From contig NZ_JAGKQQ010000001.1 in assembly GCF_017939745.1 (NCBI RefSeq), positions 6,463,299 to 6,527,298 on the forward strand: a DNA stretch of 64,000 nucleotides, written 5' to 3'. This stretch comes from Gemmata palustris. Its GTDB lineage: Bacteria; Planctomycetota; Planctomycetia; Gemmatales; Gemmataceae. Below the pieces are notes generated by a model that saw only the letters and a program-made list of their open reading frames with translations, made no database searches and was not told the DNA's origin. This document shows positions 1 to 64,000 of the stretch, one piece after another. Within the stretch, counting starts at the first letter, position 1. Each line of letters opens with the position of its first letter. A program made the position numbers and the translations under genes.

Positions 1-736
1 CATCAAAGCGCGGGAGCTGCGTGCGCTGGCTGCGCCCGACGTGGTCGATCTGTGTGCTGCGGTTGTGCGAGGTGGCCCAAAAGAGGAAGTCCTGCTGCCC
101 GCCCGGGAAGCAATCGAACGGGATGCTGATCGCCATTGCGATGACGTTGGTCCCGAAGAACATCGGGAAGATGAACGGGTCGTCGCGCACCCCGGAGTAC
201 CACTGGATGTTGTCGGCCATCTTCGGCCGCTTCCACTCGGTACCTTCCTTGATGGAAACGTCCTTCTCCACGAATTTCGTGTTGTTATCGAGCCGGATGG
301 TGATGGTGAAATCGGGGTCGATATTCTCCGGCGCTTTGATGGTGCCGCCGTAGCGCGCGAGGTTCGGGTCGTCCTTTTGGAAACTAGCCTCGTTCGCCGA
401 GTGCAGGTCCGCGTGGATCTTGTACGTGAACTGGTCGAGCCCCTCGAAGGGAGGCGACGCGGTGAGCGAGCGCCGAACGCAGAACACGATGACCAGCCGG
501 TTCGCTTCTTTGCTGGTGACCGCGCGGGTTCGTTCCGGCTGATCCTTTCCCGCTGGCTCCTTCACGCGCCGAACCATGTCCGAAGCGGGGAACACAAATA
601 GGTCCGTGATTCCCCCCTCCTGGCGATCGAGAGTGATCGGGTCCGCGTGGTCGGAGGCGGCCACCGGGGTAGCGACCAGCGCGACGAGGAGCGCGGCGGC
701 GATCCAACCGAGGGGCCGATGGTGCAACGCAATCAT
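1..736 (-). CDS. DUF4331 family secreted protein, 3' part cut off by window edge
   Basis: The reading frame runs from an ATG at 736 to the edge of the window, so about 245 N-terminal residues are visible and the C-terminus is missing. The start is a typical signal peptide (MIALHHRPLGWIAAALLVAL, then VATPVAAS), and the mature protein begins SDHADPITLDR, the usual opening of DUF4331 proteins. Further family-like blocks are GVRDDPFIFPMFFGTNVIA and the segment ending in VGRSQRTQLPRFD. The function of DUF4331 is unknown; members are exported and often sit near redox genes. The ATG overlaps the stop of the patatin gene upstream in an ATGA, which points to translational coupling. The family call is from memory of the motif pattern, without a search. 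Confidence 0.72.
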   Translation of the reverse strand, partial: MIALHHRPLGWIAAALLVALVATPVAASDHADPITLDRQEGGITDLFVFPASDMVRRVKEPAGKDQPERTRAVTSKEANRLVIVFCVRRSLTASPPFEGLDQFTYKIHADLHSANEASFQKDDPNLARYGGTIKAPENIDPDFTITIRLDNNTKFVEKDVSIKEGTEWKRPKMADNIQWYSGVRDDPFIFPMFFGTNVIAMAISIPFDCFPGGQQDFLFWATSHNRSTQIDHVGRSQRTQLPRFD

Positions 737-3345
737 GCTGATTCCCTCGCGGGGACGAAGAGACTGGTGCCGATGTGGTCGCCCAGCGCGCGGTAGCTCT
801 CCCACTGCGGCTCGTCGAACACTTGGTCGAGGGTCGTTTCGTTCGGGAAGTCGGGGTGCGTGGCCTCGTAGTTGAGAACGTCCGGCGGTTCGTCCCCTGT
901 GACCGTGGCCTTGATGTACAGCAACCAGGTGTGCGTTCGGCGCGCCCACGGGTCGGTGCTCGCGCTGTCCGCCGGTTGCGGGTAGCGAACGAGGAACAGG
1001 GCCGCGTGCGCGCGTGACGGTTGGCCGGCCGGCACGAGGAGGTCGGCGAGGGTGCCGATGTGCGGCGCGACACCCGCGGGGAACGCAGCGGGCGTCGGGG
1101 CCACTTCGGTGATTTCCGCGCCCAAATCCACCCGCGCGAGGCGCACGAGCCGCGCGAGGTCCGAACCGTGGTGTTGCGGGTCTTCCCCGGCGTCGCACGC
1201 GATCACAAAGGGCACCCGCCGGCGCAGCAACTCGTAAGCGCCGGTGTTCTCGAAGTTCCCGCCGTCGGACAGGTTCCAGTACCGCTCCCACGGACCGGCG
1301 AACCGCCCCGTCAGTTCGGACAATAAGAGCGCTTGCGCCTGAAACAGCGTCGAGAACAGTGCCGTGAGTCGGCGCCCGATCCCGCGTGTTCCGGGAATGT
1401 TGGCGCGCCGGCTCGTGTTCAGGCCGGAGTTCCACCAGTACCCGAGCCGCAGGTTCGCGAGTGTCAGAAGGAGTGCGTGGGCCAGCCCGGTCCGGCGGCC
1501 CATCCCCGGCCCCAACGCCGCGCCCGAGATCGCCATCCACTCGCGCAGTGAAAGTCCCTCAACCCGAACCGGACCGTTGCCCTTTGCGAGAAACGGGTGC
1601 GGCCGAACTTCACCGGGTTCTGCGAGCGGGACGAGTTGCGGATCGGTCCCGTTCGGTAGCCAGAGTGCGTGCCAGTTTTGGGCGACGCTCACCCCCGCCG
1701 GCCCGACGGCCATATTTTCCGCCTGCCGGTCGCGCAGCCCGCGCTGCGAGGCCACGTCGATCGTTTCGTTCACCGCACAGTTGATGAGGTGGAGCGGTCC
1801 GCCGGCCGCGTGCGGCGCGTACTCGGTCAGGGGCACGTCGTCGCCCGGCACAACGTGCGTTACGTTGCGGCCCTCGGGGTGCGTCCGGCGCGCGGGGTTG
1901 ACCGCACCGAGAAACGCTCGGGCCAGACGGCTGGCGTAAATATTGAGCGGCCCAGACCGGTTGATGAACTCCACGCACGCACGCAAACCGAGAAGCAGGC
2001 TCACGATCAGCGTGACGCCGGTGAAGGCGAGCCCGCGGTTGTACGTGTATCCGAGTTCGTATGCGGTCTGACTAATGAACGCCAACACCACGAGCGGAGG
2101 GACGACACCAATGAGAACGATCAGGGCCGCGACCAGGAACGGGCGCGAAAACGTCAGCACCGAGGAGCCCTTCGGTGACTCACCCACCAAGAACCGAATC
2201 GCGACCCGGAGGCCGGTCGCCAGCCCGAATATGCTCGCGCCTGCTGAAACCAGCCACCCGACGATGTTCGGAACGGTCAACCCGCCCTGAAGCATGCGCC
2301 ACGCCAGCCAGCGCCCCAATCCGTCGATCACCGCGAATGCAATCAAGCCGACCGATACCGTGAGCCAGAACGCGAGCCACTGGGTCAGGTGGTTGCGAGC
2401 CAGTGCGAGGCGCGACGGGTTAAATTGGTCGAAGTGCCCCTCGTCCCGGCGCACGATGGCCCAAACGATGAGCGCCCAGATCACCGCGCTCGCGAGCACC
2501 ACCAACCCGAGCGGGTTTTGTGTCGCCAGCAGGATCGCGCCGGCCAGGATCGCGGCGCTCGCCAGCACGGGGGCGATGAACGTTTCCGGTAGATCCTGTG
2601 AGACGAGCCAGTACGCGAGCATCAGTGGGAGAACGCCCAGCCACAGTACCAGTTCCGCGATGACCGCCCACGGCCCGGCGTGGACCATGAGCGCGCCGGT
2701 TATGGGGGTCAGGGCGTCGAGCACGTCGTTCAGCACGCCGGCCAACGGACCGCGGTCGTAGGAGCCCAGCAGAGAGCTGTACTCGATCGCGTTCAACAGC
2801 CCGAACACGGAGACCAGGAAGAACGCGAGGACGAAGTACACGGAAATCAGGTTGCGCCAGAACCCGGCGATGTTGGTGGCCATTTCGCCGTGGCCGCTCG
2901 GGGACAGGTAGTTCGCGTGCCTCCGGAGCCAACTGATCGACGCGGACCGCGAATCGACCAGATCCCGTGCGACGCGGTCCTGCCCCGCGCCGTCGGCCGT
3001 ATCGGGTACGGCCCCGGTCAGGCCGTCCGGCTTGCCGCACTGGTCGAAGAACCGCCCGAGGAACGCACCGGTGTAGCCGCCGCCCGACACGGTGGAGAGG
3101 AAGTCCACCTTGGGGAGCCACTTGGAACGTGCGAGCGCCTGTACCAGCCCCAAACAAAATGAAGCGCTTCGTATTCCGCCCCCGGAGAGCGCCAGCCCGA
3201 GTGCGTCGTGGGGCAGCGCGCTCGCGGCCTTCCCGTGCTCGGTCGGTGAGCGGTTCGCGGACGAACCGGCGGCCGGAACGCCCGACGGGGGTTCCGGGGG
3301 GCCGAGTTCCAACAGCCACGGTTTCGCGTTCTGGTCGGCGCTCAT
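733..3345 (-). CDS. Membrane-spanning patatin-like phospholipase
   Basis: 870 residues. The patatin signature is present: a glycine-rich oxyanion loop LALSGGGIRSASF (about residues 51-63), a nucleophile elbow STVSGGGY with the probable catalytic serine near residue 87, and a DGG motif (NLSDGGNFENTGAY) near residue 700 that would supply the catalytic aspartate. Between serine and aspartate lies a stretch with about seven or eight hydrophobic segments (roughly residues 155-480), so the hydrolase domain is split by a membrane domain. Patatins cleave acyl esters of lipids; the actual substrate is unknown. The start codon abuts the stop of the GMC oxidoreductase gene, and its own stop overlaps the DUF4331 start, so the three genes are very likely one transcript. 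Elbow residue -2 is threonine rather than glycine, as in several bacterial patatin-like families. Confidence 0.85.
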   Translation of the reverse strand: MSADQNAKPWLLELGPPEPPSGVPAAGSSANRSPTEHGKAASALPHDALGLALSGGGIRSASFCLGLVQALARSKWLPKVDFLSTVSGGGYTGAFLGRFFDQCGKPDGLTGAVPDTADGAGQDRVARDLVDSRSASISWLRRHANYLSPSGHGEMATNIAGFWRNLISVYFVLAFFLVSVFGLLNAIEYSSLLGSYDRGPLAGVLNDVLDALTPITGALMVHAGPWAVIAELVLWLGVLPLMLAYWLVSQDLPETFIAPVLASAAILAGAILLATQNPLGLVVLASAVIWALIVWAIVRRDEGHFDQFNPSRLALARNHLTQWLAFWLTVSVGLIAFAVIDGLGRWLAWRMLQGGLTVPNIVGWLVSAGASIFGLATGLRVAIRFLVGESPKGSSVLTFSRPFLVAALIVLIGVVPPLVVLAFISQTAYELGYTYNRGLAFTGVTLIVSLLLGLRACVEFINRSGPLNIYASRLARAFLGAVNPARRTHPEGRNVTHVVPGDDVPLTEYAPHAAGGPLHLINCAVNETIDVASQRGLRDRQAENMAVGPAGVSVAQNWHALWLPNGTDPQLVPLAEPGEVRPHPFLAKGNGPVRVEGLSLREWMAISGAALGPGMGRRTGLAHALLLTLANLRLGYWWNSGLNTSRRANIPGTRGIGRRLTALFSTLFQAQALLLSELTGRFAGPWERYWNLSDGGNFENTGAYELLRRRVPFVIACDAGEDPQHHGSDLARLVRLARVDLGAEITEVAPTPAAFPAGVAPHIGTLADLLVPAGQPSRAHAALFLVRYPQPADSASTDPWARRTHTWLLYIKATVTGDEPPDVLNYEATHPDFPNETTLDQVFDEPQWESYRALGDHIGTSLFVPARESA

Positions 3346-5652
3346 TTAGGGGGCCTCCGCCGGTTGTTTCTTCGCCCCGGCCGGCGCTCGATACGCGGCC
3401 TCGCGCCGCTGCCAGACCAGTGCGGCCTCGGCCGCTTCCAGTTCCTTCGGGTACACGCGCCGCTCCTCGTACTCGGGGCGCGACCGCATCACCGGCTCGT
3501 CGGCCAGTGCCGCCCGGCACTCGGGGGGCAAGTTGGTCAACGGGTGATCTTCAGTGAGCACGTCGGCGGCTTTCTCGGCCACCATGTACACGTTGGTGAC
3601 GATGAAGATGCCCGGAATGCGCGGGAACACGCACGCATCCACCACCCGCAGCCCCTGAACCCCGCGCACGCGGAACCGGCTGTCGAGTACGGCGTCGTCG
3701 TCCGCGTCGCTGCCGATGCGACATGTGCCGCAAGCGTGGTGCCCCCAGGCGATGCTCCGCACCCACTTACTCCGGTCCCCGGAGAACGGCGGGTCGCTGA
3801 GGCCGGGGCAGCCGTAGCTCTCGATGATCCCCTTCCGCTTACCGCTTTCGAGGAACTCCTCAATGAACGTGATGCCGTCGGCCAGTGCGAGTGCGTCCTT
3901 GTCGCTCGTACCGAGCGGAAACGAGCGGAAGTTGATGTCGGGCCTGCGGAACGGGCTGGTCGAACGGAGCCGCACCTCGCCGCCGTGGTGCCGCGTGCGC
4001 GATTTAAGGATCAGCCACGTGACGGTTCTCTTTGGCGTCGCCGCGGCCTTCGCGTCTTGCGCGGCTTGTTCTTCGGGGGGGAGCGTCTTGGCGGCTTCGG
4101 CCGGCGTAAGTTGCCGCACGAACGCGGCGGGCTTCGAGTAACCGACGTGATAGCCGGGGAAGTACCCGGCCAGCGCGAAGATGAATAAGTCCGGGACCGA
4201 GTCTTCCTGATTCGATCGCTTCAGGATGCCGATCAGCCCGCCGTTGGTCGAATAAACCCCGCGTTCCGCGGCCGAGTGCCGGGGTTGTTCGCGCCAGCGC
4301 TTCAGGTGCGGATCGTCCTCCCCGACCTTGCCGTGGGAGGTCGTCCCCAGTCCGGCGAGGCTCTCGAACTCTCCACGAACGGTCGCGACTACCGGCACCT
4401 CGTACCGGTCCTGAAGGTTCTGCCCCACCCCGGGCACATTCACGCGGGTTTCGATGCCCTGCTCGGTAAGGTGCTTCTGGCAACCGATCCCGGAGAGCAT
4501 CAGGAGCTGCGGCGTGTTGAACGCCCCGCCGCACAGGAGCACTTCGCGCCGGCAGTACAGCCGGACCTGTTTCGCTTCCCATCCGGCAACGGTGCGCGCG
4601 GCCGGGTCCGCCTCGTAAACGTGTTCCTGCGGAACGCACCGGACGCCGATCGCCTGGAGAGTTGTTTGGACCCCACCCACAGTTGCCGCGGGGACATCCG
4701 TTTTGAACTCGATGCCGGTGACGCACACGCCCGTCAGTAGTTGAATGCGCGGGCCGTGGTGCTGGTCCGCGAGTATCGCGAAGAGTCGCGCACGCGGATC
4801 GGACCGCGTGCCGTCCGGCGAGATCGCGCACGGGATGCGGAGGAGCCCTTCCCCGCCCGTGCGCATTCGCCGCCAGTGGTTCGGGTCGAGGTTCGGGAAC
4901 GATTTGTCCGTGAGCCACGCCCACCGCAGGAGGTTGCGCAGGGTTTCAACGCCCGCCCGGAGCGCGCCGAACGCGGCCCCCGCGACCACTTTCAGGAGCC
5001 GCCAGTCGCGGAACAGCAACCCCAGGTCGGCCACGGTGGTGTTCAGCCACCCGCGTTTGCCGTGCCGGTCGTCTTCCCAGCCGGTCGGCACGCGGAGGTA
5101 TTTCTTGAGGAAGCGCCGGATGCGCGACGGCTTGTTGTAGTGGCAGTGCTCGACGCGCTCGAAGTACGACCGCATGCGCTCGCCGCGCCAGCTCTCGTCA
5201 CCGGTCGCTTCGGTGATCTGGTCCCAGTCCTCCGACGGTCCCGAAACCGTAATCATCGCGTTGTGAACCGTGCAACCGCCCACGCCCTGCGCGCGGGGGT
5301 AGAAGATGCCGTGTTCGTCCTCCGGGTGAATCGCTGTCGAATTCTGCGGCGGTACGTACTGCTTCGGGTCGTGGCTGCCGGTCGGGTCGGTGTCGAAGTG
5401 CTTCACGAAGAACCGCAGCGCGTGCCGCGGGTCTTCGGTGACTTCGGGGTGCAGGAGCGGTACCTCGGTGTTCTCGACGACCGCGTCCGTGGGTTTGGGG
5501 GGCTGTTTCGGTCCCATTTCGGTGACGAGGACCGTGTACCCGCGCTCGGCGAGGCGCGCTGCGAGCGGCGCACCGCCAGCCCCCGCGCCGACGATGATGA
5601 AGTCGATCGGGGTGCGTGCGGGGTCGGTCCACTCGGGTCGGATATCGGCCAT
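3346..5652 (-). CDS. GMC family FAD-dependent oxidoreductase
   Basis: 768 residues. The N-terminus carries a Rossmann FAD-binding motif, DFIIVGAGAGGAPLAARLAE, at about residues 17-36. The C-terminal GMC signature is also clear: WGHHACGTCRIGSDA with the likely catalytic histidine, then a block ending TNVYMVAEKAADVL, which contains the second active-site residue (Asn). GMC enzymes oxidise alcohols (for example cholesterol, choline or glucose) and pass electrons to oxygen or an acceptor. No signal peptide is visible. It is longer than typical members (about 500-600), with extra sequence around the middle and a charged C-terminal tail. The gene lies directly downstream of a di-heme cytochrome gene, which could be its electron acceptor, and abuts the patatin gene. 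The substrate cannot be read from the sequence. Confidence 0.9.
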   Translation of the reverse strand: MADIRPEWTDPARTPIDFIIVGAGAGGAPLAARLAERGYTVLVTEMGPKQPPKPTDAVVENTEVPLLHPEVTEDPRHALRFFVKHFDTDPTGSHDPKQYVPPQNSTAIHPEDEHGIFYPRAQGVGGCTVHNAMITVSGPSEDWDQITEATGDESWRGERMRSYFERVEHCHYNKPSRIRRFLKKYLRVPTGWEDDRHGKRGWLNTTVADLGLLFRDWRLLKVVAGAAFGALRAGVETLRNLLRWAWLTDKSFPNLDPNHWRRMRTGGEGLLRIPCAISPDGTRSDPRARLFAILADQHHGPRIQLLTGVCVTGIEFKTDVPAATVGGVQTTLQAIGVRCVPQEHVYEADPAARTVAGWEAKQVRLYCRREVLLCGGAFNTPQLLMLSGIGCQKHLTEQGIETRVNVPGVGQNLQDRYEVPVVATVRGEFESLAGLGTTSHGKVGEDDPHLKRWREQPRHSAAERGVYSTNGGLIGILKRSNQEDSVPDLFIFALAGYFPGYHVGYSKPAAFVRQLTPAEAAKTLPPEEQAAQDAKAAATPKRTVTWLILKSRTRHHGGEVRLRSTSPFRRPDINFRSFPLGTSDKDALALADGITFIEEFLESGKRKGIIESYGCPGLSDPPFSGDRSKWVRSIAWGHHACGTCRIGSDADDDAVLDSRFRVRGVQGLRVVDACVFPRIPGIFIVTNVYMVAEKAADVLTEDHPLTNLPPECRAALADEPVMRSRPEYEERRVYPKELEAAEAALVWQRREAAYRAPAGAKKQPAEAP

Positions 5653-5719
5653 GTGTCGTCTTTCTCGGTTGAAGCCTGTCGCGGACCGGACCCCGTGAAA
5701 CGATCTCGTTTTGATGGCT

Positions 5720-5794
5720 TTCTGTAGCCGGCCTCTGCGAGGCCGGGACTTCCACGGTTGGTGGCTCCCGGCCTCGCAGAGGCCGGCTACAGAA
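5720..5794. repeat. Long inverted repeat, family A (TTCTGTAGCCGGCCTCTGCG arms)
   Basis: Two perfect 29-base arms (5720-5748 and 5766-5794) separated by 17 bases. Each arm also contains a smaller palindrome, GGCCTCTGCGAGGCC. A closely related copy lies at 34138-34212, and the bases just after each copy are also alike (ATCGGCACGATTCG versus ATCAGCACGATTCG), so the element extends past the hairpin. It sits between the cytochrome gene and the GMC gene on the minus strand and could act as a partial transcription barrier or RNA stabiliser; that role is inference. Confidence 0.85.
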
Positions 5795-5827
5795 GATAAA
5801 TAATCGGCACGATTCGGCGTGAAACGA

Positions 5828-8800
5828 TCAGAACGTCTTGAGCAGCGCGATCAGTTCGGCCTTCTCTTCGGCCGTCAGGTGGCGGATGAACTCGTAGTCG
5901 TGTCCGCGATCGGTGATGTAGTCGGGGCACTTACTCGCACGCAGCAGCGCCGGGCCGACCGTTTGCTCGAATTCGATCCGCCGGGCCTCGCGCTCCGCTT
6001 GTCCCATCTCCCGGTTGCCCGCCGGTGCGCCGGGCTTCACGTTCCGGTGCTTCAAGAAGAAGTCCGTGAGCGCGGTGAGGGCTTGGATCTTTTCTTCGCG
6101 CGTCGCGTTCGGGTTCGTGTTGGCGATGATGTTGATCGGCACCCCTTCCGGGATCGGCCCGAGGCGGACCCCTTCCCCGCGCCCCGAAAGGAACCGGCCG
6201 AAACTGAGCGCGGAGACGAGTGCCAGCACGAGGCACACGGCACCCACGAACTGTCCGGTTCGGCGGCGCGGGCTCCCGGCCGGGATGCGGTGAATGGTGA
6301 ACAGGAGAGCGACCGACCCGAACAGCACGAACGGGAGCACAACAACCAAGACGCGCAGGCCCCAAATCGATTCCTGAGTCGCCGCGTCGAGGAGCATGAC
6401 GAACGGCCAGAACCGGTGGAGCACGAACACGGTGCCGCCGATGGCCAGGACGATCCCGACGAATCCGATGATCCACCAGATGGGCGCGAGAATCCACCAC
6501 AGCCACGCGAAGTACCGTTCGCGGATCGTGATTAGGCGTTCGCTCAACAGGAGCAAGATCCCGAGTAGTAAGAAGGCGAGCGCGGGCACCCAGGGGAGAA
6601 CGCTCATCCAGAACGGCGACAGCCCGAGCACTCCGCCAACGAGAACGGGAACGTGCGGCCCTTCAAACTGCAGCCAGCTCTCGTCCGTCGTTCGCCAGAT
6701 CCACCCGTTGTCAGTTGCACGCTGCGCCGCGGACTTGGCGGTGTCTGTTACTTGATCCCCGGATTTCCCCGAGTACCACCCGTCGTCGATCGTCCGCTCG
6801 TTCCCCTCGCCGCTCCAGTAGACTTGCTTACTGGGCACCCGGCTCAGTTCGGGCGACAGGTGCCGGGCGATGGCGTCGTTGAACGCTTTCAGGCGCCCCT
6901 CGGCGGAGGGGTCGTTGTTGAACATCCCCCGCGAATTGTTGTGCAAGAACGGTGCGGTGGCCCAAATACTGATGAGTGTGGGCACGCGGTAGTAGCCCGG
7001 CCCCCCACCGGGGGGCGTGTACGTCTTCTCTGCGCCGGAGAACGGGTCGTGGTAACGGATCGCCCCGACGGGTGCGAGTTCCTTGTACGTTTCGGATGCG
7101 AAGTCTTCCCACACGTTCCCGTGGAGGGCGTTGGTCGCGACCGCGCGCCCGGAGTTCGTGTGTGGGAGCGTGATCGAGACGCGCTCGTCAATGGACAGGA
7201 AATTGTGGACCGTCGTGGCCTGCTCCTTCCCCGCGCCGTCCTTGACCACTTGCCCGTTCTTGTCCCGGACCTTCGCCGTGTACTCCCAGAACTCGGGGTA
7301 ATGCACGGCGGCGTCGGCCCATTGCTTGTACGCCGGAGGAAGTTCGCCGTCGCCCCGCGTCAGTCGAGCGCGATCGGCCTCGGTGAGACGGAGGGTTTGG
7401 CGCGGGGCGAGCGCCTTGGCCAGTAATTGCTCCCGTTCCGCGGGCGGGCGCATTTCCCAATCCGGAGGTAATTCACCCAACGCCGGGAGCCGCTCCCGGC
7501 CCGGGCCGGCAACCAGTTTCTGTTCCAGGTAGATCAGGTCGCCCGGCTGAACGCTGGAGTGGCACGCGATGCACCCCTTGGCGAACACCTGGCGCCCCTT
7601 CGTGTAATCGCCCGCACCGCCGACAATCGGGAGGGGCTTGGCCGGTTCTTCCTTCTTGGGCGGGTCTTTCTTGGCGTCATCCTTCTTCGGTTCGGGTTCG
7701 GTTTTGGCCGCGGTGTACCACGGGAGCCCCGTTCCGCGCAGGTTCTCTTTCAGCAGTTTGTCGAGCGCCTGGGCCTCGTTCGGCGCGGTGGGTCGGACGA
7801 CATCCTTCAGGCGCATCGGGTCGGTCGAGGCCGTGAAGAACGCGGCCATCGGGTCGATGCGGAGCAGGGTCGCGTGCCAGTAGAGCGAGTTCTCGGCGAT
7901 GTCGTGGAGCTTGAACGGCTCCTGCTTGCGGAACCCGATGAGCGGGTTCTGCGTGCGAATCCACTGCTGGTGGTGCGTGCCGATGTTCAGATACACGCGC
8001 GACAGGGCGATGTGGACGCCGACGCTGTCGGAGCCGTCGAGGAGCACGCGGGGGACGTTGCGGGGGCTCTCGAACTTCGGATCGACGTAGGTGCGGAGGT
8101 ACGTGAGGGTGTCCGCGCTGATCGTTTCTTTCGGGATGTGTTGGGCGCGGTTGAGGCGCCCCGGGAGCCCGAAGAACGAGTTGATGGTGTTCGGGTTGTT
8201 ATTGTTGTCCGACGGGTAGCCCGACGTATCGACCGCGCCCGGGAGCTGCGAATCGAACACGTGGTACAGGTAGTTGTCCGGCTTGAGGGTGTTCCCGAAC
8301 ACCGCGCGGATGCGCATGAACTGGTTGCCGATGTTGTTGGACAGGTTCGCCCACTCCGGGGCGTTCGCGTCCGCGGGCGGGTTGAGCGGGTGCGGCGCAA
8401 TGTGGCAGAACCCGCAGCTCATCCCCACGCGGTACGGGCGGATCGTGTCGGGCTGTTTGGCGTACTTGCGCCCCTCGTCACTGTCCTCGTAGTAGAGCTT
8501 CGGGTTCCACCGTGCCGCGGCGTCCTTGGTGAAGTCGGGGTTCGGGAACAATCGCAGCCCGACCACGCCCGAGGGGTAACCGTAAACCGGGTAGCGGTGT
8601 TCGGGCTCAGACTTGTTGTACCCGCCGTCGGAATAGGACTTCTCGGGATCGAAGCTGCTCGACGGGTGCCAGCCGTCGCGGTCCTTGCGGTACTCGACGT
8701 GAATTTTACCCCCGGGCGCGGGGCTGTCCGTGGTTCCGGGGCGCGCGAAGCGGACCCCGTATGTTTTCGCGGTTTCTTCGTCACTGGGCGCGCGCGTGGC

Positions 8801-9247
8801 GGGCTCGTTCATGAGCCCCGTGCGGTTGAAGCGGACGTTCCGGTTCGTGTAGTCCACGAGCTTGAGTAGATCGATCGTGCCGTAACCGTACTGGGCGAGC
8901 CAGTTCCACCACGCCTCGTTCCCGGCGGTCCAGATCACCCACGCATTCCGCCCCTTGATGGCCTCTGGCGAGAGCGCAAGTTTTTTCGCGCCCACGACAT
9001 CCGTTGTCCCCATCGCGTCCATGTCCTCGAAGTAGTTCAGGGACGCGGGGCGATAGTATTCGTAAGCGGCCTTCTCCCAGGTTTTCGCGTCGGTCCCCTT
9101 ACCGAGCGAGCCGTACTCGCCGCCGTACTTCCGCACGCGCGCCAGGGCCTCGTCGGGGGGGATGTTGCTCCCGCTGTCCCCCGCGCACCCGAGGAACAGG
9201 GCTGCAGACAGTGCCACTAACAACCCCAGGGTGGTCGTCTTGCGCAT
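5828..9247 (-). CDS. Di-heme c-type cytochrome lipoprotein with C-terminal membrane domain
   Basis: 1139 residues from the ATG at 9247, chosen because it begins a lipoprotein signal (MRKTTTLGLLVALSAALFLG followed by C). An upstream extension of 84 codons lacks any signal. Two c-type heme sites are visible: CGFCH near residue 278 and CIACH near residue 559, the second preceded by a lysine/proline-rich linker. After about residue 900 come four hydrophobic segments, then a C-terminal cytochrome-like tail (RGHDYEFIRHLTAEEKAELI). The layout suggests an envelope-anchored electron carrier or peroxidase-like enzyme facing the periplasm. Its position upstream of the GMC oxidoreductase suggests it takes electrons from that enzyme, but hairpin element 5720-5794 lies between the two genes. 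Confidence 0.82.
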   Translation of the reverse strand: MRKTTTLGLLVALSAALFLGCAGDSGSNIPPDEALARVRKYGGEYGSLGKGTDAKTWEKAAYEYYRPASLNYFEDMDAMGTTDVVGAKKLALSPEAIKGRNAWVIWTAGNEAWWNWLAQYGYGTIDLLKLVDYTNRNVRFNRTGLMNEPATRAPSDEETAKTYGVRFARPGTTDSPAPGGKIHVEYRKDRDGWHPSSSFDPEKSYSDGGYNKSEPEHRYPVYGYPSGVVGLRLFPNPDFTKDAAARWNPKLYYEDSDEGRKYAKQPDTIRPYRVGMSCGFCHIAPHPLNPPADANAPEWANLSNNIGNQFMRIRAVFGNTLKPDNYLYHVFDSQLPGAVDTSGYPSDNNNNPNTINSFFGLPGRLNRAQHIPKETISADTLTYLRTYVDPKFESPRNVPRVLLDGSDSVGVHIALSRVYLNIGTHHQQWIRTQNPLIGFRKQEPFKLHDIAENSLYWHATLLRIDPMAAFFTASTDPMRLKDVVRPTAPNEAQALDKLLKENLRGTGLPWYTAAKTEPEPKKDDAKKDPPKKEEPAKPLPIVGGAGDYTKGRQVFAKGCIACHSSVQPGDLIYLEQKLVAGPGRERLPALGELPPDWEMRPPAEREQLLAKALAPRQTLRLTEADRARLTRGDGELPPAYKQWADAAVHYPEFWEYTAKVRDKNGQVVKDGAGKEQATTVHNFLSIDERVSITLPHTNSGRAVATNALHGNVWEDFASETYKELAPVGAIRYHDPFSGAEKTYTPPGGGPGYYRVPTLISIWATAPFLHNNSRGMFNNDPSAEGRLKAFNDAIARHLSPELSRVPSKQVYWSGEGNERTIDDGWYSGKSGDQVTDTAKSAAQRATDNGWIWRTTDESWLQFEGPHVPVLVGGVLGLSPFWMSVLPWVPALAFLLLGILLLLSERLITIRERYFAWLWWILAPIWWIIGFVGIVLAIGGTVFVLHRFWPFVMLLDAATQESIWGLRVLVVVLPFVLFGSVALLFTIHRIPAGSPRRRTGQFVGAVCLVLALVSALSFGRFLSGRGEGVRLGPIPEGVPINIIANTNPNATREEKIQALTALTDFFLKHRNVKPGAPAGNREMGQAEREARRIEFEQTVGPALLRASKCPDYITDRGHDYEFIRHLTAEEKAELIALLKTF

Positions 9248-9844
9248 GAAATTCGACTCGTCGGTTGAGTGGTTCTGTTGGGCGTTTCGATTCGCGCGGT
9301 CACGCCTTCGGGGACAGAAGCTTCTCGGGTGGGCCGGCGGGCGCCCACTGGTACAAGCGATATCCGCGCTCGTTTGGACCAAGAAAAGTTGACAGTTCTT
9401 GAAGAACGCGCCGGGCGACACCCGCTCGGTGACCGACTCGAACCCATCGTATGTTGATGTGGTCGCGCATGTTAGCCTTGCGCCGCGTCGTTCTGTCAAC
9501 GTCCTGACCTGATCGGCTTAATGGCTACTCTTTCTAACGAGAGCGGTGCTCGGCTCCGGACACCAAAGTTCGGTACCCGTTCAGAAGTGGCCTTAAGTTG
9601 TGCTTTGATAAACTCGTTGCGACGGGCCGCTCATTTCGGCTTCGCCCCTTGAGGGCATGTTCCAGACCGGTTAACGTGCCCTCGACTGCGCTGCTGCGAG
9701 GCAATCGTGCGTCGCTCGCGCGAGGCCTCATATTTCGCGCGGGAAATGACCACTTTCGCAGAGGATTTGCAACGATAATTGAGTATGCGGCTCTTCCTTA
9801 TGAATTTCCCTTACGCGGCCCTGCGGACTGGTGGAGGGTGAGCG
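9248..9844. other. Divergent intergenic region, no gene seen
   Basis: 597 bases between the cytochrome gene (leftward) and the WD40 gene (rightward). Promoters for both genes should lie here. No convincing coding frame, RNA or repeat was found; the frames present are of low quality and overlap the real starts. Confidence 0.5.
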
Positions 9845-10753
9845 ATGTTCGTGTGGCAAGCTCACAAAGGCTCCGTCCGGGCGGTCGCGTTCAGCCCGGA
9901 TGGAACCCGGCTCGTCACCGCGACCGGAAGTTCCCGGTCGGTCTCGTTGTGGAACCCGATCACCGGCGAGTTGGCTCGCAAGCTCGACCTGGGAATCCGG
10001 GACAGCGTCGCGCAGTCGGTCGCGTTCGCGCCCGATGCCCCGTTGCTCGCGGTGGGCATGTCCGGTTCGGTCCGCGTGTGGGACACGGTGAACTGGAACG
10101 AGATCGCCATTCTCACCCCCCGGGAGAAAGGGGGGAGCGACGGGTTCTTTGAAGTGGCGTTCGGCCGCGGCTCGAATCCGCTACTCGCGGCCGGTGCCAA
10201 GAACCGCGTGTGCGTTTGGGACGACGCGGGGCGGGTGCAAGCGACAGGCACGCGGTACCCGGACACGGAATTCGCGATCGGCAACGTGCCCTGTTTGGAT
10301 TTTTCCCCGGACAGTTCGCTCCTGGCGACGAACGGCCTCGCGAAAGCCAAGTTGTGGGAGTCGACAACGGGGAAGAAGGTCCGCGAGATCCCGCACACGC
10401 ATTCCTCGCACCCCGGCCCGATCAAGTTCTCCCCGGACGGCACGCACCTCGTCGTCGGGTACCGGAAACTCGTTTCGATCTACCCGATTACGGAACCCGA
10501 TGGGGAACCGGTTACTTGCACCGGGCACACACAACTGGTGTGGTCCGCGTGCTGGTCGGCTGATGGGCGTGCCCTTCTCACCGCGTCCAAGGACGGCACC
10601 GCACGGTTGTGGGAGCCATCTTCTGGCACGGAGCTGAAAACGTTCGAGTGGGGAATCGGCGAGATCCGCACGGCCGCGTTCAGCGCGGACGGGCTGTTGG
10701 GCGCGGCCGCGGGCAACGACGGGAAGGTCGTTGTCTGGGACGTGGACGCATAA
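9845..10753 (+). CDS. WD40 repeat beta-propeller protein
   Basis: 302 residues, preceded by a good ribosome site (GGAGGGTGAGCG before ATG). The protein is built of about seven WD40 blades: recurring units such as VRAVAFSPDGTRLVTAT, IKFSPDGTHLVVGY and AAFSADGLLGAAAGNDG, with WDVD at the very end. No signal peptide or membrane segment is visible, so it is probably cytoplasmic. WD40 propellers are protein-interaction platforms; no enzyme function is implied. It is the fifth member of a local family: four paralogues lie at 46284-50625 and all five end in a G-K/Q/R-V-V-x-WDxD motif. Its downstream neighbour is an LRR lipoprotein gene 86 bases away. Confidence 0.88.
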   Translation: MFVWQAHKGSVRAVAFSPDGTRLVTATGSSRSVSLWNPITGELARKLDLGIRDSVAQSVAFAPDAPLLAVGMSGSVRVWDTVNWNEIAILTPREKGGSDGFFEVAFGRGSNPLLAAGAKNRVCVWDDAGRVQATGTRYPDTEFAIGNVPCLDFSPDSSLLATNGLAKAKLWESTTGKKVREIPHTHSSHPGPIKFSPDGTHLVVGYRKLVSIYPITEPDGEPVTCTGHTQLVWSACWSADGRALLTASKDGTARLWEPSSGTELKTFEWGIGEIRTAAFSADGLLGAAAGNDGKVVVWDVDA

Positions 10754-10839
10754 AGCGCGAGAACCAGAGCCTTCCGCGACCGGCGCGGGTGTGGTTCAAT
10801 GGCTGCTTGGTCCCGTTCGCCGTCGCGAGAGCGTTTCAC

Positions 10840-12291
10840 ATGCGCGCCAACCGACAGTTCCCCTTTGTGGCGCTAGTTTGCTTCACACTCGTCGGATGCG
10901 GCGCAAAAGAGAACCGTCCCTCCCCGCGGGACCGGCCCGAGATCGAACTGAAAAGTGATCCGCCGGTTGTCGTTGTTCCCAAAGATAAAACGCCCGTCAC
11001 GCCAGCGGTTATCCCCCAACCCGAGCAAGTGCCCGTCACCGACGCAGACAAAGCCAAGCTGGAGGAACTCCAAAAGAAAGGCGCGAGCGTATTCGGCCCA
11101 CAGGCGACCGGCGGGTACATCATCGGGATCGACCGGGACGCAAACGCCTCTGTGTTGCTGCCGCTACTGAAAGGGCTGAAGGGCGTCATCGAACTGAGCA
11201 TCGAGAACGAGGCGCTGACCGATGAACACGTTCAGCACCTTGAGGGGCTCGAATACCTGGAGCGCCTGAGCCTGCTCCGGTGTTCCAAGGTGAGCGGGGT
11301 CAACTTCGGAGTGCTCGCAAAGCTCCCGCGCCTCAAAGTGCTCGCGTTCGTGGAGTGCCCGCTCACGGACGTGGCGTGCGAACCGATCGGCCTGTGCAAG
11401 AAGCTCGAAGAGGTCGCGTTCAACTCTTCGCGGATCACCGATGCCGGCTTGCACGAACTGAGCGGGCTACCGGCGCTGGTCGGCATCAGCCTGTACGCGA
11501 CCCCGGTTACCGGCTCTGCGTTCGCAACTCCGGGGTGGGCGAAACTCAAGTTCATTGAAGCGCCGAACGGGCAATTCGACGACGCGGGCCTCGAAGCCGT
11601 GTCCGGGTTGCCCGCCCTGGAGAGTCTGGACATTCGCGCAACGAGGGTGACCGATGCCGGTGCAAAGTACCTCGAGCGCGCGAAGAAATTGACCGACCTG
11701 AACCTCAATAACACTGCCGTCGGCGACGCGGGATTGGGCGCCATCGGAAAGTTGCCCGCGCTCAAGAAACTGCACCTCGAAGAGACGAAGGTGACCGATA
11801 CCGGCGTTGCTGCGCTCGGCGCAGTGAATACCCTTCGGGTGCTGAACCTGGAGAAGACTGCCGTTACTGGCGCCGCCTTCGCGAAGTTCGCACAACCATC
11901 GTCCCTGCGGAAGTTGAATCTCAACGACACCCAGTTCAGTGACGCGAACGGCCCGCACCTCGCACGGTTCACCGCGCTCACGAACTTATCTCTCACCACG
12001 TGTCCGGTGACGGATACCGGTCTGACCGCGCTCGGCACATTGAAGAAGCTCACTAACCTCAACCTCTCCAAGACGAGAGCCGGCGACGGCGCCGCGAAAC
12101 TCGTGGGCACACTCCCAGAATTGGAGATCGCGTCCTTCGACGGAACGCTGCTCACCGACGCGGGATTGAAGGACGCGGCGCGTGGGGCCGCGCTGAAGTT
12201 CCTGTACGCGCGCGACACGAAGGTGACGAAGCGGGGCGCGATCGAGGCCAGTAAGTTCGCCCGGCCCGGCGTGAAGATTGATGCGGGGTGA
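10840..12291 (+). CDS. Leucine-rich-repeat lipoprotein
   Basis: 483 residues from ATG 10840, chosen because it opens a lipoprotein signal peptide (MRANRQFPFVALVCFTLVGC, lipobox LVGC). A proline-rich spacer follows (about residues 25-65). From about residue 90 to the end there are roughly 14 leucine-rich repeats of about 24 residues, with the phrase VTDAG or LTDAGL recurring in each (for example RVTDAGAKYLERAKKLTDLN). This pattern is common in planctomycete surface proteins. The likely role is protein or ligand binding at the outside face of a membrane; no catalytic motif is seen. Longer upstream frames overlap the WD40 gene and lack a signal, so they were set aside. Confidence 0.87.
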   Translation: MRANRQFPFVALVCFTLVGCGAKENRPSPRDRPEIELKSDPPVVVVPKDKTPVTPAVIPQPEQVPVTDADKAKLEELQKKGASVFGPQATGGYIIGIDRDANASVLLPLLKGLKGVIELSIENEALTDEHVQHLEGLEYLERLSLLRCSKVSGVNFGVLAKLPRLKVLAFVECPLTDVACEPIGLCKKLEEVAFNSSRITDAGLHELSGLPALVGISLYATPVTGSAFATPGWAKLKFIEAPNGQFDDAGLEAVSGLPALESLDIRATRVTDAGAKYLERAKKLTDLNLNNTAVGDAGLGAIGKLPALKKLHLEETKVTDTGVAALGAVNTLRVLNLEKTAVTGAAFAKFAQPSSLRKLNLNDTQFSDANGPHLARFTALTNLSLTTCPVTDTGLTALGTLKKLTNLNLSKTRAGDGAAKLVGTLPELEIASFDGTLLTDAGLKDAARGAALKFLYARDTKVTKRGAIEASKFARPGVKIDAG

Positions 12292-12299
12292 CGGAAACG

Positions 12300-12330
12300 C
12301 GACACGCCCGGCCATGAGCCGGGCGTGTCG
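12300..12330. terminator. Bidirectional terminator-like hairpin
   Basis: Perfect 13-base arms CGACACGCCCGGC / GCCGGGCGTGTCG around a CATGA loop, placed between the convergent LRR and sigma-factor genes. There is no long T run on either side, so intrinsic termination is plausible rather than certain. Confidence 0.65.
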
Positions 12331-12353
12331 TTAGGTCTTGCGGGGGTGCGGGC

Positions 12354-13130
12354 TCAGTTCTGGTTGAACTCGCCCTTGCGCTTCGCGAGGTGAGCTTGCA
12401 GCCGGGCGACGATGCTCGAGTGCATCTGGCTCACGCGCGACTCGCTCAGGTTGAGCGTCGCCCCGATCTCCTTCATCGTCATCTCCTCGTAGTAGTAGAG
12501 GATGACGATGAGGCGCTCGTTGCGGTTGAGGCCGCGGGTCACGAGCTTCATCAGGTCGCGGTTCTGAAGGCGCCCGGTCGGGTCCTCGGCCTTCTTGTCC
12601 TCAAGGATGTCGATTTCGCGCACGTCCTTGTAACTGTCCGTCTCGTACCACTTCTTGTTGAGGCTCACGAGGTTGACCGCGGTCGCTTCGCCCAGGTGCG
12701 AATCGAGCTGTTCGAGCGGGATGCCGAGCTTCTCGGAGAGCTCTTCCGGCTTGGGCGGGCGGCCCAGGGCGGCTTCGAGCTGCTTGCGGCACGCCTCCAT
12801 CTTGCTCGCCTTGCTGCGGACCAAACGCGGCACCCAGTCCATCGTGCGCAGTTCGTCGAGCATGGCGCCGCGGATGCGGGGCACGCAGTACGTCTCGAAC
12901 TTGACTCCGCGGGAGAGGTCGAACGCGTCGATCGCGTCCAACAACCCGAAAACGCCGGCGCTGATGAGGTCGTCGAGTTCGACGCCGTCCGGCAAACGGG
13001 ACCAGATGCGCTCGGCGTTGTACTTGACGAGCGACAGGTACCGCTCGACGAGCCGGTTGCGCAGCTCGACGGTCGGGCGCTCGCGGTACTCCAGCCAAAC
13101 GGTCTGGATGTCCGTCTCGGTTTGGGTCAC
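12354..13130 (-). CDS. FliA/WhiG-type RNA polymerase sigma factor
   Basis: 258 residues, starting at GTG 13130, which has a strong ribosome site (AGGGAGGATT eight bases upstream) and gives the usual FliA length. An upstream ATG at 13232 would add unrelated sequence. Sigma region 2 is seen in LVKYNAERIWSRLPDGVELDDLIS and the following AGVFGLLDAIDAFDLSRG, with RGAMLDELRTMDWVPR just after. Region 3 (LEAALGRPPKPEELSEKLGI) and region 4 (LNRNERLIVILYYYEEMTMK, then EIGATLNLSESRVSQMHSSI) follow. Such factors direct motility, envelope or developmental genes. No anti-sigma gene is adjacent, so how it is controlled is not visible. Confidence 0.93.
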   Translation of the reverse strand: MTQTETDIQTVWLEYRERPTVELRNRLVERYLSLVKYNAERIWSRLPDGVELDDLISAGVFGLLDAIDAFDLSRGVKFETYCVPRIRGAMLDELRTMDWVPRLVRSKASKMEACRKQLEAALGRPPKPEELSEKLGIPLEQLDSHLGEATAVNLVSLNKKWYETDSYKDVREIDILEDKKAEDPTGRLQNRDLMKLVTRGLNRNERLIVILYYYEEMTMKEIGATLNLSESRVSQMHSSIVARLQAHLAKRKGEFNQN

Positions 13131-13849
13131 GATCAATCCTCCCTGATGAACGGCAAGTCGTTGGTCGCGCGTCCCGCACACCGGCCCCACCGCCCGGTGA
13201 GGGGCGTGAAGTGGTCCCGGTGTCCCCCGCACGGGCTACGCGATCAGACGGCCGCGATCGGTCTTCCGGTTCGTTCGGTTCAGGTGCCCGGCGGCTTCCC
13301 CTGCGCGCCGGGTACCTGTTGTGCCGAAGATGTTCGGAACGCGGCCGTGAGATCGTCGCGATCGTCAACGGCTTGCCCATCCCCCGAAGCACCAGAGCGG
13401 GTACACTCCGGCGCTTAAATGCACTATCGGCCACGGTCCGGTCGGCGGTGTAACGAAACCGCAGAATCCCTTGACCGACCCGAACCCCGCGCTCCGCCCA
13501 CCCGATGGAACCGCCGGCGCCGGAACGTCCGGAACGAGCCGGAGTACTGGCGCCTCGGGAACACAACTCGCAACCCGTTCCCCAACGGGCTAGCGGTCGC
13601 GGTGCTGGGCCGGGTTAAGCTGAAGGAACCTATGCCCGGTGAAGTGATCGATGTGAAGGGGAAGATTTACAATTCGCGGCACTCCTTACACACTGACTCG
13701 CGGCAAACGCCCGGTGTCGGTAAGATGTGCAAGACGGGTAGGGAGCCACCGGGCACCCGGGGTTTTACCCGGGTTGTTTTTGCGACCCCAGCGGGGCCGG
13801 GAATAGTCCGGGGTTTCAACCCCGGGCCGCGTTCCACACGGAGGACGTC
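13131..13849. other. Divergent intergenic region with two small hairpins
   Basis: 719 bases between the sigma-factor start and the M28 gene. No supported gene is seen. Two compact palindromes lie close to the M28 start: ACCCGGG-GTTTTA-CCCGGGT at 13755-13774 and CCGGGGTT-TC-AACCCCGG at 13808-13825. They resemble the repeat hairpins elsewhere in the window and could fold in the M28 leader RNA. Confidence 0.5.
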
Positions 13850-14908
13850 ATGAACCAGGTGTTCGGATGGGCGCTCGGGGCGACTCTGGTCGCGGTCGGC
13901 GTGGGCGGTCCACTCTGGTGGGTGACGCGCTCCAGTGCGCCCGAACCGGAGAAGGGACAACTCCCCACGATGGACGACGCCCCCGACCCCAACGACCCGC
14001 CGAAGAAGACCGAGTTCGGCACGGGCACCGACGATAAGGGCATCGAGGTCAAGTTCGATTCCGAACGGGCGCTCAAGTACCTCAAGCAGCTCTGCGACAT
14101 CGGCCCCCGCATCAGCGACACCGAGGGCATGAAGAAACAGCAGGAGCTGATTGAGGCGCACTTCAAGAAGCTCGGGGCCACCGTCACGCGGCAGGAGTTC
14201 AAGGCGAAGCAGCAGAGCCAAAAGAACCAGAACGACTTCGTGAACCTCATCATCTCGTGGCACCCGGACAAGGCCAAGCGCGTGCTCCTCACCACGCACT
14301 ACGACACCCGCCCGATCGCCGACCAGGAGGCCAACCCCAAGAACTGGACCAAGCCGTTCGCGAGCGCGAACGACGGCACCAGCGGCGTCGCGTTCCTGAT
14401 GGAACTGGGGCACCACATGAAGGATCTGAAGAGCGAGTACGGGGTGGACTTCGTCCTCTTCGACGGCGAAGAGTTCGTGTTCGAGACGAACCGGTTCGGG
14501 GGCGGGGACCGCTACTTCATCGGGTCCGAGCACTTCGCCGACGAGTACCTGAAGGCGAAGGACAAGCGGAAGTACAAGTACGAGGCCGGGGTGCTGTTCG
14601 ACCTGTTCGCCGGGAAGGACGCGGCCCTGAAGGTGGAACTGTACTCGTGGGACGCCGCGCGCCCGCTCGTGGACCAGATTTGGGGCGTGGCGAAGGCGGT
14701 CGGCGCGAAGTCGTTTAAGTACGAAAAGGGGTACGAGGTGCAGGACGACCACCTCGCCCTCAACCGCGTCGGCATCCCGACCGTAGACGTGATCGATTTC
14801 GATTACCCGCACTGGCACAAACTGACCGACACCGCCGACAAGGTCTCTGGTACCCAACTGGCCGAGGTGTCGAAGGTCATCACGACATGGCTCCAGAAGA
14901 TCAAATGA
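13850..14908 (+). CDS. M28 family metallopeptidase, glutaminyl-cyclase-like
   Basis: 352 residues with an N-terminal hydrophobic anchor or signal (about residues 5-25) and an acidic spacer. Zinc-ligand blocks of the M28/glutaminyl cyclase fold are visible in order: THYDTRP (about residue 147), ANDGTSGVAF (about 176), LFDGEEFVF (about 203) and YPHWHKLTDTADKVS near the C-terminus. The W-H-x-x-x-D ending is typical of glutaminyl cyclases, which convert N-terminal glutamine to pyroglutamate, but simple aminopeptidases share the fold. It is probably exported and membrane-anchored. GGAGG lies just upstream of the ATG. The next gene starts inside its stop codon (ATGA), so the two proteins are made together. 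Confidence 0.85.
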   Translation: MNQVFGWALGATLVAVGVGGPLWWVTRSSAPEPEKGQLPTMDDAPDPNDPPKKTEFGTGTDDKGIEVKFDSERALKYLKQLCDIGPRISDTEGMKKQQELIEAHFKKLGATVTRQEFKAKQQSQKNQNDFVNLIISWHPDKAKRVLLTTHYDTRPIADQEANPKNWTKPFASANDGTSGVAFLMELGHHMKDLKSEYGVDFVLFDGEEFVFETNRFGGGDRYFIGSEHFADEYLKAKDKRKYKYEAGVLFDLFAGKDAALKVELYSWDAARPLVDQIWGVAKAVGAKSFKYEKGYEVQDDHLALNRVGIPTVDVIDFDYPHWHKLTDTADKVSGTQLAEVSKVITTWLQKIK

Positions 14909-16059
14909 GCGTTCCGTCGCCGGGCGCGCCGGGGGCCGAGCGGCTCGCGGCGCGCCGCGCCGATATCGAAGCGAAGCAGGACCTCGTCGCCGGCGTGCTC
15001 GCCGAGATGGAGTGCGAGGCGGTGATCCTGCTGATGCCGGCGCACGTCTCCTGGTTCACGGCGGGCCTGAGCGCGCGGGGCCTGATCGCGGACTCCGAGC
15101 GCCCCGGCATCTTCACCAACGGCCGGCAGCGGTGGCTGCTGTGCTCGAACGTGGACACGCAGCGCCTCTTCGACGAGGAGCTGGACCAACTCGGGTTCCA
15201 ACTCAAGGAGTGGACCTGGTCCGGCGGGCGCTCCGAACTGCTTTACAACATCACGGTGGGTCACACGATCGCGGCGGACCGACCGTTCCCCAGCGTGCCG
15301 ATGGCGAACGACCGGTTGCGCCCGCTGTTGCGCGTCCTCTCGGCCTACGAACAGGAGCAGTACCGCGAACTGGGGCACGCGGTCGCGCACGCGGTCGAAG
15401 CGACCGCGCGCACCGTCCAGCTCGGCGACACCGAGGAGGAGATCGCGGGCCAGCTCGGGCACCGGCTGCTCCACCGCGGGACCGAGCCGGCCGCGCTCAG
15501 CGTGATCGCTGACGCGCGCGGGGAGAAGTTCCGCCGGGCCGGGTTCACGTCCGCACCGGTGGCCCGCACCTGTACCATTCAGGCGACCGGCCAGCGCGAC
15601 GGGCTGTTCGCCACCGCCGCGCGCACCGTGAGCTTCGGCCCCCCTCCAGACGAGTTCCGCTCCGCGTTCGGCCTCGCGGTGAAACTGGCCGCGGTCTACC
15701 GCTCCTACACGGCGCCCGGCGCCACGGTCGCGCCCGTGGCCGACGCGACCGGCATCGTCCTCGCGGACACGCCCTTCGAGTTCGACGTGCGGCTGAGCCA
15801 ACCGGGGTACGGGGCGGGGCGGTTCGCGGCCGAGGAGCTGCGCCGCGCCGGGCACGACGAGCCGCTCTCGGCGGGGCAGGCGGTCGTGTGGCAGCCGCGC
15901 GTCGGGCCGGCCGCGAGCGTCGATACCGTTCTGGTCACCGCGACCGGTCACGAGCCGGTCACGCCCCCGACCGACTGGCCCTTCAAGCGCGTCACCGTGC
16001 GCGGCGCAGCGCACGACATCCCGGACATGCTCGTGCGCCCCACGAGCGGCGAGGCGTGA
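14905..16059 (+). CDS. M24 (creatinase/prolidase)-like protein lacking metal ligands
   Basis: 384 residues from ATG 14905, which overlaps the stop of the M28 gene (ATGA); an earlier in-frame ATG at 14887 lies inside that gene. The N-terminal half resembles the creatinase N domain: residues around AVILLMPAHVSWFTAGLSAR and GIFTNGRQRWLLCSNVD. The C-terminal half has the M24 pita-bread pattern of helices (LRPLLRVLSAYEQEQYRELG) but I cannot find the usual Asp-Asp-His-Glu-Glu metal set or an HGxGH motif. It is probably a catalytically inactive relative, perhaps a binding partner of the M28 enzyme or a protein that binds small ligands. The family call is moderate; inactivity is inferred from missing motifs. 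Confidence 0.68.
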   Translation: MSVPSPGAPGAERLAARRADIEAKQDLVAGVLAEMECEAVILLMPAHVSWFTAGLSARGLIADSERPGIFTNGRQRWLLCSNVDTQRLFDEELDQLGFQLKEWTWSGGRSELLYNITVGHTIAADRPFPSVPMANDRLRPLLRVLSAYEQEQYRELGHAVAHAVEATARTVQLGDTEEEIAGQLGHRLLHRGTEPAALSVIADARGEKFRRAGFTSAPVARTCTIQATGQRDGLFATAARTVSFGPPPDEFRSAFGLAVKLAAVYRSYTAPGATVAPVADATGIVLADTPFEFDVRLSQPGYGAGRFAAEELRRAGHDEPLSAGQAVVWQPRVGPAASVDTVLVTATGHEPVTPPTDWPFKRVTVRGAAHDIPDMLVRPTSGEA

Positions 16060-16165
16060 GCCCGCACCGGTACCCCTACCAACCGGCGCGTTCGTGCCCC
16101 TTCTTCTCGTATAACCACTCCAGCCGGCGCGCTTTCTGCCGGCGCGGATCTTCAAGGAGAAGCAC

Positions 16166-16834
16166 ATGTCTCGCATGATCGGAGCGGTGGTCGTCGGGCT
16201 GTTCGCGGTGGCGGGGGCGCACGCGCACTTTCCGTTCATCGTGCCGGACGCGAAGGGCGAAACGGCTAAGGTCGTATTCAGCGACAACCTGGAGCCGGAC
16301 ACGGCCGTGAACATCGAGAAGATCGCGGAAACCAAACTCACGCTGCGCGACGCGACCGGGAAGGACGCGCCTGTGGAGTGGAAGAAGGAGGACGGGTTTT
16401 ACGCGGTGAACGTGCCCGGGAGCGGCGACCGCGTGCTGTTCGGCGTGACCGACTACGGCGTGCTCCAAAAGGGCGACGCGAAGCCGTTCAAGCTCGCGTA
16501 CTACCCGAAGGCGGTCATCGGCACCGCGGTCACGAAACCGGTCGGGGACAAGGTCGCGCTGGAAGTGGTCGCCGACGGTAAGCCCGGCGCGCTGCGGTTC
16601 CAGGTGCTGGCCGCGGGCAAGCCGCTGGCGAACTCGGAAGTGACCGTGATGCTCCCGGCCGGCGGGAAGAAGGCCGTGACGACCGACAAGGACGGCTACA
16701 CCCCGGTCTACGACGCGGCCGGGCGCTACGGCGTGTACGCGAAGCACGTCGAGGCGAAGGCGGGCGAGCACGCGGGCAAGAAGTACGACGAGATCCGCAG
16801 TTACGCGACGCTCGTGTGCGACGCGGCGAAGTAG
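16166..16834 (+). CDS. Secreted DUF4198-type protein
   Basis: 222 residues. The N-terminus is a signal peptide (MSRMIGAVVVGLFAVAGAHA) followed at once by HFPFIVPDAKGE, the opening typical of DUF4198 proteins, some of which are linked to metal (nickel or cobalt) uptake. The rest is beta-rich with a carboxypeptidase-regulatory-like segment near the end (AGKPLANSEVTVMLPAG, DKDGYTPVYDAAGRYGV). No catalytic motif is visible. AGGAG lies about eight bases before the ATG. The gene is alone, followed by a terminator-like hairpin. Its role in this organism is unknown, and no metal transporter sits next to it. Confidence 0.78.
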   Translation: MSRMIGAVVVGLFAVAGAHAHFPFIVPDAKGETAKVVFSDNLEPDTAVNIEKIAETKLTLRDATGKDAPVEWKKEDGFYAVNVPGSGDRVLFGVTDYGVLQKGDAKPFKLAYYPKAVIGTAVTKPVGDKVALEVVADGKPGALRFQVLAAGKPLANSEVTVMLPAGGKKAVTTDKDGYTPVYDAAGRYGVYAKHVEAKAGEHAGKKYDEIRSYATLVCDAAK

Positions 16835-16889
16835 CGAACGATACACGGCGGGCGTGAGATATCGACTCGCCGCACGGTAGTCAGAAAGA

Positions 16890-16915
16890 GGGGCCGCGAA
16901 AAGAATCGCGGCCCC
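16890..16915 (+). terminator. Terminator-like hairpin after the DUF4198 gene
   Basis: Perfect 10-base arms GGGGCCGCGA / TCGCGGCCCC around an AAAGAA loop, 55 bases after the stop. No T run follows, so efficiency is uncertain. Confidence 0.55.
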
Positions 16916-17384
16916 ATCGGACCCTTTCCAATCCGTTTCGCAGAAAACCACCAAAGTCCCTCGACCACTCGACGGCCCTTGCGCGGCTTCTGTGGTGCTC
17001 CACGGCCTGAAACTGCTTGTATTCTTCTGTTCAGTAGTGTGTAATTTGAGGTGTTGTGTCGGCTGGTGGAGCGGCGTCAGCCGAAGGCGGCGCGTCGAGG
17101 CGCAAATAGTTGTGGGCTAATTCACCCAATGTGCGTCCGAAATTGCCGTGGTGTCAACAATTGTTAGCGTTTCCCGCAAGGTGGCAAGGAAGTGTGCGGG
17201 ATCAAAAGACTTGTAGCGTCAGGAGTTGGCGCGATACGAGCCTCTGCAAATGCCCTAGAGCCCAAAAATGTTAGCAATTGTTAGCGTGGGACACGTGGCG
17301 CGAGTCGCAACCCGTTATCTCAAAATGAGATCGCCAGAGTTGAGGTGCTTTTGTGCGTAGCTCGCTGTGTGACGTGCGTGAGAT

Positions 17385-17413
17385 CACCGGCGCTCATTTT
17401 TTGAGCGCCGGTG
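17385..17413 (-). terminator. Terminator-like hairpin after the subtilase gene
   Basis: Perfect 12-base arms CACCGGCGCTCA / TGAGCGCCGGTG around a five-T loop, starting 12 bases past the leftward subtilase stop. There is no T tract after the stem. Confidence 0.55.
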
Positions 17414-17425
17414 GTTACAGACAAT

Positions 17426-19549
<2,124 letters not shown>

Positions 19550-19593
19550 GCTAAACCTTTGTCGAAACGACGGTGTTGTGTTAAGCAGATTAG

Positions 19594-19614
19594 TTTGGGT
19601 AGATAATACCCAAA
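19594..19614. promoter_or_regulatory. Operator-like palindrome upstream of the subtilase
   Basis: A perfect inverted repeat TTTGGGTA-GATAA-TACCCAAA lies about 45 bases upstream of the subtilase start, in the divergent region shared with the FG-GAP gene (19550-20055). The size fits a binding site for a dimeric regulator, but no cognate regulator is encoded nearby. The rest of the region shows no gene. Confidence 0.4.
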
Positions 19615-20055
19615 TCGAACAGAAGTGTACAGTCGCTCAAGAGCGAGTACCAGAGCGCTTCGCGAAAAACAGATAACAATCGTGTGCTGCAATGGGTGCG
19701 TTCGGAAGAACCGCTCGGGGCGTCAGGTGGCTGCGATTCTTCATAACGGGCCGCAATTGGGCGCCCGTCTAAGTGCCCGCGTGAATGCGCCTCGAGTTGT
19801 GACGCATGCGCCGTATAGTGGGTCGCGGTCGCCTATCGGAAGTGGTCCGGGGGATTCGGTCCTATTCGTTTGCGCGATTGTGCTCGCAAATGTGTGCGGC
19901 ACCGGCGCTGCTGTTTGGGCGGGCGCGGGGTCGGCCCGTGCCCCCAATTGTCACTATTTCTCCATTAACATCTCGGGAATAGTGGATATCCTGACTTTGA
20001 ATCTTGTTGCGATCGGCACCCAAGCTCGCTCCGCCGCTATATTTTGGAGGGATGT

Positions 20056-21258
20056 ATGTTGAACTCGCCCACTCCAACTCGGGGGCGTCCAGCGCGGCTC
20101 GCGGTGGAATGCTTGGAAGACCGCACCACGCCAACGTTTCTCGCTCCCGCTGCCAGTGCCATCAACGTTAATAACACGAACAGGGCGACCGGCGGGTTGA
20201 GCCTCGCGGTCGGTGACCTGCTCCCGGACCCAGAAAACATTGTCGGTCTCGTGCGGAACGAGTACGTCACCGGAACCGGTCCCGGTACGGAATCGCTCGT
20301 TCGTGTTTGGTCCGATACTGGTGTCTTGCGAGAGAGTTTCAACCCGTTCCCCGGGTTCAAGGGCGGAATCAACGTCGCGGTCGGCGACGTGACCGGGGAC
20401 GGCGCCAACGAGATCATCGTCGCGGTGGCGGCCAATGGCCCGCCCCAAGTAAAAGTGTTCAACGCCAGCGGCCAGTTGCTCAGCACGTTCTTCGCGTTCG
20501 ACACGGGCTTCCTCGGTGGGCTCAACATCGCGGTCGGCAACGTGCTCGGTGGGATCGGGGGCGGCGGGTTCAGCGGCGGCACGACCAGCGGTAATTTCAA
20601 GCAAGAGATCATCATCGGCGCCGCGGCGGGCGGCTCCCCGCACGTGCTCGCGACCGACGGCTCCGGTACCGTGTTGCGCAGCTTCCTCGCGTTCGATCTG
20701 GGGTACCGGGGTGGGGTGACCGTGGCCGCCGGCAGCGTCGACACGCAGCGGTCCAACGCTTACGCCGGCACGGGGGTCGATACGAACGCCTACGACGAGA
20801 TCATCGTCGGGGCCGCGACGAACGTCCCGCACGTGAAAGTGTTCAGCGTGTGGCAGGGCGGGCAGACCGAGCTCCAGTCGTTCTTCGCGTTCGATCCTTC
20901 GATCCCGGCCAACCGGGTCGGGGTCACCGTTGCGGCCGGCTCCACGGATAATAACCGCGGGGCGGAAGTCTATGTCTCGCTGAACAATGGCTCCCAGGTT
21001 CGCGTGTTCAACGGAGAAACGGGTTCGGCACTGGGTGAATTTTTAGCCTTCCCGACGGGCTACACACGAGTCGTGAATATGACGGTCGGGCGGTTAAGCG
21101 GCGCCTATAATCCGTCAGACGACGATACATTTATCAATGGCAATCCCTTCTTCCAGTTACAAGATCTCGTAGCTGTAACCGGGGACGGCGCGTTCAATCA
21201 GCAACCCCGCCTCTTCTTCGCCGGCGTGAACTCCGCTGCCGGCTTCAACGGGCCTTGA
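20056..21258 (+). CDS. FG-GAP repeat protein with N-terminal LEDRT motif
   Basis: 400 residues from ATG 20056, which has GGAGGGA a few bases upstream; a TTG at 20044 would add four residues and overlap that ribosome site. Near the N-terminus is VECLEDRTTPTFLAP (about residues 18-32), the same motif as in the divergent subtilase. The remainder is a run of propeller-like units, each with an acidic loop and a phrase like VKVFNASG or VRVFNGETG followed by FFAFDTGFLGG or EFLAFPTGYTR. These phrases also match the subtilase tail (VKVFDGATG, SFFAFEGYKG), so the two proteins share a domain. It is likely an exported calcium-binding surface or matrix protein. No enzyme motif is seen. Confidence 0.82.
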   Translation: MLNSPTPTRGRPARLAVECLEDRTTPTFLAPAASAINVNNTNRATGGLSLAVGDLLPDPENIVGLVRNEYVTGTGPGTESLVRVWSDTGVLRESFNPFPGFKGGINVAVGDVTGDGANEIIVAVAANGPPQVKVFNASGQLLSTFFAFDTGFLGGLNIAVGNVLGGIGGGGFSGGTTSGNFKQEIIIGAAAGGSPHVLATDGSGTVLRSFLAFDLGYRGGVTVAAGSVDTQRSNAYAGTGVDTNAYDEIIVGAATNVPHVKVFSVWQGGQTELQSFFAFDPSIPANRVGVTVAAGSTDNNRGAEVYVSLNNGSQVRVFNGETGSALGEFLAFPTGYTRVVNMTVGRLSGAYNPSDDDTFINGNPFFQLQDLVAVTGDGAFNQQPRLFFAGVNSAAGFNGP

Positions 21259-21283
21259 TTGTGGTTCCCGGATTGGTTTCAAG

Positions 21284-21330
21284 AACACCATCGGCCGCCA
21301 AAAATTGGCGGCCGATGGTGTTTATTTGTT
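21284..21330 (+). terminator. Intrinsic terminator after the FG-GAP gene
   Basis: Perfect 18-base arms (AACACCATCGGCCGCCAA and its complement) around a three-base loop, with the right arm running into TTTATTTGTT. Stem plus T-rich tail fits a Rho-independent terminator for the rightward gene. Confidence 0.85.
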
Positions 21331-21437
21331 GCGTCCGATTCGACTGTCAGAAGTTCGCTAGGCTTTTGTTCGGCCCAACGGTGACCGAGCGGTTCCGGTA
21401 GCACGCGCCAATGCGAAAGGGCATTCGCAAGAAACAG

Positions 21438-21510
21438 TGACCCCGGAGAGAATCGAACCCCCATTTCCTGGTTGTGACCCAGGTGCCGTGAGCCGTTGGA
21501 CCACGGGGTC
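21438..21510 (-). tRNA. tRNA-Val (anticodon CAC)
   Basis: 73 bases on the minus strand. The acceptor stem GACCCCG / CGGGGTC pairs perfectly, the T arm contains GGTTCGATT, and the anticodon stem CCTGG / CCAGG encloses GTCACAA, placing CAC at 34-36 after T33. G at position 32 is unusual. No CCA is encoded. The reading on the opposite strand (GTG, His) was rejected because the T loop and D arm only make sense on the minus strand. Confidence 0.85.
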
Positions 21511-21515
21511 GCGAG

Positions 21516-21599
21516 CGGAAGGAGGGGGAGTTGAACCCCCAAGGCTCATCGCTCGCCCGTTTTCGAGACGGGTGCCGTCGCCAATCGGCTGGTCCCTCC
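21516..21599 (-). tRNA. tRNA-Ser (anticodon CGA)
   Basis: 84 bases on the minus strand with the long variable arm of serine tRNAs. The acceptor stem GGAGGGA pairs with TCCTTCC (one G-U), the anticodon stem CCCGT / ACGGG encloses CTCGAAA (anticodon CGA), and the T loop is GGTTCAACT. Only five bases separate it from the tRNA-Val gene downstream, so both probably come from one precursor. Confidence 0.9.
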
Positions 21600-21698
21600 G
21601 CTTGAAGGGACAGCACCATTGACAAGAGGTTCACGCGGGTATCGTGGAACACGATGGCGAGGCATCTGCCTCGCCGCTCACGTTTCTATTTTGAAGTG

Positions 21699-23477
21699 TC
21701 AATCGTCTTTTGCGTCGGGAATTGGTTCGGTGGCTTTCGCGGGCGAAGTCGCCAGCGGCGCAGCACCTGTGTTGCCTTCACCTTTCGGCGCCTCGAACGG
21801 CTTCAGGTACTTCGACAGACCTTCGTAACTGTCGAGTAAGTAGTCGGATTGTTTCCCTTCCGGGCTGTGGCACGTCACGCACCGGGCGTCGATGAGAGCT
21901 TTGATTCGCACCTTTTTGTCTTTCAGCAGTTCCGGCGAGATGAGCCTGTCGCTCAAACCGGGGAACTCGAACTTGTCGGCTTCGTAGGTGGCCTTGCGAA
22001 TGTTCTCGGGCGAGCGCACCCACGCGAGCAGCGCGTCGAGATCGCCCTGGCGCTGTGCCCGGAGCTTGTCCTTTTCGATTTGTGGCGCCGAGCCGTCTAT
22101 GACTTTCTTGAACGCCTTATCCTTCTCAAAGAAGGCGTGGGCCATCGTGCCCTCGCCGTTAAACGGAAACTGTTTCGGGTCGGCGGGCAGGGGAAGCGCG
22201 CTCCCGTCGAGATCGATCGGCGGCCAGATGAGCAATTTGTCCAGCGCGTGAATCGGCTTGCGAGGCCCAGTCGCCTGCATCTTCGACATCGCTTCCGTGA
22301 TTGCGCCGCCCGCCGCCGCGACGCCGTCACTCACGCTCTTGGTACCGCCGTTCACCGGTGGGATCTTGTCTTCTGGTTTCTTATCTTCCGGCTTCTTCTC
22401 TTCGACCTTTGGCTTCGGCAGTACGGGTACGAGCAACTTCATGACGAATCCACCCCCGGCGAGCGCGCCGAGCACAAACATGAGCGCGATCACCGCCTTG
22501 CCCTTCCACCCGTACATGTTGAACAGACTCAGACTGATTTGCGCGCACAGGCCGCACCCGGCGATGAACCCGGTGCCGATGACACCCATCGCGAAATACG
22601 GTCCCCACTCGTCGCACAGGCGCGCGAGCCACCACAGCGACACGTCCGCGAACACCGCGATGACCACCGACGGGCCGATGATCACGCGCATCCACGCGGG
22701 CCAGCTACTGAAGGCGAAGATGACTCCCGTCAGCGAGAACAACATTGCGAAGCTGAGTAGGTGAGCGTGCGTCGATTGCGTGAGTTTGCTGATGCTGATC
22801 GGCTCTTCGACCTTGATCCACCCGTTGATCGCGGGCGCGGCCTCTGCGACCGTCATGAACGGCTTCAGGCACTCGTAGGTGTCGAGCCGGACGTCTTCTT
22901 TCTCGCCGCCCTTCGAGTGACACGTCACGCAGCGTGCGTCGATGAGCGTCTTGATTTTGATCGCGTCGCCGTCTTTGAGCCCGGGCGTGAACGCGGCCGG
23001 CGCCTTGCCCGCAGGGGGCACGAACTTGTCTGCTGCGTAAGCCGCCTTGCGCTGTTCGTCCGGGGTATTGATCCACAGAGCGAAAACGGCTTGCTCGCCC
23101 TTCCGCTGCGCTTTGATGGCCTCGACGACGTCCGGTGCCTTTCCCTTGATCGCGTTGTTGTACTTCAGGTCACCCTTTGCGCGGTCTTCGGTGGTGAACG
23201 CGGCCGTCATGGACGCGCCTGTAATCGCAACTGTTTCCGCGGTGACGAGCGCCTCCAGGCGCGACACCGGGCGCGGCGCCGGGGCGTTCGGATCGACCCG
23301 CTTCTTCCCTGTAAACTTCAGCACCACGTCCTCGAACGTGGGCATCGGCTTACCGGACTTCGAGTCCTGAATGTGAAGCTGCAGCATCGCCGAGGTGTAC
23401 CCGGCGCCGACCGCCATCAGGAACACGGACGCCACCACTTTTACCGGTAGTGGCAAATCGCGAAGGGTATACTGCAT
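21699..23477 (-). CDS. Membrane-anchored di-heme c-type cytochrome with duplicated heme module
   Basis: 592 residues; GAGGAG sits eight bases before the ATG. An N-terminal hydrophobic segment (about residues 10-30) is followed by a heme module ending in IDARCVTCHSKGG (heme site near residue 183), then about four or five membrane segments (roughly 235-370, beginning THAHLLSFAMLFSLTGVIF), a Lys/Pro-rich linker, and a second module with IDARCVTCHSPEG (near residue 533). The two modules share long stretches around the heme (RKA-YEADKF, ALIDARCVTCHS), so they arose by duplication. It is likely an electron carrier on the periplasmic face of the cytoplasmic membrane. No partner enzyme is adjacent, and I do not recognise a named family beyond planctomycete cytochromes. 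Confidence 0.82.
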   Translation of the reverse strand: MQYTLRDLPLPVKVVASVFLMAVGAGYTSAMLQLHIQDSKSGKPMPTFEDVVLKFTGKKRVDPNAPAPRPVSRLEALVTAETVAITGASMTAAFTTEDRAKGDLKYNNAIKGKAPDVVEAIKAQRKGEQAVFALWINTPDEQRKAAYAADKFVPPAGKAPAAFTPGLKDGDAIKIKTLIDARCVTCHSKGGEKEDVRLDTYECLKPFMTVAEAAPAINGWIKVEEPISISKLTQSTHAHLLSFAMLFSLTGVIFAFSSWPAWMRVIIGPSVVIAVFADVSLWWLARLCDEWGPYFAMGVIGTGFIAGCGLCAQISLSLFNMYGWKGKAVIALMFVLGALAGGGFVMKLLVPVLPKPKVEEKKPEDKKPEDKIPPVNGGTKSVSDGVAAAGGAITEAMSKMQATGPRKPIHALDKLLIWPPIDLDGSALPLPADPKQFPFNGEGTMAHAFFEKDKAFKKVIDGSAPQIEKDKLRAQRQGDLDALLAWVRSPENIRKATYEADKFEFPGLSDRLISPELLKDKKVRIKALIDARCVTCHSPEGKQSDYLLDSYEGLSKYLKPFEAPKGEGNTGAAPLATSPAKATEPIPDAKDD

Positions 23478-23617
23478 GGGAACTCCTCAGCGGAGTGAAG
23501 TTCAAATGGCAACGAGCAAACCCCAACAGAGCCACCCCGCTTCGCGGCAGCAATTGCCGGTCACTTCGTCGGGATGGTGCGTCTCCGTTCGGGTTCGTGT
23601 TTTGGGTGGGTCGAAGT

Positions 23618-24592
23618 CTACTGTTCCAACAGGGCTATTGCTGCGGCCAGTACGGTTTCGCGGGCTTCCGCCAGCGGCCGATTCACGCGGGCGCCGCTCG
23701 CGAGTTTGTGGCCCCCGCCGCCGAACTGCTCGGCCAGCTTCGACACGTCTGCGGCGCGCGACCGGAAACTCACCTTCGTTCCGCCGCCCGGCTGCTCGAT
23801 GAACACGAGGGCGAGGTCCACGCCCTCCACGCCGCGCGGGTAGTTAATCAGGTCTTCGGTATCGCCCGGTACGGCCCCGGTCTTTTCGTAGTCGCCCAAC
23901 GCGATCTCGGTGAAGGCGATCTTACCGTTCGCGCGCACCGCGAGTCGCTCCAGTGCGACCGCCGTGAGCTTGAACCGGGCGAGCGTCGCGGCCTCGTACA
24001 ACTGCTCGTACAGAACCGTCGGGTTCGCCCCAGCCGCGACCAACTCGCCACAAAGGGTGAAAGTCGCCGGGGTCGCGTTCGGGTGCCGGAACCACCCCGT
24101 GTCCGTCGCGATCGCCATGAACAAGTGGTGTGCGGCCTGTGGCGAGATCGGCGCGCCCAGCGCCCGAATGATCTCGTAGGCCAGTCGGCCGGTCGCCTCG
24201 GCGGTGATGTCCACCAGTTGTAAACCGCCCAGATCGTCCTGCGTTCGGTGGTGATCCACCACGGCACGCGGGAGCGGAGATTTCTTCAGCCAGTCGCCGA
24301 AGTCGCCCAGTTGGTTCCACGTCCCCGTGTCGAGCACCACCACGCAATCGCGGTCCGTGAACGTGGCGGGTTTGAAGTCTTCGATCACGCGCCGCTGCGG
24401 GTCGAGAAACTCGTAGCGTGGGAGCAGCTTGCTCGCGATCGCCACGCGCGGCTTACGCCCGAGCGCCACCAGCGCGTCGTACAGGGCGAGCTGTGCCCCC
24501 ATCCCGTCCGCGTCGGGGCGAATGTGGGTCATCAACAGCGGGCGTTCGTGACGGCGGAGGAGGTCTACCAGCGGGGACCAATCAAGCGGCAT
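23618..24592 (-). CDS. nrnA: DHH-family phosphoesterase, NrnA-like oligoribonuclease
   Basis: 324 residues from ATG 24592; an upstream frame to 24760 adds sequence without family similarity. DHH motifs are in order: THIRPDADGMGAQLAL, a DTGTWNQLGDF block, DHHRTQDDLG, and the DHHA1 glycine motif FGGGGHKLASGA near residue 300. NrnA enzymes degrade nano-RNAs (two to five nucleotides) and often also remove the 3' phosphate of pAp, using manganese. The window also encodes YhaM, RNase R and RNase P RNA, but far from here, so this is not a local operon. The gene stands alone, pointing away from the TetR gene. The exact substrate preference cannot be told from sequence. Confidence 0.9.
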   Translation of the reverse strand: MPLDWSPLVDLLRRHERPLLMTHIRPDADGMGAQLALYDALVALGRKPRVAIASKLLPRYEFLDPQRRVIEDFKPATFTDRDCVVVLDTGTWNQLGDFGDWLKKSPLPRAVVDHHRTQDDLGGLQLVDITAEATGRLAYEIIRALGAPISPQAAHHLFMAIATDTGWFRHPNATPATFTLCGELVAAGANPTVLYEQLYEAATLARFKLTAVALERLAVRANGKIAFTEIALGDYEKTGAVPGDTEDLINYPRGVEGVDLALVFIEQPGGGTKVSFRSRAADVSKLAEQFGGGGHKLASGARVNRPLAEARETVLAAAIALLEQ

Positions 24593-24852
24593 GAGATCAG
24601 GTTCCAATCGGCGGGGTAGGGAATTGTAACCCGATCGTTCATCAAGGAAACGGAAATTCGCGGATTGCGCGCCCCAAAAGATCAGCGAGAACACGGGACT
24701 GAACCCGCCAAAAATGTCAGCGTATGGGTGCGGGGCAGTCGTTTGGGGCATCAGAAACACCGCTTTGGGGCACCAAAGGCGCTGCGACAGGGTGTAACTC
24801 TCATCACTTCAACGGGACGCGACGAAGCGGCTTAATTCCGAGGAGATTGGGA

Positions 24853-24903
24853 TTGTCGCCTTTGTCACAAAGGTTATACTTTTTTACGGACGGACCAGTC
24901 CGT
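24853..24903 (+). promoter_or_regulatory. Promoter and operator-like palindrome of the tetR-RND operon
   Basis: A sigma-70 type promoter fits TTGTCG (24853-24858), 16 bases, TATACT (24875-24880). Directly after the -10 lies the inverted repeat ACGGAC-GGACCA-GTCCGT (24886-24903), overlapping the expected start of transcription. The TetR gene begins 30 bases further on, so autorepression is likely. The rest of 24593-24852 shows no gene. Confidence 0.6.
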
Positions 24904-24933
24904 TAACTATTCCCATCAACCCACGGGGCACAA

Positions 24934-25587
24934 ATGAGTGCCACCGAGAACCGTAAACCGGGGCGCCCAAAAGACCCCGATCTCGAGACGCGCCGAAAAG
25001 CGCAAATCCTCGATACGGCCGCGCGCGTGTTCGCAACCTACGGGTTCGCGAACACGCAGGTGCAGACTATCGCGAACCACGTCGGTGTCGGCAACGGCAC
25101 CGTCTATCGCTACTTCCCGACGAAGGAGCAACTGTTCCTGAGTGCCGTGGAGCGCGGGCTGAAGGAACTCGAAGCGGAAATGGACGCGACGATGGCTCAG
25201 CCGCACACTGGTGCGGACCTGATTCGCGCTGCGGTTCGGACGTACTTGGGGTTCTTCCATCGCAGGCCGGAGATGGTGGAGCTCTTTATCCAAGAGCGGG
25301 CCGCGTTCCCGCACCACCACCGTCCGCTCTACTTCGTCACCAAGGACGATGAAATCGAGTGCAAGCACGAGCTGTTCTTCAATCGCTTGGTTGATTCCGG
25401 CGTGATCCGCCCCGTACCGCGCGAGCGGTTCTTCGCGGTGATTGGCGACTTGCTCTACGGCACCATCCTCACGAACCTGTTGACCAGTCGACCCAACGAC
25501 CCGGACGCGCAGGCCGAGGACGTGCTCGATGTGGTGCTGAACGGTCTGCTTGTGGCGGAGAAGACTACGAAAGAGGAGAAACGATGA
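24934..25587 (+). CDS. TetR/AcrR family transcriptional regulator
   Basis: 217 residues. After a short basic leader (KPGRPKDPDLETRRKAQILD) comes the helix-turn-helix domain, with TAARVFATYGFANTQVQTIA and VGVGNGTVYRYFPTKEQLFL (about residues 25-70), the standard TetR pattern. The C-terminal half is the ligand-binding helical domain and is not informative about the ligand. The gene is first in an operon with an RND adaptor and pump; its stop overlaps the adaptor ATG (ATGA). A palindrome (ACGGAC-N6-GTCCGT) lies at the operon promoter. The simplest reading is a repressor of the pump released by a toxic compound. Confidence 0.92.
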   Translation: MSATENRKPGRPKDPDLETRRKAQILDTAARVFATYGFANTQVQTIANHVGVGNGTVYRYFPTKEQLFLSAVERGLKELEAEMDATMAQPHTGADLIRAAVRTYLGFFHRRPEMVELFIQERAAFPHHHRPLYFVTKDDEIECKHELFFNRLVDSGVIRPVPRERFFAVIGDLLYGTILTNLLTSRPNDPDAQAEDVLDVVLNGLLVAEKTTKEEKR

Positions 25588-26966
25588 GGCGCCCAGAAGA
25601 ACCTACCCCGTCCCCCCTCCCTAAAGGGAAGGGGGAGAATGGGGCGTGGCGCGAACTGATAGCTCGTGGAAGTCAACGACCGTGGTTCTCTCACCCCCTT
25701 CCCTTTAGGGAGGGGGGACGGGGTAGGTTCTTGCCCCTTCTCTTACTCTTCGCCCTCCCCGCTTGCGCACCTAAGCCCGGCGCGTCCGCGGCCGACGCGG
25801 AGGCGAAGCCGGTGCCCGTTACGGTGGCCGATGCGAAGCCGATGGCGCTGCGCCGAACGGTGCCGGTTGTCGGCACGCTGTACCCCTACGAAGACGTGAC
25901 GCTTTCGCCGAAGGTGGGCGGGCGCGTGCTCCGCGCGTTCAAGGACGTGGGCGATCGCGTGGCACCGGGCGAACCGTTGCTCGAACTCGACGCCACCGAG
26001 TACCGGCTCGCGGTCGATCAGGCCCGGCCCGCGTTCGAGGCCGAACTCCGCAAGCTGAAACTCATTACGCTCCCCGCGACCGATGCCGCGTTCGAGCAGT
26101 GGATCCCGCGCGTGGACGCGGTGGCCGAAGCGAAGGCCAACGCGGAACTCGCCGATTCCGAACTGAAGCGCGCCGAGCGGGAGATGGCGAGCGGTGTTGG
26201 ATCGAGGCAGATCCTCGACTCGGCCACCAATCGGCTCACGGTCGCGAAGACCCGCGTTCAAGTCGCCGAGACGGATGCGCGAGTCACGCTCGCAAACGCC
26301 CGGCGCCTCAAGGCCGCACTCGACGACGCGGAGCGCAAACTCGGCGACACGAAACTGAACGCCCCGAACCCGGCTGAGTGGAGCGAGTGGCTGAAGGAAC
26401 TCGGCCCGACCACCACGCCGCTCAAGTACGCGGTCGCACAAAAGATGGTGTCGATTGGCTCGCCGGTCGAATCGACGCCCGCAACGAGTTGCTACCGGCT
26501 CGTGATCGACCATGCGCTGAAGTTCGGCGCTACCATCCCCGAAAAGCACGCGCCCGAAGTGGCTCTCGGGCAATCCGTGGAACTGCGGGTCGAAGCGTAC
26601 CCGAACCAGCTCTTTACCGGCGGCGTTGCGCGGATCAGCCCGACGACGGACACGGACAATCGCACGTTCGCCGTGGTGATCGGCGTGCGCAACGGCGACG
26701 GTCGGTTGAAGGCCGGCGGGTTTGCGACGGCCGAAATCGTGGTCCGGTCCGACACTGTTGTGACCGTTCCGCCGGAAGCGCTCGTGCAGTTCGCCGGGGT
26801 GAACAAGGTCTTCGTCGCGGACGGCAATAAGGCGAAGGTCGTCGAGGTCGGGATCGGTGCGCGCGACAAGGAGTGGCTCGAAGTGACCGGCCTGCCGGTT
26901 GGGGCGAAGGTCATCACGAGCGGACAATCGCAGTTGGTGGACGGGGCGCTCATTCGGATCCGCTGA
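25584..26966 (+). CDS. RND efflux periplasmic adaptor lipoprotein, N-terminus extended by a hairpin element
   Basis: 460 residues. The start at 25584 overlaps the TetR stop. The first five codons are followed by about 45 codons made almost entirely of an inverted-repeat element (25599-25730). Only after it does the expected lipoprotein signal appear: FLPLLLLFALPACAPKPG, with lipobox LPAC. The rest is a normal membrane fusion protein: VTLSPKVGGRVLRAFKDVGD (biotinyl-lipoyl half, about residues 107-126), a coiled-coil hairpin (about 165-255) and the second lipoyl and beta-barrel parts (LRVEAYPNQLFTGGVARISP). It would link the pump to an outer-membrane channel, which is not encoded here. A TTG at about 25731 could be an alternative start that skips the element, but it would give a signal without positive residues. 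Confidence 0.85.
   Translation: MRRPEEPTPSPLPKGKGENGAWRELIARGSQRPWFSHPLPFREGGRGRFLPLLLLFALPACAPKPGASAADAEAKPVPVTVADAKPMALRRTVPVVGTLYPYEDVTLSPKVGGRVLRAFKDVGDRVAPGEPLLELDATEYRLAVDQARPAFEAELRKLKLITLPATDAAFEQWIPRVDAVAEAKANAELADSELKRAEREMASGVGSRQILDSATNRLTVAKTRVQVAETDARVTLANARRLKAALDDAERKLGDTKLNAPNPAEWSEWLKELGPTTTPLKYAVAQKMVSIGSPVESTPATSCYRLVIDHALKFGATIPEKHAPEVALGQSVELRVEAYPNQLFTGGVARISPTTDTDNRTFAVVIGVRNGDGRLKAGGFATAEIVVRSDTVVTVPPEALVQFAGVNKVFVADGNKAKVVEVGIGARDKEWLEVTGLPVGAKVITSGQSQLVDGALIRIR
25599..25730. repeat. Inverted-repeat element, family B, inside a coding sequence
   Basis: Perfect 37-base arms (25599-25635 and 25694-25730, beginning GAACCTACCCCGTCCCCCCT) around a 58-base centre. The arms hold a nested palindrome CCCTTTAGGG. 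The whole element lies in frame within the start of the RND adaptor gene. A related element is at 51462-51559 (arms beginning ACCTAACCCCCCACCCCCCT). Confidence 0.92.
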
Positions 26967-27114
26967 GTCGCAGGTCGAACGTCGAGAGTGGAACCACCCG
27001 ATCCTGTTCGGATTCACCGACATCGCGACGCGACCGTGACCTTCGGCACCTAACAATCACCGTGTCCCTCCGGGACGTTACGACTTTCGACCTTACGACT
27101 TCACGACGTGCCGT

Positions 27115-30100
27115 ATGGCCATCTGGGATATCTGCATCCGTCGGCCGGTGTTCACCACCATGCTCGTTTTGGGGCCGGTGGTGCTCGGTCTGGCGTCGTA
27201 CACTCGGCTCGGTGTCGAGCTGTTCCCGAACGTGGACGTGCCTGTGGTCGTGGTGACGACCACACTTCGGGGCGCGGGCGTTGAGGAAATGGAATCGAGC
27301 GTCACGCGCCCGGTCGAAGAAGCGGTGAACACCGTTTCCGGTATCGACGAGCTGCGCAGCACCACGCGCGAGGGCGTTTCCAGTGTCGTGATCGGGTTCA
27401 AGCTGGAGCGGAACGGCGACATCGCGGCGCAGGACGTGCGCGACCGCGTCTCGACGCTTCTGCCCAGACTCCCATTCGGTACCGATCCGCCCGTGGTCGA
27501 GAAGTTCAACCTCGACGCCGCTCCCGTGGTCACGGTGGTCGTGTCCGGCGGGTCCGGGCGCAAGTTGCGCGAAGTCACGGAGATCGCGAAGAAGCAGATC
27601 AAAGAAGACCTGGAAGCGGTGACTGGGGTCGGGGCGGTAGTGCTCGTCGGCGGCGAGCAGCGCGCGGTGAACGTCGTACTCAAACCGGACCGGCTCCGGG
27701 CGTACCGGCTCTCGGCAGAGGACGTGCGGAAAGCGCTCGCGGCCCAGAACCTCGAACTGCCCGGCGGTAAGGTCGATAGCGGTTCGACCGAGTTTGGGCT
27801 GCGCACCGTGGGGCGCATCCAGAAGCCGTCCGATTTCGAGGACGTCATCGTCGATACGCGCACCGTCATCGCCGGGCTCAAGTATTCGGTTCGGGTGAAG
27901 GACGTGGCGACCGTTACTGACAGCGTGGAAGAACCGCGGGGCAAGTCGCGGTTGGACGGCAACGTGGCGGTCAGCCTCATCATTCAGAAGCAGTCGGGCG
28001 GGAACACGGTGGCCGTGGCCGAAGCGGTGAAGGCTCGGCTCGCGAAGATCCAGCCGACGCTCCCGGCCGACATCAAGACCGAGATCATCCGCGACCAGTC
28101 GAAGTTCATCAAGGGGTCGATCGACGAGGTGAAGTTCCACCTCGTGCTCGCGGCGTTCCTCGTCGTCGGCACCATTTTTATCTTCCTGCGCGACTGGCGC
28201 GCGACGCTCATCGCCGCGACCGCGGTACCGACCAGCATCGTCGGCACGTTTGCGTTCATGGACGTGATGGGGTTCAGCCTCAACAACATGACCCTCCTGG
28301 GCCTCATCCTCGCGGTCGGCGTGGTGATCGACGACGCGGTGGTAGTTCTGGAGAACGTGTTCCGGCACATGGAGGAAGAGGGCTCGAGCGGTTGGGATGC
28401 CGCGAGCCTGGCGACAAAAGAGATCTCGCTCGCGGTGGTCGCGACGACGCTCTCGCTGGTGGTGATCTTCGCGCCGATCGCGTTCATGTCCGGGCAGGTC
28501 GGGCGGTTCTTCAACAGCTTCGGGTTCGTGGTCGCGTTCGCGATCCTGATGAGCATGGCCGTCAGTTTCACCCTCACGCCGATGCTCTGTGCGTGGGTGC
28601 TGAAGCCACTGCACCCCAGTAAGAGCGCCCACGACACGCAGCGCGGCGGGGGGCAGTCCCACAACTCGTCCGGGTGGCTCACGCGGGCCTATGTCGGCAT
28701 CCTCGCGTGGTCGCTGCGGCACCGCTGGGTTGTCGTACTCGCCACGATTGTTACGTTCCTCAGCACGCCGGTGCTGTTCATGATCGTCGGTACCGACTTC
28801 GTTCCGAAGGACGACCAGAGCGAGTTCGAGGTCTCCATCATCCTAAAGGAAGGAACGACCCTCAAATCGGCCGAATCGCAGGTGGCCGAGATCGAGTCCC
28901 GGCTGAAAACCGTGCGCGGCGTGACAAACGTGTTCACCGTGATCGGCCCGACCGATGGTCGCGCGCCGAAGGGACAGGGCGACGTGACCCAGGTGAACAT
29001 CTATTGTCGAATGACCGATCTGACCGAGCGCGAGTTCGGTCAGCGCGACGCAATGGCCGACGCCCGCGTGCTGATGATCGACTACCCGGACCTGCGGACC
29101 TCGGTGCAGGACGTGAAGCTCATCAGTTCCAGCGCGTTCAAGAACGCCCAACTCGACTTGAGCATCCGCGGGCCGGACGGCGCGAAGCTCGACGAGTACG
29201 CGGCCCAGATCATGAAGAAGATGAAGACGAACCCGAAGTTCACGGACGTGGACACGAACGCCGCGGGCCGCAACCCGGAACTCCAGGTGCGGATCGACCG
29301 CCAACGCGCGGCCGACCAGCGCGTGAACGTGCAGGGCGTCGCGACCGCGTTGGGGTTGTTGGTCGGTGGCGAGCCGGTGACGAAGTACAAGGAGGGCGCG
29401 GACCAGTACGACGTGTGGCTCCGCGCCGCGCTGCCGAGCCGCGACCGGTCCTCGGCGATTGACGCCCTCATGGTGCCCGATGTGAAGGGCCAGTTGATCG
29501 AGCTGCGCACGTTCGCGAAACTGACGGATGAAAAAGGCCCGGCGACCATCGAGCGCTACAACCGGCAGCGGCAGATCGGGGTCCAGTGCAACTTTGCGCC
29601 GGGCGTGGCGCTCGGTGACGCGCTCCCGGAAGTGCAGGCTTACGTGAAGGAACTCGATTTGCCGCCGGAGTACCGGTACGAGTTCCTCGGCGAAGCCAAA
29701 CTCATGGCCGACTCGAACTCGAACTTCCTGCTCGCGTTCGTGCTGGCCTTCATCTTCATGTACATGATTCTCGCGGCGCAGTTCGAGAGCATCATTCACC
29801 CCATCACGATCCTCATGGCGGTGCCGCTCACGCTGCCCTTCGCACTGATCTCGCTCATGCTCTTGCGCACCCCGCTCGACGTGTACGCGATGATCGGGCT
29901 GTTCATGCTGTTCGGCATCGTGAAGAAGAACGGCATCTTGCAGGTGGACTACACCAACGTGCTGATCGCGAAGGGTTTGCCGCGCAACGAGGCCATTCTC
30001 AAGGCGAACGAGGCGCGGTTCCGGCCGATCCTGATGACGACAGTGATGCTCGTGGCCGCGATGATCCCGATCGCGACCGGGCGCGGCCCCGGTGCGGGCG

Positions 30101-30363
30101 CGCGAGCGAGCATGGCGAAGGTCATTTTGGGCGGTCAATTGCTCTCCCTGTTGCTCTCGCTCCTGGTCACACCGGTCGCGTACTCGATCTGGGACGACAT
30201 GCTCGTCCGCGGAAAGCGAATCGTGGCATGGGCCCAGAGGCGCCGGGCCGTTCCCGCGCTCCCACTCGAACCGGAACCCGAATCCGACGAGGCGCGGGAA
30301 ACGGTACACGAGCTGCCGGTCCTCCGGGACAAGGAACCCGATGCGACCCCGACCGGCTCGTAA
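27115..30363 (+). CDS. RND family efflux pump, inner-membrane permease
   Basis: 1082 residues. It starts IWDICIRRPVFTTMLVLGPV, as expected for the first helix of hydrophobe/amphiphile RND pumps, and has the usual two large periplasmic loops with twelve membrane segments. The proton-relay motif in helix 4 is visible (GLILAVGVVIDDAVVVLENV, with paired aspartates), as is the helix 10-12 half (AMIGLFMLFGIVKKNGILQV, GRGPGAGARASMAKVILGGQ). These pumps export drugs, dyes, metals or lipids using the proton gradient. The adaptor gene lies 148 bases upstream and the TetR gene before that. No outer-membrane TolC-like gene is in the operon, so it must use a channel from elsewhere. Confidence 0.95.
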   Translation: MAIWDICIRRPVFTTMLVLGPVVLGLASYTRLGVELFPNVDVPVVVVTTTLRGAGVEEMESSVTRPVEEAVNTVSGIDELRSTTREGVSSVVIGFKLERNGDIAAQDVRDRVSTLLPRLPFGTDPPVVEKFNLDAAPVVTVVVSGGSGRKLREVTEIAKKQIKEDLEAVTGVGAVVLVGGEQRAVNVVLKPDRLRAYRLSAEDVRKALAAQNLELPGGKVDSGSTEFGLRTVGRIQKPSDFEDVIVDTRTVIAGLKYSVRVKDVATVTDSVEEPRGKSRLDGNVAVSLIIQKQSGGNTVAVAEAVKARLAKIQPTLPADIKTEIIRDQSKFIKGSIDEVKFHLVLAAFLVVGTIFIFLRDWRATLIAATAVPTSIVGTFAFMDVMGFSLNNMTLLGLILAVGVVIDDAVVVLENVFRHMEEEGSSGWDAASLATKEISLAVVATTLSLVVIFAPIAFMSGQVGRFFNSFGFVVAFAILMSMAVSFTLTPMLCAWVLKPLHPSKSAHDTQRGGGQSHNSSGWLTRAYVGILAWSLRHRWVVVLATIVTFLSTPVLFMIVGTDFVPKDDQSEFEVSIILKEGTTLKSAESQVAEIESRLKTVRGVTNVFTVIGPTDGRAPKGQGDVTQVNIYCRMTDLTEREFGQRDAMADARVLMIDYPDLRTSVQDVKLISSSAFKNAQLDLSIRGPDGAKLDEYAAQIMKKMKTNPKFTDVDTNAAGRNPELQVRIDRQRAADQRVNVQGVATALGLLVGGEPVTKYKEGADQYDVWLRAALPSRDRSSAIDALMVPDVKGQLIELRTFAKLTDEKGPATIERYNRQRQIGVQCNFAPGVALGDALPEVQAYVKELDLPPEYRYEFLGEAKLMADSNSNFLLAFVLAFIFMYMILAAQFESIIHPITILMAVPLTLPFALISLMLLRTPLDVYAMIGLFMLFGIVKKNGILQVDYTNVLIAKGLPRNEAILKANEARFRPILMTTVMLVAAMIPIATGRGPGAGARASMAKVILGGQLLSLLLSLLVTPVAYSIWDDMLVRGKRIVAWAQRRRAVPALPLEPEPESDEARETVHELPVLRDKEPDATPTGS

Positions 30364-30427
30364 CCGCTGTTGATGCCCGGAACTGCTCGGTGATACACTC
30401 ATCGAGTGTGTTGCACCGGGAGGCGCC

Positions 30428-31189
30428 ATGCCGCTGCACGACTGGACCCGCGTCGGAGCTTACGTCTACCACGATTTCCATACCGGGTTGTTGGTCGCGA
30501 TTCGCCGTGTCTTGAACGACGGGGTGCTTCCTCCCGGCTACTACGCACGCGCGGAACAGACGATGCGAACGATGGGGCCGGACGTACTCACACTCCAGAC
30601 GCGGAACCCGCCCTCCGAGAGCCCGCCCGACGTACCCGGGGCCACGCGGCTGATGGTCCCGTCCGCGCCCCCGCGCGTAGCGATCGCCGCGTCGTCGGCA
30701 CCGCGCGTGCCCGGATTCAAACAGAAGCGGCTCGCGATTCGGCATTCCAGTAACGATCGACTCATTGCGATTGTCGAGCTGGTGTCGCCCGGGAACAAAT
30801 CTTCGGCCCACCCGCTGCGCACGTTCGTCAAGAAAGCGGTACAAGCAGTCGAGGCCGGGATTCACGCGCTAATAATCGACCCGTTCCCGCCGAGTAAACG
30901 CGACCCGAACGGGATTCATGGTGTAATTTGGCCGCGACTTGGTGGCGACGATTACACGCAACCCGCAGACAAGCCGCTCACGGTTGTCGCTTACGAGGCC
31001 GGTGACGCAGCGGGTAGCCCGCATCGGTGTTACGTTCAACCGCTGGCGGTTGGCGATGCGTTGCCGGACATGCCACTGTTCCTCGAACCGGAAGAGTATG
31101 TAAACGTGCCCCTCGAACGGGCGTATCAGATAGCGTTCGCGGACGTTCTCCCTCAAGACCGCGCGCTGCTCGATCCGGCGCCCGTTTGA
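30428..31189 (+). CDS. DUF4058 family protein
   Basis: 253 residues, with GGGAGG just ahead of the ATG. The opening MPLHDWTRVGAYVYHDFHTG is the hallmark of DUF4058, a family common in planctomycetes and cyanobacteria with no known function. A second conserved block is RLIAIVELVSPGNKSS, a pattern reminiscent of PD-(D/E)XK-type nuclease folds (E-x-x-S-P-x-N-K), as in Uma2-like proteins; a nuclease fold is therefore possible but not shown. No signal peptide or membrane segment is visible. Its stop overlaps the start of the next gene (TGATG), so the two are translationally coupled. Confidence 0.82.
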   Translation: MPLHDWTRVGAYVYHDFHTGLLVAIRRVLNDGVLPPGYYARAEQTMRTMGPDVLTLQTRNPPSESPPDVPGATRLMVPSAPPRVAIAASSAPRVPGFKQKRLAIRHSSNDRLIAIVELVSPGNKSSAHPLRTFVKKAVQAVEAGIHALIIDPFPPSKRDPNGIHGVIWPRLGGDDYTQPADKPLTVVAYEAGDAAGSPHRCYVQPLAVGDALPDMPLFLEPEEYVNVPLERAYQIAFADVLPQDRALLDPAPV

Positions 31190-32286
31190 TGGCAAGATCG
31201 CGTCGGCGGCGTTTAACGAAACAGCGGTCCGGTGTACCGAATATGTCCCTCTCTTTGTCGCGCGAACCAGCCGCCCGGATTTGGCGCCGATCGCCCGATG
31301 TTCTTGCCGCCCCGAACCGGCCCCGTGCCCGCGCTCTGTCCCGGCACGCAGTGACATTATTTCCTGCAGCGTTCGTGATGGTGTTCCTGGGAATCTGGGC
31401 GATTGCCGAAACCGTCGTTCCTGAAATTACGGACACCGATTACCACGCGCGCCTGCGCTTCATCCGTAGTGCGGCGGCCGAATACCCGGAGCGCCCACTT
31501 GGAGTGCTCCTTGGGAGTTCGCGCACAGTGTGGGCGTTCCGCCCGGAACAGTTGCCGGAAACGACTGGTACCTACTGGGTGAACGGCTCACACGTCGGTG
31601 CGGGGCCGACGCTGAATCGCGTGATCGTACACCGGCTTCTGCGCGACGGGGTGAGGCCCTCGGTGGTCGCACTCGAGATCACACCGCCGTACTTCGTCAA
31701 AGAGAACAGCCGGTTCGTGTCCGGCCACTTCGCGGTAACGGACATGCCGCTGGTGCGCCGGTACGCGGACAGGCCGTTCGACTACGACTACTACTTCCTG
31801 CGCCACCGACTCACCCGCGCGCCCGACCTCGCGCGGGTCGCCGACCCGTTCGCGGGGTACGAGATCCACAACCCGCGCGGCGGGCACCAGATCATCGAAA
31901 CGGACGTCAGCCCGGCCGAACGCGCGAAGCGCACCGCACTCGCACTGGAGCGGAACGGCCCTCTTACGCAGAGCATGGTCGTGCGCCCGGGGGCGGATCT
32001 GGCGTTCCGGGACACGCTGCGCGAAATCACCGATCACGGAATCCGCGTGGTCCTGTTGCGCTCGCCCGAGGGACCGACGTTCCGAAGTTGGTACAACCCC
32101 GACGGCCTGGCGCGGTTCGACGAGTACATCACTCGCGTTGCGCGTGAGTACGGCGCATCAATCATTGACGCCCGGTTGTGGCTCGACGAAGACGACTTCT
32201 ACGATTCGCACCACGTCCTGAAACGCGGCGCGGACAAATTCACCACTCGGTTCGCACGCGAAGTCGCCAACATCTCTGATCACTGA
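31189..32286 (+). CDS. Membrane-anchored SGNH-like hydrolase (DUF1574-like)
   Basis: 365 residues from ATG 31189, which overlaps the stop of the DUF4058 gene (TGATG); ATG 31243 is an alternative start. A basic N-terminus is followed by one membrane segment (HAVTLFPAAFVMVFLGIWAI, about residues 53-72). The outer part has two SGNH-type blocks: LGVLLGSSRTVWAF, with the possible nucleophile in GSS, and DDFYDSHHVLKRGADKF at the C-terminus with a D-x-H-H pair. This layout is that of DUF1574/AlgX-like proteins, which often modify polysaccharides (acetyl transfer or removal). Activity is inferred from motif spacing only. No polysaccharide genes are adjacent. Confidence 0.65.
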   Translation: MARSRRRRLTKQRSGVPNMSLSLSREPAARIWRRSPDVLAAPNRPRARALSRHAVTLFPAAFVMVFLGIWAIAETVVPEITDTDYHARLRFIRSAAAEYPERPLGVLLGSSRTVWAFRPEQLPETTGTYWVNGSHVGAGPTLNRVIVHRLLRDGVRPSVVALEITPPYFVKENSRFVSGHFAVTDMPLVRRYADRPFDYDYYFLRHRLTRAPDLARVADPFAGYEIHNPRGGHQIIETDVSPAERAKRTALALERNGPLTQSMVVRPGADLAFRDTLREITDHGIRVVLLRSPEGPTFRSWYNPDGLARFDEYITRVAREYGASIIDARLWLDEDDFYDSHHVLKRGADKFTTRFAREVANISDH

Positions 32287-32627
32287 CGCATTCGCCTCGG
32301 GATCCTGGCATCGGCTAACATTTGCTAACATTTTTGGGGGCCTCGAATTGTTAGCGAATTGCCGCAACTGAATGAGTAGCAGTCTGTTACAGAACACTCG
32401 ATTGTTACCCAATCGAAACGCCCCCAAGCACTTTAACTGCTGCGCCCGGACGGGTTGCACGAGGCTTCGTAACCCGTCCGGCTACGCACAGCCATTTTAC
32501 CCCAACTAAGTGTACAGAAGTAAATATTCGGTCCGTTGCGCCTCGACTCCCGGATAGATAAGCCTCACTCACATCCCCTCTGATTTTGTGCAAATTCGCT
32601 TCCGTCCGCATTTCGCACTTCAGTCCA
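32287..32627. other. Intergenic region with TGTTAGC-type motifs
   Basis: No gene seen. At 32313-32340 is GGCTAACATTTGCTAACATT followed by TTTGGGGG, and at 32345-32361 GAATTGTTAGCGAATTG. The first block is nearly the reverse complement of 17260-17286. The promoter of the PadR gene follows. Confidence 0.5.
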
Positions 32628-32663
32628 TTGACAGCTACCTTGCATGAGAGTATAGTGTGATAC
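32628..32663 (+). promoter_or_regulatory. Near-consensus sigma-70 promoter with PadR operator-like repeat; leaderless start
   Basis: TTGACA (32628-32633), 17 bases, TATAGT (32651-32656). The ATG of the PadR gene is at 32664, only seven bases after the -10, so the transcript should begin at or within a base or two of the start codon. GTAT-AGTGTG-ATAC (32650-32663) is a palindrome over the -10 that suits autorepression by PadR. Confidence 0.75.
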
Positions 32664-33020
32664 ATGAGTGCCGATTTTCTCGCAAATTGGACCACGCAGA
32701 TGCGGAAGGGGCTGCTGGAGCTGTGTGTCTTGGCTTCGTTGAAGGGCAAGGATCGGCGAATGTACGGCTACGACATCGTGAAGCGGCTCTCGGCCATTGA
32801 CGGGCTCGTGATGGGCGAAGGAACGATCTACCCGATTCTGAGCCGGTTCAAGAAGGAAGGGCTCGTGGAGACGACACTGGCCGAGTCGCCCGAGGGACCG
32901 GCGCGCAAGTATTACCAGCTCACGGACCGGGGCCGGCAACTGCTGGGGCAGATGCTGACCGCGTGGGCGGAAGTGCGGGACGGCATCGAGGCAGTCACTG
33001 TCGCGGAGTCACTTTCATGA
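32664..33020 (+). CDS. PadR family transcriptional regulator
   Basis: 118 residues. The winged-helix PadR pattern is clear: QMRKGLLELCVLASLKGKDR, YGYDIVKRLS, then MGEGTIYPILSRFKKEGLVE (recognition helix) and ARKYYQLTDRGRQLLGQML (wing and following helix). PadR proteins act as dimeric repressors, usually of an adjacent membrane or efflux gene. Here the stop overlaps the start of a HAAS-type membrane protein gene (ATGA), the common PadR-HAAS pairing. A strong promoter whose start would leave almost no leader lies directly upstream, with a small palindrome over the -10, so the pair probably regulates itself. The signal is unknown. Confidence 0.93.
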   Translation: MSADFLANWTTQMRKGLLELCVLASLKGKDRRMYGYDIVKRLSAIDGLVMGEGTIYPILSRFKKEGLVETTLAESPEGPARKYYQLTDRGRQLLGQMLTAWAEVRDGIEAVTVAESLS

Positions 33021-34078
33021 CGTACACACCTGCGGATTTGGGCCTGTCACCGGAAGCCGCGGCGCGGTTCGACGGCTACCTGAGCCACGTGCGCGCGGCC
33101 CTGGCCGGTACGGGCGACGTGAGCCCGGACGAGATCGAGGCGGACATCCGCGAGCACGTCGAGAACGAACTGCACGCGGCCCCGCGCCCGGTATCGCTCC
33201 CGGCCCTGGACGCCGTGCTGACGAAGCTCGGCCCGCCGTCGCAGTGGGGCACGACAAACGACCCCACCCTGTTCAATCGCGCCCGGCACTTACTCCGGGA
33301 GCGCCTGCGCGACGCCCGGGCCGGCGCGATGGAGCGCGCGAAGCGGGTCCGGTTCACCCTTTGGAACGGGCCGGAAGACTGGCGCCTGCCGTACCTGTCG
33401 TTCGGGGTGTTCGCGCTCGGCGCCCTCACGATGATCGTGTTCCCGATCGCGCTCGTGGTGAGTTACATCCTGGCGCGGGCGGGGCTGGCGGTGGCGCAAG
33501 AGAAGGGTATCGTGCTGGGCGCGGGGCGGAAGTGGCTGCTCTACCCGCCGGTGGTGCTCGTGAGTCTCGTGCTCCTGATCGCGCTCGTTGTGTGGCCCGT
33601 TGTCGTGGGCGGGATTACGGGGAGCGAGGTTGCCGCAAGTGCCCAGCGCGTCGAGCACTTCGACCGACCGGACCCGGTTCCGCGCAGCGCCGGCGAGATC
33701 CGGGACGCCCAAATGCGTCAAGAATGGAAGGAGCGAATCGCGTTGCAAGAGGAACGGGACGCCCGGGCACGCCGGGAATGGAAGGAGCGAATCGCGTCGC
33801 AAGTGGAGGAGGACCGGAAGCTACTCGCGACGATTCCCGTCAGCCCGCGTTGGGCGCCACTCGCGGCCGCGCTGTTCGTTGGGTTCGGTGCGGTGGCCCT
33901 GTGGTGGGGCATTCTGGGCGCCGTGACTGCGAAATTCCCACAAGCGACCCGTGCCGCGTTCTGCCCGCTGTGTAACAGTTTCGAGTCCCGGCACGGGATG
34001 TGGGTTGCGGTCGTGTGCTTCGTGGTGCTAATTCCGTGGGGTGCGGCGGTTTACGACGTTGTCACAGCGTCGATGTGA
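33017..34078 (+). CDS. HAAS-domain membrane protein paired with PadR
   Basis: 353 residues from ATG 33017, which overlaps the PadR stop. The N-terminal 90 residues resemble the HAAS (DUF1700-like) domain that accompanies PadR regulators: AARFDGYLSHVRAALAGTGD, the DEIEADIREHVENEL block and LDAVLTKLGPPSQW. Membrane segments follow at about residues 130-155, 180-205, 275-300 and 330-350. Between segments two and three is a charged stretch with a short tandem repeat (RQEWKERIALQEERDA / RREWKERIASQVEEDR), probably a coiled coil. HAAS proteins are thought to sense or relay membrane state to PadR or to sigma factors; that function is not proven. Residues around CPLCNSFESRH could bind a metal. Confidence 0.78.
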   Translation: MTYTPADLGLSPEAAARFDGYLSHVRAALAGTGDVSPDEIEADIREHVENELHAAPRPVSLPALDAVLTKLGPPSQWGTTNDPTLFNRARHLLRERLRDARAGAMERAKRVRFTLWNGPEDWRLPYLSFGVFALGALTMIVFPIALVVSYILARAGLAVAQEKGIVLGAGRKWLLYPPVVLVSLVLLIALVVWPVVVGGITGSEVAASAQRVEHFDRPDPVPRSAGEIRDAQMRQEWKERIALQEERDARARREWKERIASQVEEDRKLLATIPVSPRWAPLAAALFVGFGAVALWWGILGAVTAKFPQATRAAFCPLCNSFESRHGMWVAVVCFVVLIPWGAAVYDVVTASM

Positions 34079-34137
34079 CTGCCCCGAGGTGGGCGGCGTG
34101 CGGAGCGCTTCGCTCATACAACTGCGTTTTAACTGCC

Positions 34138-34212
34138 TTCTGTAGCCGACCTCTGCGAGGCCGGGCAGCCACGATCACAGGATGCCCGGCCTCACAGAGG
34201 CCGGCTACAGAA
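34138..34212. repeat. Long inverted repeat, family A, second copy
   Basis: Arms of 30 bases (34138-34167 and 34183-34212) with two mismatches and a 15-base loop. Same family as 5720-5794. It lies between the convergent HAAS gene and the ECF sigma gene and may work as a bidirectional transcription barrier. Confidence 0.85.
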
Positions 34213-34237
34213 GATTGCCAATCAGCACGATTCGATC

Positions 34238-35947
34238 TCACTTCTTGGGGGCGCGTTCAAAGACGATGAACACGACCCCGTCGCCCGCCTTTAGCTCCGT
34301 CGGGCGGACCGGATCTTTGCCCATATTCTGCGGGGGTGGGAGCGCCTGGTGGGCGTAGCAGACCGTGAGCCTGTCGCCTTGTCGGAAGTAAATGCCGGGA
34401 AGCTTGCTCTCCGTCCCCTTATCGTCCTTGCCGCTCAGGTCGATCGTTGCCGGCGCGGCGGACGGGTCGAGCTTGATCGTGGCCTTATCGCCTTTCTCGC
34501 CTTCGCCGGTCATTAACATTTCCGCTCCGTCGAAGAACCACATCATCTTCCTCTTCGCCAGTTCGTCGGCCCCTACCTCCTGGCCCAAGGCGATCACTTT
34601 CACTGCCCTCCACTCGCCCGCGAGCGCTTTCAGTTCTTCCTTCTCGTCCTTCACCCGTTCGAGTACGGTGAGAACCAATCCCTCGCCCGACTTGAACGCG
34701 GTCGGCCGGTTCGCGTCGTCGGCCGCGAAGTGGCGCACGCACAGTGTGAGAGTGTCGCCTTTTAATTCGTAAATGCCGCGCGCGACCTTGCCCGCATCCC
34801 GTTCCCCCTTCTCCGGGTTCTCGATCGTCAGATCGACGTGCCGTGGCGATTCGGTCGGGACGAGTCCTACCGTGAAATTCTCGTTTTCATCTTCGTTAGC
34901 CGAACGGATCGCGAGGTGGTTGTCGGTGAACGCGAATCGCAGTCCGGCCAACTCGCGCTCATTTTTTCGGTCCGTTTCCAACTTCACCACCCGCCATTCA
35001 CCTTTGAGTGCCTTCAGTTCCCTGGCTTCCAATTCCTTCGCAGTCGGTTTGTCCTTTGGCACCGGTGCCGCGCTCCGCGCGGCGAGCGGTGCGGAACCAC
35101 CCATTGCCGGCTCGGTTGTGTTACGAGAGACCGCGGCGAGTGTGACCGATAGCCCGAGGGCGACGAAGACAAGTGCGGCGGTTGCCTTGAGTTGCGTAAA
35201 TCGCATGGCGGAGAGCACTCCGTGTGTGAGGGAAAGAACGGCCGGTGAAATCTGGTTCGCCGGACCGGTGGCAATCGCGAGTGTCGAACGAACGAGGGGT
35301 GAAGCTGGCGCCGAGGTGGAAGCGAAGACCGCGGTCAGTCCCGCGGCGGGAAGCGCGACCCCGCGGCGCGTGAGCCGGTCGCGGAGCACGTCCTTCGCAC
35401 GCGCGAGCCGGCTCGCGACCGTACCGATCGGCCACCCGAGCCGGTTCGCGGCTTCCGCGTGCGTGTGCCCCTCGAAGAAGCACAGCACGATTGGGTCACG
35501 GAGGGTCGCTCCGAGCCGGTCCACTTCTTCCGCGACGACCGGCGCGACTTCTTGCCGTGCGGCTTCCTCTTCAACGGGCGCGCCCGTACACGCAAGTGCG
35601 TCGGGAAGCGCGCTGACTCTGCGTCGGGTCGCCCGCGTGCGGGCACGAACGGCCGCGTTCCGGGCGACGCGGAACAGCCACCCGGCGGCCGAACCGTCGC
35701 GGATCGAATCAGCTCTCCGCGCGAGGGCGAGGAACGTCGCCTGGAACGCATCTTCCGCGGTGTGCGTGTCACCGGGCAGCACGGCCCGGCACACGCCCCA
35801 CACCAGATCGGCGTGCCGACGCACGACCAGCTCAAAGGCCGTCTGGTCGCCGACCTCTGCGAAACGCTGGAGCAGCTCCCCGTCCGGGGCGGTATCGGTC
35901 AACCCGAGAGTGGTGGAAAGCGTGTGAAGGAGCGGTTTTTGCGACAT
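34238..35947 (-). CDS. Membrane-anchored ECF sigma factor with two TIGR03067 sensor domains
   Basis: 569 residues from ATG 35947 (GTG 35974 is possible). Residues 1-200 are an ECF sigma factor: region 2 in FELVVRRHADLVWGVCRAVL and DTHTAEDAFQATFLALARRA, region 4 in LRDPIVLCFFEGHTHAEAAN and LGWPIGTVASRLARAKDVLR. A single membrane segment follows (QLKATAALVFVALGLSVTLA, about 250-270). The outer part has two lipocalin-like TIGR03067 domains, each opening with LKALKGEWRVVKL or LKALAGEWRAVKV. Such proteins are a planctomycete speciality: regulator and sensor in one chain, with no separate anti-sigma factor. How a membrane-bound sigma factor is released is not visible; proteolysis is one possibility. 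It is probably autonomous, with no target operon next to it. Confidence 0.92.
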   Translation of the reverse strand: MSQKPLLHTLSTTLGLTDTAPDGELLQRFAEVGDQTAFELVVRRHADLVWGVCRAVLPGDTHTAEDAFQATFLALARRADSIRDGSAAGWLFRVARNAAVRARTRATRRRVSALPDALACTGAPVEEEAARQEVAPVVAEEVDRLGATLRDPIVLCFFEGHTHAEAANRLGWPIGTVASRLARAKDVLRDRLTRRGVALPAAGLTAVFASTSAPASPLVRSTLAIATGPANQISPAVLSLTHGVLSAMRFTQLKATAALVFVALGLSVTLAAVSRNTTEPAMGGSAPLAARSAAPVPKDKPTAKELEARELKALKGEWRVVKLETDRKNERELAGLRFAFTDNHLAIRSANEDENENFTVGLVPTESPRHVDLTIENPEKGERDAGKVARGIYELKGDTLTLCVRHFAADDANRPTAFKSGEGLVLTVLERVKDEKEELKALAGEWRAVKVIALGQEVGADELAKRKMMWFFDGAEMLMTGEGEKGDKATIKLDPSAAPATIDLSGKDDKGTESKLPGIYFRQGDRLTVCYAHQALPPPQNMGKDPVRPTELKAGDGVVFIVFERAPKK

Positions 35948-36017
35948 TAGAGACCCCGCGATTGCCACGGCCACAAGTTAAAGAGGCGCGGGGTCGCGGT
36001 TCACATCTGCGAAATGA

Positions 36018-36872
36018 TTACCAGTTCGCGGGCAGCTCTTCTTTTCCGGCGACCGTGGCGAGCGCTTCCAGTACCTCGGGTGCGGTCGCGTTGGTGAGCG
36101 AATGTACTGCGCCGTCCGCAAATGCGACGATACAGTAATGCGATTTCTTACTGGACCACACCGCATGGTTGCCGTGCCAGCCCCCGAACGGCCGACCGTC
36201 ACCGAGGTAGGGCGCTGATTCTGGCACGAACCCGCGGACGGTTGCGGGACCACCGAAGGCCCAGTGCTTGGGGTTTTGGGAGGTCTCGATGAGCAACAGG
36301 GTGTTGGACGTGCCATCGGGAATGTCGTTCGGTAACGCGGTGCGGCGATCGTAGCCGAACACACCCGTTTTGGGGTGACCGAGGGGCAAAGTTGCGGCAT
36401 CCACCCCGACGCCCGCAACACCGATGTAGTGCGCAAGCGGCCCGGTCGACTTCCACTCGCGTGAACTACGGTCGTATTCTCCCGAGGCCGGGCAAACGAG
36501 TTGAGGGAACCGGTAAGTAGTCAAGAACCCGTTGCTCGGATCATTTGCTCCGTGTCTCACATTAATTTGACGCAAGACTTCATCTTGCTCCATGTACGGC
36601 AGAACCGAGATGAACCAACTCAGTCGCTGTTCGGGAGGAAGATCGGCATGGGGAATGGTACCGGACAGAAATGCGCTGACCTGTTTCTCGTTCCGCTCAA
36701 CTGGAAATGTGTCAGCAGCGTTGTGGAGGGCGAGCGCCCACTGTTTGAAGTGACTCGTACACATCATCCGCGCGGCCGCTTCGCGCACGCGGCAAACGCC
36801 GGTGACCAACAGGCCACCGGCGCCCGCGACAACGAGGAGCACGATCATCACGACGATGTACCGGCGCGGCAT
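36018..36872 (-). CDS. DUF1559 family pseudopilin-like protein
   Basis: 284 residues from ATG 36872, which has GAGGAG eight bases upstream. A hydrophobic N-terminal helix (RYIVVMIVLLVVAGAGGLLV) leads into REAAARMMCTSHFKQWALAL, the usual DUF1559 layout, and the C-terminal half has the H-x-G block (WAFGGPATVRGF, GGWHGNHAVWSS) and FADGAVHSLTNATAPEVLEA. DUF1559 proteins are very abundant in planctomycetes and resemble type IV pilins or pseudopilins, but the usual type IV cleavage motif (GFTLIEL) is absent here. It may be a periplasmic or surface protein with a non-cleaved anchor. The gene follows the Gfo/Idh/MocA gene by 26 bases. Confidence 0.82.
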   Translation of the reverse strand: MPRRYIVVMIVLLVVAGAGGLLVTGVCRVREAAARMMCTSHFKQWALALHNAADTFPVERNEKQVSAFLSGTIPHADLPPEQRLSWFISVLPYMEQDEVLRQINVRHGANDPSNGFLTTYRFPQLVCPASGEYDRSSREWKSTGPLAHYIGVAGVGVDAATLPLGHPKTGVFGYDRRTALPNDIPDGTSNTLLLIETSQNPKHWAFGGPATVRGFVPESAPYLGDGRPFGGWHGNHAVWSSKKSHYCIVAFADGAVHSLTNATAPEVLEALATVAGKEELPANW

Positions 36873-36898
36873 GTCGCGGCTCCTCGTGCGCAAAACGG

Positions 36899-38086
36899 TT
36901 ATTTGCGGCTCTTGGGGTGGCGGAACGGAATCCACCCGCCGTTCGCCTTGCTGCTCTCGACGCACTTCGTGATGAACAGCATACCCTCAACGCCGTCATA
37001 AATGTTCGGGTAGACCGTGTTCGTGGTCTCGAATTTCTCGCCGTTGGCGCGCTTCACCATTGCGTCGTAAGCGGTGTTGTAAACGTTGGCGAACGCCTCG
37101 AAGAACGCTTCCGGGTGGCCGCTCGGCAGCCGGACGCTGGCCCCGTGCGCCGCGCCCAGATATGGTCCGCCGTTGCGCGTGTAGAGCTTGTGCGGCTCGC
37201 CGTTCTTCCGCACGAGGAGCTTGTTCGGCTCCTCCTGGTGCCACTCGATCGCGCCCTTCGTGCCGTCCACTTCGATGAACAGGTCGTTCTCGCGCCCGTG
37301 CGAGATCTGCGACGCGGTCACGGTCGCGAGCGCGCCGTTCTCGAACCGCACCAGCGCCACGCCGTAATCGTCGAGCGCCCGGCCTTCCTCGAAGACCTTC
37401 AGGCTGCACGAAATCTCATTCGGCAGCAGCCCAGTGATGAAGCGGCCCAGGTTGTAGGCGTGCGTGCCGATGTCGCCGAAGCACCCGGCGATGCCGCTCT
37501 GCTTCGGGTCGGTGCGCCACTTGGCCTGCTTCTGGTCGCTCGATTCGAGCCGCGTGCGGAGCCAGCCCTGGATGTAGTTGGAGCGGACTGCGTTGATCTC
37601 GCCGAGGTCGCCGTTGAGGACCATCTCGCGCGCCTGGCGCACGAGCGGGTAGCCGGTGTAGTTGTGCGTGACCGCGAACACCACGCCCGACTTCTCGACC
37701 ACCTTCAGCAGCTCCTCGGCCTGTTCGAGGTCGAACGTGAGCGGCTTGTCGCAGATCACGTTGTACCCGGCCTCGACGAACGTCTTCGCGATCTCGAAGT
37801 GTGTGTGGTTGGGCGTCGCGATGCTGACGAAATCCACCTTATCGGCGCGCTTGGCCTCGGTCTCGGCCATCTCCTTGTAGGAGCCGTAGGCGCGCTCGGT
37901 CGGGATGTCGTAGTCGGCCGCGGACGCCTTCGAGCGGGCGGGATCGCTGGACAGCGCCCCGGCGACGATCGCGGCGCGGTTATCGAGCACCGCGGCGGTA
38001 GCGTGGACGCGGCCGATGAAGGCGCCTTGTCCGCCCCCAATGAGGCCCATGCGAAGTTTGCGGTTCAGTGGCGCGTTGGTCGGCAC
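36899..38086 (-). CDS. Gfo/Idh/MocA family NAD(P)-dependent oxidoreductase
   Basis: 395 residues. The Rossmann motif is [16 protein letters not shown] (about residues 13-28), followed by [20 protein letters not shown] and the family signature [17 protein letters not shown], in which the lysine (about residue 111) is catalytic. Later blocks include [20 protein letters not shown] with GDIGTHA, where the histidine is the usual proton donor or substrate ligand. These enzymes oxidise or rearrange sugars and inositols. The exact sugar is unknown. There is no Tat signal, so it is cytoplasmic. Neighbours on the same strand (DUF1559, zinc-ribbon protein) do not suggest a pathway. Confidence 0.93.
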
Positions 38087-38154
38087 GAAGAACTCCCCGG
38101 AAGAGGTTGGAGAACGGGAACGTGCCTGAGATTGTAAGGACGCCGTGCGGGGTG

Positions 38155-38484
38155 TCAGCCCCCAGATTCGGCCCAGATCGCGATGCCGATAAGGAGTGCG
38201 AGTGCGGCGGTGGCGCCGATCACTGCGCCATTTGACTCCGCGACGAGGTAGCCGATTAACCCACCGGCGACGAGAGGTAGGGCGAAGATAGCTGGGGCGA
38301 GCGCCGGAACCAACCCGGTAATGTCGGCGAGAGCGTTAAGAAGTTGCCGCACGAACCCGCGGTGCGAAGCGGGTGGCGGTGAGCCGGAATTGACCTTTGG
38401 TCCGTCGTCTTGGGCGGTTCCGCACTGCGGACATGCCCCGACGTGGTTCTCGATCGGCGCGCGGCACTGGCGGCAGGGGCGCAT
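38155..38484 (-). CDS. Small zinc-ribbon membrane protein
   Basis: 109 residues from ATG 38484, chosen because the zinc ribbon then starts at the N-terminus. MRPCRQCRAPIENHVGACPQ plus CGT forms two C-x-x-C pairs (C4, C7 and C18, C21). A Pro/Ser linker follows, then two or three hydrophobic segments (LVPALAPAIFALPLVAGGLI, AVIGATAALALLIGIAIWAE). This is a small membrane protein with a cytoplasmic zinc ribbon. No specific function is known. It starts ten bases after the Uma2 gene stop and is likely co-transcribed with it. Confidence 0.7.
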   Translation of the reverse strand: MRPCRQCRAPIENHVGACPQCGTAQDDGPKVNSGSPPPASHRGFVRQLLNALADITGLVPALAPAIFALPLVAGGLIGYLVAESNGAVIGATAALALLIGIAIWAESGG

Positions 38485-38494
38485 GAGTGAACCC

Positions 38495-39235
38495 CTATGG
38501 TTGTTGTCCCTTTGCCTTCGCCAACTCCGCGCGGAGTTTCGCGAGTTCGGCATCGGCCTCGGATGCCCGTTTCTCGGCGGCGAGTCTGGCCTTGCGCTCG
38601 GCGTCGCGCTCTTTCAGCAAGTCGCCCGGTAGTGGGAGTAGTTCTCCGCGGAACCAGTACCGCACCCAACCGCCCAGAAGGGCGACCTCGACTTCGAGTT
38701 CGGGAATTGGGTAGCGCCCGTTTGCGTTGGGTCGTGTGGTGACGTACCCATCCTCACCGAGGCGGAACAGCGTGAGTTCGTCCGCGTCCGGGTAAAAGAG
38801 CAGGTAGTACGGAACCTTCAGCTCCCTCTCGTACTTCTCGTAGCTCACTTCTGCGTCCTTCCGCACGCTCGCTTTCGAGACGTACTCGATGACGAGGAAC
38901 GGCCCCACTGGTTGCAGCGGAGTCATGTAACTGCCATCGGCGACAATGGGCCGCGGGTGGATGATGACCATGTTGTCGGGCACCACCTGACCGGGCTTGT
39001 CGGGGTCGCCGCCCGGCGGCGGGTACTGTACAAGAAGCTCGTTGAAGCACTGGACGTCGGGCCGGCTCACGTGGATCAGGTCGAAGCTCTCGACGGTGAT
39101 CTTGCGCTGCGTGGCCTGCGTCGTGGATTCCATGAAGTGCTCCAGCGGCAAGGCCCGGAGGTACCGTTGCTCCGCGCGCTCGTACAGCACCTTGATTCGG
39201 CCCAAATCGAGGTTGGGCGGACCGGCCGGCGTCAT
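38495..39235 (-). CDS. Uma2 family (DUF820) nuclease-fold protein
   Basis: 246 residues. It matches the Uma2 pattern, a PD-(D/E)XK-like fold: DNMVIIHPRPIVADGSY, GPFLVIEYVSKASVRKDAEV (with the E-x-x-S/K motif), then SYEKYERELKVPYYLLFYPD and LTLFRLGEDGYV. The C-terminus is a charged coiled coil (LLKERDAERKARLAAEKRAS, EADAELAKLRAELAKAKG). Uma2 proteins are very numerous in planctomycetes and cyanobacteria; nuclease activity is predicted from the fold and cellular role is unknown. Next to it are a zinc-ribbon membrane gene and a hairpin element. Confidence 0.85.
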   Translation of the reverse strand: MTPAGPPNLDLGRIKVLYERAEQRYLRALPLEHFMESTTQATQRKITVESFDLIHVSRPDVQCFNELLVQYPPPGGDPDKPGQVVPDNMVIIHPRPIVADGSYMTPLQPVGPFLVIEYVSKASVRKDAEVSYEKYERELKVPYYLLFYPDADELTLFRLGEDGYVTTRPNANGRYPIPELEVEVALLGGWVRYWFRGELLPLPGDLLKERDAERKARLAAEKRASEADAELAKLRAELAKAKGQQP

Positions 39236-39318
39236 GCGAAACCCTCCTACATCAAACGCGATCGGAGTTTATCTTCGGGGGCACGAAAGCGGAAGGTCGA
39301 ACGCTCACACTGTGGCAC

Positions 39319-39388
39319 CCACCCGCTCGTTGACACTCGCGGTTCGCCTGAGTCGTATGGCGAGCCGCGAGTGTCAACGAGCGGGTGG
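39319..39388. repeat. Long inverted repeat, family C
   Basis: Arms of 30 bases (39319-39348 and 39359-39388, core CACCCGCTCGTTGACACTCG) with one mismatch and a ten-base loop. It begins five bases past the CoA-transferase stop, so in the transcript it is a stable 3' hairpin that could end or protect the RNA. Confidence 0.85.
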
Positions 39389-39393
39389 AGCTT

Positions 39394-40614
39394 TCACACC
39401 ACGCCCTTCTCCTTCAGTGCTTTCACCTCCTCCGCGCCCAAGCCCAACAGTTCCCCCAGTACCTTTTCCGTTTGCTCGCCGAGGCACGGGGGCATGGTGG
39501 GGGGCGCGTTTGGCGCGCCGTGGAGTTGTACGGGTGAGCCGATCAGGTCGACCGGGTTGCCGGCCGGATCGCGGACCGTGAGCTTCATTCCGCGCGCGAG
39601 CGTCTGTTCGTCGGCGAACACGTCCGCATAGGTGCGCACGACCGCGTGCGGCACATTCGCTTCACTCAAGCGCGTCTCCCATTCGTTCGTAGGGAACCGC
39701 TTCATGATCGCTTCGACTTTCGGCACCACTTCCGCGCGAAGCTCGACGCGCTGCCGGTTCGTCGCGAACCGCGGGTCCGCACCGAGTTCGGCTTCCCTCG
39801 CCGCGGCGCAGAACGCTCTCCATTGGCCGTCGTTGCCAACGTTGAGAACGAGCCAGCCGTCGGCGGTGGCGAAGAGCTGGTACGGCACGATTTGCAGGTG
39901 CGCGTTCCCTTGTCGCTGCGGAAGCTTGACGCTCGTGAGGAACGCTTGGGCGACGTTCACTTGAGCCGCGAGAGCGCAATCCGCGAGAGCGATGTCGATC
40001 GCGTAGCCGTGCCCCGTTCGGGCGCGTGCATGGAGCGCGGCGAGGATCGCGTTCGAGGCGTAGAGGCCGGTGAGAATATCCGCGAGCGCGACGCCGACCT
40101 TGTAGGGCGGTCCTTCGGCCGGCCCGGTGATGTTCATCAGCCCGCTGAGTGCTTGAATGGCGAAGTCGTAGCCGGGCGCATCCTTCATCGGTCCCGTGCG
40201 ACCGAACCCGGAGATCGAGCACGCGATCAGTTTCGGGTGGCGCGCGAGGAGCGCATCGGGCGTGAGTCCGAGTTTCTCCGCGCTGTCCGTGCGAAAGTTC
40301 TCGATCAGCACGTCACATTTCGCCAGTAACCGATGGAAGATGTCACTCCCGTCGGGGCTAGCGATGTCGAGGGTCAGCGAAAGTTTGCCGCGATTGCACG
40401 AGAGGAAGTACGCCGAGAGGTCGTTGAACCCCGGTACGTAGGGCGGCCCCCATCCGCGGGTGTCGTCGCCCGCGCCGGGGCGTTCGAGCTTGATGACGTC
40501 CGCGCCAAGGTCCGCGAGCAACTGACCGCAAAACGGCCCCGCAAGTACGCGGGCCGCGTCGAGTACACGAACGCCGTGGAGCGTCGGGACCGTATCGGGT
40601 GCGAAGGGCAGCAT
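39394..40614 (-). CDS. CaiB/BaiF family CoA-transferase
   Basis: 406 residues from ATG 40614, which has AAGGAGG upstream; a longer frame to 41208 overlaps the next gene and is spurious. Family motifs: LHGVRVLDAARVLAGPFCGQ, QLLADLGADVIKLERPGAGD, then SCNRGKLSLTLDIASPDG and DVLIENFRTDSAEKLGL, ISGFGRTGPMKDAPGYDFAI with the catalytic aspartate expected in PGYD. These class III CoA-transferases move CoA between carboxylic acids (formyl, carnitine or aromatic acids). The substrate is unknown; no acyl-CoA dehydrogenase or racemase neighbour is present to suggest it. Confidence 0.92.
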   Translation of the reverse strand: MLPFAPDTVPTLHGVRVLDAARVLAGPFCGQLLADLGADVIKLERPGAGDDTRGWGPPYVPGFNDLSAYFLSCNRGKLSLTLDIASPDGSDIFHRLLAKCDVLIENFRTDSAEKLGLTPDALLARHPKLIACSISGFGRTGPMKDAPGYDFAIQALSGLMNITGPAEGPPYKVGVALADILTGLYASNAILAALHARARTGHGYAIDIALADCALAAQVNVAQAFLTSVKLPQRQGNAHLQIVPYQLFATADGWLVLNVGNDGQWRAFCAAAREAELGADPRFATNRQRVELRAEVVPKVEAIMKRFPTNEWETRLSEANVPHAVVRTYADVFADEQTLARGMKLTVRDPAGNPVDLIGSPVQLHGAPNAPPTMPPCLGEQTEKVLGELLGLGAEEVKALKEKGVV

Positions 40615-40658
40615 GGCGAACCTCCTTGCCGAATTGTACGGCCGGTTCGCAGCGGCCG

Positions 40659-41918
40659 TCACCGCTTCCACGCATCCTGGAAGATGGAGGAGAGATTCCC
40701 GCGCCCGCTCCGCACAGAAGCTGTGGGTGCAGGCGACATCGTGACAGGAGCCGCGAACGTGTCCTGTCGCGTCGGGATCACGGGTGGTTCGGTCGGGGCC
40801 GGCATCGGGGCAAATAACGGCGGTTCCGACGGCATTTCGCGCGGCGCCGCCGCGGATCTGCGAATCGACGCGAACGACGGCATTGACGGTAGCGCGAGCG
40901 AACTGATTGACGCCACCGATGTCGGGGTGCGCTGCGCATCGGGCGGGAACACGCCGTCGCGCAGGTTCTTCGGCCCGGAGAGACGCGACATCGTTTGCGG
41001 TGACAGTTTCAGCCCGCGCGCGAGTGCTTGCCGGGCGTCTGCGTACACTTGGGCCGCGGTTTCGCGTGACTCCATCGGGTAATACGCCGCAAGCAGAATG
41101 TGCGCGGAGTAATCGACGGTCGCGCCCATCGGTGTGAGCAGTTCGTACATCGCCTTTTTCGCGGCGGGCGGCGGTTCGGGTGGTGTTTCCGGCTCTTCCT
41201 CCACGCACTTACGTAAACAGCGTTCCAGTGCGACAAAGGCGTAAGTGCGGACCAGTTCGGACGCTTCCGCCGGGAACCCGTCCTTGTTCGAGCAGTTCAC
41301 GCTGATGAGCAGCGCTTTCACGATTTTCGGTGAGCAACAGCACCCGCTCGCGAGCGCCTTCGCCGCGGCGATGCGCACGCACTCGTTCTTCTCCGCACGC
41401 AACCCGGTAATCAGCCCGGCTTCCGCTTCGGGGTAATAGCGGCAATCGACGGTCCCCAGATACTCCAGCGCGGCGACCTTCGCCTTCGCTTGCGCTTCTT
41501 CCTGCTTGATCTTGGCCGCGGCCCCTTCCGGACTGGTGGGTGATTTCTTCAGGTCGTCGGGGTTCGGTGCCCCGCTACCCGGTCCACCGAGACCCGGTGG
41601 CGGACAGATCGGCCCGAGCAGTCCGCCCGTCGCGACGCCCGCCGGGACGAGCAAGTTGTTAATGAACGAGCCGATGCGCGAGTTGCAGAAGTGCGCTTTA
41701 CACTGCGCCTTTTGCTCCGGAGTCTTCATGAAGAAGCTCCAGATGTTCTTGGGCGCGGCCGGTGCAGCCGCGGCTGGAGCAGCGGCTGCACCGGCTCCGG
41801 TCACGGCCGGAACCGGCCCACCGGGAAGTGCCGGCGCGCCCGGGATCGTCGGCTGCTGCGCGCGTCCCAGTGCAACGAACACCAGCACCGCGAACGCCCC
41901 ACCGAATCGCGTTCTCAT
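40659..41918 (-). CDS. Secreted Ala/Pro-rich protein with HEAT-like helices
   Basis: 419 residues from ATG 41918, which has GAGGGAA upstream. A signal peptide (MRTRFGGAFAVLVFVALGRA) is followed by an Ala/Pro-rich spacer, a block IWSFFMKTPEQKAQCKAHFC that recurs in planctomycete proteins, and a helical domain of HEAT-like repeats (KVAALEYLGTVDCRYYPEAE, ECVRIAAAKALASGCCCSPK, VRTYAFVALERCLRKCVEEE). Several cysteines lie in the helical domain. The C-terminal 130 residues are low-complexity. The family is not named; the likely role is an extracytoplasmic scaffold. The gene lies 44 bases upstream of the CoA-transferase, but no functional link is obvious. Confidence 0.72.
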   Translation of the reverse strand: MRTRFGGAFAVLVFVALGRAQQPTIPGAPALPGGPVPAVTGAGAAAAPAAAAPAAPKNIWSFFMKTPEQKAQCKAHFCNSRIGSFINNLLVPAGVATGGLLGPICPPPGLGGPGSGAPNPDDLKKSPTSPEGAAAKIKQEEAQAKAKVAALEYLGTVDCRYYPEAEAGLITGLRAEKNECVRIAAAKALASGCCCSPKIVKALLISVNCSNKDGFPAEASELVRTYAFVALERCLRKCVEEEPETPPEPPPAAKKAMYELLTPMGATVDYSAHILLAAYYPMESRETAAQVYADARQALARGLKLSPQTMSRLSGPKNLRDGVFPPDAQRTPTSVASISSLALPSMPSFASIRRSAAAPREMPSEPPLFAPMPAPTEPPVIPTRQDTFAAPVTMSPAPTASVRSGRGNLSSIFQDAWKR

Positions 41919-42198
41919 GCCCGGTTCCCTCACCCAATGTCCCATATCCGTCATCGACAGTGAGGAAGTTGCGGCTTGAGCCACATTTGCCGTTTTGCGC
42001 GAATGCTTCGAGTAAATCGAGCCGGCAATATGCGATGCCGCGCGAAGGTGGGTAAGGGGCGCCGCAGCTAATCGCGGCTCTTGAGCCGCTACAATCGTTA
42101 AACTCGGCGCGGTGGAATACCGACAAAGAATGAACGCCGCTCAAGGCGCTCGGTCGTGTGACCCGGGTGAGTGGCCATTCGTGAGTTTTGAGGGAGCG

Positions 42199-43830
42199 AT
42201 GGGCAAACGCCCGGTGATGTATTGCTCCCGTTTCTTGCTGTTGCTGCTCGCGGCTGGTTGCCAGTCGTCCAGCGCAACGGAACAAGAGCCCGAATCTGGT
42301 GTGTCACCCGCTCCGAAGGTCGTCACTCGTGGGTCCGCGCCCGCGGTGCCGTCCGAGCGAGTTGCGCCCGCAGTTCTCCCTCCACCCCCGCGAACCGAAG
42401 CGCTCGACGCGCTGCTTCTAACCGCACTCGGCGGCGCAACGACAGCGAGTTCACCGGCGGCCTCTGAAAAGACCGCGTCGCCGGGGTCGAGTCGGACGAG
42501 CGAAGAACCGCCACTCGCCCAACGCATCGAATTGCCGCCGGTAACCGATTCGCCGGGGCCGCTGCCCAAGCCCACGCCAGAACCCGTGGTGCCCACTGCG
42601 GCGCCGGCCACTGTGCCGCCGAGCGAGTTCCTTCCGCCGATTCCCGCGCTGCCTGATGCGCCTGTTCCCGCGAAGGCCACCCCAAGCATCCCGCCCGCGC
42701 CGCTGCCACCGCTGAAGACCACGCCGTCGGCTGTTCCGGTGGGGGTGGTTGCGGGTCCGATCGAGCTGAACGGCCAGCCGCTCGCGTTCGATGCGCTGTC
42801 AAAGTTGGTGGACGGAAACGCCTGCTCGTCTTGCGGCGGTGGCGGAGCCGTTGGCGGGTGCTCGACGTGCGGCGCGTGTGGCGATGTGCCCTGTCGGTCG
42901 GGGGGGAAGCGGTGCGAACCGTTCCCCGCTCACACCGCGGCGGGGCGCGTGATCGGGATGATTTATTCGAGCGTGTGCTGCCCCGATCCGTGCTATCAGC
43001 CGAAGTGGGAACCGCTCGCCGACGCCGCGTTCTTCACCGACGCGGTGCGCCCGAAGACCAGCACGCGGTTCCGCTGGGACTACGGCAGCCACTTCGCGTA
43101 CCCGGACCGCGGGGAGTATTTCTTCGCGCGGGCGGACGGGAACGGGAGAGGGCCGAAGGCGAACTCGTTGGTGAAGGCGATTCCCTACGTCGATTACCAC
43201 GAACTGAACATGATTACCGAAATCGCGATGGGCAACGCGGGCGTGCAGATCGCGGTGCCGTACCGGTCGGTGAACAGCTCCCCGTTCGGTCAGGACGGAG
43301 CCGGATTCGCGGACATGAGCATCACCGCGAAAACGCTTCTACTCGATAGCGAACTCGCGCTGTTCGGCTTCCAGATGCGGACGTACATCCCGATCGGGCA
43401 GACCGGGAAGGGATTGGGAACGGGGCACGTGTCACTGGAACCGGGGCTGAACTTCGGGCTTCGACTCGCCCCAGAAACCTACCTGCAGGCGCAAGTGGTC
43501 GAGTGGATTCCGATCGGCGGTAACACGGATTACCAGGGCGCGCACTTGCGCTGGGCAACGAGCTTGAACCACGTGCTGTGGCGCCCGATCCGCGACGTGC
43601 AGTTGGTGGGCACGCTGGAATCGACCGGGATCTCGTTCCAGGACGGCCTGTTCACGGACCCTGTACTCGGTTCCCAGCGCTTGGCGAAGCGCACCTCGGC
43701 CGCGATCGGGCCGGGACTGCGGTTGTTCTTCTGCGACACGTTCGACTTCGGCGTGGGCTGGCAGCACGGGATCACCGGCAAGTACTTGGTCCGCGACGAA
43801 CTGCGGTTCGAGGCTCGGTACCGGTATTGA
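42199..43830 (+). CDS. Outer-membrane beta-barrel lipoprotein with Pro-rich linker and cysteine cluster
   Basis: 543 residues from ATG 42199, which has GAGGGAG five bases upstream and opens a lipoprotein signal (MGKRPVMYCSRFLLLLLAAG followed by C). Residues about 25-215 are a Pro/Ala/Thr-rich linker. Then comes a cysteine-rich block, with CSSCGGG, GCSTCGACGDVPCRS and SSVCCPDPC motifs, about ten cysteines in sixty residues. From about residue 290 the sequence alternates polar and hydrophobic residues and ends RYRY, as in outer-membrane barrels (FGFQMRTYIPIGQTGKG, LEPGLNFGLRLAPETYLQAQ). It may be anchored to, or span, the outer membrane, with the cysteines forming disulfides or binding metal. 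The family is not named. Confidence 0.7.
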   Translation: MGKRPVMYCSRFLLLLLAAGCQSSSATEQEPESGVSPAPKVVTRGSAPAVPSERVAPAVLPPPPRTEALDALLLTALGGATTASSPAASEKTASPGSSRTSEEPPLAQRIELPPVTDSPGPLPKPTPEPVVPTAAPATVPPSEFLPPIPALPDAPVPAKATPSIPPAPLPPLKTTPSAVPVGVVAGPIELNGQPLAFDALSKLVDGNACSSCGGGGAVGGCSTCGACGDVPCRSGGKRCEPFPAHTAAGRVIGMIYSSVCCPDPCYQPKWEPLADAAFFTDAVRPKTSTRFRWDYGSHFAYPDRGEYFFARADGNGRGPKANSLVKAIPYVDYHELNMITEIAMGNAGVQIAVPYRSVNSSPFGQDGAGFADMSITAKTLLLDSELALFGFQMRTYIPIGQTGKGLGTGHVSLEPGLNFGLRLAPETYLQAQVVEWIPIGGNTDYQGAHLRWATSLNHVLWRPIRDVQLVGTLESTGISFQDGLFTDPVLGSQRLAKRTSAAIGPGLRLFFCDTFDFGVGWQHGITGKYLVRDELRFEARYRY

Positions 43831-43851
43831 GTCACGGATACATGACAGGCA

Positions 43852-44026
43852 CACAGGGCTTCCGCCCTGTGCTACAAACGTCGGCCCCTCCGGGGCGAAG
43901 ACAAAACCATCAACCGCTGTGGAATAGCGCCACATCAGGCAGCCCTTCTGAGGCAAAGACCAGGGCTTCCAATGCCTTTCCGCCCCGGAGGGGCCGGCTG
44001 ACGTAGCACAGGGCGGAAGCCCTGTG
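43852..44026. repeat. Long inverted repeat, family D
   Basis: Arms 43852-43897 and 43981-44026 (starting CACAGGGCTTCCGCCCTGTG) pair over 24 bases, break for about seven and pair again over 16; an 83-base centre separates them. Each arm is itself palindromic (GGGCTTCCGCCC). It fills most of 43831-44161 between the barrel gene and the DUF1501 gene. Confidence 0.85.
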
Positions 44027-44161
44027 CGCCCGTAACGCCCTCCCATAATGCCCTGTGCATCCTTCTAATCTGTCGCGCGTTGCACGGCGTCCCGCCCCAC
44101 GCTACACTCTTCACTACCCTCCCACGCCCGCACGCCTCTGCTCCGCAACGGAGTTTCGTCG

Positions 44162-45487
44162 ATGCTCACCGTTCTCGGTAATCCGGCTCGCTACTGTGAC
44201 GGACTCTCGCGCCGGTCGTTCCTCAAAGTCGGGGCGCTCGGTGTCGGCGGACTCACGCTCCCGTACCTCATGCGCGCGGAAGCCGCGGTCGGGAAGAAGA
44301 GCCACAAGTCGGTCATCATGGTGTATCTGACCGGTGGGATGGCGCACCAGGACACGTTCGACCTGAAGCCGAACGGCCCCGCCGAACTGAAGGGCGAGTT
44401 CAAGCCGATCCCCACGAACGTGACCGGCATCCAGTTCGGCGAACACCTGCCCAAACTCGCGAAGTGCGCGGACAAGCTCGCCGTCATTCGCTCGCTGGTC
44501 GGGCAGCGCGACGAGCACAGCTCGTGGCAGAGCTACACCGGCACCGTGATGGACGTCGCCAAGCGCGACAACAAGCCGCACTTCGGGAGTGTCGTGGCGC
44601 GGATGCAGGGCCAGACGGACCCGACCGTGCCGAGCTTCGTCGACCTCGCGCCCACGATGCAGCACAAGCCCTACAACACGCCCGGCCCCGCGAATCTCGG
44701 GCGCTCGGCCGCACCCGCAAAGGTCGACGGCGACGAACTCGCGGTGATGAAGAACCTCGCCGTGACGCCCGGCGAACTCCAGGACCGCAAGGCGCTGCTC
44801 GAGCGAATGGATGCGTTCCGCAAGTCCGCGGGGCAGACCAATAGCATCAGCGCCGATACGTTCCACGACCGCGCGTTCGACGTGCTGACGTCGAGCAAGT
44901 TGGTGGAAGCGCTCGACGTGACGAAAGAACCCGAGCGCACGCGCCAGCGGTACGGGAAGGGGTCGCCCAAGCACCTCGGGGACGGCGCGCCGCAGTGGAA
45001 CGACCAGCTTTTGATGGCCCGCCGGTTGGTCGAAGCGGGGTGCCGCGTCGTCACGGTCGCTTACGGATTCTGGGACACCCACGGCAACAACTTCAAATAT
45101 CTGAAGGACCAGCTCCCGTTGTTCGACACGGGGATCTCGGCGCTGGTGGAAGACATTTACGCGCGCGGGCTGGAGAACGACGTCACGGTGTGCGTGTGGG
45201 GCGAGTTCGGGCGCACCCCGAAGATCAACAAGGACGCGGGCCGCGATCACTGGTCCCGGGTCAACTTCGCGCTGCTCTCCGGTGGCGGCATGAAGACCGG
45301 CCAAGTGATCGGCAGCACCGACAGCGCGGCGGGCGAAGCGAAGGACGACCCGATCCCGTACCCGAGCGTGCTCGCCTCGGTGTACAAGAACCTGGGCCTC
45401 GACCCGCACGCGATGGTCTACGACGTATCGAACCGCCCCAACCCGATCCTTCCCGGTGGCGTGCTCCCGATCGACAAGCTGTACTGA
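44162..45487 (+). CDS. DUF1501 family protein with Tat signal
   Basis: 441 residues. The N-terminus is a twin-arginine signal (LSRRSFLKVGALGVGGLTLP, about residues 16-35), so it is exported folded. The body matches DUF1501, part of the alkaline phosphatase/sulfatase-like superfamily: VIMVYLTGGMAHQDTFDLKP, RSLVGQRDEHSSWQSYTG, and VWGEFGRTPKINKDAGRDHW, which contains conserved metal-binding-type histidine and aspartate residues. Activity of the family is unknown. In most planctomycetes DUF1501 genes are paired with DUF1549/DUF1553 cytochromes; here the partner is a small concanavalin-like protein gene, with no cytochrome. Confidence 0.93.
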   Translation: MLTVLGNPARYCDGLSRRSFLKVGALGVGGLTLPYLMRAEAAVGKKSHKSVIMVYLTGGMAHQDTFDLKPNGPAELKGEFKPIPTNVTGIQFGEHLPKLAKCADKLAVIRSLVGQRDEHSSWQSYTGTVMDVAKRDNKPHFGSVVARMQGQTDPTVPSFVDLAPTMQHKPYNTPGPANLGRSAAPAKVDGDELAVMKNLAVTPGELQDRKALLERMDAFRKSAGQTNSISADTFHDRAFDVLTSSKLVEALDVTKEPERTRQRYGKGSPKHLGDGAPQWNDQLLMARRLVEAGCRVVTVAYGFWDTHGNNFKYLKDQLPLFDTGISALVEDIYARGLENDVTVCVWGEFGRTPKINKDAGRDHWSRVNFALLSGGGMKTGQVIGSTDSAAGEAKDDPIPYPSVLASVYKNLGLDPHAMVYDVSNRPNPILPGGVLPIDKLY

Positions 45488-45514
45488 GCCGCCTTCCCAC
45501 CGAGGTCCGTGCCC

Positions 45515-46249
45515 ATGATTCGCGCCGCTGCCATCGTCGCGTTCGCTGCCACCGTCGCCGGAGTCAGCGCCGCACCGGTACCGCCGCCCTCCGAGAAGGA
45601 ACTGCTCGCGAAATATTGGGGCAAGACCGAGGGCCAGGGCGAGTTTGAACTCGCGGGCAAGCAACTCACGATGCGCACGGGCGGCGTGCCCGCCCGCGGG
45701 TTGCTTTACGGCAAGGGCTCGAACATGCCCCGGGCGACGCGCCCCGTAACCGGCGACTTTGAAGTGACGGTCAAACTCGGCGACGCGGCCCCGCCGAACC
45801 CGAAGAACCGGCACGAGGACTCCTGGCCCGGGTCGCGGGCCGGCTTGCTTGTTTCCGGTGGCGGGTACGGCATCGAGTTCCACCTGTACCAGTACCACCA
45901 GAAGCGCAACGGCGATGTGCTCGACACTTTGGACCGGGTCGTGTGGGTGGATACATGGTTTCCCGGTGGCGGCGCGGGCAGCTCACTGGTGCAAGTCCCC
46001 GTGGGCAAGTCCACACACCTTCGGATCACGCGCAAGGACAAGACCGTTTCCGTGTCGCACAGCTTCGACGGCAAGGAGTGGTCGGCGCCGCACACCCCGC
46101 GCCAGGACTTGGCCTTCCCGGACGAGGTCGCGGTGGGGGTGTTTTACGCCCACTCCACCTACCAAATCGCCGCGGCTACGTTCGACGAACTGACCATCAC
46201 GAAGCCAAAAGAGCTGCCGAAAGCGGAGCCGAAGGCCCTGCCGAAGTGA
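45515..46249 (+). CDS. Secreted DUF1349/concanavalin-like protein
   Basis: 244 residues from ATG 45515, chosen over the GTG at 45509 because GAGG then sits nine bases upstream. A signal peptide (MIRAAAIVAFAATVAGVSAA) is followed by a lectin/glucanase-like jelly roll: AGLLVSGGGYGIEFHLYQYH, STHLRITRKDKTVSVSHSFD, GKEWSAPHTPRQDLAFPDEV, AVGVFYAHSTYQIAAATFDE. The S-F-D-G-K-x-W phrase is typical of DUF1349. It probably binds carbohydrate outside the cell; no catalytic pair is evident. The C-terminus is a short Lys/Pro/Glu repeat. It lies 27 bases after the DUF1501 gene, so they are likely one operon. Confidence 0.75.
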   Translation: MIRAAAIVAFAATVAGVSAAPVPPPSEKELLAKYWGKTEGQGEFELAGKQLTMRTGGVPARGLLYGKGSNMPRATRPVTGDFEVTVKLGDAAPPNPKNRHEDSWPGSRAGLLVSGGGYGIEFHLYQYHQKRNGDVLDTLDRVVWVDTWFPGGGAGSSLVQVPVGKSTHLRITRKDKTVSVSHSFDGKEWSAPHTPRQDLAFPDEVAVGVFYAHSTYQIAAATFDELTITKPKELPKAEPKALPK

Positions 46250-46283
46250 TGCCGGGTGCCAGAACGAGCCGTTCTCAATCGCC

Positions 46284-47150
46284 TCACGAGTCCAAATCCC
46301 ACAACACCACGCGCCCGCTGTCCCCGGCGACCGCGGCGCGGGCGCCGTCAGGCGCAACGGCCACCGCGTATAGCGGACCGACGTTCCACGCGAACGACCG
46401 CTCGCACGCCCACGTCGCGGTGTCCCAAATGTGCGCCGTGCCCTCTTTCCCCACCGTAACCAGTCGGCGCCCGTCCGGAGTGAACGCTGCGTCCATGAAG
46501 CACTTCGTTTCGAGTTGTAACTGAGCCGTTTCCCGCGCGGACGCCACGTCCCACACGAACAGCGTGCGCCCGGCCGAGTACACGAGCGTGCGCCCGTCCG
46601 GGGCGAATGCGAGCGCGAACGTGCCGCTGGAAAACGCCCGCTGAGCGTCCGTGACCAGCACCTCGAAACTGTGGGCCGCGAGCAGGTGGAGCCGCTTGGA
46701 GCCGAGGACCGCCAGGAGCTTCCCGTCCGGCGACACCACGCTGCGGGTGATCGCGCCGGACTCGAGTTCGACCTCACCTTGTGCCGAACCCGTTTCCAGA
46801 TCGTACCGCCGAACGAGATCCTGGTACCCGCCGTCGGCCACGAACGCGGTGCGCCCGTCGGGCGCCAGCGCGAACGATTGGCACCACGCACCGCAGCGCC
46901 GTAACTCGATTCCCGTGCTCCCGGCGCGCACCGAAATGCCGCTCTGCCGGCACAGCACCGACCCGCCCGACCCGAACGCGAGCGAGAGCCCGAACCTGCA
47001 CTTGGCGCCCACGGTCCAGAGCCGGTGCCCGGTGTCCGATCGGATGACCCGGCACCCGAGGTGGTACCCGCTCAGGGCCAGCGCGCCTCCGTCCGGCGCG
47101 AACGCCAGCGCGTCAATCTTCTTCCGCGAGTACGCCTCCCAGATCAGCAT
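46284..47150 (-). CDS. WD40 repeat protein, paralogue 4 of a tandem array
   Basis: 288 residues. WD40-type blades recur: IDALAFAPDGGALALSG, FALAPDGRTAFVADGG, AFAPDGRTLVYSAGRTLFVW, AFTPDGRRLVTVGKEGTAHI, AVAPDGARAAVAGDSGRVVL, and the protein ends WDLDS. No signal peptide. It is the last of four tandem genes on the minus strand and starts 56 bases after the stop of the next one. The blades in the middle (residues 60-170) are less regular than those of its neighbours. The likely role is a protein-binding propeller in the cytoplasm. Confidence 0.85.
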   Translation of the reverse strand: MLIWEAYSRKKIDALAFAPDGGALALSGYHLGCRVIRSDTGHRLWTVGAKCRFGLSLAFGSGGSVLCRQSGISVRAGSTGIELRRCGAWCQSFALAPDGRTAFVADGGYQDLVRRYDLETGSAQGEVELESGAITRSVVSPDGKLLAVLGSKRLHLLAAHSFEVLVTDAQRAFSSGTFALAFAPDGRTLVYSAGRTLFVWDVASARETAQLQLETKCFMDAAFTPDGRRLVTVGKEGTAHIWDTATWACERSFAWNVGPLYAVAVAPDGARAAVAGDSGRVVLWDLDS

Positions 47151-47206
47151 TCGTGCGCACCATGAGATTCGGCCCCAATCCGCTCATGATATGCACCGCG
47201 GGCCGG

Positions 47207-48130
47207 TCAGCCGTCCATGTCCCACACAACAACTTTGCCGTCTTCCGTTCCGGCCGCGGCAAGCGCGCCGTCCGGGGCGAATGCAACGGACACGAGCTTC
47301 CCGGCCTTCCAGTCGAACGTGCGGAGTTGCTCGCGCTTCTCCGCGTCCCAGAACGTGACGGTGCCATTGGTGCGCGCGCACGCCACGATCCCGCGCGGGT
47401 GGACCGCAATTCCGGTCACATACGGCCGACCGGGGTGAACCAACTCGCCCGCGGCCGCGCCGGTGGTCGCGTCGAACATTTGCACCGTGCGGTTACCGGT
47501 GGGAACAAGTAGCTTCGTACCGTCGGCAGTAAACGTGAACCCATCTTTAGGGTCTGTGGGGTCGAGTGGAATGACACCGGAGAATTTCCCTTGTGCGTCA
47601 TAAAACTGGATGTGTTGGTTCGGGCGCCCGCCCGGTCCGCCGAAAACGGTATCTGCGATCAGCGCCGCTCGCGTTCCATCACGGTTCAACGCCGGAGCAT
47701 AATGTTCACGCCAGTCGGACTGGCCCGACCAGATGAGTGAAAAGTGTGCTCCAGCGCCAATAGCGAAACATTCTACAGCGTTGTTGCTCTGGCTCACAAC
47801 CACAAGCCGGGTTCCATCCGCAGAGAGAGAGAACTCGGGTGAACTGCGAGCGAATTTTGATACCGTGGTTTTGTCTCCACTGTGTAGATCGATTACTGTT
47901 ATTCCTGCCGTTGCACCAACAAATAGGAACTGCCCATCTGATGTGAACGCGATGCACTCGGTTTCGCGATCTGGAACGTAGTGAATGCACCGGCGCGTCC
48001 CGCTCCCAGCGTCCCACACTTCCACATCGCCAGGAGCGTCGAACGCGAGTGTGGCGGCGGCGACCAACCCGCCGGAACTAATCGCGAGCAGGTTCAGCGG
48101 CCGCGGGTGTTCGCTCTGAATGATTCGCAT
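47207..48130 (-). CDS. WD40 repeat protein, paralogue 3 of a tandem array
   Basis: 307 residues. Blades include CIAFTSDGQFLFVGATAGIT, FSLSADGTRLVVVSQSNNAV, GFTFTADGTKLLVPTGNRTV, GIAVHPRGIVACARTNGTVT and VAFAPDGALAAAGTEDGKVV, ending WDMDG. Residues 130-180 (SDWREHYAPALNRDGTRAAL) form a longer inter-blade loop. No export signal. The start is 34 bases from the stop of the upstream paralogue, so co-transcription is likely. The base composition in 47700-47980 is visibly less GC-rich than in its neighbours, which may reflect a younger or transferred segment. Confidence 0.85.
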   Translation of the reverse strand: MRIIQSEHPRPLNLLAISSGGLVAAATLAFDAPGDVEVWDAGSGTRRCIHYVPDRETECIAFTSDGQFLFVGATAGITVIDLHSGDKTTVSKFARSSPEFSLSADGTRLVVVSQSNNAVECFAIGAGAHFSLIWSGQSDWREHYAPALNRDGTRAALIADTVFGGPGGRPNQHIQFYDAQGKFSGVIPLDPTDPKDGFTFTADGTKLLVPTGNRTVQMFDATTGAAAGELVHPGRPYVTGIAVHPRGIVACARTNGTVTFWDAEKREQLRTFDWKAGKLVSVAFAPDGALAAAGTEDGKVVVWDMDG

Positions 48131-48164
48131 GGCACGCTCGCCGTTCGCCCGTTCGTTTCGCGCT

Positions 48165-49115
48165 TCAGATGTCCACGTCCCACACGACCACCTTGCCCGT
48201 ATCGCTGCCCGCGGCCGCGAGTGTGCCGTCCGGCGAGAAAGTGACGGACCGCACGCGCCCGATGTCCCAGGTGAATGCGTGCGCGACTTTCCAGGCGGTG
48301 GTGTCGTACAGTTTCACTGTGGTGTCGTTGCTCGTGGCGGCCAGGTATTTCCCGGATGGGTGGAACGCGGCCCCCGTGAAGTGGCGCCGGGTGTCGCTCC
48401 GCACCTCGCGCGGAGTGCTTAGTGTCTCGGTCGACCAGATGTTAATGATGTGCGAGCGACAGGTCACGAACGTGCGCGCGTCCGGCGCGAACGCGAGCAC
48501 GGGAATCGTTCCGGCCTGGAGCTTCGCGAGCCGGAGCACCTCGCCGGTTTTCACGGACCGCAAGCTCACGCGGAGCGGTTGAATCGTCCACGTCCGGCGG
48601 TCGCGGACCCCGGTCAGGGTCGCGAACGTTTTCCCATCGGGGCTGGTCCGGATCGCGGCCGTGTCGAGCGACTCGCGGGACCGGGACGAGAGCTGCTCGA
48701 GCGGGGCACCCCACATCGGGTCCAGCGGCTTCTTCGTGCGCCAGCGGTAGCGCCGCATCTCGTACCCGCGGCCCGTTCGTGCGTGACCGATGCACGACCC
48801 GCAGTCGGGCGTCATGGCCAGCAGTTCCAGCCACTCGTGATAGGTCGGAGCGGGGAACAGTTGAACCGTTTCCGAGCGCGTGTCGATCACCGCGAGCGCG
48901 TTGTTGGCACAGGCGAAGCACAGCGGCTCGGTGGGGTGGAAGGCGGTCGGGGCGTCGAGGAAGTGGATCTGGCCCGTGTAGCGCCCCCACTTGCGGCCCG
49001 TATGAACTTCCCACATCTCCAGCCCGCGCTGCCCGCCGCCGACGGCGAGGAGCTTTCCATCCGAAGAGAACGCGAGTTCGGTTACGTTTCCGGGTGCTCC
49101 GGTTAATACGAGCAT
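48165..49115 (-). CDS. WD40 repeat protein, paralogue 2 of a tandem array
   Basis: 316 residues. Blades include VTELAFSSDGKLLAVGGGQR, AIRTSPDGKTFATLTGVRDR, VLAFAPDARTFVTCRSHIIN, GAAFHPSGKYLAATSNDTTV and VTFSPDGTLAAAGSDTGKVV, ending WDVDI. The last 70 residues are nearly the same as in the paralogue at 49681-50625 (compare KLYDTTAWKVAHAFTWDIGR with KLYDTTTWEVARTFTWNIGR), which shows recent duplication. A stretch around DCGSCIGHARTGRGYEMRRY interrupts the propeller pattern. No signal or membrane segment is seen. Confidence 0.87.
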   Translation of the reverse strand: MLVLTGAPGNVTELAFSSDGKLLAVGGGQRGLEMWEVHTGRKWGRYTGQIHFLDAPTAFHPTEPLCFACANNALAVIDTRSETVQLFPAPTYHEWLELLAMTPDCGSCIGHARTGRGYEMRRYRWRTKKPLDPMWGAPLEQLSSRSRESLDTAAIRTSPDGKTFATLTGVRDRRTWTIQPLRVSLRSVKTGEVLRLAKLQAGTIPVLAFAPDARTFVTCRSHIINIWSTETLSTPREVRSDTRRHFTGAAFHPSGKYLAATSNDTTVKLYDTTAWKVAHAFTWDIGRVRSVTFSPDGTLAAAGSDTGKVVVWDVDI

Positions 49116-49680
49116 GGGCGGACCTCGATCACAAATTCACGTCTTGAACGACAATTCGGCCCGGCGCGCCGCTGGTCGCAGCAAGCGCTTGTTGGGAGGT
49201 GCGCCAGCACCCCGCTGCGTCTCGACTCCCCACATACCTAGCATCACAGCCTCCCAAGATACGGGGTCGCAACTCGCGGTCAGAAGGTGCGCACGGCTCG
49301 GCGAAAACGCTCGCCGTTTCGCTCTCGCGGAATAAAGTCCCCGCGCCCCGAGTGAACGGGCGCGGCTTGATGACATGGCGCTCGTGTGTCGGTCTGCAGC
49401 GAACCGTGCGCCGCACATGCGGGCATCGGTAACGACTTTCATCGAAATTCAGGGCCGGCATGAATTGGGCGAACACCAATGTGCTGCGCCGCACAAGAGC
49501 CACAATGATAATGCGGTGCTGGCACGGTAAACAGGACGTGCGTTCCGCGCTGGTTCCCGCAACGCGCGTGATTGGTTCAGGTGCCAGCTTAATTTTGGGA
49601 AGCGGGCACGCAGCATTTCCATCAATCGAGACATCACTGCGGAATCGAGTCGCACGGACCCGTGCGGTTCCGCCGGAGGG
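49116..49680. other. Intergenic gap inside the WD40 array, no gene seen
   Basis: 565 bases between two tandem WD40 genes whose other spacings are under 60 bases. I found no convincing coding frame, RNA or long inverted repeat. The size suggests a decayed gene or a promoter region for the two downstream paralogues; neither can be shown here. Confidence 0.45.
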
Positions 49681-50625
49681 TCAGAGATCCACGTCCCAGA
49701 CGACGACTTGCCCCTTATCGCCTCCGGCGGCCGCGAGAGTGCCGTCAGGCGAGAACGCGATGCTCCTCATGCGGCCGATGTTCCAGGTGAACGTGCGCGC
49801 GACTTCCCAGGTGGTGGTGTCGTAGAGCTTCACGGTCTCGTCGTTGCTGGTTGCCGCCAGGAAGCGCCCCGACGGGTGGAACGCGACACCCGTGAAGTGC
49901 TTTCGACCGTCGTTCCGAACGACGAATTGTGGAGCGGTTAAATCGTCGATTGAATGGATTCGGAGCCAGATTCCGTCTTGAACGACGAGCGCATCGCTCA
50001 CGTGCGATCCGTACACGCGGTGCCCGTAGCCGAGGACGTTGTTCGGTGATGATCGGAGCAAACTCCCATCAGCCCGTGACCGGATGGCGATCCGCCGTCG
50101 ACTGTTTCGGTAGTGGTGCCCAGAAACGTATTCGGCGGACACAAAATGTTCTCCCCCGGGAAGGCACGCCAAATCGGTTGCGTACCCGGATTCGTCGGCC
50201 GTATCACCGATCGGCACGCTCCAGATGGGCGCATGGTCCGCTTCACCAAAGCGAACAATGGCTGACAGAACCGAGCGACGATCTTCGGGTGTGTGGGAAT
50301 ACACCGCCCAATTTTGATCCTGAGTGAAGGCCGGCATTCCAACGTACCGCTTCCCCATATTTGCGGTGACGGTGGCGCCGGAATGCACATCGCACACCTG
50401 CAGCCCGTGACTTGATAGCAAAAGGAGCTGCCCACTAAACGGGTGGAATTGTAATGCGTGGGCCGAGTGAGTAAAGCCCGCAAACCGGACCCGCTCGGTG
50501 CCCGTCGCGACGTCCCAAACGATGACCGCCTGATAGTCGCCGCCCGACGCCAGAATCTGTCCGGTTGGGTCGAACGCGACGGCGTGGAACGCGCGCTTCT
50601 TCTTGCCACAATCGAAGATCAGCAT
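49681..50625 (-). CDS. WD40 repeat protein, paralogue 1 of a tandem array
   Basis: 314 residues. Opening blade FHAVAFDPTGQILASGGDYQ, then ALQFHPFSGQLLLLSSHGLQ, GVAFHPSGRFLAATSNDETV and IAFSPDGTLAAAGGDKGQVV, ending WDVDL. The middle third (residues 90-220) has little obvious WD40 signal and contains YATDLACLPGGEHFVSAEYV, so blades there are degenerate. Its C-terminal quarter is close to that of the next paralogue. The start lies seven bases after the panB stop, so it is almost certainly read from the panB transcript. Confidence 0.85.
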   Translation of the reverse strand: MLIFDCGKKKRAFHAVAFDPTGQILASGGDYQAVIVWDVATGTERVRFAGFTHSAHALQFHPFSGQLLLLSSHGLQVCDVHSGATVTANMGKRYVGMPAFTQDQNWAVYSHTPEDRRSVLSAIVRFGEADHAPIWSVPIGDTADESGYATDLACLPGGEHFVSAEYVSGHHYRNSRRRIAIRSRADGSLLRSSPNNVLGYGHRVYGSHVSDALVVQDGIWLRIHSIDDLTAPQFVVRNDGRKHFTGVAFHPSGRFLAATSNDETVKLYDTTTWEVARTFTWNIGRMRSIAFSPDGTLAAAGGDKGQVVVWDVDL

Positions 50626-50632
50626 CGCGCCC

Positions 50633-51439
50633 TCACCGAAACGTGTGCTCCGCCGCCGGGAAACTCCCGTCGCGCACTTCGCGGCAGTACGATTCGACGG
50701 CCGTTTTCACCGCGGCGCCGAGGTCGGCGTAGCGCTTCGCGAACTTCGGCTTGAAGTCCGGGTACAGCCCGAGCATGTCGTGGAACACGAGCACCTGACC
50801 GTCGCAGTTCGCCCCCGCGCCGATGCCGATCGTCGGGATCGTTACCGCGGTCGTCAGCTTCGCGCCCAGATCCGCGGGCACGCTCTCCACCACCACCGCG
50901 AACCCGCCCGCTTCCTCTACCGCCGTGGTATCAGCCAGGAGCTGTTCCTCGTCGCGCTGCACCTTGAAGCCGCCCATTTGGTGGACGGATTGTGGCGTTA
51001 ACCCGATGTGCCCCATCACCGGGATGCCCGCGTTCACGCACGCCCGGATCGCGGGGCGCATCCGCACGCCGCCTTCGAGTTTCACCGCGTGCGCACCGGC
51101 TTCCTTCATGAGTCGGCCCGCGCTACGGACGGCCTGGCGCGGACTCACCTGGTACGTCATGAACGGCAGGTCCACCACCACGAGCGCCCGCCGGGCGCCG
51201 CGCATCACGCATTTGGTGTGGTAGATCATCTCGTCGAGCGTGACCGGGAGCGATGTCGGGTGCCCCTGCACCACCATCCCGACCGAGTCGCCGACGAGGA
51301 TGCAATCGACCCCGGCTTCGTCGCAGAGGCGCGCAGAGGTGTAGTCGTAAGCCGTGACAACAGCGAGTTTTGCTCCCCGCGACTTCGCCGAGCGGAACTC
51401 GGGAACTGTAATCTGCTTGGATGAAGTAACTGCACTCAT
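50633..51439 (-). CDS. panB: 3-methyl-2-oxobutanoate hydroxymethyltransferase
   Basis: 268 residues, the normal PanB length. It transfers a hydroxymethyl group from methylenetetrahydrofolate to 2-oxoisovalerate, the first step of pantothenate (and so CoA) synthesis, in the cytoplasm. Motifs: LAVVTAYDYTSARLCDEAGV, CILVGDSVGMVVQGHPTSLP (with metal-ligand aspartate), LDEMIYHTKCVMRGARRALV, VDLPFMTYQVSPRQAVRSAG, AVKLEGG, PVMGHIGLTPQSVHQMGGFK and GAGANCDGQVLVFHDMLGLY. All are canonical. No other pan gene is nearby; instead four WD40 genes follow on the same strand, an unusual arrangement. A family B hairpin element begins 23 bases upstream of its start codon, so it lies in or near the promoter. Confidence 0.96.
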   Translation of the reverse strand: MSAVTSSKQITVPEFRSAKSRGAKLAVVTAYDYTSARLCDEAGVDCILVGDSVGMVVQGHPTSLPVTLDEMIYHTKCVMRGARRALVVVDLPFMTYQVSPRQAVRSAGRLMKEAGAHAVKLEGGVRMRPAIRACVNAGIPVMGHIGLTPQSVHQMGGFKVQRDEEQLLADTTAVEEAGGFAVVVESVPADLGAKLTTAVTIPTIGIGAGANCDGQVLVFHDMLGLYPDFKPKFAKRYADLGAAVKTAVESYCREVRDGSFPAAEHTFR

Positions 51440-51461
51440 GAGGAGCTCCGCTCTGAAGGGA

Positions 51462-51559
51462 ACCTAACCCCCCACCCCCCTTCCCTAAGAAGGAAGGGGG
51501 AGAAAAGAGCCAGTTCTGCTCCCCCTTCCTTCTTAGGGAAGGGGGGTGGGGGGTTAGGT
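51462..51559. repeat. Long inverted repeat, family B, intergenic copy
   Basis: Perfect 41-base arms (51462-51502 and 51519-51559, beginning ACCTAACCCCCCACCCCCCT) around a 16-base loop. The arms resemble those inside the RND adaptor gene at 25599-25730. It lies between the divergent panB and DCC genes, where both promoters should be. Confidence 0.92.
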
Positions 51560-51650
51560 CTTCGCTTTCTTGCCCCATTGTACTGTGTTGGATTTCCCCC
51601 GCCCCGGCGGTATCTGGGGTAGAATGCTCTTGTTCACCGGGAGAACGTCC

Positions 51651-52133
51651 ATGAGCATCGCCGAAGCCCCCGCCGCTCCGAAGACCCTCGAAGTCGATCC
51701 CGTGCCGGGCAAGGGCGTTGTGCTCTACGACGGGATGTGCGCGCTGTGCCAGCGCGGGGTGCGCGTCCTGAAGCGGCTCGACTGGTTCAACCGGCTCCAC
51801 TTCCAGGATTGCCGCGATCGGGCACACTGGCCGCCGTCCGCGGTCCCGCTCGAGATGAAGCGACTGCTCGAAGAAATGCACGTCGTGACGCCCGATCGCC
51901 AGCGCGCCCCGGCCGGGTACCGCGCGTTCCAGTGGATGGCGTGGCGATTACCGCTGACCCTTCCGCTCGCGCCGCTCATGTATGTTCCCGGCGTGACGTG
52001 GATCGGCAACAAAATTTACTTGTGGGTCGCCAAAAACCGGTACGATCTGGTGCCGTGTCACGACGGCGGGTGCCAGCTCGATTTGAAGAAAATGGCAGCC
52101 GAAAAGGGGCCGAGAACGGGAGACGGAAAGTAA
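51651..52133 (+). CDS. DCC family (DUF393) thiol-disulfide oxidoreductase-like protein
   Basis: 160 residues from ATG 51651, which has GGGAG upstream; longer frames run into the divergent repeat region. The signature is GVVLYDGMCALCQRGVRVLK, matching the DCC motif (D-x-x-C-x-x-C, about residues 27-33), followed by RLHFQDCRDRAHWPP and the conserved helical part ending KNRYDLVPCHDGGCQL. DCC proteins are predicted redox proteins of thioredoxin-like fold; their substrates are not established. The extra C-terminal cysteine pair (CHDGGC) could take part in disulfide exchange. Next gene is yhaM, 80 bases on. Confidence 0.86.
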   Translation: MSIAEAPAAPKTLEVDPVPGKGVVLYDGMCALCQRGVRVLKRLDWFNRLHFQDCRDRAHWPPSAVPLEMKRLLEEMHVVTPDRQRAPAGYRAFQWMAWRLPLTLPLAPLMYVPGVTWIGNKIYLWVAKNRYDLVPCHDGGCQLDLKKMAAEKGPRTGDGK

Positions 52134-52213
52134 CCGGCGGGGGAAGATCCGTTAGTCCGCTCGTATGCTGACGTCTGGCTTCTGTTTTCCGACTTCTGAC
52201 AAGGCTTCTTCAA

Positions 52214-53218
52214 ATGTCCCGCCGTTTCGTCGATCAGCTCCGCGACGGAGATAACCTCGAAGACGTTTATTTGGTCACGGACAAGCAACTCCGCGCGAAC
52301 CGGAACGGCAATCCCTACCTCCTTTTGGAACTGCGGGACCGTACCGGAGGCATTCAGGGCCGGATGTGGAACGCGGGCGACCACGTGGCCCGCGGGTTCG
52401 ATCCGGGCGATTTCCTGTACGCCGTGGGCAAGGTGCAACTGTTCCAGGGCGCTCTCCAGGTGATTCTCACCTCCGTGGAGCGGGTGGAAGCGCAGAAGGT
52501 CGAGTTCGCGGACTTCTTGCCGCAAACCGAACAGAGCATCCCGAAGCTGACGGAGCGGCTCCGCAACTACCTCCTGCGGCTCAGCAACCCGCACCTGCGG
52601 GCGCTCGCCGAGTGCTTCCTGATGGACGACGCATTCATGCGCGCGTTCACCACCTGCCCGGCCGGGGTGAAGTTGCACCACGCTTACGTCGGCGGGTTGC
52701 TCGAACACACGATCTCGATGATGGACGCGGCCGACAAGGTGTTGCCGCTCTACCCGGTCGTGGACCGCGACCTCGTGCTGATGGGGATCTTCCTGCACGA
52801 CGCGGGTAAGACCCGGGAGCTGACGTTCTCCCGCGCGTTCGGGTACTCCGACGAGGGCCAACTGGTCGGGCACATCCCCATCGCGGTGGCGATGCTGGCG
52901 GAGACTGCGACGAAGGTGCCGGACTTGACCGGGGAACCGTTCCCGCGGGAACTGATGCTCCGCATTCAGCACATGATCCTGAGTCACCACGGGGAACTTG
53001 CATACGGCAGCCCGAAGGTGCCGATGACCCCCGAGGCGATGCTGTTGCACCTGATCGACCTGATGGACACGCGGATGCACATGGTGCTGCGCGACCTGAA
53101 GGACGACCGCAACAACCCGACCGCGTGGACCCCGTACAACCACAACCTCGGGCGCCGAATCTACAAGGGCGGCGCCCTCGGCGACCTCTACGGCGAGGGC
53201 GGCGGGGGGTACGACTAA
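52214..53218 (+). CDS. yhaM: YhaM-type 3'-5' exoribonuclease (OB fold plus HD domain)
   Basis: 334 residues. An N-terminal OB fold (YLVTDKQLRANRNGNPYLLL, ELRDRTGGIQGRMWNAGDHV) binds nucleic acid. The HD phosphohydrolase domain carries the metal ligands: KLHHAYVGGLLEHTISMMDA (about residues 153-172), LMGIFLHDAGKTRELTF with the HD pair near residue 195, HMILSHHGELAYGSPKVPMT and LIDLMDTRMHM. YhaM trims RNA (and some DNA) from the 3' end. The gene is followed 97 bases later by RNase R, with a hairpin element between, so two 3'-5' exonucleases sit side by side. Confidence 0.92.
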   Translation: MSRRFVDQLRDGDNLEDVYLVTDKQLRANRNGNPYLLLELRDRTGGIQGRMWNAGDHVARGFDPGDFLYAVGKVQLFQGALQVILTSVERVEAQKVEFADFLPQTEQSIPKLTERLRNYLLRLSNPHLRALAECFLMDDAFMRAFTTCPAGVKLHHAYVGGLLEHTISMMDAADKVLPLYPVVDRDLVLMGIFLHDAGKTRELTFSRAFGYSDEGQLVGHIPIAVAMLAETATKVPDLTGEPFPRELMLRIQHMILSHHGELAYGSPKVPMTPEAMLLHLIDLMDTRMHMVLRDLKDDRNNPTAWTPYNHNLGRRIYKGGALGDLYGEGGGGYD

Positions 53219-53221
53219 TCC

Positions 53222-53309
53222 GGCGAACGGCCGGCGTGAGCCGGCTGGTGCGACTTTTGCGCCACCAGGGTCGTTCGTCTCACCAGCCGGCTCACGCCGG
53301 CCGTTCGCC
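53222..53309. repeat. Long inverted repeat, family E, between two ribonuclease genes
   Basis: Perfect 29-base arms (53222-53250 and 53281-53309, GGCGAACGGCCGGCGTGAGC then CGGCTGGTG) with a 30-base loop. It starts three bases after the yhaM stop and ends six bases before the RNase R ATG, so its right arm covers the place where a ribosome site would be. A related copy lies at 56391-56461. Confidence 0.9.
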
Positions 53310-53315
53310 AAATCT

Positions 53316-55592
53316 ATGTCTGAACTTCTCGCGAAAGTCCTGCACGCGGTCACCGCAAAGAGCTACGTCCCGCTCAAAGCGAAGCCGTTGTTCAAGCGCC
53401 TGAACTTGCCCGACGATGAGTACCCCGCCTTCCGCAAGACCGTGCGCGAGCTCGTGCGCACCGGGCGCCTCGCACTCGCACGGAACAACACGCTCCGCGC
53501 CGCGGACGTTCACGGCACGGTCACCGGCGTGTACCGGCGCTCCGCGTCCGGGCACGGGTTCGTCCGCCCGCACACGGTCGACGGCACCTTCAAGCCGGAA
53601 ATCTTCATTCGCGAAGACAAGGCGCTCGACGCCGCGACCGGCGACGAGGTGATGGCCCGCGTCACGCGCGAGGCCACGAACATCAAGGACGCGGCCGGCG
53701 AAATCGTGCGCGTCCTGGAACGCGCCACGCGCACGTTCGTGGGTACTTATTTCGAGCGCGACCGCGAGGCCCTCGTCCGCGTGGACGGCAACGCATTCAC
53801 GCACAGTATCGCGGTCGGCGATCCCGGAGCAAAGGGCGCGAAGCCGCAGGACAAAGTCGTCATCGAGATGTTGCGGTTCCCCACGCCGGACGACCGCGGT
53901 GAGGGCGTCGTGACGGAAGTGCTCGGCGCGCACGGCCAGCCCGGTGTGGACACGCTCTCGGTGATCCGCGCGTTCGGGTTACCGGAAGCGTTCCCGGAGT
54001 CTGCACTGGCCGAGGCCCGACAGGTCGCGAGCCAGTTTTCCGAAACCGACCTCCACGGGCGCGATGATTTCACGGACGAACTGGTCATCACCATCGACCC
54101 CCCCGACGCGAAGGATTACGACGACGCGGTGAGCGTCACCATCGACCCGAAGACGAAGCACTGGGTACTGACGGTTCACATTGCGGACGTGGGCGCGTTC
54201 GTGAAGCCGGGCGGCGCACTCGATGTCGAGGCGCGCAAGCGCGCGACGAGCGCGTACTTACCGCAGAAGGTCATTCCGATGTTCCCGGAAGTGATCTCCA
54301 ACGGCCTCGCGTCGCTGCAAGAGAACAAAGTTCGCTACGTGAAGACGGTGCGAATGGAGTTCACACCCAACGTGCAGAAGGGGCACGTCAGCTTCGCCAA
54401 CGGTGCGATCCGCAACCGCAAGCGGTTCACCTACGACCAGGTGCAGGAACAGTTGGACGCGATGGTGAACCCCGACCGCAAGGTCGGGGGTACGAAGGAG
54501 AGCGGGGGTGCGAAGGAAGCCGTGAGCAACACCCCCGACCTTGCGGTCGGGGTTCACCAAACACTTGCCCCCGATCTCCTGGCAATGCTCCGCCGGATGC
54601 GCGATTTGGCTCTGCTCCTCCGCAAGAAGCGGTTCCGGCGCGGGGCGCTGGAACTGACGATGCCCGAAGCGGTGCTCGAATACGATGCCGACGGGCGCGT
54701 CAGTGGGGCACACTTCGCCGAAAATAATCTCAGTCACCAGATCGTCGAAGAGTTCATGCTCGCCGCGAACGAAGCGGTTGCGGAACACTTCACGACCTAC
54801 GAGGTGCCGTTCTTACGCCGCGTTCACCCGGCGCCCAACGAGGAGAAGCTCGAAGCCTTCGCCCAGTTCGCGGACCTGCTCGGCCACCCGATTAAACGAG
54901 TACAGGACCGGTTCGAGCTCCAGCGCGTGTTGACCGCGACCGCTGATAAACCGGAGCGCGCCGCGGTCCACTTCGCGCTCTTGCGGAGCTTGAAGCAGGC
55001 CGCGTACTCGCCCATTCAGGACGAGCACTACGCGCTCGCCAGCCAGCACTACTGCCACTTCACCTCGCCCATTCGCCGGTACCCGGACCTGCAGGTTCAC
55101 CGGCTCCTGGACAAGTGGATCAAAACCGGCTCCGCGAGCGCGAACGTCGAGGAACTGGTCGCGCTCGGCGAGCACTGCTCGAAGATGGAGCGCCGGGCCG
55201 AAACCGCCGAGCGCGAGCTGGTGAAGCTGCGGCTCTTGACGTACCTGAGTTCGCGAATCGGCGAACAGCTCGACGCGGTGATTACCGGCGTCGCGGACTA
55301 CGGGTTCTTCGCCCAGGCCGAACGGTTCCCCGCGGAAGGGTTGGTCCACATTTCGTCGCTGGTGGACGATTATTACTGGTTCGATGAGAGTTCACACACT
55401 CTCGAGGGTCGGCGCACGAAACGCCGGTTTCGCCTGGGTGATCGCGTGCGGTTGGTCGTCGCGCGCGTCGATCTGCAGCGGCGAATGCTCGATCTGAGGC
55501 TGGCCGACGCGCACCCGAAGGCGGAAGATGACCGGGGCGGCGCCCTCCCCAACTACGGCCGTTCCCCGAAATCCGGGAAGCGCCGGAAGTAG
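53316..55592 (+). CDS. rnr: Ribonuclease R with an in-frame hairpin insertion
   Basis: 758 residues. Order of parts: winged-helix-like N-terminus, cold-shock domains (VHGTVTGVYRRSASGHGFVR), the RNB catalytic domain with IDPPDAKDYDDAVSV (about residues 260-275; the aspartates bind magnesium), FTSPIRRYPDLQVHRLLDKW, and a C-terminal S1 domain (DAVITGVADYGFFAQAERFP). The enzyme degrades structured RNA from the 3' end. Residues about 384-414 (NPDRKVGG to VGVHQ) are encoded by a perfect inverted repeat (54465-54557) inserted in frame between QVQEQLDAM and LAPDLLAMLRRMRDLA. Both flanks continue the family alignment, so the enzyme is probably functional with a surface loop. There is little room for an independent ribosome site because of the upstream hairpin. 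Confidence 0.94.
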   Translation: MSELLAKVLHAVTAKSYVPLKAKPLFKRLNLPDDEYPAFRKTVRELVRTGRLALARNNTLRAADVHGTVTGVYRRSASGHGFVRPHTVDGTFKPEIFIREDKALDAATGDEVMARVTREATNIKDAAGEIVRVLERATRTFVGTYFERDREALVRVDGNAFTHSIAVGDPGAKGAKPQDKVVIEMLRFPTPDDRGEGVVTEVLGAHGQPGVDTLSVIRAFGLPEAFPESALAEARQVASQFSETDLHGRDDFTDELVITIDPPDAKDYDDAVSVTIDPKTKHWVLTVHIADVGAFVKPGGALDVEARKRATSAYLPQKVIPMFPEVISNGLASLQENKVRYVKTVRMEFTPNVQKGHVSFANGAIRNRKRFTYDQVQEQLDAMVNPDRKVGGTKESGGAKEAVSNTPDLAVGVHQTLAPDLLAMLRRMRDLALLLRKKRFRRGALELTMPEAVLEYDADGRVSGAHFAENNLSHQIVEEFMLAANEAVAEHFTTYEVPFLRRVHPAPNEEKLEAFAQFADLLGHPIKRVQDRFELQRVLTATADKPERAAVHFALLRSLKQAAYSPIQDEHYALASQHYCHFTSPIRRYPDLQVHRLLDKWIKTGSASANVEELVALGEHCSKMERRAETAERELVKLRLLTYLSSRIGEQLDAVITGVADYGFFAQAERFPAEGLVHISSLVDDYYWFDESSHTLEGRRTKRRFRLGDRVRLVVARVDLQRRMLDLRLADAHPKAEDDRGGALPNYGRSPKSGKRRK
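54465..54557. repeat. Inverted-repeat element, family F, inside the RNase R gene
   Basis: Perfect 27-base arms (54465-54491 and 54531-54557) around 39 bases. Each arm is itself a small hairpin, CCCCGACC-GCAA-GGTCGGGG, with a GNRA-type tetraloop. The 93 bases keep the reading frame (31 codons) and contain no stop. Confidence 0.93.
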
Positions 55593-55612
55593 TCGCCCGC
55601 GGAGCGAGTTCA

Positions 55613-56407
55613 ATGCCTGTTTGCACGTTGCCGAGCGGCCAAACGATCGGTTACGACGACGCGGGGAGCGGTCCGCCGCTCGTACTGCTGCACGCCTTCC
55701 CGCTCGATCGGACCATGTGGGGGCCGCAATCCGCGGGCCTCGCCTCCGACGCCCGCGTCCTCGCGCTCGACTTCCCGGGCTTCGGCGAATCGCCCGCGGC
55801 GGAATTCACCATCAATAGTGCTGCGAAGGTCGTGAGCGACTTCCTCGTCGCCCTCAATATTCTGAAGGCGGTCGTCGGTGGGTTGTCGATGGGCGGCTAC
55901 GTCGCGCTCGCGTTCGCCCGCAACCACGCGGACCAGCTCAGCGGGCTGATTCTCGCCGACACACGGGCCGGCGTGGACGACACGAACGCGAAGGCGAACC
56001 GCACGAAGTCCATCGCGCTCGTGAACGAGAAGGGGAGCGCGGCCCTGTTCGAGTCGATGGTGCCGAAGGTGTTGAGCGATTCGACGCGGGACGCGAAGCC
56101 CGAAGTGGTCGAGCGCGTGAAGTCGATTGCCGCACAGCAACCGGCGGCGAGTGTTGCGTCCGCGCTCGCCGCGCTCCGCGACCGGCCCGACGCGAACCCC
56201 GGATTGAAGGCCATCGCGGTGCCGACGCTCGTTCTCGTCGGCGAGTACGATGCCGTTACCCCGCCGCTCGCCTCCGCGAACCTCGCCGCACAGATCCGCG
56301 GGAGCAAGCTCGTTCACGTTCCGAACGCGGGCCACCTGTCGAACCTCGAAAACCCCGACGTGTTCAACGCCGCCGTGCGCGCGTTCCTGGGCGAACGGCC
56401 GGTGTGA
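55613..56407 (+). CDS. Alpha/beta hydrolase
   Basis: 264 residues. The fold's motifs are all present: PPLVLLHAFPLDRTMWGPQS (oxyanion HxF loop), VVGGLSMGGYVALAFARNHA with the G-L-S-M-G nucleophile (serine near residue 87), LVLVGEYDAVTPP (aspartate) and NAGHLSNLENPD (histidine near residue 243). It resembles 3-oxoadipate enol-lactonase-like and bromoperoxidase-like hydrolases; the substrate is unknown. The last five codons and the TGA stop are supplied by the left arm of a repeat element (56391-56461), so the original C-terminus may have been longer. It lies 20 bases after the RNase R gene. Confidence 0.9.
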   Translation: MPVCTLPSGQTIGYDDAGSGPPLVLLHAFPLDRTMWGPQSAGLASDARVLALDFPGFGESPAAEFTINSAAKVVSDFLVALNILKAVVGGLSMGGYVALAFARNHADQLSGLILADTRAGVDDTNAKANRTKSIALVNEKGSAALFESMVPKVLSDSTRDAKPEVVERVKSIAAQQPAASVASALAALRDRPDANPGLKAIAVPTLVLVGEYDAVTPPLASANLAAQIRGSKLVHVPNAGHLSNLENPDVFNAAVRAFLGERPV

Positions 56408-56461
56408 GCCGCTTCACAGTTCACTTGTCCCTTCACCAGCCGGTTCGCGCCGGCCGTTCGC
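56391..56461. repeat. Inverted repeat, family E, overlapping the hydrolase stop codon
   Basis: Left arm begins GCGAACGGCCGGTGTGAGCC; right arm (56432-56461) ends GCCGGCCGTTCGCC. Arms pair imperfectly, with the outer 13 bases perfect. Same family as 53222-53309. The TGA of the hydrolase lies inside the left arm. Confidence 0.8.
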
Positions 56462-56472
56462 CGGGTCACTCC

Positions 56473-57369
56473 ATGCCTTCGTTCTCCGACCGCCTCGCCG
56501 AAGCCGTTCGCCAAAAAGGGCCGCTCTGTGTCGGCATCGACCCGCGCTGGGAATCGCTCCCGAAGGCGATCCGCGAGAGCGTGCAGAACGAGCAAGTCAA
56601 CGAGCGTGCTGCCGTCGGCTTCTTTGAGTTCGGGCGCAAGGTGTTGGAACTGGTCCGCCCGTTCGCCGGCGTCGTGAAGCCGCAAGCGGCGTTCTTTGAA
56701 CTCATCGGCCCGAACGGAATGGAGATGCTCCAGCAGCTTCTCCAAGAGGCCAAGCTCCAGGGCTTCGTCACCATCCTCGACGCCAAGCGCGGTGACATCG
56801 CGTCCACCGCGACCGCTTACGCCGACGCCGCGTTCGGTGGCTGCATCATTGATGGCGAGACGTTCCCGGTGTGGAACGCGGACTCGCTGACGATTAACCC
56901 CTACCTCGGGCGCGACGCGGTGGAGCCGTTCCTCACTGCGGCCAAGGCAAATGGGCGCGGCACGTTCGTGCTGGTTCGCACGAGCAACCCCGGCGCGGGA
57001 CTGTTTCAGGACTTGGTGTGCGACGGGAAACCGGTGTACCGGCACGTGGCCGAAGAAGTGGCGAAGTGGAACGCCACCACCATCGGTTCATGTGGCCTGG
57101 GTGATGTGGGCGCGGTTGTGGGTGCCACGCACCCAAAGGAATTGGTCGAACTTCGCGGGGTGATGCCGGACGTGTGGTTCCTCGTTCCCGGTTACGGCGC
57201 GCAAGGTGGAACAGCAGCCGACGTGAAAGCCGCTTACCGCCCGGACGGGCTGGGCGCGATCGTGAACAGCTCGCGCGGGGTCACGTTTCCGTTCCACCCC
57301 GACGACCCGGACTGGGAAGCGAAGATCGTCGCCGCAGCGCAGAAAGCGCAGTCCGAGTTGAAGCCGTAA
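56473..57369 (+). CDS. pyrF: Orotidine 5'-phosphate decarboxylase
   Basis: 298 residues from ATG 56473; a frame starting at 56404 would translate the repeat element. It makes UMP from orotidine monophosphate in pyrimidine synthesis. Motifs: KGPLCVGIDPRWESLP, GVVKPQAAFFELIGPNGMEM and ILDAKRGDIASTATAYADAA, with the catalytic lysine at about residue 105 in D-A-K-R-x-D-I. Near the end are VPGYGAQGGTAADVKAAY and NSSRGVTFPF, which bind phosphate. The length and the K-R-G-D-I-A-S-T-A sequence place it in the type 2 PyrF group. Downstream is a strong hairpin terminator. Confidence 0.95.
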   Translation: MPSFSDRLAEAVRQKGPLCVGIDPRWESLPKAIRESVQNEQVNERAAVGFFEFGRKVLELVRPFAGVVKPQAAFFELIGPNGMEMLQQLLQEAKLQGFVTILDAKRGDIASTATAYADAAFGGCIIDGETFPVWNADSLTINPYLGRDAVEPFLTAAKANGRGTFVLVRTSNPGAGLFQDLVCDGKPVYRHVAEEVAKWNATTIGSCGLGDVGAVVGATHPKELVELRGVMPDVWFLVPGYGAQGGTAADVKAAYRPDGLGAIVNSSRGVTFPFHPDDPDWEAKIVAAAQKAQSELKP

Positions 57370-57370
57370 C

Positions 57371-57404
57371 CGAACCGAGCCGGGCAACAGCCCGGCTCGG
57401 TTCG
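57371..57404. terminator. Bidirectional terminator-like hairpin
   Basis: Perfect 14-base arms CGAACCGAGCCGGG / CCCGGCTCGGTTCG around CAACAG, between convergent pyrF and a secreted-protein gene. Confidence 0.7.
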
Positions 57405-57411
57405 TTCGTGC

Positions 57412-58092
57412 TCAGTTCTTTTTCTTTTTGTCGTCCGGTTTGGCGCCACCGGTGTTCGCGGCGTCTTTCGGCGGGTTCGGGGCTTTGCCGAGGATGACCG
57501 CGTACTTGATTCGGAGGTCGTCTTCGGTGGCTTTGGCGGCCGAAACGGACTTGTCGCGGATCAGGTACACTTCGAGGATCGTTCCCGGAACCAGATCCAA
57601 CTTGTTTGCCGCGTACCCGGTTACGCCGGACGGGGCACGCAGTTCGTCGAATTCCTTCTGGGTGTGGGGAACCTTCTTTCCCTTGTCGTCCAGTTTTGGT
57701 GGGATCGTCTTGCTGCGCACGAGCGATTGCGGAAGGTATTCCAGCTCGTAGTCGTGGTGCTGTTCCTTGAGTTGAACCTGGTTCTGCCGGTTCGTGTTGC
57801 CTTGGAGTGGGTTACGGAAGTTACGGTTGTTTTGTGAGAGTTTGGGGCGGTTGTTGTTCTTGTTACCGTTCTTTTGCTGCGGTTCGAGCCAAGTGATTCG
57901 CAGCGTTACGCTCTTGTCGTCGGCCTTTACGACTTCGCCGACCACATCGGCCACGAAAACGTACCCGGTCCAGTCTGGTGCGGTTGTGGGCGGGTCTTTG
58001 GTCGGCTTGGTGTCTTCAGCCGAGATGGGGAACGCCGTCGCACCCAAACCGAGCACGAATACGAATCCCGCCCGAAGTGCGACCCGTCTCAT
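57412..58092 (-). CDS. Secreted protein of unknown function, Asn/Gln-rich
   Basis: 226 residues from ATG 58092, which has AGGAGA eight bases upstream; a longer frame to 58167 overlaps the terminator. A signal peptide (MRRVALRAGFVFVLGLGATA) leads to a Thr/Pro/Lys spacer, then VFVADVVGEVVKADDKSVTL (an OB-like beta opening), an Asn/Gln/Arg-rich stretch (residues about 75-110) and PSGVTGYAANKLDLVPGTIL, EVYLIRDKSVSAAK. It ends in a poly-lysine tail. I do not recognise a named family. The low-complexity middle suggests a flexible, possibly nucleic-acid- or surface-interacting region. Confidence 0.68.
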   Translation of the reverse strand: MRRVALRAGFVFVLGLGATAFPISAEDTKPTKDPPTTAPDWTGYVFVADVVGEVVKADDKSVTLRITWLEPQQKNGNKNNNRPKLSQNNRNFRNPLQGNTNRQNQVQLKEQHHDYELEYLPQSLVRSKTIPPKLDDKGKKVPHTQKEFDELRAPSGVTGYAANKLDLVPGTILEVYLIRDKSVSAAKATEDDLRIKYAVILGKAPNPPKDAANTGGAKPDDKKKKN

Positions 58093-58165
58093 GTGCGTCT
58101 CCTGATGTGCGACGAAGCGGGATCGTCGCACAATCATTAAACGCCGATGGGAACGGAAGGTTCCC

Positions 58166-58213
58166 AAAAAATGAAAACGGCCCGTACCAGAGTACGGGCC
58201 GTTTTCATTTTTT
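58166..58213. terminator. Strong bidirectional intrinsic terminator
   Basis: Perfect 22-base arms (AAAAAATGAAAACGGCCCGT then AC, and complement) around CAGA; an A run opens and a T run closes the hairpin, so it can end transcription in both directions. It lies 12 bases past the stop of the leftward gene at 58226. Confidence 0.92.
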
Positions 58214-58225
58214 GAGTCCAGTGCG

Positions 58226-58579
58226 TTAGCGCCGGATCGTCTGCATTGTCGGCATGACCGGGGTGTTGTAGTTCTTGTACTGCGTCGATTTGTACATGTT
58301 CGGCGACGGCAGCGAGCTCGGCCCGGACTGGAACTTCGGGTCCGACCTTTTGATGCCGAACAGGTTGTTCAGCGTCTTGATGTAGCCGTTGCCTTCCAGC
58401 GAACTCGCGGTCGTTTGGCCGACCAGGTTGATCGTGCCCGCGGCCAGGTTCGCCGCAGTTTTGCTCGGTTGGACCACGAGTTTCTTCGTGTCGACCGGGC
58501 GGAAATCAATGTCCCCGGCGGTCGCGGGGGCGCCCACAACGAGCGCCGCCGTCACCAAGCCGCAAACAGCCCATTTCAT
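58226..58579 (-). CDS. Small secreted protein of unknown function
   Basis: 117 residues. A signal peptide (MKWAVCGLVTAALVVGAPAT, cut probably after ATA) is followed by GDIDFRPVDTKKLVVQPSKT and a Ser/Asn/Tyr-rich tail (SLPSPNMYKSTQYKNYNTPV). No domain is recognised. It has its own strong terminator, and it and the next gene downstream are both exported. Codon use is like its neighbours. Confidence 0.68.
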   Translation of the reverse strand: MKWAVCGLVTAALVVGAPATAGDIDFRPVDTKKLVVQPSKTAANLAAGTINLVGQTTASSLEGNGYIKTLNNLFGIKRSDPKFQSGPSSLPSPNMYKSTQYKNYNTPVMPTMQTIRR

Positions 58580-58804
58580 CGCGAACCCCCCTCAGTTTCG
58601 CGCGGCGGTCGGCTCTCCCCACCGCTAATTTCCCCAAGCGAACGGAGAGGAGCAATAACGTCCACTTTCGTGCTGTCAACGGAATTCTGTTTTCGCGCAA
58701 GTGTTTTCCTGGTTCGCGCTCCGTGATCCAGTCGATCTTTCGCGAATGCGGATTGCGAACTAAGATCCAAAACACCCCGCTTACCCAACTCACACGCGCG
58801 AATC

Positions 58805-59332
58805 ATGAAAACGCTCATCCTGGTAGCCGACGGCTTTGAAGACTTGACACTGTTCCTGCCGTGGTACCGGCTCCGCGAGGAGGGGGCGGACGTGCGGCTC
58901 GCGTGCCCGATGATGCACGCGGTCACGGGGGTTCGCGGGTACGCGGTGGAGCCGGACGTCGCGATCCACGAAGCGAACCCGGCCGAGTACGACCTGCTCC
59001 TGATCCCCGACGGCCCGGCGATCGAACGGTTGCGGCAGCGCGAAGAGGCCGTGGACGTGACCCGGACGTTCATCGAGGACGGCAAACTGGTGGCCGCGAT
59101 CGGCCACGGCGCGCAACTGCTCATCAGCGCGGGCACGCTCGACGGCCGGCGCGTGACCTGCTCCCCCGGCATCCGCGACGACGTGCGGGCCGCCGGCGCG
59201 GTCTACCGCGACGAAGCCGTCATTGCCGACGGCAACTTGCTCACGTGCCGCGGCGCGGACGACCTGCCGGCCTTCGCACGTGCGATGATGAAACTGCTGA
59301 GCGCCCCGCAGCGGATGAAAGTCGAAGGGTAA
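58805..59332 (+). CDS. DJ-1/PfpI-like protein without the catalytic cysteine
   Basis: 175 residues. The DJ-1/PfpI fold is clear: MKTLILVADGFEDLTLFLPW, with the conserved acidic residue at E12, then YDLLLIPDGPAIERLRQREE and the elbow VAAIGHGAQLLISAGTLDGR. In family members the elbow reads A-I-C-H-G; here the cysteine at residue 100 is glycine (codon GGC, one base from TGC). With no nucleophile, protease, glyoxalase or chaperone-type activity relying on that cysteine is not expected. It may bind ligand or act as a regulatory subunit. The gene is alone between a divergent secreted-protein gene and a convergent ClpS-like gene. Confidence 0.88.
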   Translation: MKTLILVADGFEDLTLFLPWYRLREEGADVRLACPMMHAVTGVRGYAVEPDVAIHEANPAEYDLLLIPDGPAIERLRQREEAVDVTRTFIEDGKLVAAIGHGAQLLISAGTLDGRRVTCSPGIRDDVRAAGAVYRDEAVIADGNLLTCRGADDLPAFARAMMKLLSAPQRMKVEG

Positions 59333-59412
59333 GGCTTCGCGAGAAACACGAAGATTGAATCGGGGGCCGGGCCTCCGCGACGGGAGAGGTTCGGCCCTCT
59401 GTGTATCGCTTC

Positions 59413-59712
59413 CTATGCCGGCTCGATGCTCGCGGGGAGACCGCGGTCCGCGAACTGCTCGACGAACAGTTCCGCGCGCTCCAAGTGCGTCACGAGTACC
59501 AGGGAGCGCCCGTGGTGGTGCGCTTCCCACATCCGGTACTCGGCTTCTGCGGTGCCGAACCGCGTAATGTCCATCACGGCGCGCGTGACGAACATCAGGT
59601 CTTTATTCTCGGTCCGGTGCAGGACAACTTTGAACCGGCGGGGGGGGAAATAGCCGCCGAGAGCGAGGAAGCTCAGGCGGTCGTTCCGCCGGGATGGGGG
59701 GCGGATGGACAT
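59413..59712 (-). CDS. ClpS-like protein with divergent N-degron pocket
   Basis: 99 residues from ATG 59712 (GAGG five bases upstream); ATG 59814 would add an Arg/Pro-rich leader. The fold pattern matches ClpS: RRFKVVLHRTENKDLMFVTR (residues 25-44), GTAEAEYRMWEAHHHGRSLV (53-72), ERAELFVEQFADRGLPASIE. ClpS hands N-degron substrates to ClpA/ClpC. In the pocket, the canonical N-D-D-x-T-x-M sequence after L-H is here R-T-E-N-K-D-L, so the residues that hold the substrate amino group are lost, while the second-helix histidine (H65/H66) remains. It may therefore be a ClpS paralogue with another substrate. It lies just downstream of the RNase P RNA gene. Confidence 0.72.
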   Translation of the reverse strand: MSIRPPSRRNDRLSFLALGGYFPPRRFKVVLHRTENKDLMFVTRAVMDITRFGTAEAEYRMWEAHHHGRSLVLVTHLERAELFVEQFADRGLPASIEPA

Positions 59713-60164
59713 GGCGGCCTCGTGTTGCACCGGCTGGCCTTGCGGCACCGGGCGACGCGGCCTGGGCGGAAAGAGGAGGCACCCAGGCAGCCTGTGGTCC
59801 CGAACTACCTCCACCGTACTGCACCGGTCCCATCGGGGTCAAACCGGGAAGTGGGCGGACGTGAAGGTGGCGCGAAAGTACGGGGCGAACGTGACGGTTG
59901 TACCTTTCAAACAATCCCGGTTGGGTCTGCCGGCCGGCCTGTAAGCCGGGTTTTGTCCCCGCCCTTGCGGACGGTGACGGTCATTTATCTAGCCCCGCCG
60001 TTACCGACGGGATCGAGCAGTCTACCCGAGGATCATAACGGGTCGGGCCGACCCTGTCCTCTGCTTGACCTTGCTTCCGGTGGGGTTTGCCGAGCCGACG
60101 AGTCACCTCGCCGCTGGTGCGCTCTTACATTAAGGGCTCGCGCCCCGCACCTTTTCACCCTTAC

Positions 60165-60287
60165 CTGGAACAGGACTCAGGGGGCAGGATTCAGCATTCC
60201 GGGAAGAAAAACACAAGCGGGATTGGAACACCCTCACTGCGGCTTCTGCCCCGAGTCCTGAATCCTGACCCCTGAATCCTGCCCAGG
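60165..60287. repeat. Inverted-repeat element, family G, in the P12 region of RNase P RNA
   Basis: Arms near 60165-60194 (CCTGGAACAGGACTCAGGGG then GCAGGATTCAG) and 60258-60287 pair over about 29 bases with a few mismatches. The unit CAGGATTCAGGGGTC is doubled in the right arm. Confidence 0.85.
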
Positions 60288-60404
60288 CGGTACACTTTCT
60301 GTTGCACTTTCCCGCCCGTTGGCGGCGCGAGCCGGGACGCCCGCGCCGTTACCGAGGGTGGACGTTATCCACCACCGCGCCCTGTGAAGCCCGGACTTTC
60401 CTCC

Positions 60405-60500
60405 CGAACGGGACTCAGAGGTTGGGAGCCGGCACCCGGGACGGTGAAACGCACAGTCCCGATGTACCGAGTCCCGACCCCTGAATCCTGTTCCGGCGAC
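60405..60500. repeat. Inverted-repeat element, family G, in the P3 region of RNase P RNA
   Basis: Outer arms CCGAACGGGACTCAGAGG and the complement of CCGGAACAGGATTCAGGGG pair with few mismatches. The right arm contains ACCCCTGAATCCTG, also found in the P12 element. Confidence 0.8.
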
Positions 60501-60522
60501 CGTCCGGCCGACCGACGGACCC

Positions 60523-60948
60523 AATTGCATCGTAGCTCATGGCGCCCAATAAAAGAAGGGGCGCCGAGTGTCCGTTGTGCCGAGTGTATTATTCTGGCAC
60601 TCGCCCAATGCTCGTGATACGCTCTCCATTCTTGCACCACGAAGAACTGGAAGGCCGCGCCGGACGAAGTGATTCCGCGTTACTCGAGCGCGAAGCCGCC
60701 CGCGATCGGGCGGCTTGTTGTTTACCCGGCGCTGAGGCGCGTGCGCCCGTTCCGGCCGATTGACTCGTACCGGGACCGCGGCGACTCCATAGATCAAGCG
60801 GAGAGTAATTGCGCGACCGGGAATTCAGCCAAAACACGCGCGAACCGGTCCCGGCGGTGACGCGGAGCGACGCCCGTTGCCCCCGCCGCCAGTTGGTACA
60901 ATGTCCGCTCCCGAAGCTCCTTAATCACCCACGCAGAAGGGCACCACA
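60523..60948. other. Divergent intergenic region between rnpB and gnd
   Basis: No gene is supported here. It contains the presumed rnpB promoter at its left end and should contain the gnd promoter near 60900. A short palindrome GGCGCC occurs twice (60541 and 60560). Confidence 0.5.
60529..60557 (-). promoter_or_regulatory. Probable rnpB promoter
   Basis: On the minus strand: TTCTTT (60557-60552), 17 bases, TACGAT (60534-60529). The predicted start, about seven bases on at 60522, agrees with the RNA 5' end deduced from the P1 helix. The -35 is weak. Confidence 0.5.
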
Positions 60949-62421
60949 ATGGCCGCACCGACCGCCGACATCGGACTCGTTGGACTCGCCGTGATGGGCG
61001 AGAACCTCGTCCTCAACATGGAGTCCCGCGGGTACACCGTTGCGGTGTACAACCGCAGCACCGACAAGGTGGAGAAGTTCGTCACCGGGCGCGGGAAGGG
61101 GAAGAAGTTCGTCGGGGCCATGTCGCCCCAGGAGTTCGTCGCAAGCATCAAGCGCCCGCGCAAGGTCGTGATGCTCGTGAAGGCCGGGAAAGCCGTGGAC
61201 GACACGATCGCGATGATCGCCCCGTTCCTCGAGTCCGGCGACATCCTCATCGACGGCGGGAACACGCACTTCCCGGACACCACCCGGCGCGCGAAGGAAC
61301 TCGAGCCGAAGGGCATCCTCTACGTCGGCTCCGGCGTCAGCGGGGGCGAAGAGGGCGCGCTCAAGGGGCCGAGCATCATGCCGGGCGGCAACGCGGCCGC
61401 GTGGCCGGCGATCAAGCCGATCTTCCAGTCCATCGCGGCGAAGGTGAAGGACGCGAACGGGACCGAGGCCCCGTGCTGCGACTGGGTCGGGCCGGAGGGG
61501 GCCGGGCACTTCGTGAAGATGGTTCACAACGGGATCGAGTACGGCGACATGCAGCTCATCTGCGAGTCGTACAACCTGCTCAAGGACATGTGCGGGCTGA
61601 CCCCGGCCGAACTGAGCGGCGTGTTCGGCAAGTGGAACAAGGGCGTGCTCGACAGCTACCTCATCGAGATCACGACCGAGATCCTCGCGTACACGGACCC
61701 GGAAACGAAGAAGCCGCTCGTGGACCTCATCCTGGACACGGCCGGGCAGAAGGGTACCGGCAAGTGGACCATCGACGCGGCCACCGATAACGGCGTGGCC
61801 CTCACGCTGATCGCCGAAGCCGTGTTCAGCCGGTGCATCTCGGCGCAGAAGGACGAGCGCGTGGCCGCGAGCAAGGTGCTGGCCGGGCCGGAGGTGCAGA
61901 AGGTGAGCGACCGCGACCAGTTCATCGCGGACGTGGAGATGGCGCTCTACGCCGCGAAGATCGTGAGCTACGCCCAGGGGTACGCGCTGATGGCGGCCCA
62001 GGCGAAGGCCAACGGGTGGGAGCTGAACAACGGCGGCATCGCGCTCATGTGGCGCGGGGGCTGCATCATCCGCAGCGCGTTCCTCGGGAAGATCAAGGAA
62101 GCGTTCGACCAGAACCCGAAGCTCGTGAACCTACTCGTGGACCCGTTCTTCGCGGGCGAACTGGGCAAGGCCCAGAGCGGCTGGCGGCGCGTGGTCGGCG
62201 CGGCCGCGGCGAGCGGCATCCCGGTTCCGGCGATCTCCAGCGCGCTGTCGTACTACGACGGGTACCGCACCGCCCGGCTCCCGGCGAACCTGCTCCAAGC
62301 CCAGCGCGACTACTTCGGCGCGCACACCTACGAGCGGCTCGACAAACCCCGCGGGCAGTTCTTCCACACCAACTGGACCGGGCGCGGCGGCGACACCGCC
62401 AGCACCACCTACAACGTGTGA
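60949..62421 (+). CDS. gnd: 6-phosphogluconate dehydrogenase, decarboxylating
   Basis: 490 residues. It oxidises 6-phosphogluconate to ribulose 5-phosphate and CO2 in the pentose phosphate pathway. The coenzyme motif is DIGLVGLAVMGENLVLNMES with NRSTDK after it, the NADP-type pattern. Substrate and catalytic blocks: YVGSGVSGGEEGALKGPSIM, GPEGAGHFVKMVHNGIEYGD (with the catalytic lysine and H-N) and QKGTGKWTIDAATDNGVALT. The C-terminal tail contains LLQAQRDYFGAHTYERLDKP and ends in the usual glycine-rich phrase. Length is typical of the long form. The next gene begins three bases after the stop. Confidence 0.96.
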   Translation: MAAPTADIGLVGLAVMGENLVLNMESRGYTVAVYNRSTDKVEKFVTGRGKGKKFVGAMSPQEFVASIKRPRKVVMLVKAGKAVDDTIAMIAPFLESGDILIDGGNTHFPDTTRRAKELEPKGILYVGSGVSGGEEGALKGPSIMPGGNAAAWPAIKPIFQSIAAKVKDANGTEAPCCDWVGPEGAGHFVKMVHNGIEYGDMQLICESYNLLKDMCGLTPAELSGVFGKWNKGVLDSYLIEITTEILAYTDPETKKPLVDLILDTAGQKGTGKWTIDAATDNGVALTLIAEAVFSRCISAQKDERVAASKVLAGPEVQKVSDRDQFIADVEMALYAAKIVSYAQGYALMAAQAKANGWELNNGGIALMWRGGCIIRSAFLGKIKEAFDQNPKLVNLLVDPFFAGELGKAQSGWRRVVGAAAASGIPVPAISSALSYYDGYRTARLPANLLQAQRDYFGAHTYERLDKPRGQFFHTNWTGRGGDTASTTYNV

Positions 62422-62424
62422 CCG

Positions 62425-63060
62425 ATGCCGTTCACCCTGGCGCGGTTCGCCGCGCTGAGGCCCGTACTATTTCACATCACCCGTCCGGCGAACCTGGAGT
62501 CGATCCGGGCGCGCCGGCGGTTGATCTGCGCTGCGGGCCTGTTCGCGGAAGCCGGTGAACCCCACCGAATCCGCGAGCCCCGCGGCGCGGACGCTGTTCC
62601 GATTCGGGTCGGGGACCGCGTGGTGCTGGTGAACGACCAGCGCCCGCTCCGCGCGGAGTGGATCGACTTTGAAGCGGGTTGGGATTTACCGCAGTTAGTG
62701 GCACATCTGAACGGCCGGGTGTTCTTCTGGCCCGGCGCTGAACACGGACCCAACAAGTACGGTCAGAATCACACCGCCTCTTACGAGCGGCACGGGGCCA
62801 TCGTTCTCCGTATTAGCACGCAACAATTACTCGTCGCGAATCCGGGTGCGGAGCCGGAGTTTTGTCGGTACAACTCGGGTGCGCCCAGTCCGCGCCGGCG
62901 CCCGAACCCGCGCGGCCCGTACACGTTCTTGTCGGCGAGTGCATTCGATCTGCCCGTGTCGCGCGTCGCAGAAGTGACGTTCCTCGGTCATGTCGCTCTG
63001 CCCGATGACACGCAGGTTCGCGGTGGCGGCGAGGAGCGCTGGGCGCCACTATTCGAGTGA
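62425..63060 (+). CDS. DUF7002-like protein of unknown function
   Basis: 211 residues, starting three bases after the gnd stop. The opening VLFHITRPANLESIRARRRL and the block HLNGRVFFWPGAEHG resemble DUF7002 proteins, and faintly the first strand of DarT-type ADP-ribosyltransferases (L-Y-H-I-T-x-x-x-N-L). No complete catalytic set of that superfamily is seen. There is no signal peptide or membrane segment. The tight link to gnd suggests co-transcription, but no functional link is known. Confidence 0.6.
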   Translation: MPFTLARFAALRPVLFHITRPANLESIRARRRLICAAGLFAEAGEPHRIREPRGADAVPIRVGDRVVLVNDQRPLRAEWIDFEAGWDLPQLVAHLNGRVFFWPGAEHGPNKYGQNHTASYERHGAIVLRISTQQLLVANPGAEPEFCRYNSGAPSPRRRPNPRGPYTFLSASAFDLPVSRVAEVTFLGHVALPDDTQVRGGGEERWAPLFE

Positions 63061-63077
63061 TCCCCACGAGTGCCCTG

Positions 63078-63269
63078 ATGGACGAACAACTGATCGCCCT
63101 GTACCGCCGGCACGTCGCGACCGCGTTCGATCGCGGATTGCGACTCGCCGCGCTCGTCGAGCAGAAAGCGGGAAGAGCCGCGGATGACGCGGATGACACG
63201 GATCAGACCAGAGCAAAGAGTACGTGTTGGTTAGCCCCGATAGGGGCGGAAGCGTGTAGCCAGGGGTGA
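63078..63269 (+). pseudogene. Possible gene fragment running into repeat sequence
   Basis: 63 codons. The first 33 residues (MDEQLIALYRRHVATAFDRG, LRLAALVEQKAGR) look like the start of a real helical protein, but from about 63180 the frame reads through GGATGACGCGGATGACACGG and then a hairpin repeat (63231-63300), giving low-complexity and repeat-coded sequence. The most likely reading is a gene truncated by repeat insertion; it could also be a very small real gene. Confidence 0.35.
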
Positions 63270-63300
63270 AGCGAGCCACGCGAGCGCAACCCCTGGCGGA
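63231..63300. repeat. Hairpin repeat, family H
   Basis: TTAGCCCCGATAGGGGCGGA (63231-63250) is followed by GCCAGGGGT (63259-63267), about 21 bases and ACCCCTGGC (63289-63297). The two small palindromes together look like one intergenic element, placed between a broken reading frame and the DUF202 gene. Confidence 0.65.
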
Positions 63301-63353
63301 CTACCTGCGCACGCCCGCATCCGGTTCGGCAGCACCACAAGGGAAATCGCGAA

Positions 63354-63710
63354 ATGTCGGGTAACGATCCGCGTGTGTTCTTTGCGGCCGAGCGAACTTT
63401 GCTCGCGTGGGTGCGAACCGCGTTGGGGCTGATCGGGTTGGGGTTCGTGGTGGCGCGGTTCGGGCTGTTCGTAAAGCTGATCCGGCCCGACGTGCATCAC
63501 CCGGCGCATTCGTGGTCGGCGGCCGTTGGGGTGGTGTTGGCGGCGCTGGGGGGCGTGCTGACGGCGGTCGCGTCGTGGCAGCACCGGCGCTTCTGCCGCA
63601 CACTCGCGCCGAACGAACTCCCTCCACGATACCGGACCGATCTGGCCGTCTGGCTCGGTTTCGGTGTGGCACTCGCGGGTGCCGCGCTCGCCGTGGTGCT
63701 CGCGGAGTGA
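63354..63710 (+). CDS. DUF202 (YidH-like) small membrane protein
   Basis: 118 residues. The opening DPRVFFAAERTLLAWVRTAL, with A-A-E-R-T-x-L-A-W-x-R-T, is the DUF202 signature. Three membrane segments follow: ALGLIGLGFVVARFGLFV, WSAAVGVVLAALGGVLTAVA and AVWLGFGVALAGAALAVVLA. These are small inner-membrane proteins of unknown role, often found in pairs or with oxidase genes; here it stands alone. Confidence 0.93.
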   Translation: MSGNDPRVFFAAERTLLAWVRTALGLIGLGFVVARFGLFVKLIRPDVHHPAHSWSAAVGVVLAALGGVLTAVASWQHRRFCRTLAPNELPPRYRTDLAVWLGFGVALAGAALAVVLAE

Positions 63711-63805
63711 AATGCGTTTCGGGGAGGGGTGAACACGACGGGTGCAGCGCGCCGTCGGTCGTTTCCATTCCGTTCGATCTCGTGATCCCGTAGAAACGTC
63801 TCGCG

Positions 63806-64000
63806 TTACTCGGCGACGAATTTCTCGTTGAGGCGCCGAAGGATTTCGTCCGAGAACTCGATCGACGGGTCGAGGTAGAACGGTTGAAGCGCGGGCGGTT
63901 TGAGCCTCAATTCTTTGATGAGCGGGTTGTCCATTTCTTCCTGTGTGACCGCGTCGGGGTAGGCGTGGACCGCGACGAGGCCGTTTTCGCGCGCCACGTC
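63806..64000 (-). CDS. C-terminal part of a protein cut by the window edge
   Basis: Sixty-four residues are visible, ending KFVAE. The sequence reads through the window edge without a stop (DVARENGLVAVHAYPDAVTQ, NPLIKELRLKPPALQPFYLD, PSIEFSDEILRRLNEKFVAE). No domain can be named from this part. The terminal segment looks amphipathic and helical. Confidence 0.6.
   Translation of the reverse strand, partial: DVARENGLVAVHAYPDAVTQEEMDNPLIKELRLKPPALQPFYLDPSIEFSDEILRRLNEKFVAE

Follow-up and report, generated by a model that had tools for sequence, protein, structure and literature searches.

Heptanucleotide repeats of the STRR type are reportedly present in the P12 region of rnpB in heterocyst-forming cyanobacteria, and numerous further copies of the repeat are said to lie at other places in the genome. 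For cyanobacterial rnpB, short tandem repeats are mentioned as known (Vioque 1997, cited in PMC2858038), and the RNase P RNAs of Gemmata are referred to as part of a comparison among planctomycetes (Butler et al. 2007, cited in PMC2858038). A heptamer hairpin is also described in the group I intron of cyanobacterial tRNA-Leu(UAA), where, in the accounts given in PMC3488679 and PMC4476775, degenerate heptamers form the hairpin of P6b and the entire region has been repeatedly replaced. In Xanthomonas, GGGAATC heptamers are described as dispersed, intergenic and often arranged in convergent inverted pairs that might form stem-loops (PMC4692102). In the literature that we searched, we found no heptamer-repeat account of planctomycete rnpB.

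The present analysis concerns the rnpB gene in a window of 64,000 nucleotides from Gemmata palustris (contig NZ_JAGKQQ010000001.1, positions 6,463,299 to 6,527,298) and its counterparts in related genomes. As in cyanobacterial STRR, there are tandem 7-nt repeats in P12. By contrast, the host belongs to another phylum and is not a heterocyst-forming cyanobacterium, its rnpB relatives form a separate family, P3 is occupied as well, the repeats build near-complete palindromes and the unit changes from species to species; the repeat of the window works like STRR but is not classed as a member of it. The trnL intron is similar in having a heptamer hairpin at a peripheral ribozyme stem and replacement of the whole region, although it is another ribozyme, with only two repeat classes and no second hosting helix, whereas many units are found here. 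Unlike the hairpins described below, the Xanthomonas heptamers represent a single unit, are not in an RNA gene and have been discussed as G-quadruplex formers. Our reading, which we consider probable, is that P3 and P12 are occupied by heptad hairpins of a dispersed, family-wide class, that P12 is replaced as a block and that, in some lineages, one of the two hairpins in rnpB has been copied to the other helix. As far as the literature searched shows, the bacterial family, the P3 site, the turnover of units by species in connection with dispersed families, the fixed polarity and the copying between helices of one RNA are new, while heptamers in cyanobacterial rnpB were already known.

The minus strand was compared with the class A covariance model, as had been proposed in a preliminary description of the locus, and RF00010 matched completely (model positions 1-367), with the score given in Table 1 against a gathering score of 100. 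The length of P3 contrasts with the 16-24 nt observed in members of the genus without a heptad hairpin. That description had also reported related repeats in P3 and P12, in inverted arrangement, and both observations hold: CAGGATTCAGGGGTC is exact in the two 5′ arms (the second copy lying at 60281-60267, in P12), CTGAGTC is found in the 3′ arms of both helices, and both fold as closed structures. The shared 15 bases belong to an array of heptamers and are not an isolated 15-mer. P3 starts with GGAA CAGGATT CAGGGGT CGGGACT and ends with CTGAGTCCC, and the array of P12 is closed by its own imperfect reverse complement. In the best match between P3 and P12, 15 bases are identical in a same-strand comparison, and a further match of 17 bases (GGAACAGGAyTCAGGGG) links the 5′ arm of P3 with the reverse complement of the 3′ arm of P12; the loops of the two hairpins do not match each other.

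Table 1. Features of the rnpB gene and of its two extended helices, in coordinates of the window.
Feature	Position	Strand	Basis or remark
rnpB, class A RNase P RNA, 590 nt	59926..60515	minus	RF00010, 219.2 bits, complete
P3 with heptad hairpin, 92 nt	60404..60495	minus	folds as one hairpin; 86% identical to sister species G002
Shared unit CAGGATTCAGGGGTC, P3 5′ arm	60476..60490	minus	exact match
P3 3′ arm CTCCCAACCTCTGAGTCCCGTTC	60406..60428	minus	pairs with P3 5′ arm in the fold
P12 region with heptad hairpin, between ACCGCC and GGTAAGGGTGAAA	60163..60291	minus	rnpB comparison and fold
P12 5′ arm, four heptamers (CAGGATT CAGGGGT CAGGATT CAGGACT)	60254..60281	minus	best period 7, 0.71
P12 3′ arm, reverse complement CAGGACT CAGGGGG CAGGATT CAGCATT	60171..60198	minus	24/28 complementary to 5′ arm

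In the predicted folds, the P3 and P12 segments are both closed hairpins (-64.1 and -81.4 kcal/mol), and the basal stems of the two helices are continuous into the inserts. As the unit is duplicated, a competing pairing between the 5′ arm of P3 and the 3′ arm of P12 is also predicted, at -49.1 kcal/mol, whereas P3 and P12 by themselves give -35.0 and -55.4 kcal/mol, respectively. The extreme turnover of these segments (see below), together with the possibility that perfect hairpins could be substrates of RNase III, would be expected if they were intervening sequences that are cut from the mature RNA and, thus, free to change. We consider excision quite improbable, since the basal stems run unbroken into the inserts in the predicted fold and G-U pairs exceed A-C pairs on the RNA strand in the arms of rnpB hairpins (97:58, p = 0.002). 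Such an excess would be expected under maintained pairing of the RNA strand, but a mutational bias between strands could also produce it. We infer that the inserts persist in the mature RNA as helices, and their likely effect would be to lengthen a closed helix at the periphery, away from the catalytic core. According to PMC2858038, some bacteria can dispense with P12.

For the comparison within the family of the window, rnpB was taken from 76 genomes, many of the assemblies being fragmentary, and P12 was considered long at 70 nt or more (43 genes). When periods 4-12 were compared, with arrays called at 14/21 matches or better, period-7 hairpins were found in 31 of the 43 long P12s, compared with at most 4 for any other period. 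The unit varies widely (GTGTTTG, GGAAAAG, GGGCAGT, GGATGAA, GCGGAAC, CAGATTT, AGTTAAA, CCGTAGT, TAGGGTT and TCATTCG, among others). Units recur between genera within one mismatch in 23 pairs, against a shuffled mean of 12.9 (1 of 300 shuffles reaches 23), and identical units by themselves show no significant recurrence between genera (2 pairs, with a shuffled mean of 0.7; 47 of 300 shuffles). The G-rich strand lies in the 5′ arm in 38 of 40 rnpB arrays. Heptad hairpins in P3 are nearly confined to the genus of the window, with one further genome (G051) among the 76 rnpB genes. Not every structured RNA is affected, as heptad inserts were not seen in tmRNA, the length of which is uniform (402-412 nt in 17 genomes of the genus). 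In G014 (L013 / L073:13381-13482), a third heptad-type hairpin, with GTGGNNA units, is located directly downstream of rnpB, in addition to those of P3 and P12.

A scan for rnpB with a long P12 was also carried out over 85,000 species genomes, with counts taken from the matches listed and ten genes confirmed as RF00010. Among those matches, the genes with period 7 are mostly cyanobacterial, with arrays in P12 of Nostoc, Calothrix, Scytonema, Microcoleus and Leptolyngbya (RF00010 confirmed for two), and a few belong to Armatimonadetes, Planctomycetota and Bacteroidota (Pontibacter, Adhaeribacter, Spirosoma and Rufibacter). In Hymenobacter (L198, L232 and L264), the long P12 hairpins look period-8 (GGTGAAAT) and not period-7.

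Nine genomes carry arrays in both helices and, when these are treated as independent, P3 and P12 of the same genome match better than in permuted combinations (exact permutation p = 0.006). In G007, P3 and the reverse complement of P12 align ungapped over 90 columns, loop included, as a hairpin of ~90 nt in opposite orientation. Because the loops of other hairpins are unrelated, P3 and P12 of G007 are copies of one whole hairpin. In the window, only the arms match, and it is from them that we infer that its two hairpins may have arisen by copying between P3 and P12. Two independently lengthened GC-rich helices could have one word in common by chance, and the different P3 and P12 units of other members of the genus (G002, G004 and G010) would agree with such a coincidence. 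It is, however, extremely improbable, as CAGGATTCAGG, with three copies in the window, was present in none of 100 shuffles, and as the phenomenon is family-wide, so that the relatives already disfavour it.

The most direct view of how these helices change comes from close species. In the rpoB tree, the genome of the window stands, with full support, beside the pair formed by G002 and G001; the grouping of the window with G002 as sisters, with G001 outside, is wrong according to this tree. The rnpB core of the window is 0.961 identical to that of either species, compared with 0.40 (G002) and 0.34 (G001) for P12, and the same comparison for G053/G052 gives 0.987 against 0.33, the baseline of P12 identity for arbitrary pairs being 0.44. 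The unit of P12 is CAGGATT in the window and GGAAAAG in both G002 and G001, so that P12 differs while P3 is conserved with G002 (Table 1). A similar pattern is observed in G016/G004 and G007/G010, where P3 is common to the pair and P12 agrees with the type of P3 in just one of the two genomes. This pattern is not one that gradual growth of a helix produces. The preliminary description had suggested a comparison with rnpB of relatives, and had held that simple expansion would be the better reading if the unit occurred nowhere else in the genome and both helices changed gradually. In fact, P12 changed abruptly (34-40% identity to two sisters at 96% in the core), and the gradual change applies only to P3 within the clade (86% identity, with one sister). 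Given that G002 pairs with G001 and that the outgroups of the trio have other P12 units, the rpoB tree gives no direction for the replacement of P12, for the copying between P3 and P12 or for the ancestral P12. An essential and otherwise conserved RNA enzyme is, in these species, swapping whole helices faster than the neighbouring bases change, and P12 is unsuitable as a phylogenetic character in such groups. Sister species with near-identical cores and unrelated P12 also offer a natural series for the roles of P12 and P3 length and for the origin and movement of heptamer palindromes.

In addition to rnpB, heptad hairpins are found at other sites in the genomes of relatives. An inverted-repeat scan of 1.02 Mb sampled from five genomes yielded 11 inverted repeats whose arms fit period 7 best (0.6 or more), compared with six for all other periods together, and most of the 11 lie outside rnpB. 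Before a search for individual units, it was predicted that GGATGAA would be abundant in those genomes that have it in rnpB; copies of GGATGAAGGATGAA numbered 108 in G060, 34 in G010 and 26 in G007 (ranks 1, 7 and 8 of 95), with 0 in most genomes. For GGGCAGTGGGCAGT, there were 48 copies in G014 and 28 in G008, both of which carry the unit in rnpB (ranks 1 and 5), and reversed-sequence controls gave 0 or 1 copies in nearly all genomes. The unit of rnpB is, for two unit families, enriched in its own genome. This enrichment is not universal, as G053 and G059, with a GATGAA-type rnpB unit that is related but not identical, have 0 and 1 copies of GGATGAAGGATGAA.

Hairpins of 64-142 nt, belonging to two unit families, account for 37 of the 39 sites that were retrieved from relatives; their loops are unrelated and only the arms recur. 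The G-rich unit lies in the 5′ arm in all 36 dispersed hairpins with both strands. Polarity of this kind resides in the duplex, and it therefore suggests that a single process has given rise to the hairpins of rnpB and to those dispersed elsewhere. Palindromes that are dispersed outside rnpB in many copies and in lineage-specific bursts would also be compatible with a non-autonomous transposable element of the classical type (MITE or REP-like) that has defined ends and was inserted twice into rnpB. Such an element is nevertheless a doubtful candidate, with a low probability in our estimation, because there is no conserved core or ends, the loops of the 37 hairpins are unrelated, and the unit differs between families, with only period, polarity and palindromy in common. 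No moving enzyme, fixed ends or target-site duplication were found for the heptad hairpins, and the mobile hairpin proposed in the preliminary description is not supported as a conserved element, given that only heptamer arms recur among the dispersed copies. GGATGAA heptad hairpins are also located within tRNA gene clusters of G010 and G007 (L360 and L363). At L061:19350-19545, a heptad hairpin is nested in longer arms, which are related to CCACGGATnAACnCAGAT, a palindrome of longer period that is also present in L060, L071 and L084.

In the 9.2-Mb genome of the window, the three exact copies of the unit dimer CAGGATTCAGG are all in rnpB, with none outside it, which rules out the exact unit as a dispersed repeat of this genome. 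When up to three mismatches are allowed, 123 sites match CAGGATTCAGGGGTC, compared with 72 for the reversed control. The genome search that had been envisaged for the unit leaves the exact dimer restricted to rnpB, and two palindromes outside rnpB carry the unit in degenerate form (C1:3325891-3326046 and C1:6335870-6335946). The first of them (L281:1360-1517) is intergenic, and the sister species hold a different, AGTTCCA-like heptad-like array between the same genes, so that turnover of the occupant at a fixed slot is not special to rnpB. At the second, erosion has affected the 3′ arm. Neither of these two orthologous slots gave a clean empty site or insertion allele, and no other tandem repeat within the window is relevant as a source of the unit.

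The process that we favour would operate as follows. A heptad hairpin is a palindrome with arms of four or five degenerate 7-base copies, with the G-rich strand first and a loop that differs per copy, and each genome of the family has its own expanded units of the dispersed class. P12, plus P3 in the genus of the window, would be tolerated as landing sites, since the ribozyme core is not disturbed when a closed helix is lengthened there. Between close species, the occupant of P12 is replaced as a block and, in some lineages, one rnpB hairpin would be copied to the other helix, such copying being what best explains the unit shared by P3 and P12 in the window. Our best guess for the underlying event is template switching, or templated copying from one hairpin to another, while the DNA is replicated or repaired, with slippage probably setting the number of repeats. 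The earlier argument that the same sequence cannot appear twice without insertion or copying is sustained at the level of the class, by the abrupt replacements, the dispersed palindromes and the whole-hairpin copy of G007, while in the window it is the arms that point to a copy.

Alternatively, the helices might have grown in place, if slippage expanded a 7-base seed in the stems of P3 and P12 and quasi-palindrome correction copied the arm, with independent origins and no movement. Many bacteria are stated to have an excess of heptameric repeats, and slippage linked to the polymerase footprint has been suggested (PMC4692102); the unrelated loops of dispersed copies, and the intergenic slot that keeps its position while its unit differs between sisters, would also be compatible with growth in place. 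We regard it as unlikely, however, since the rnpB units match the expanded families of their own genomes, change completely at 96-99% core identity and recur between genera above the shuffled level, and since the duplication in G007 includes the loop. Given the turnover among relatives and the dispersed families, copying and replacement of dispersed hairpins fits better than gradual helix growth. The swapped helices belong to a class of repeats with a 7-base period that has so far been poorly described. As a tentative generalization, it is possible that a core-less hairpin class, characterized by 7-base period, palindromy and G-rich-first polarity, spreads by templated arm copying and rewrites peripheral helices of an essential ribozyme, including by copying from one helix to another within a single RNA.

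Other palindromes are also present in the window. Two copies of another palindromic family (CTTCTGTAGCCGGCCTCTG...) are located at 5720-5794 and 34137-34213, and this family is also found in G014 (L078:9198). A further dispersed palindrome family is represented by perfect, C-rich inverted repeats of 28 nt (CCCCCCTCCCTAA type) at 25597-25732 and 51462-51559, with a similar copy in L062.
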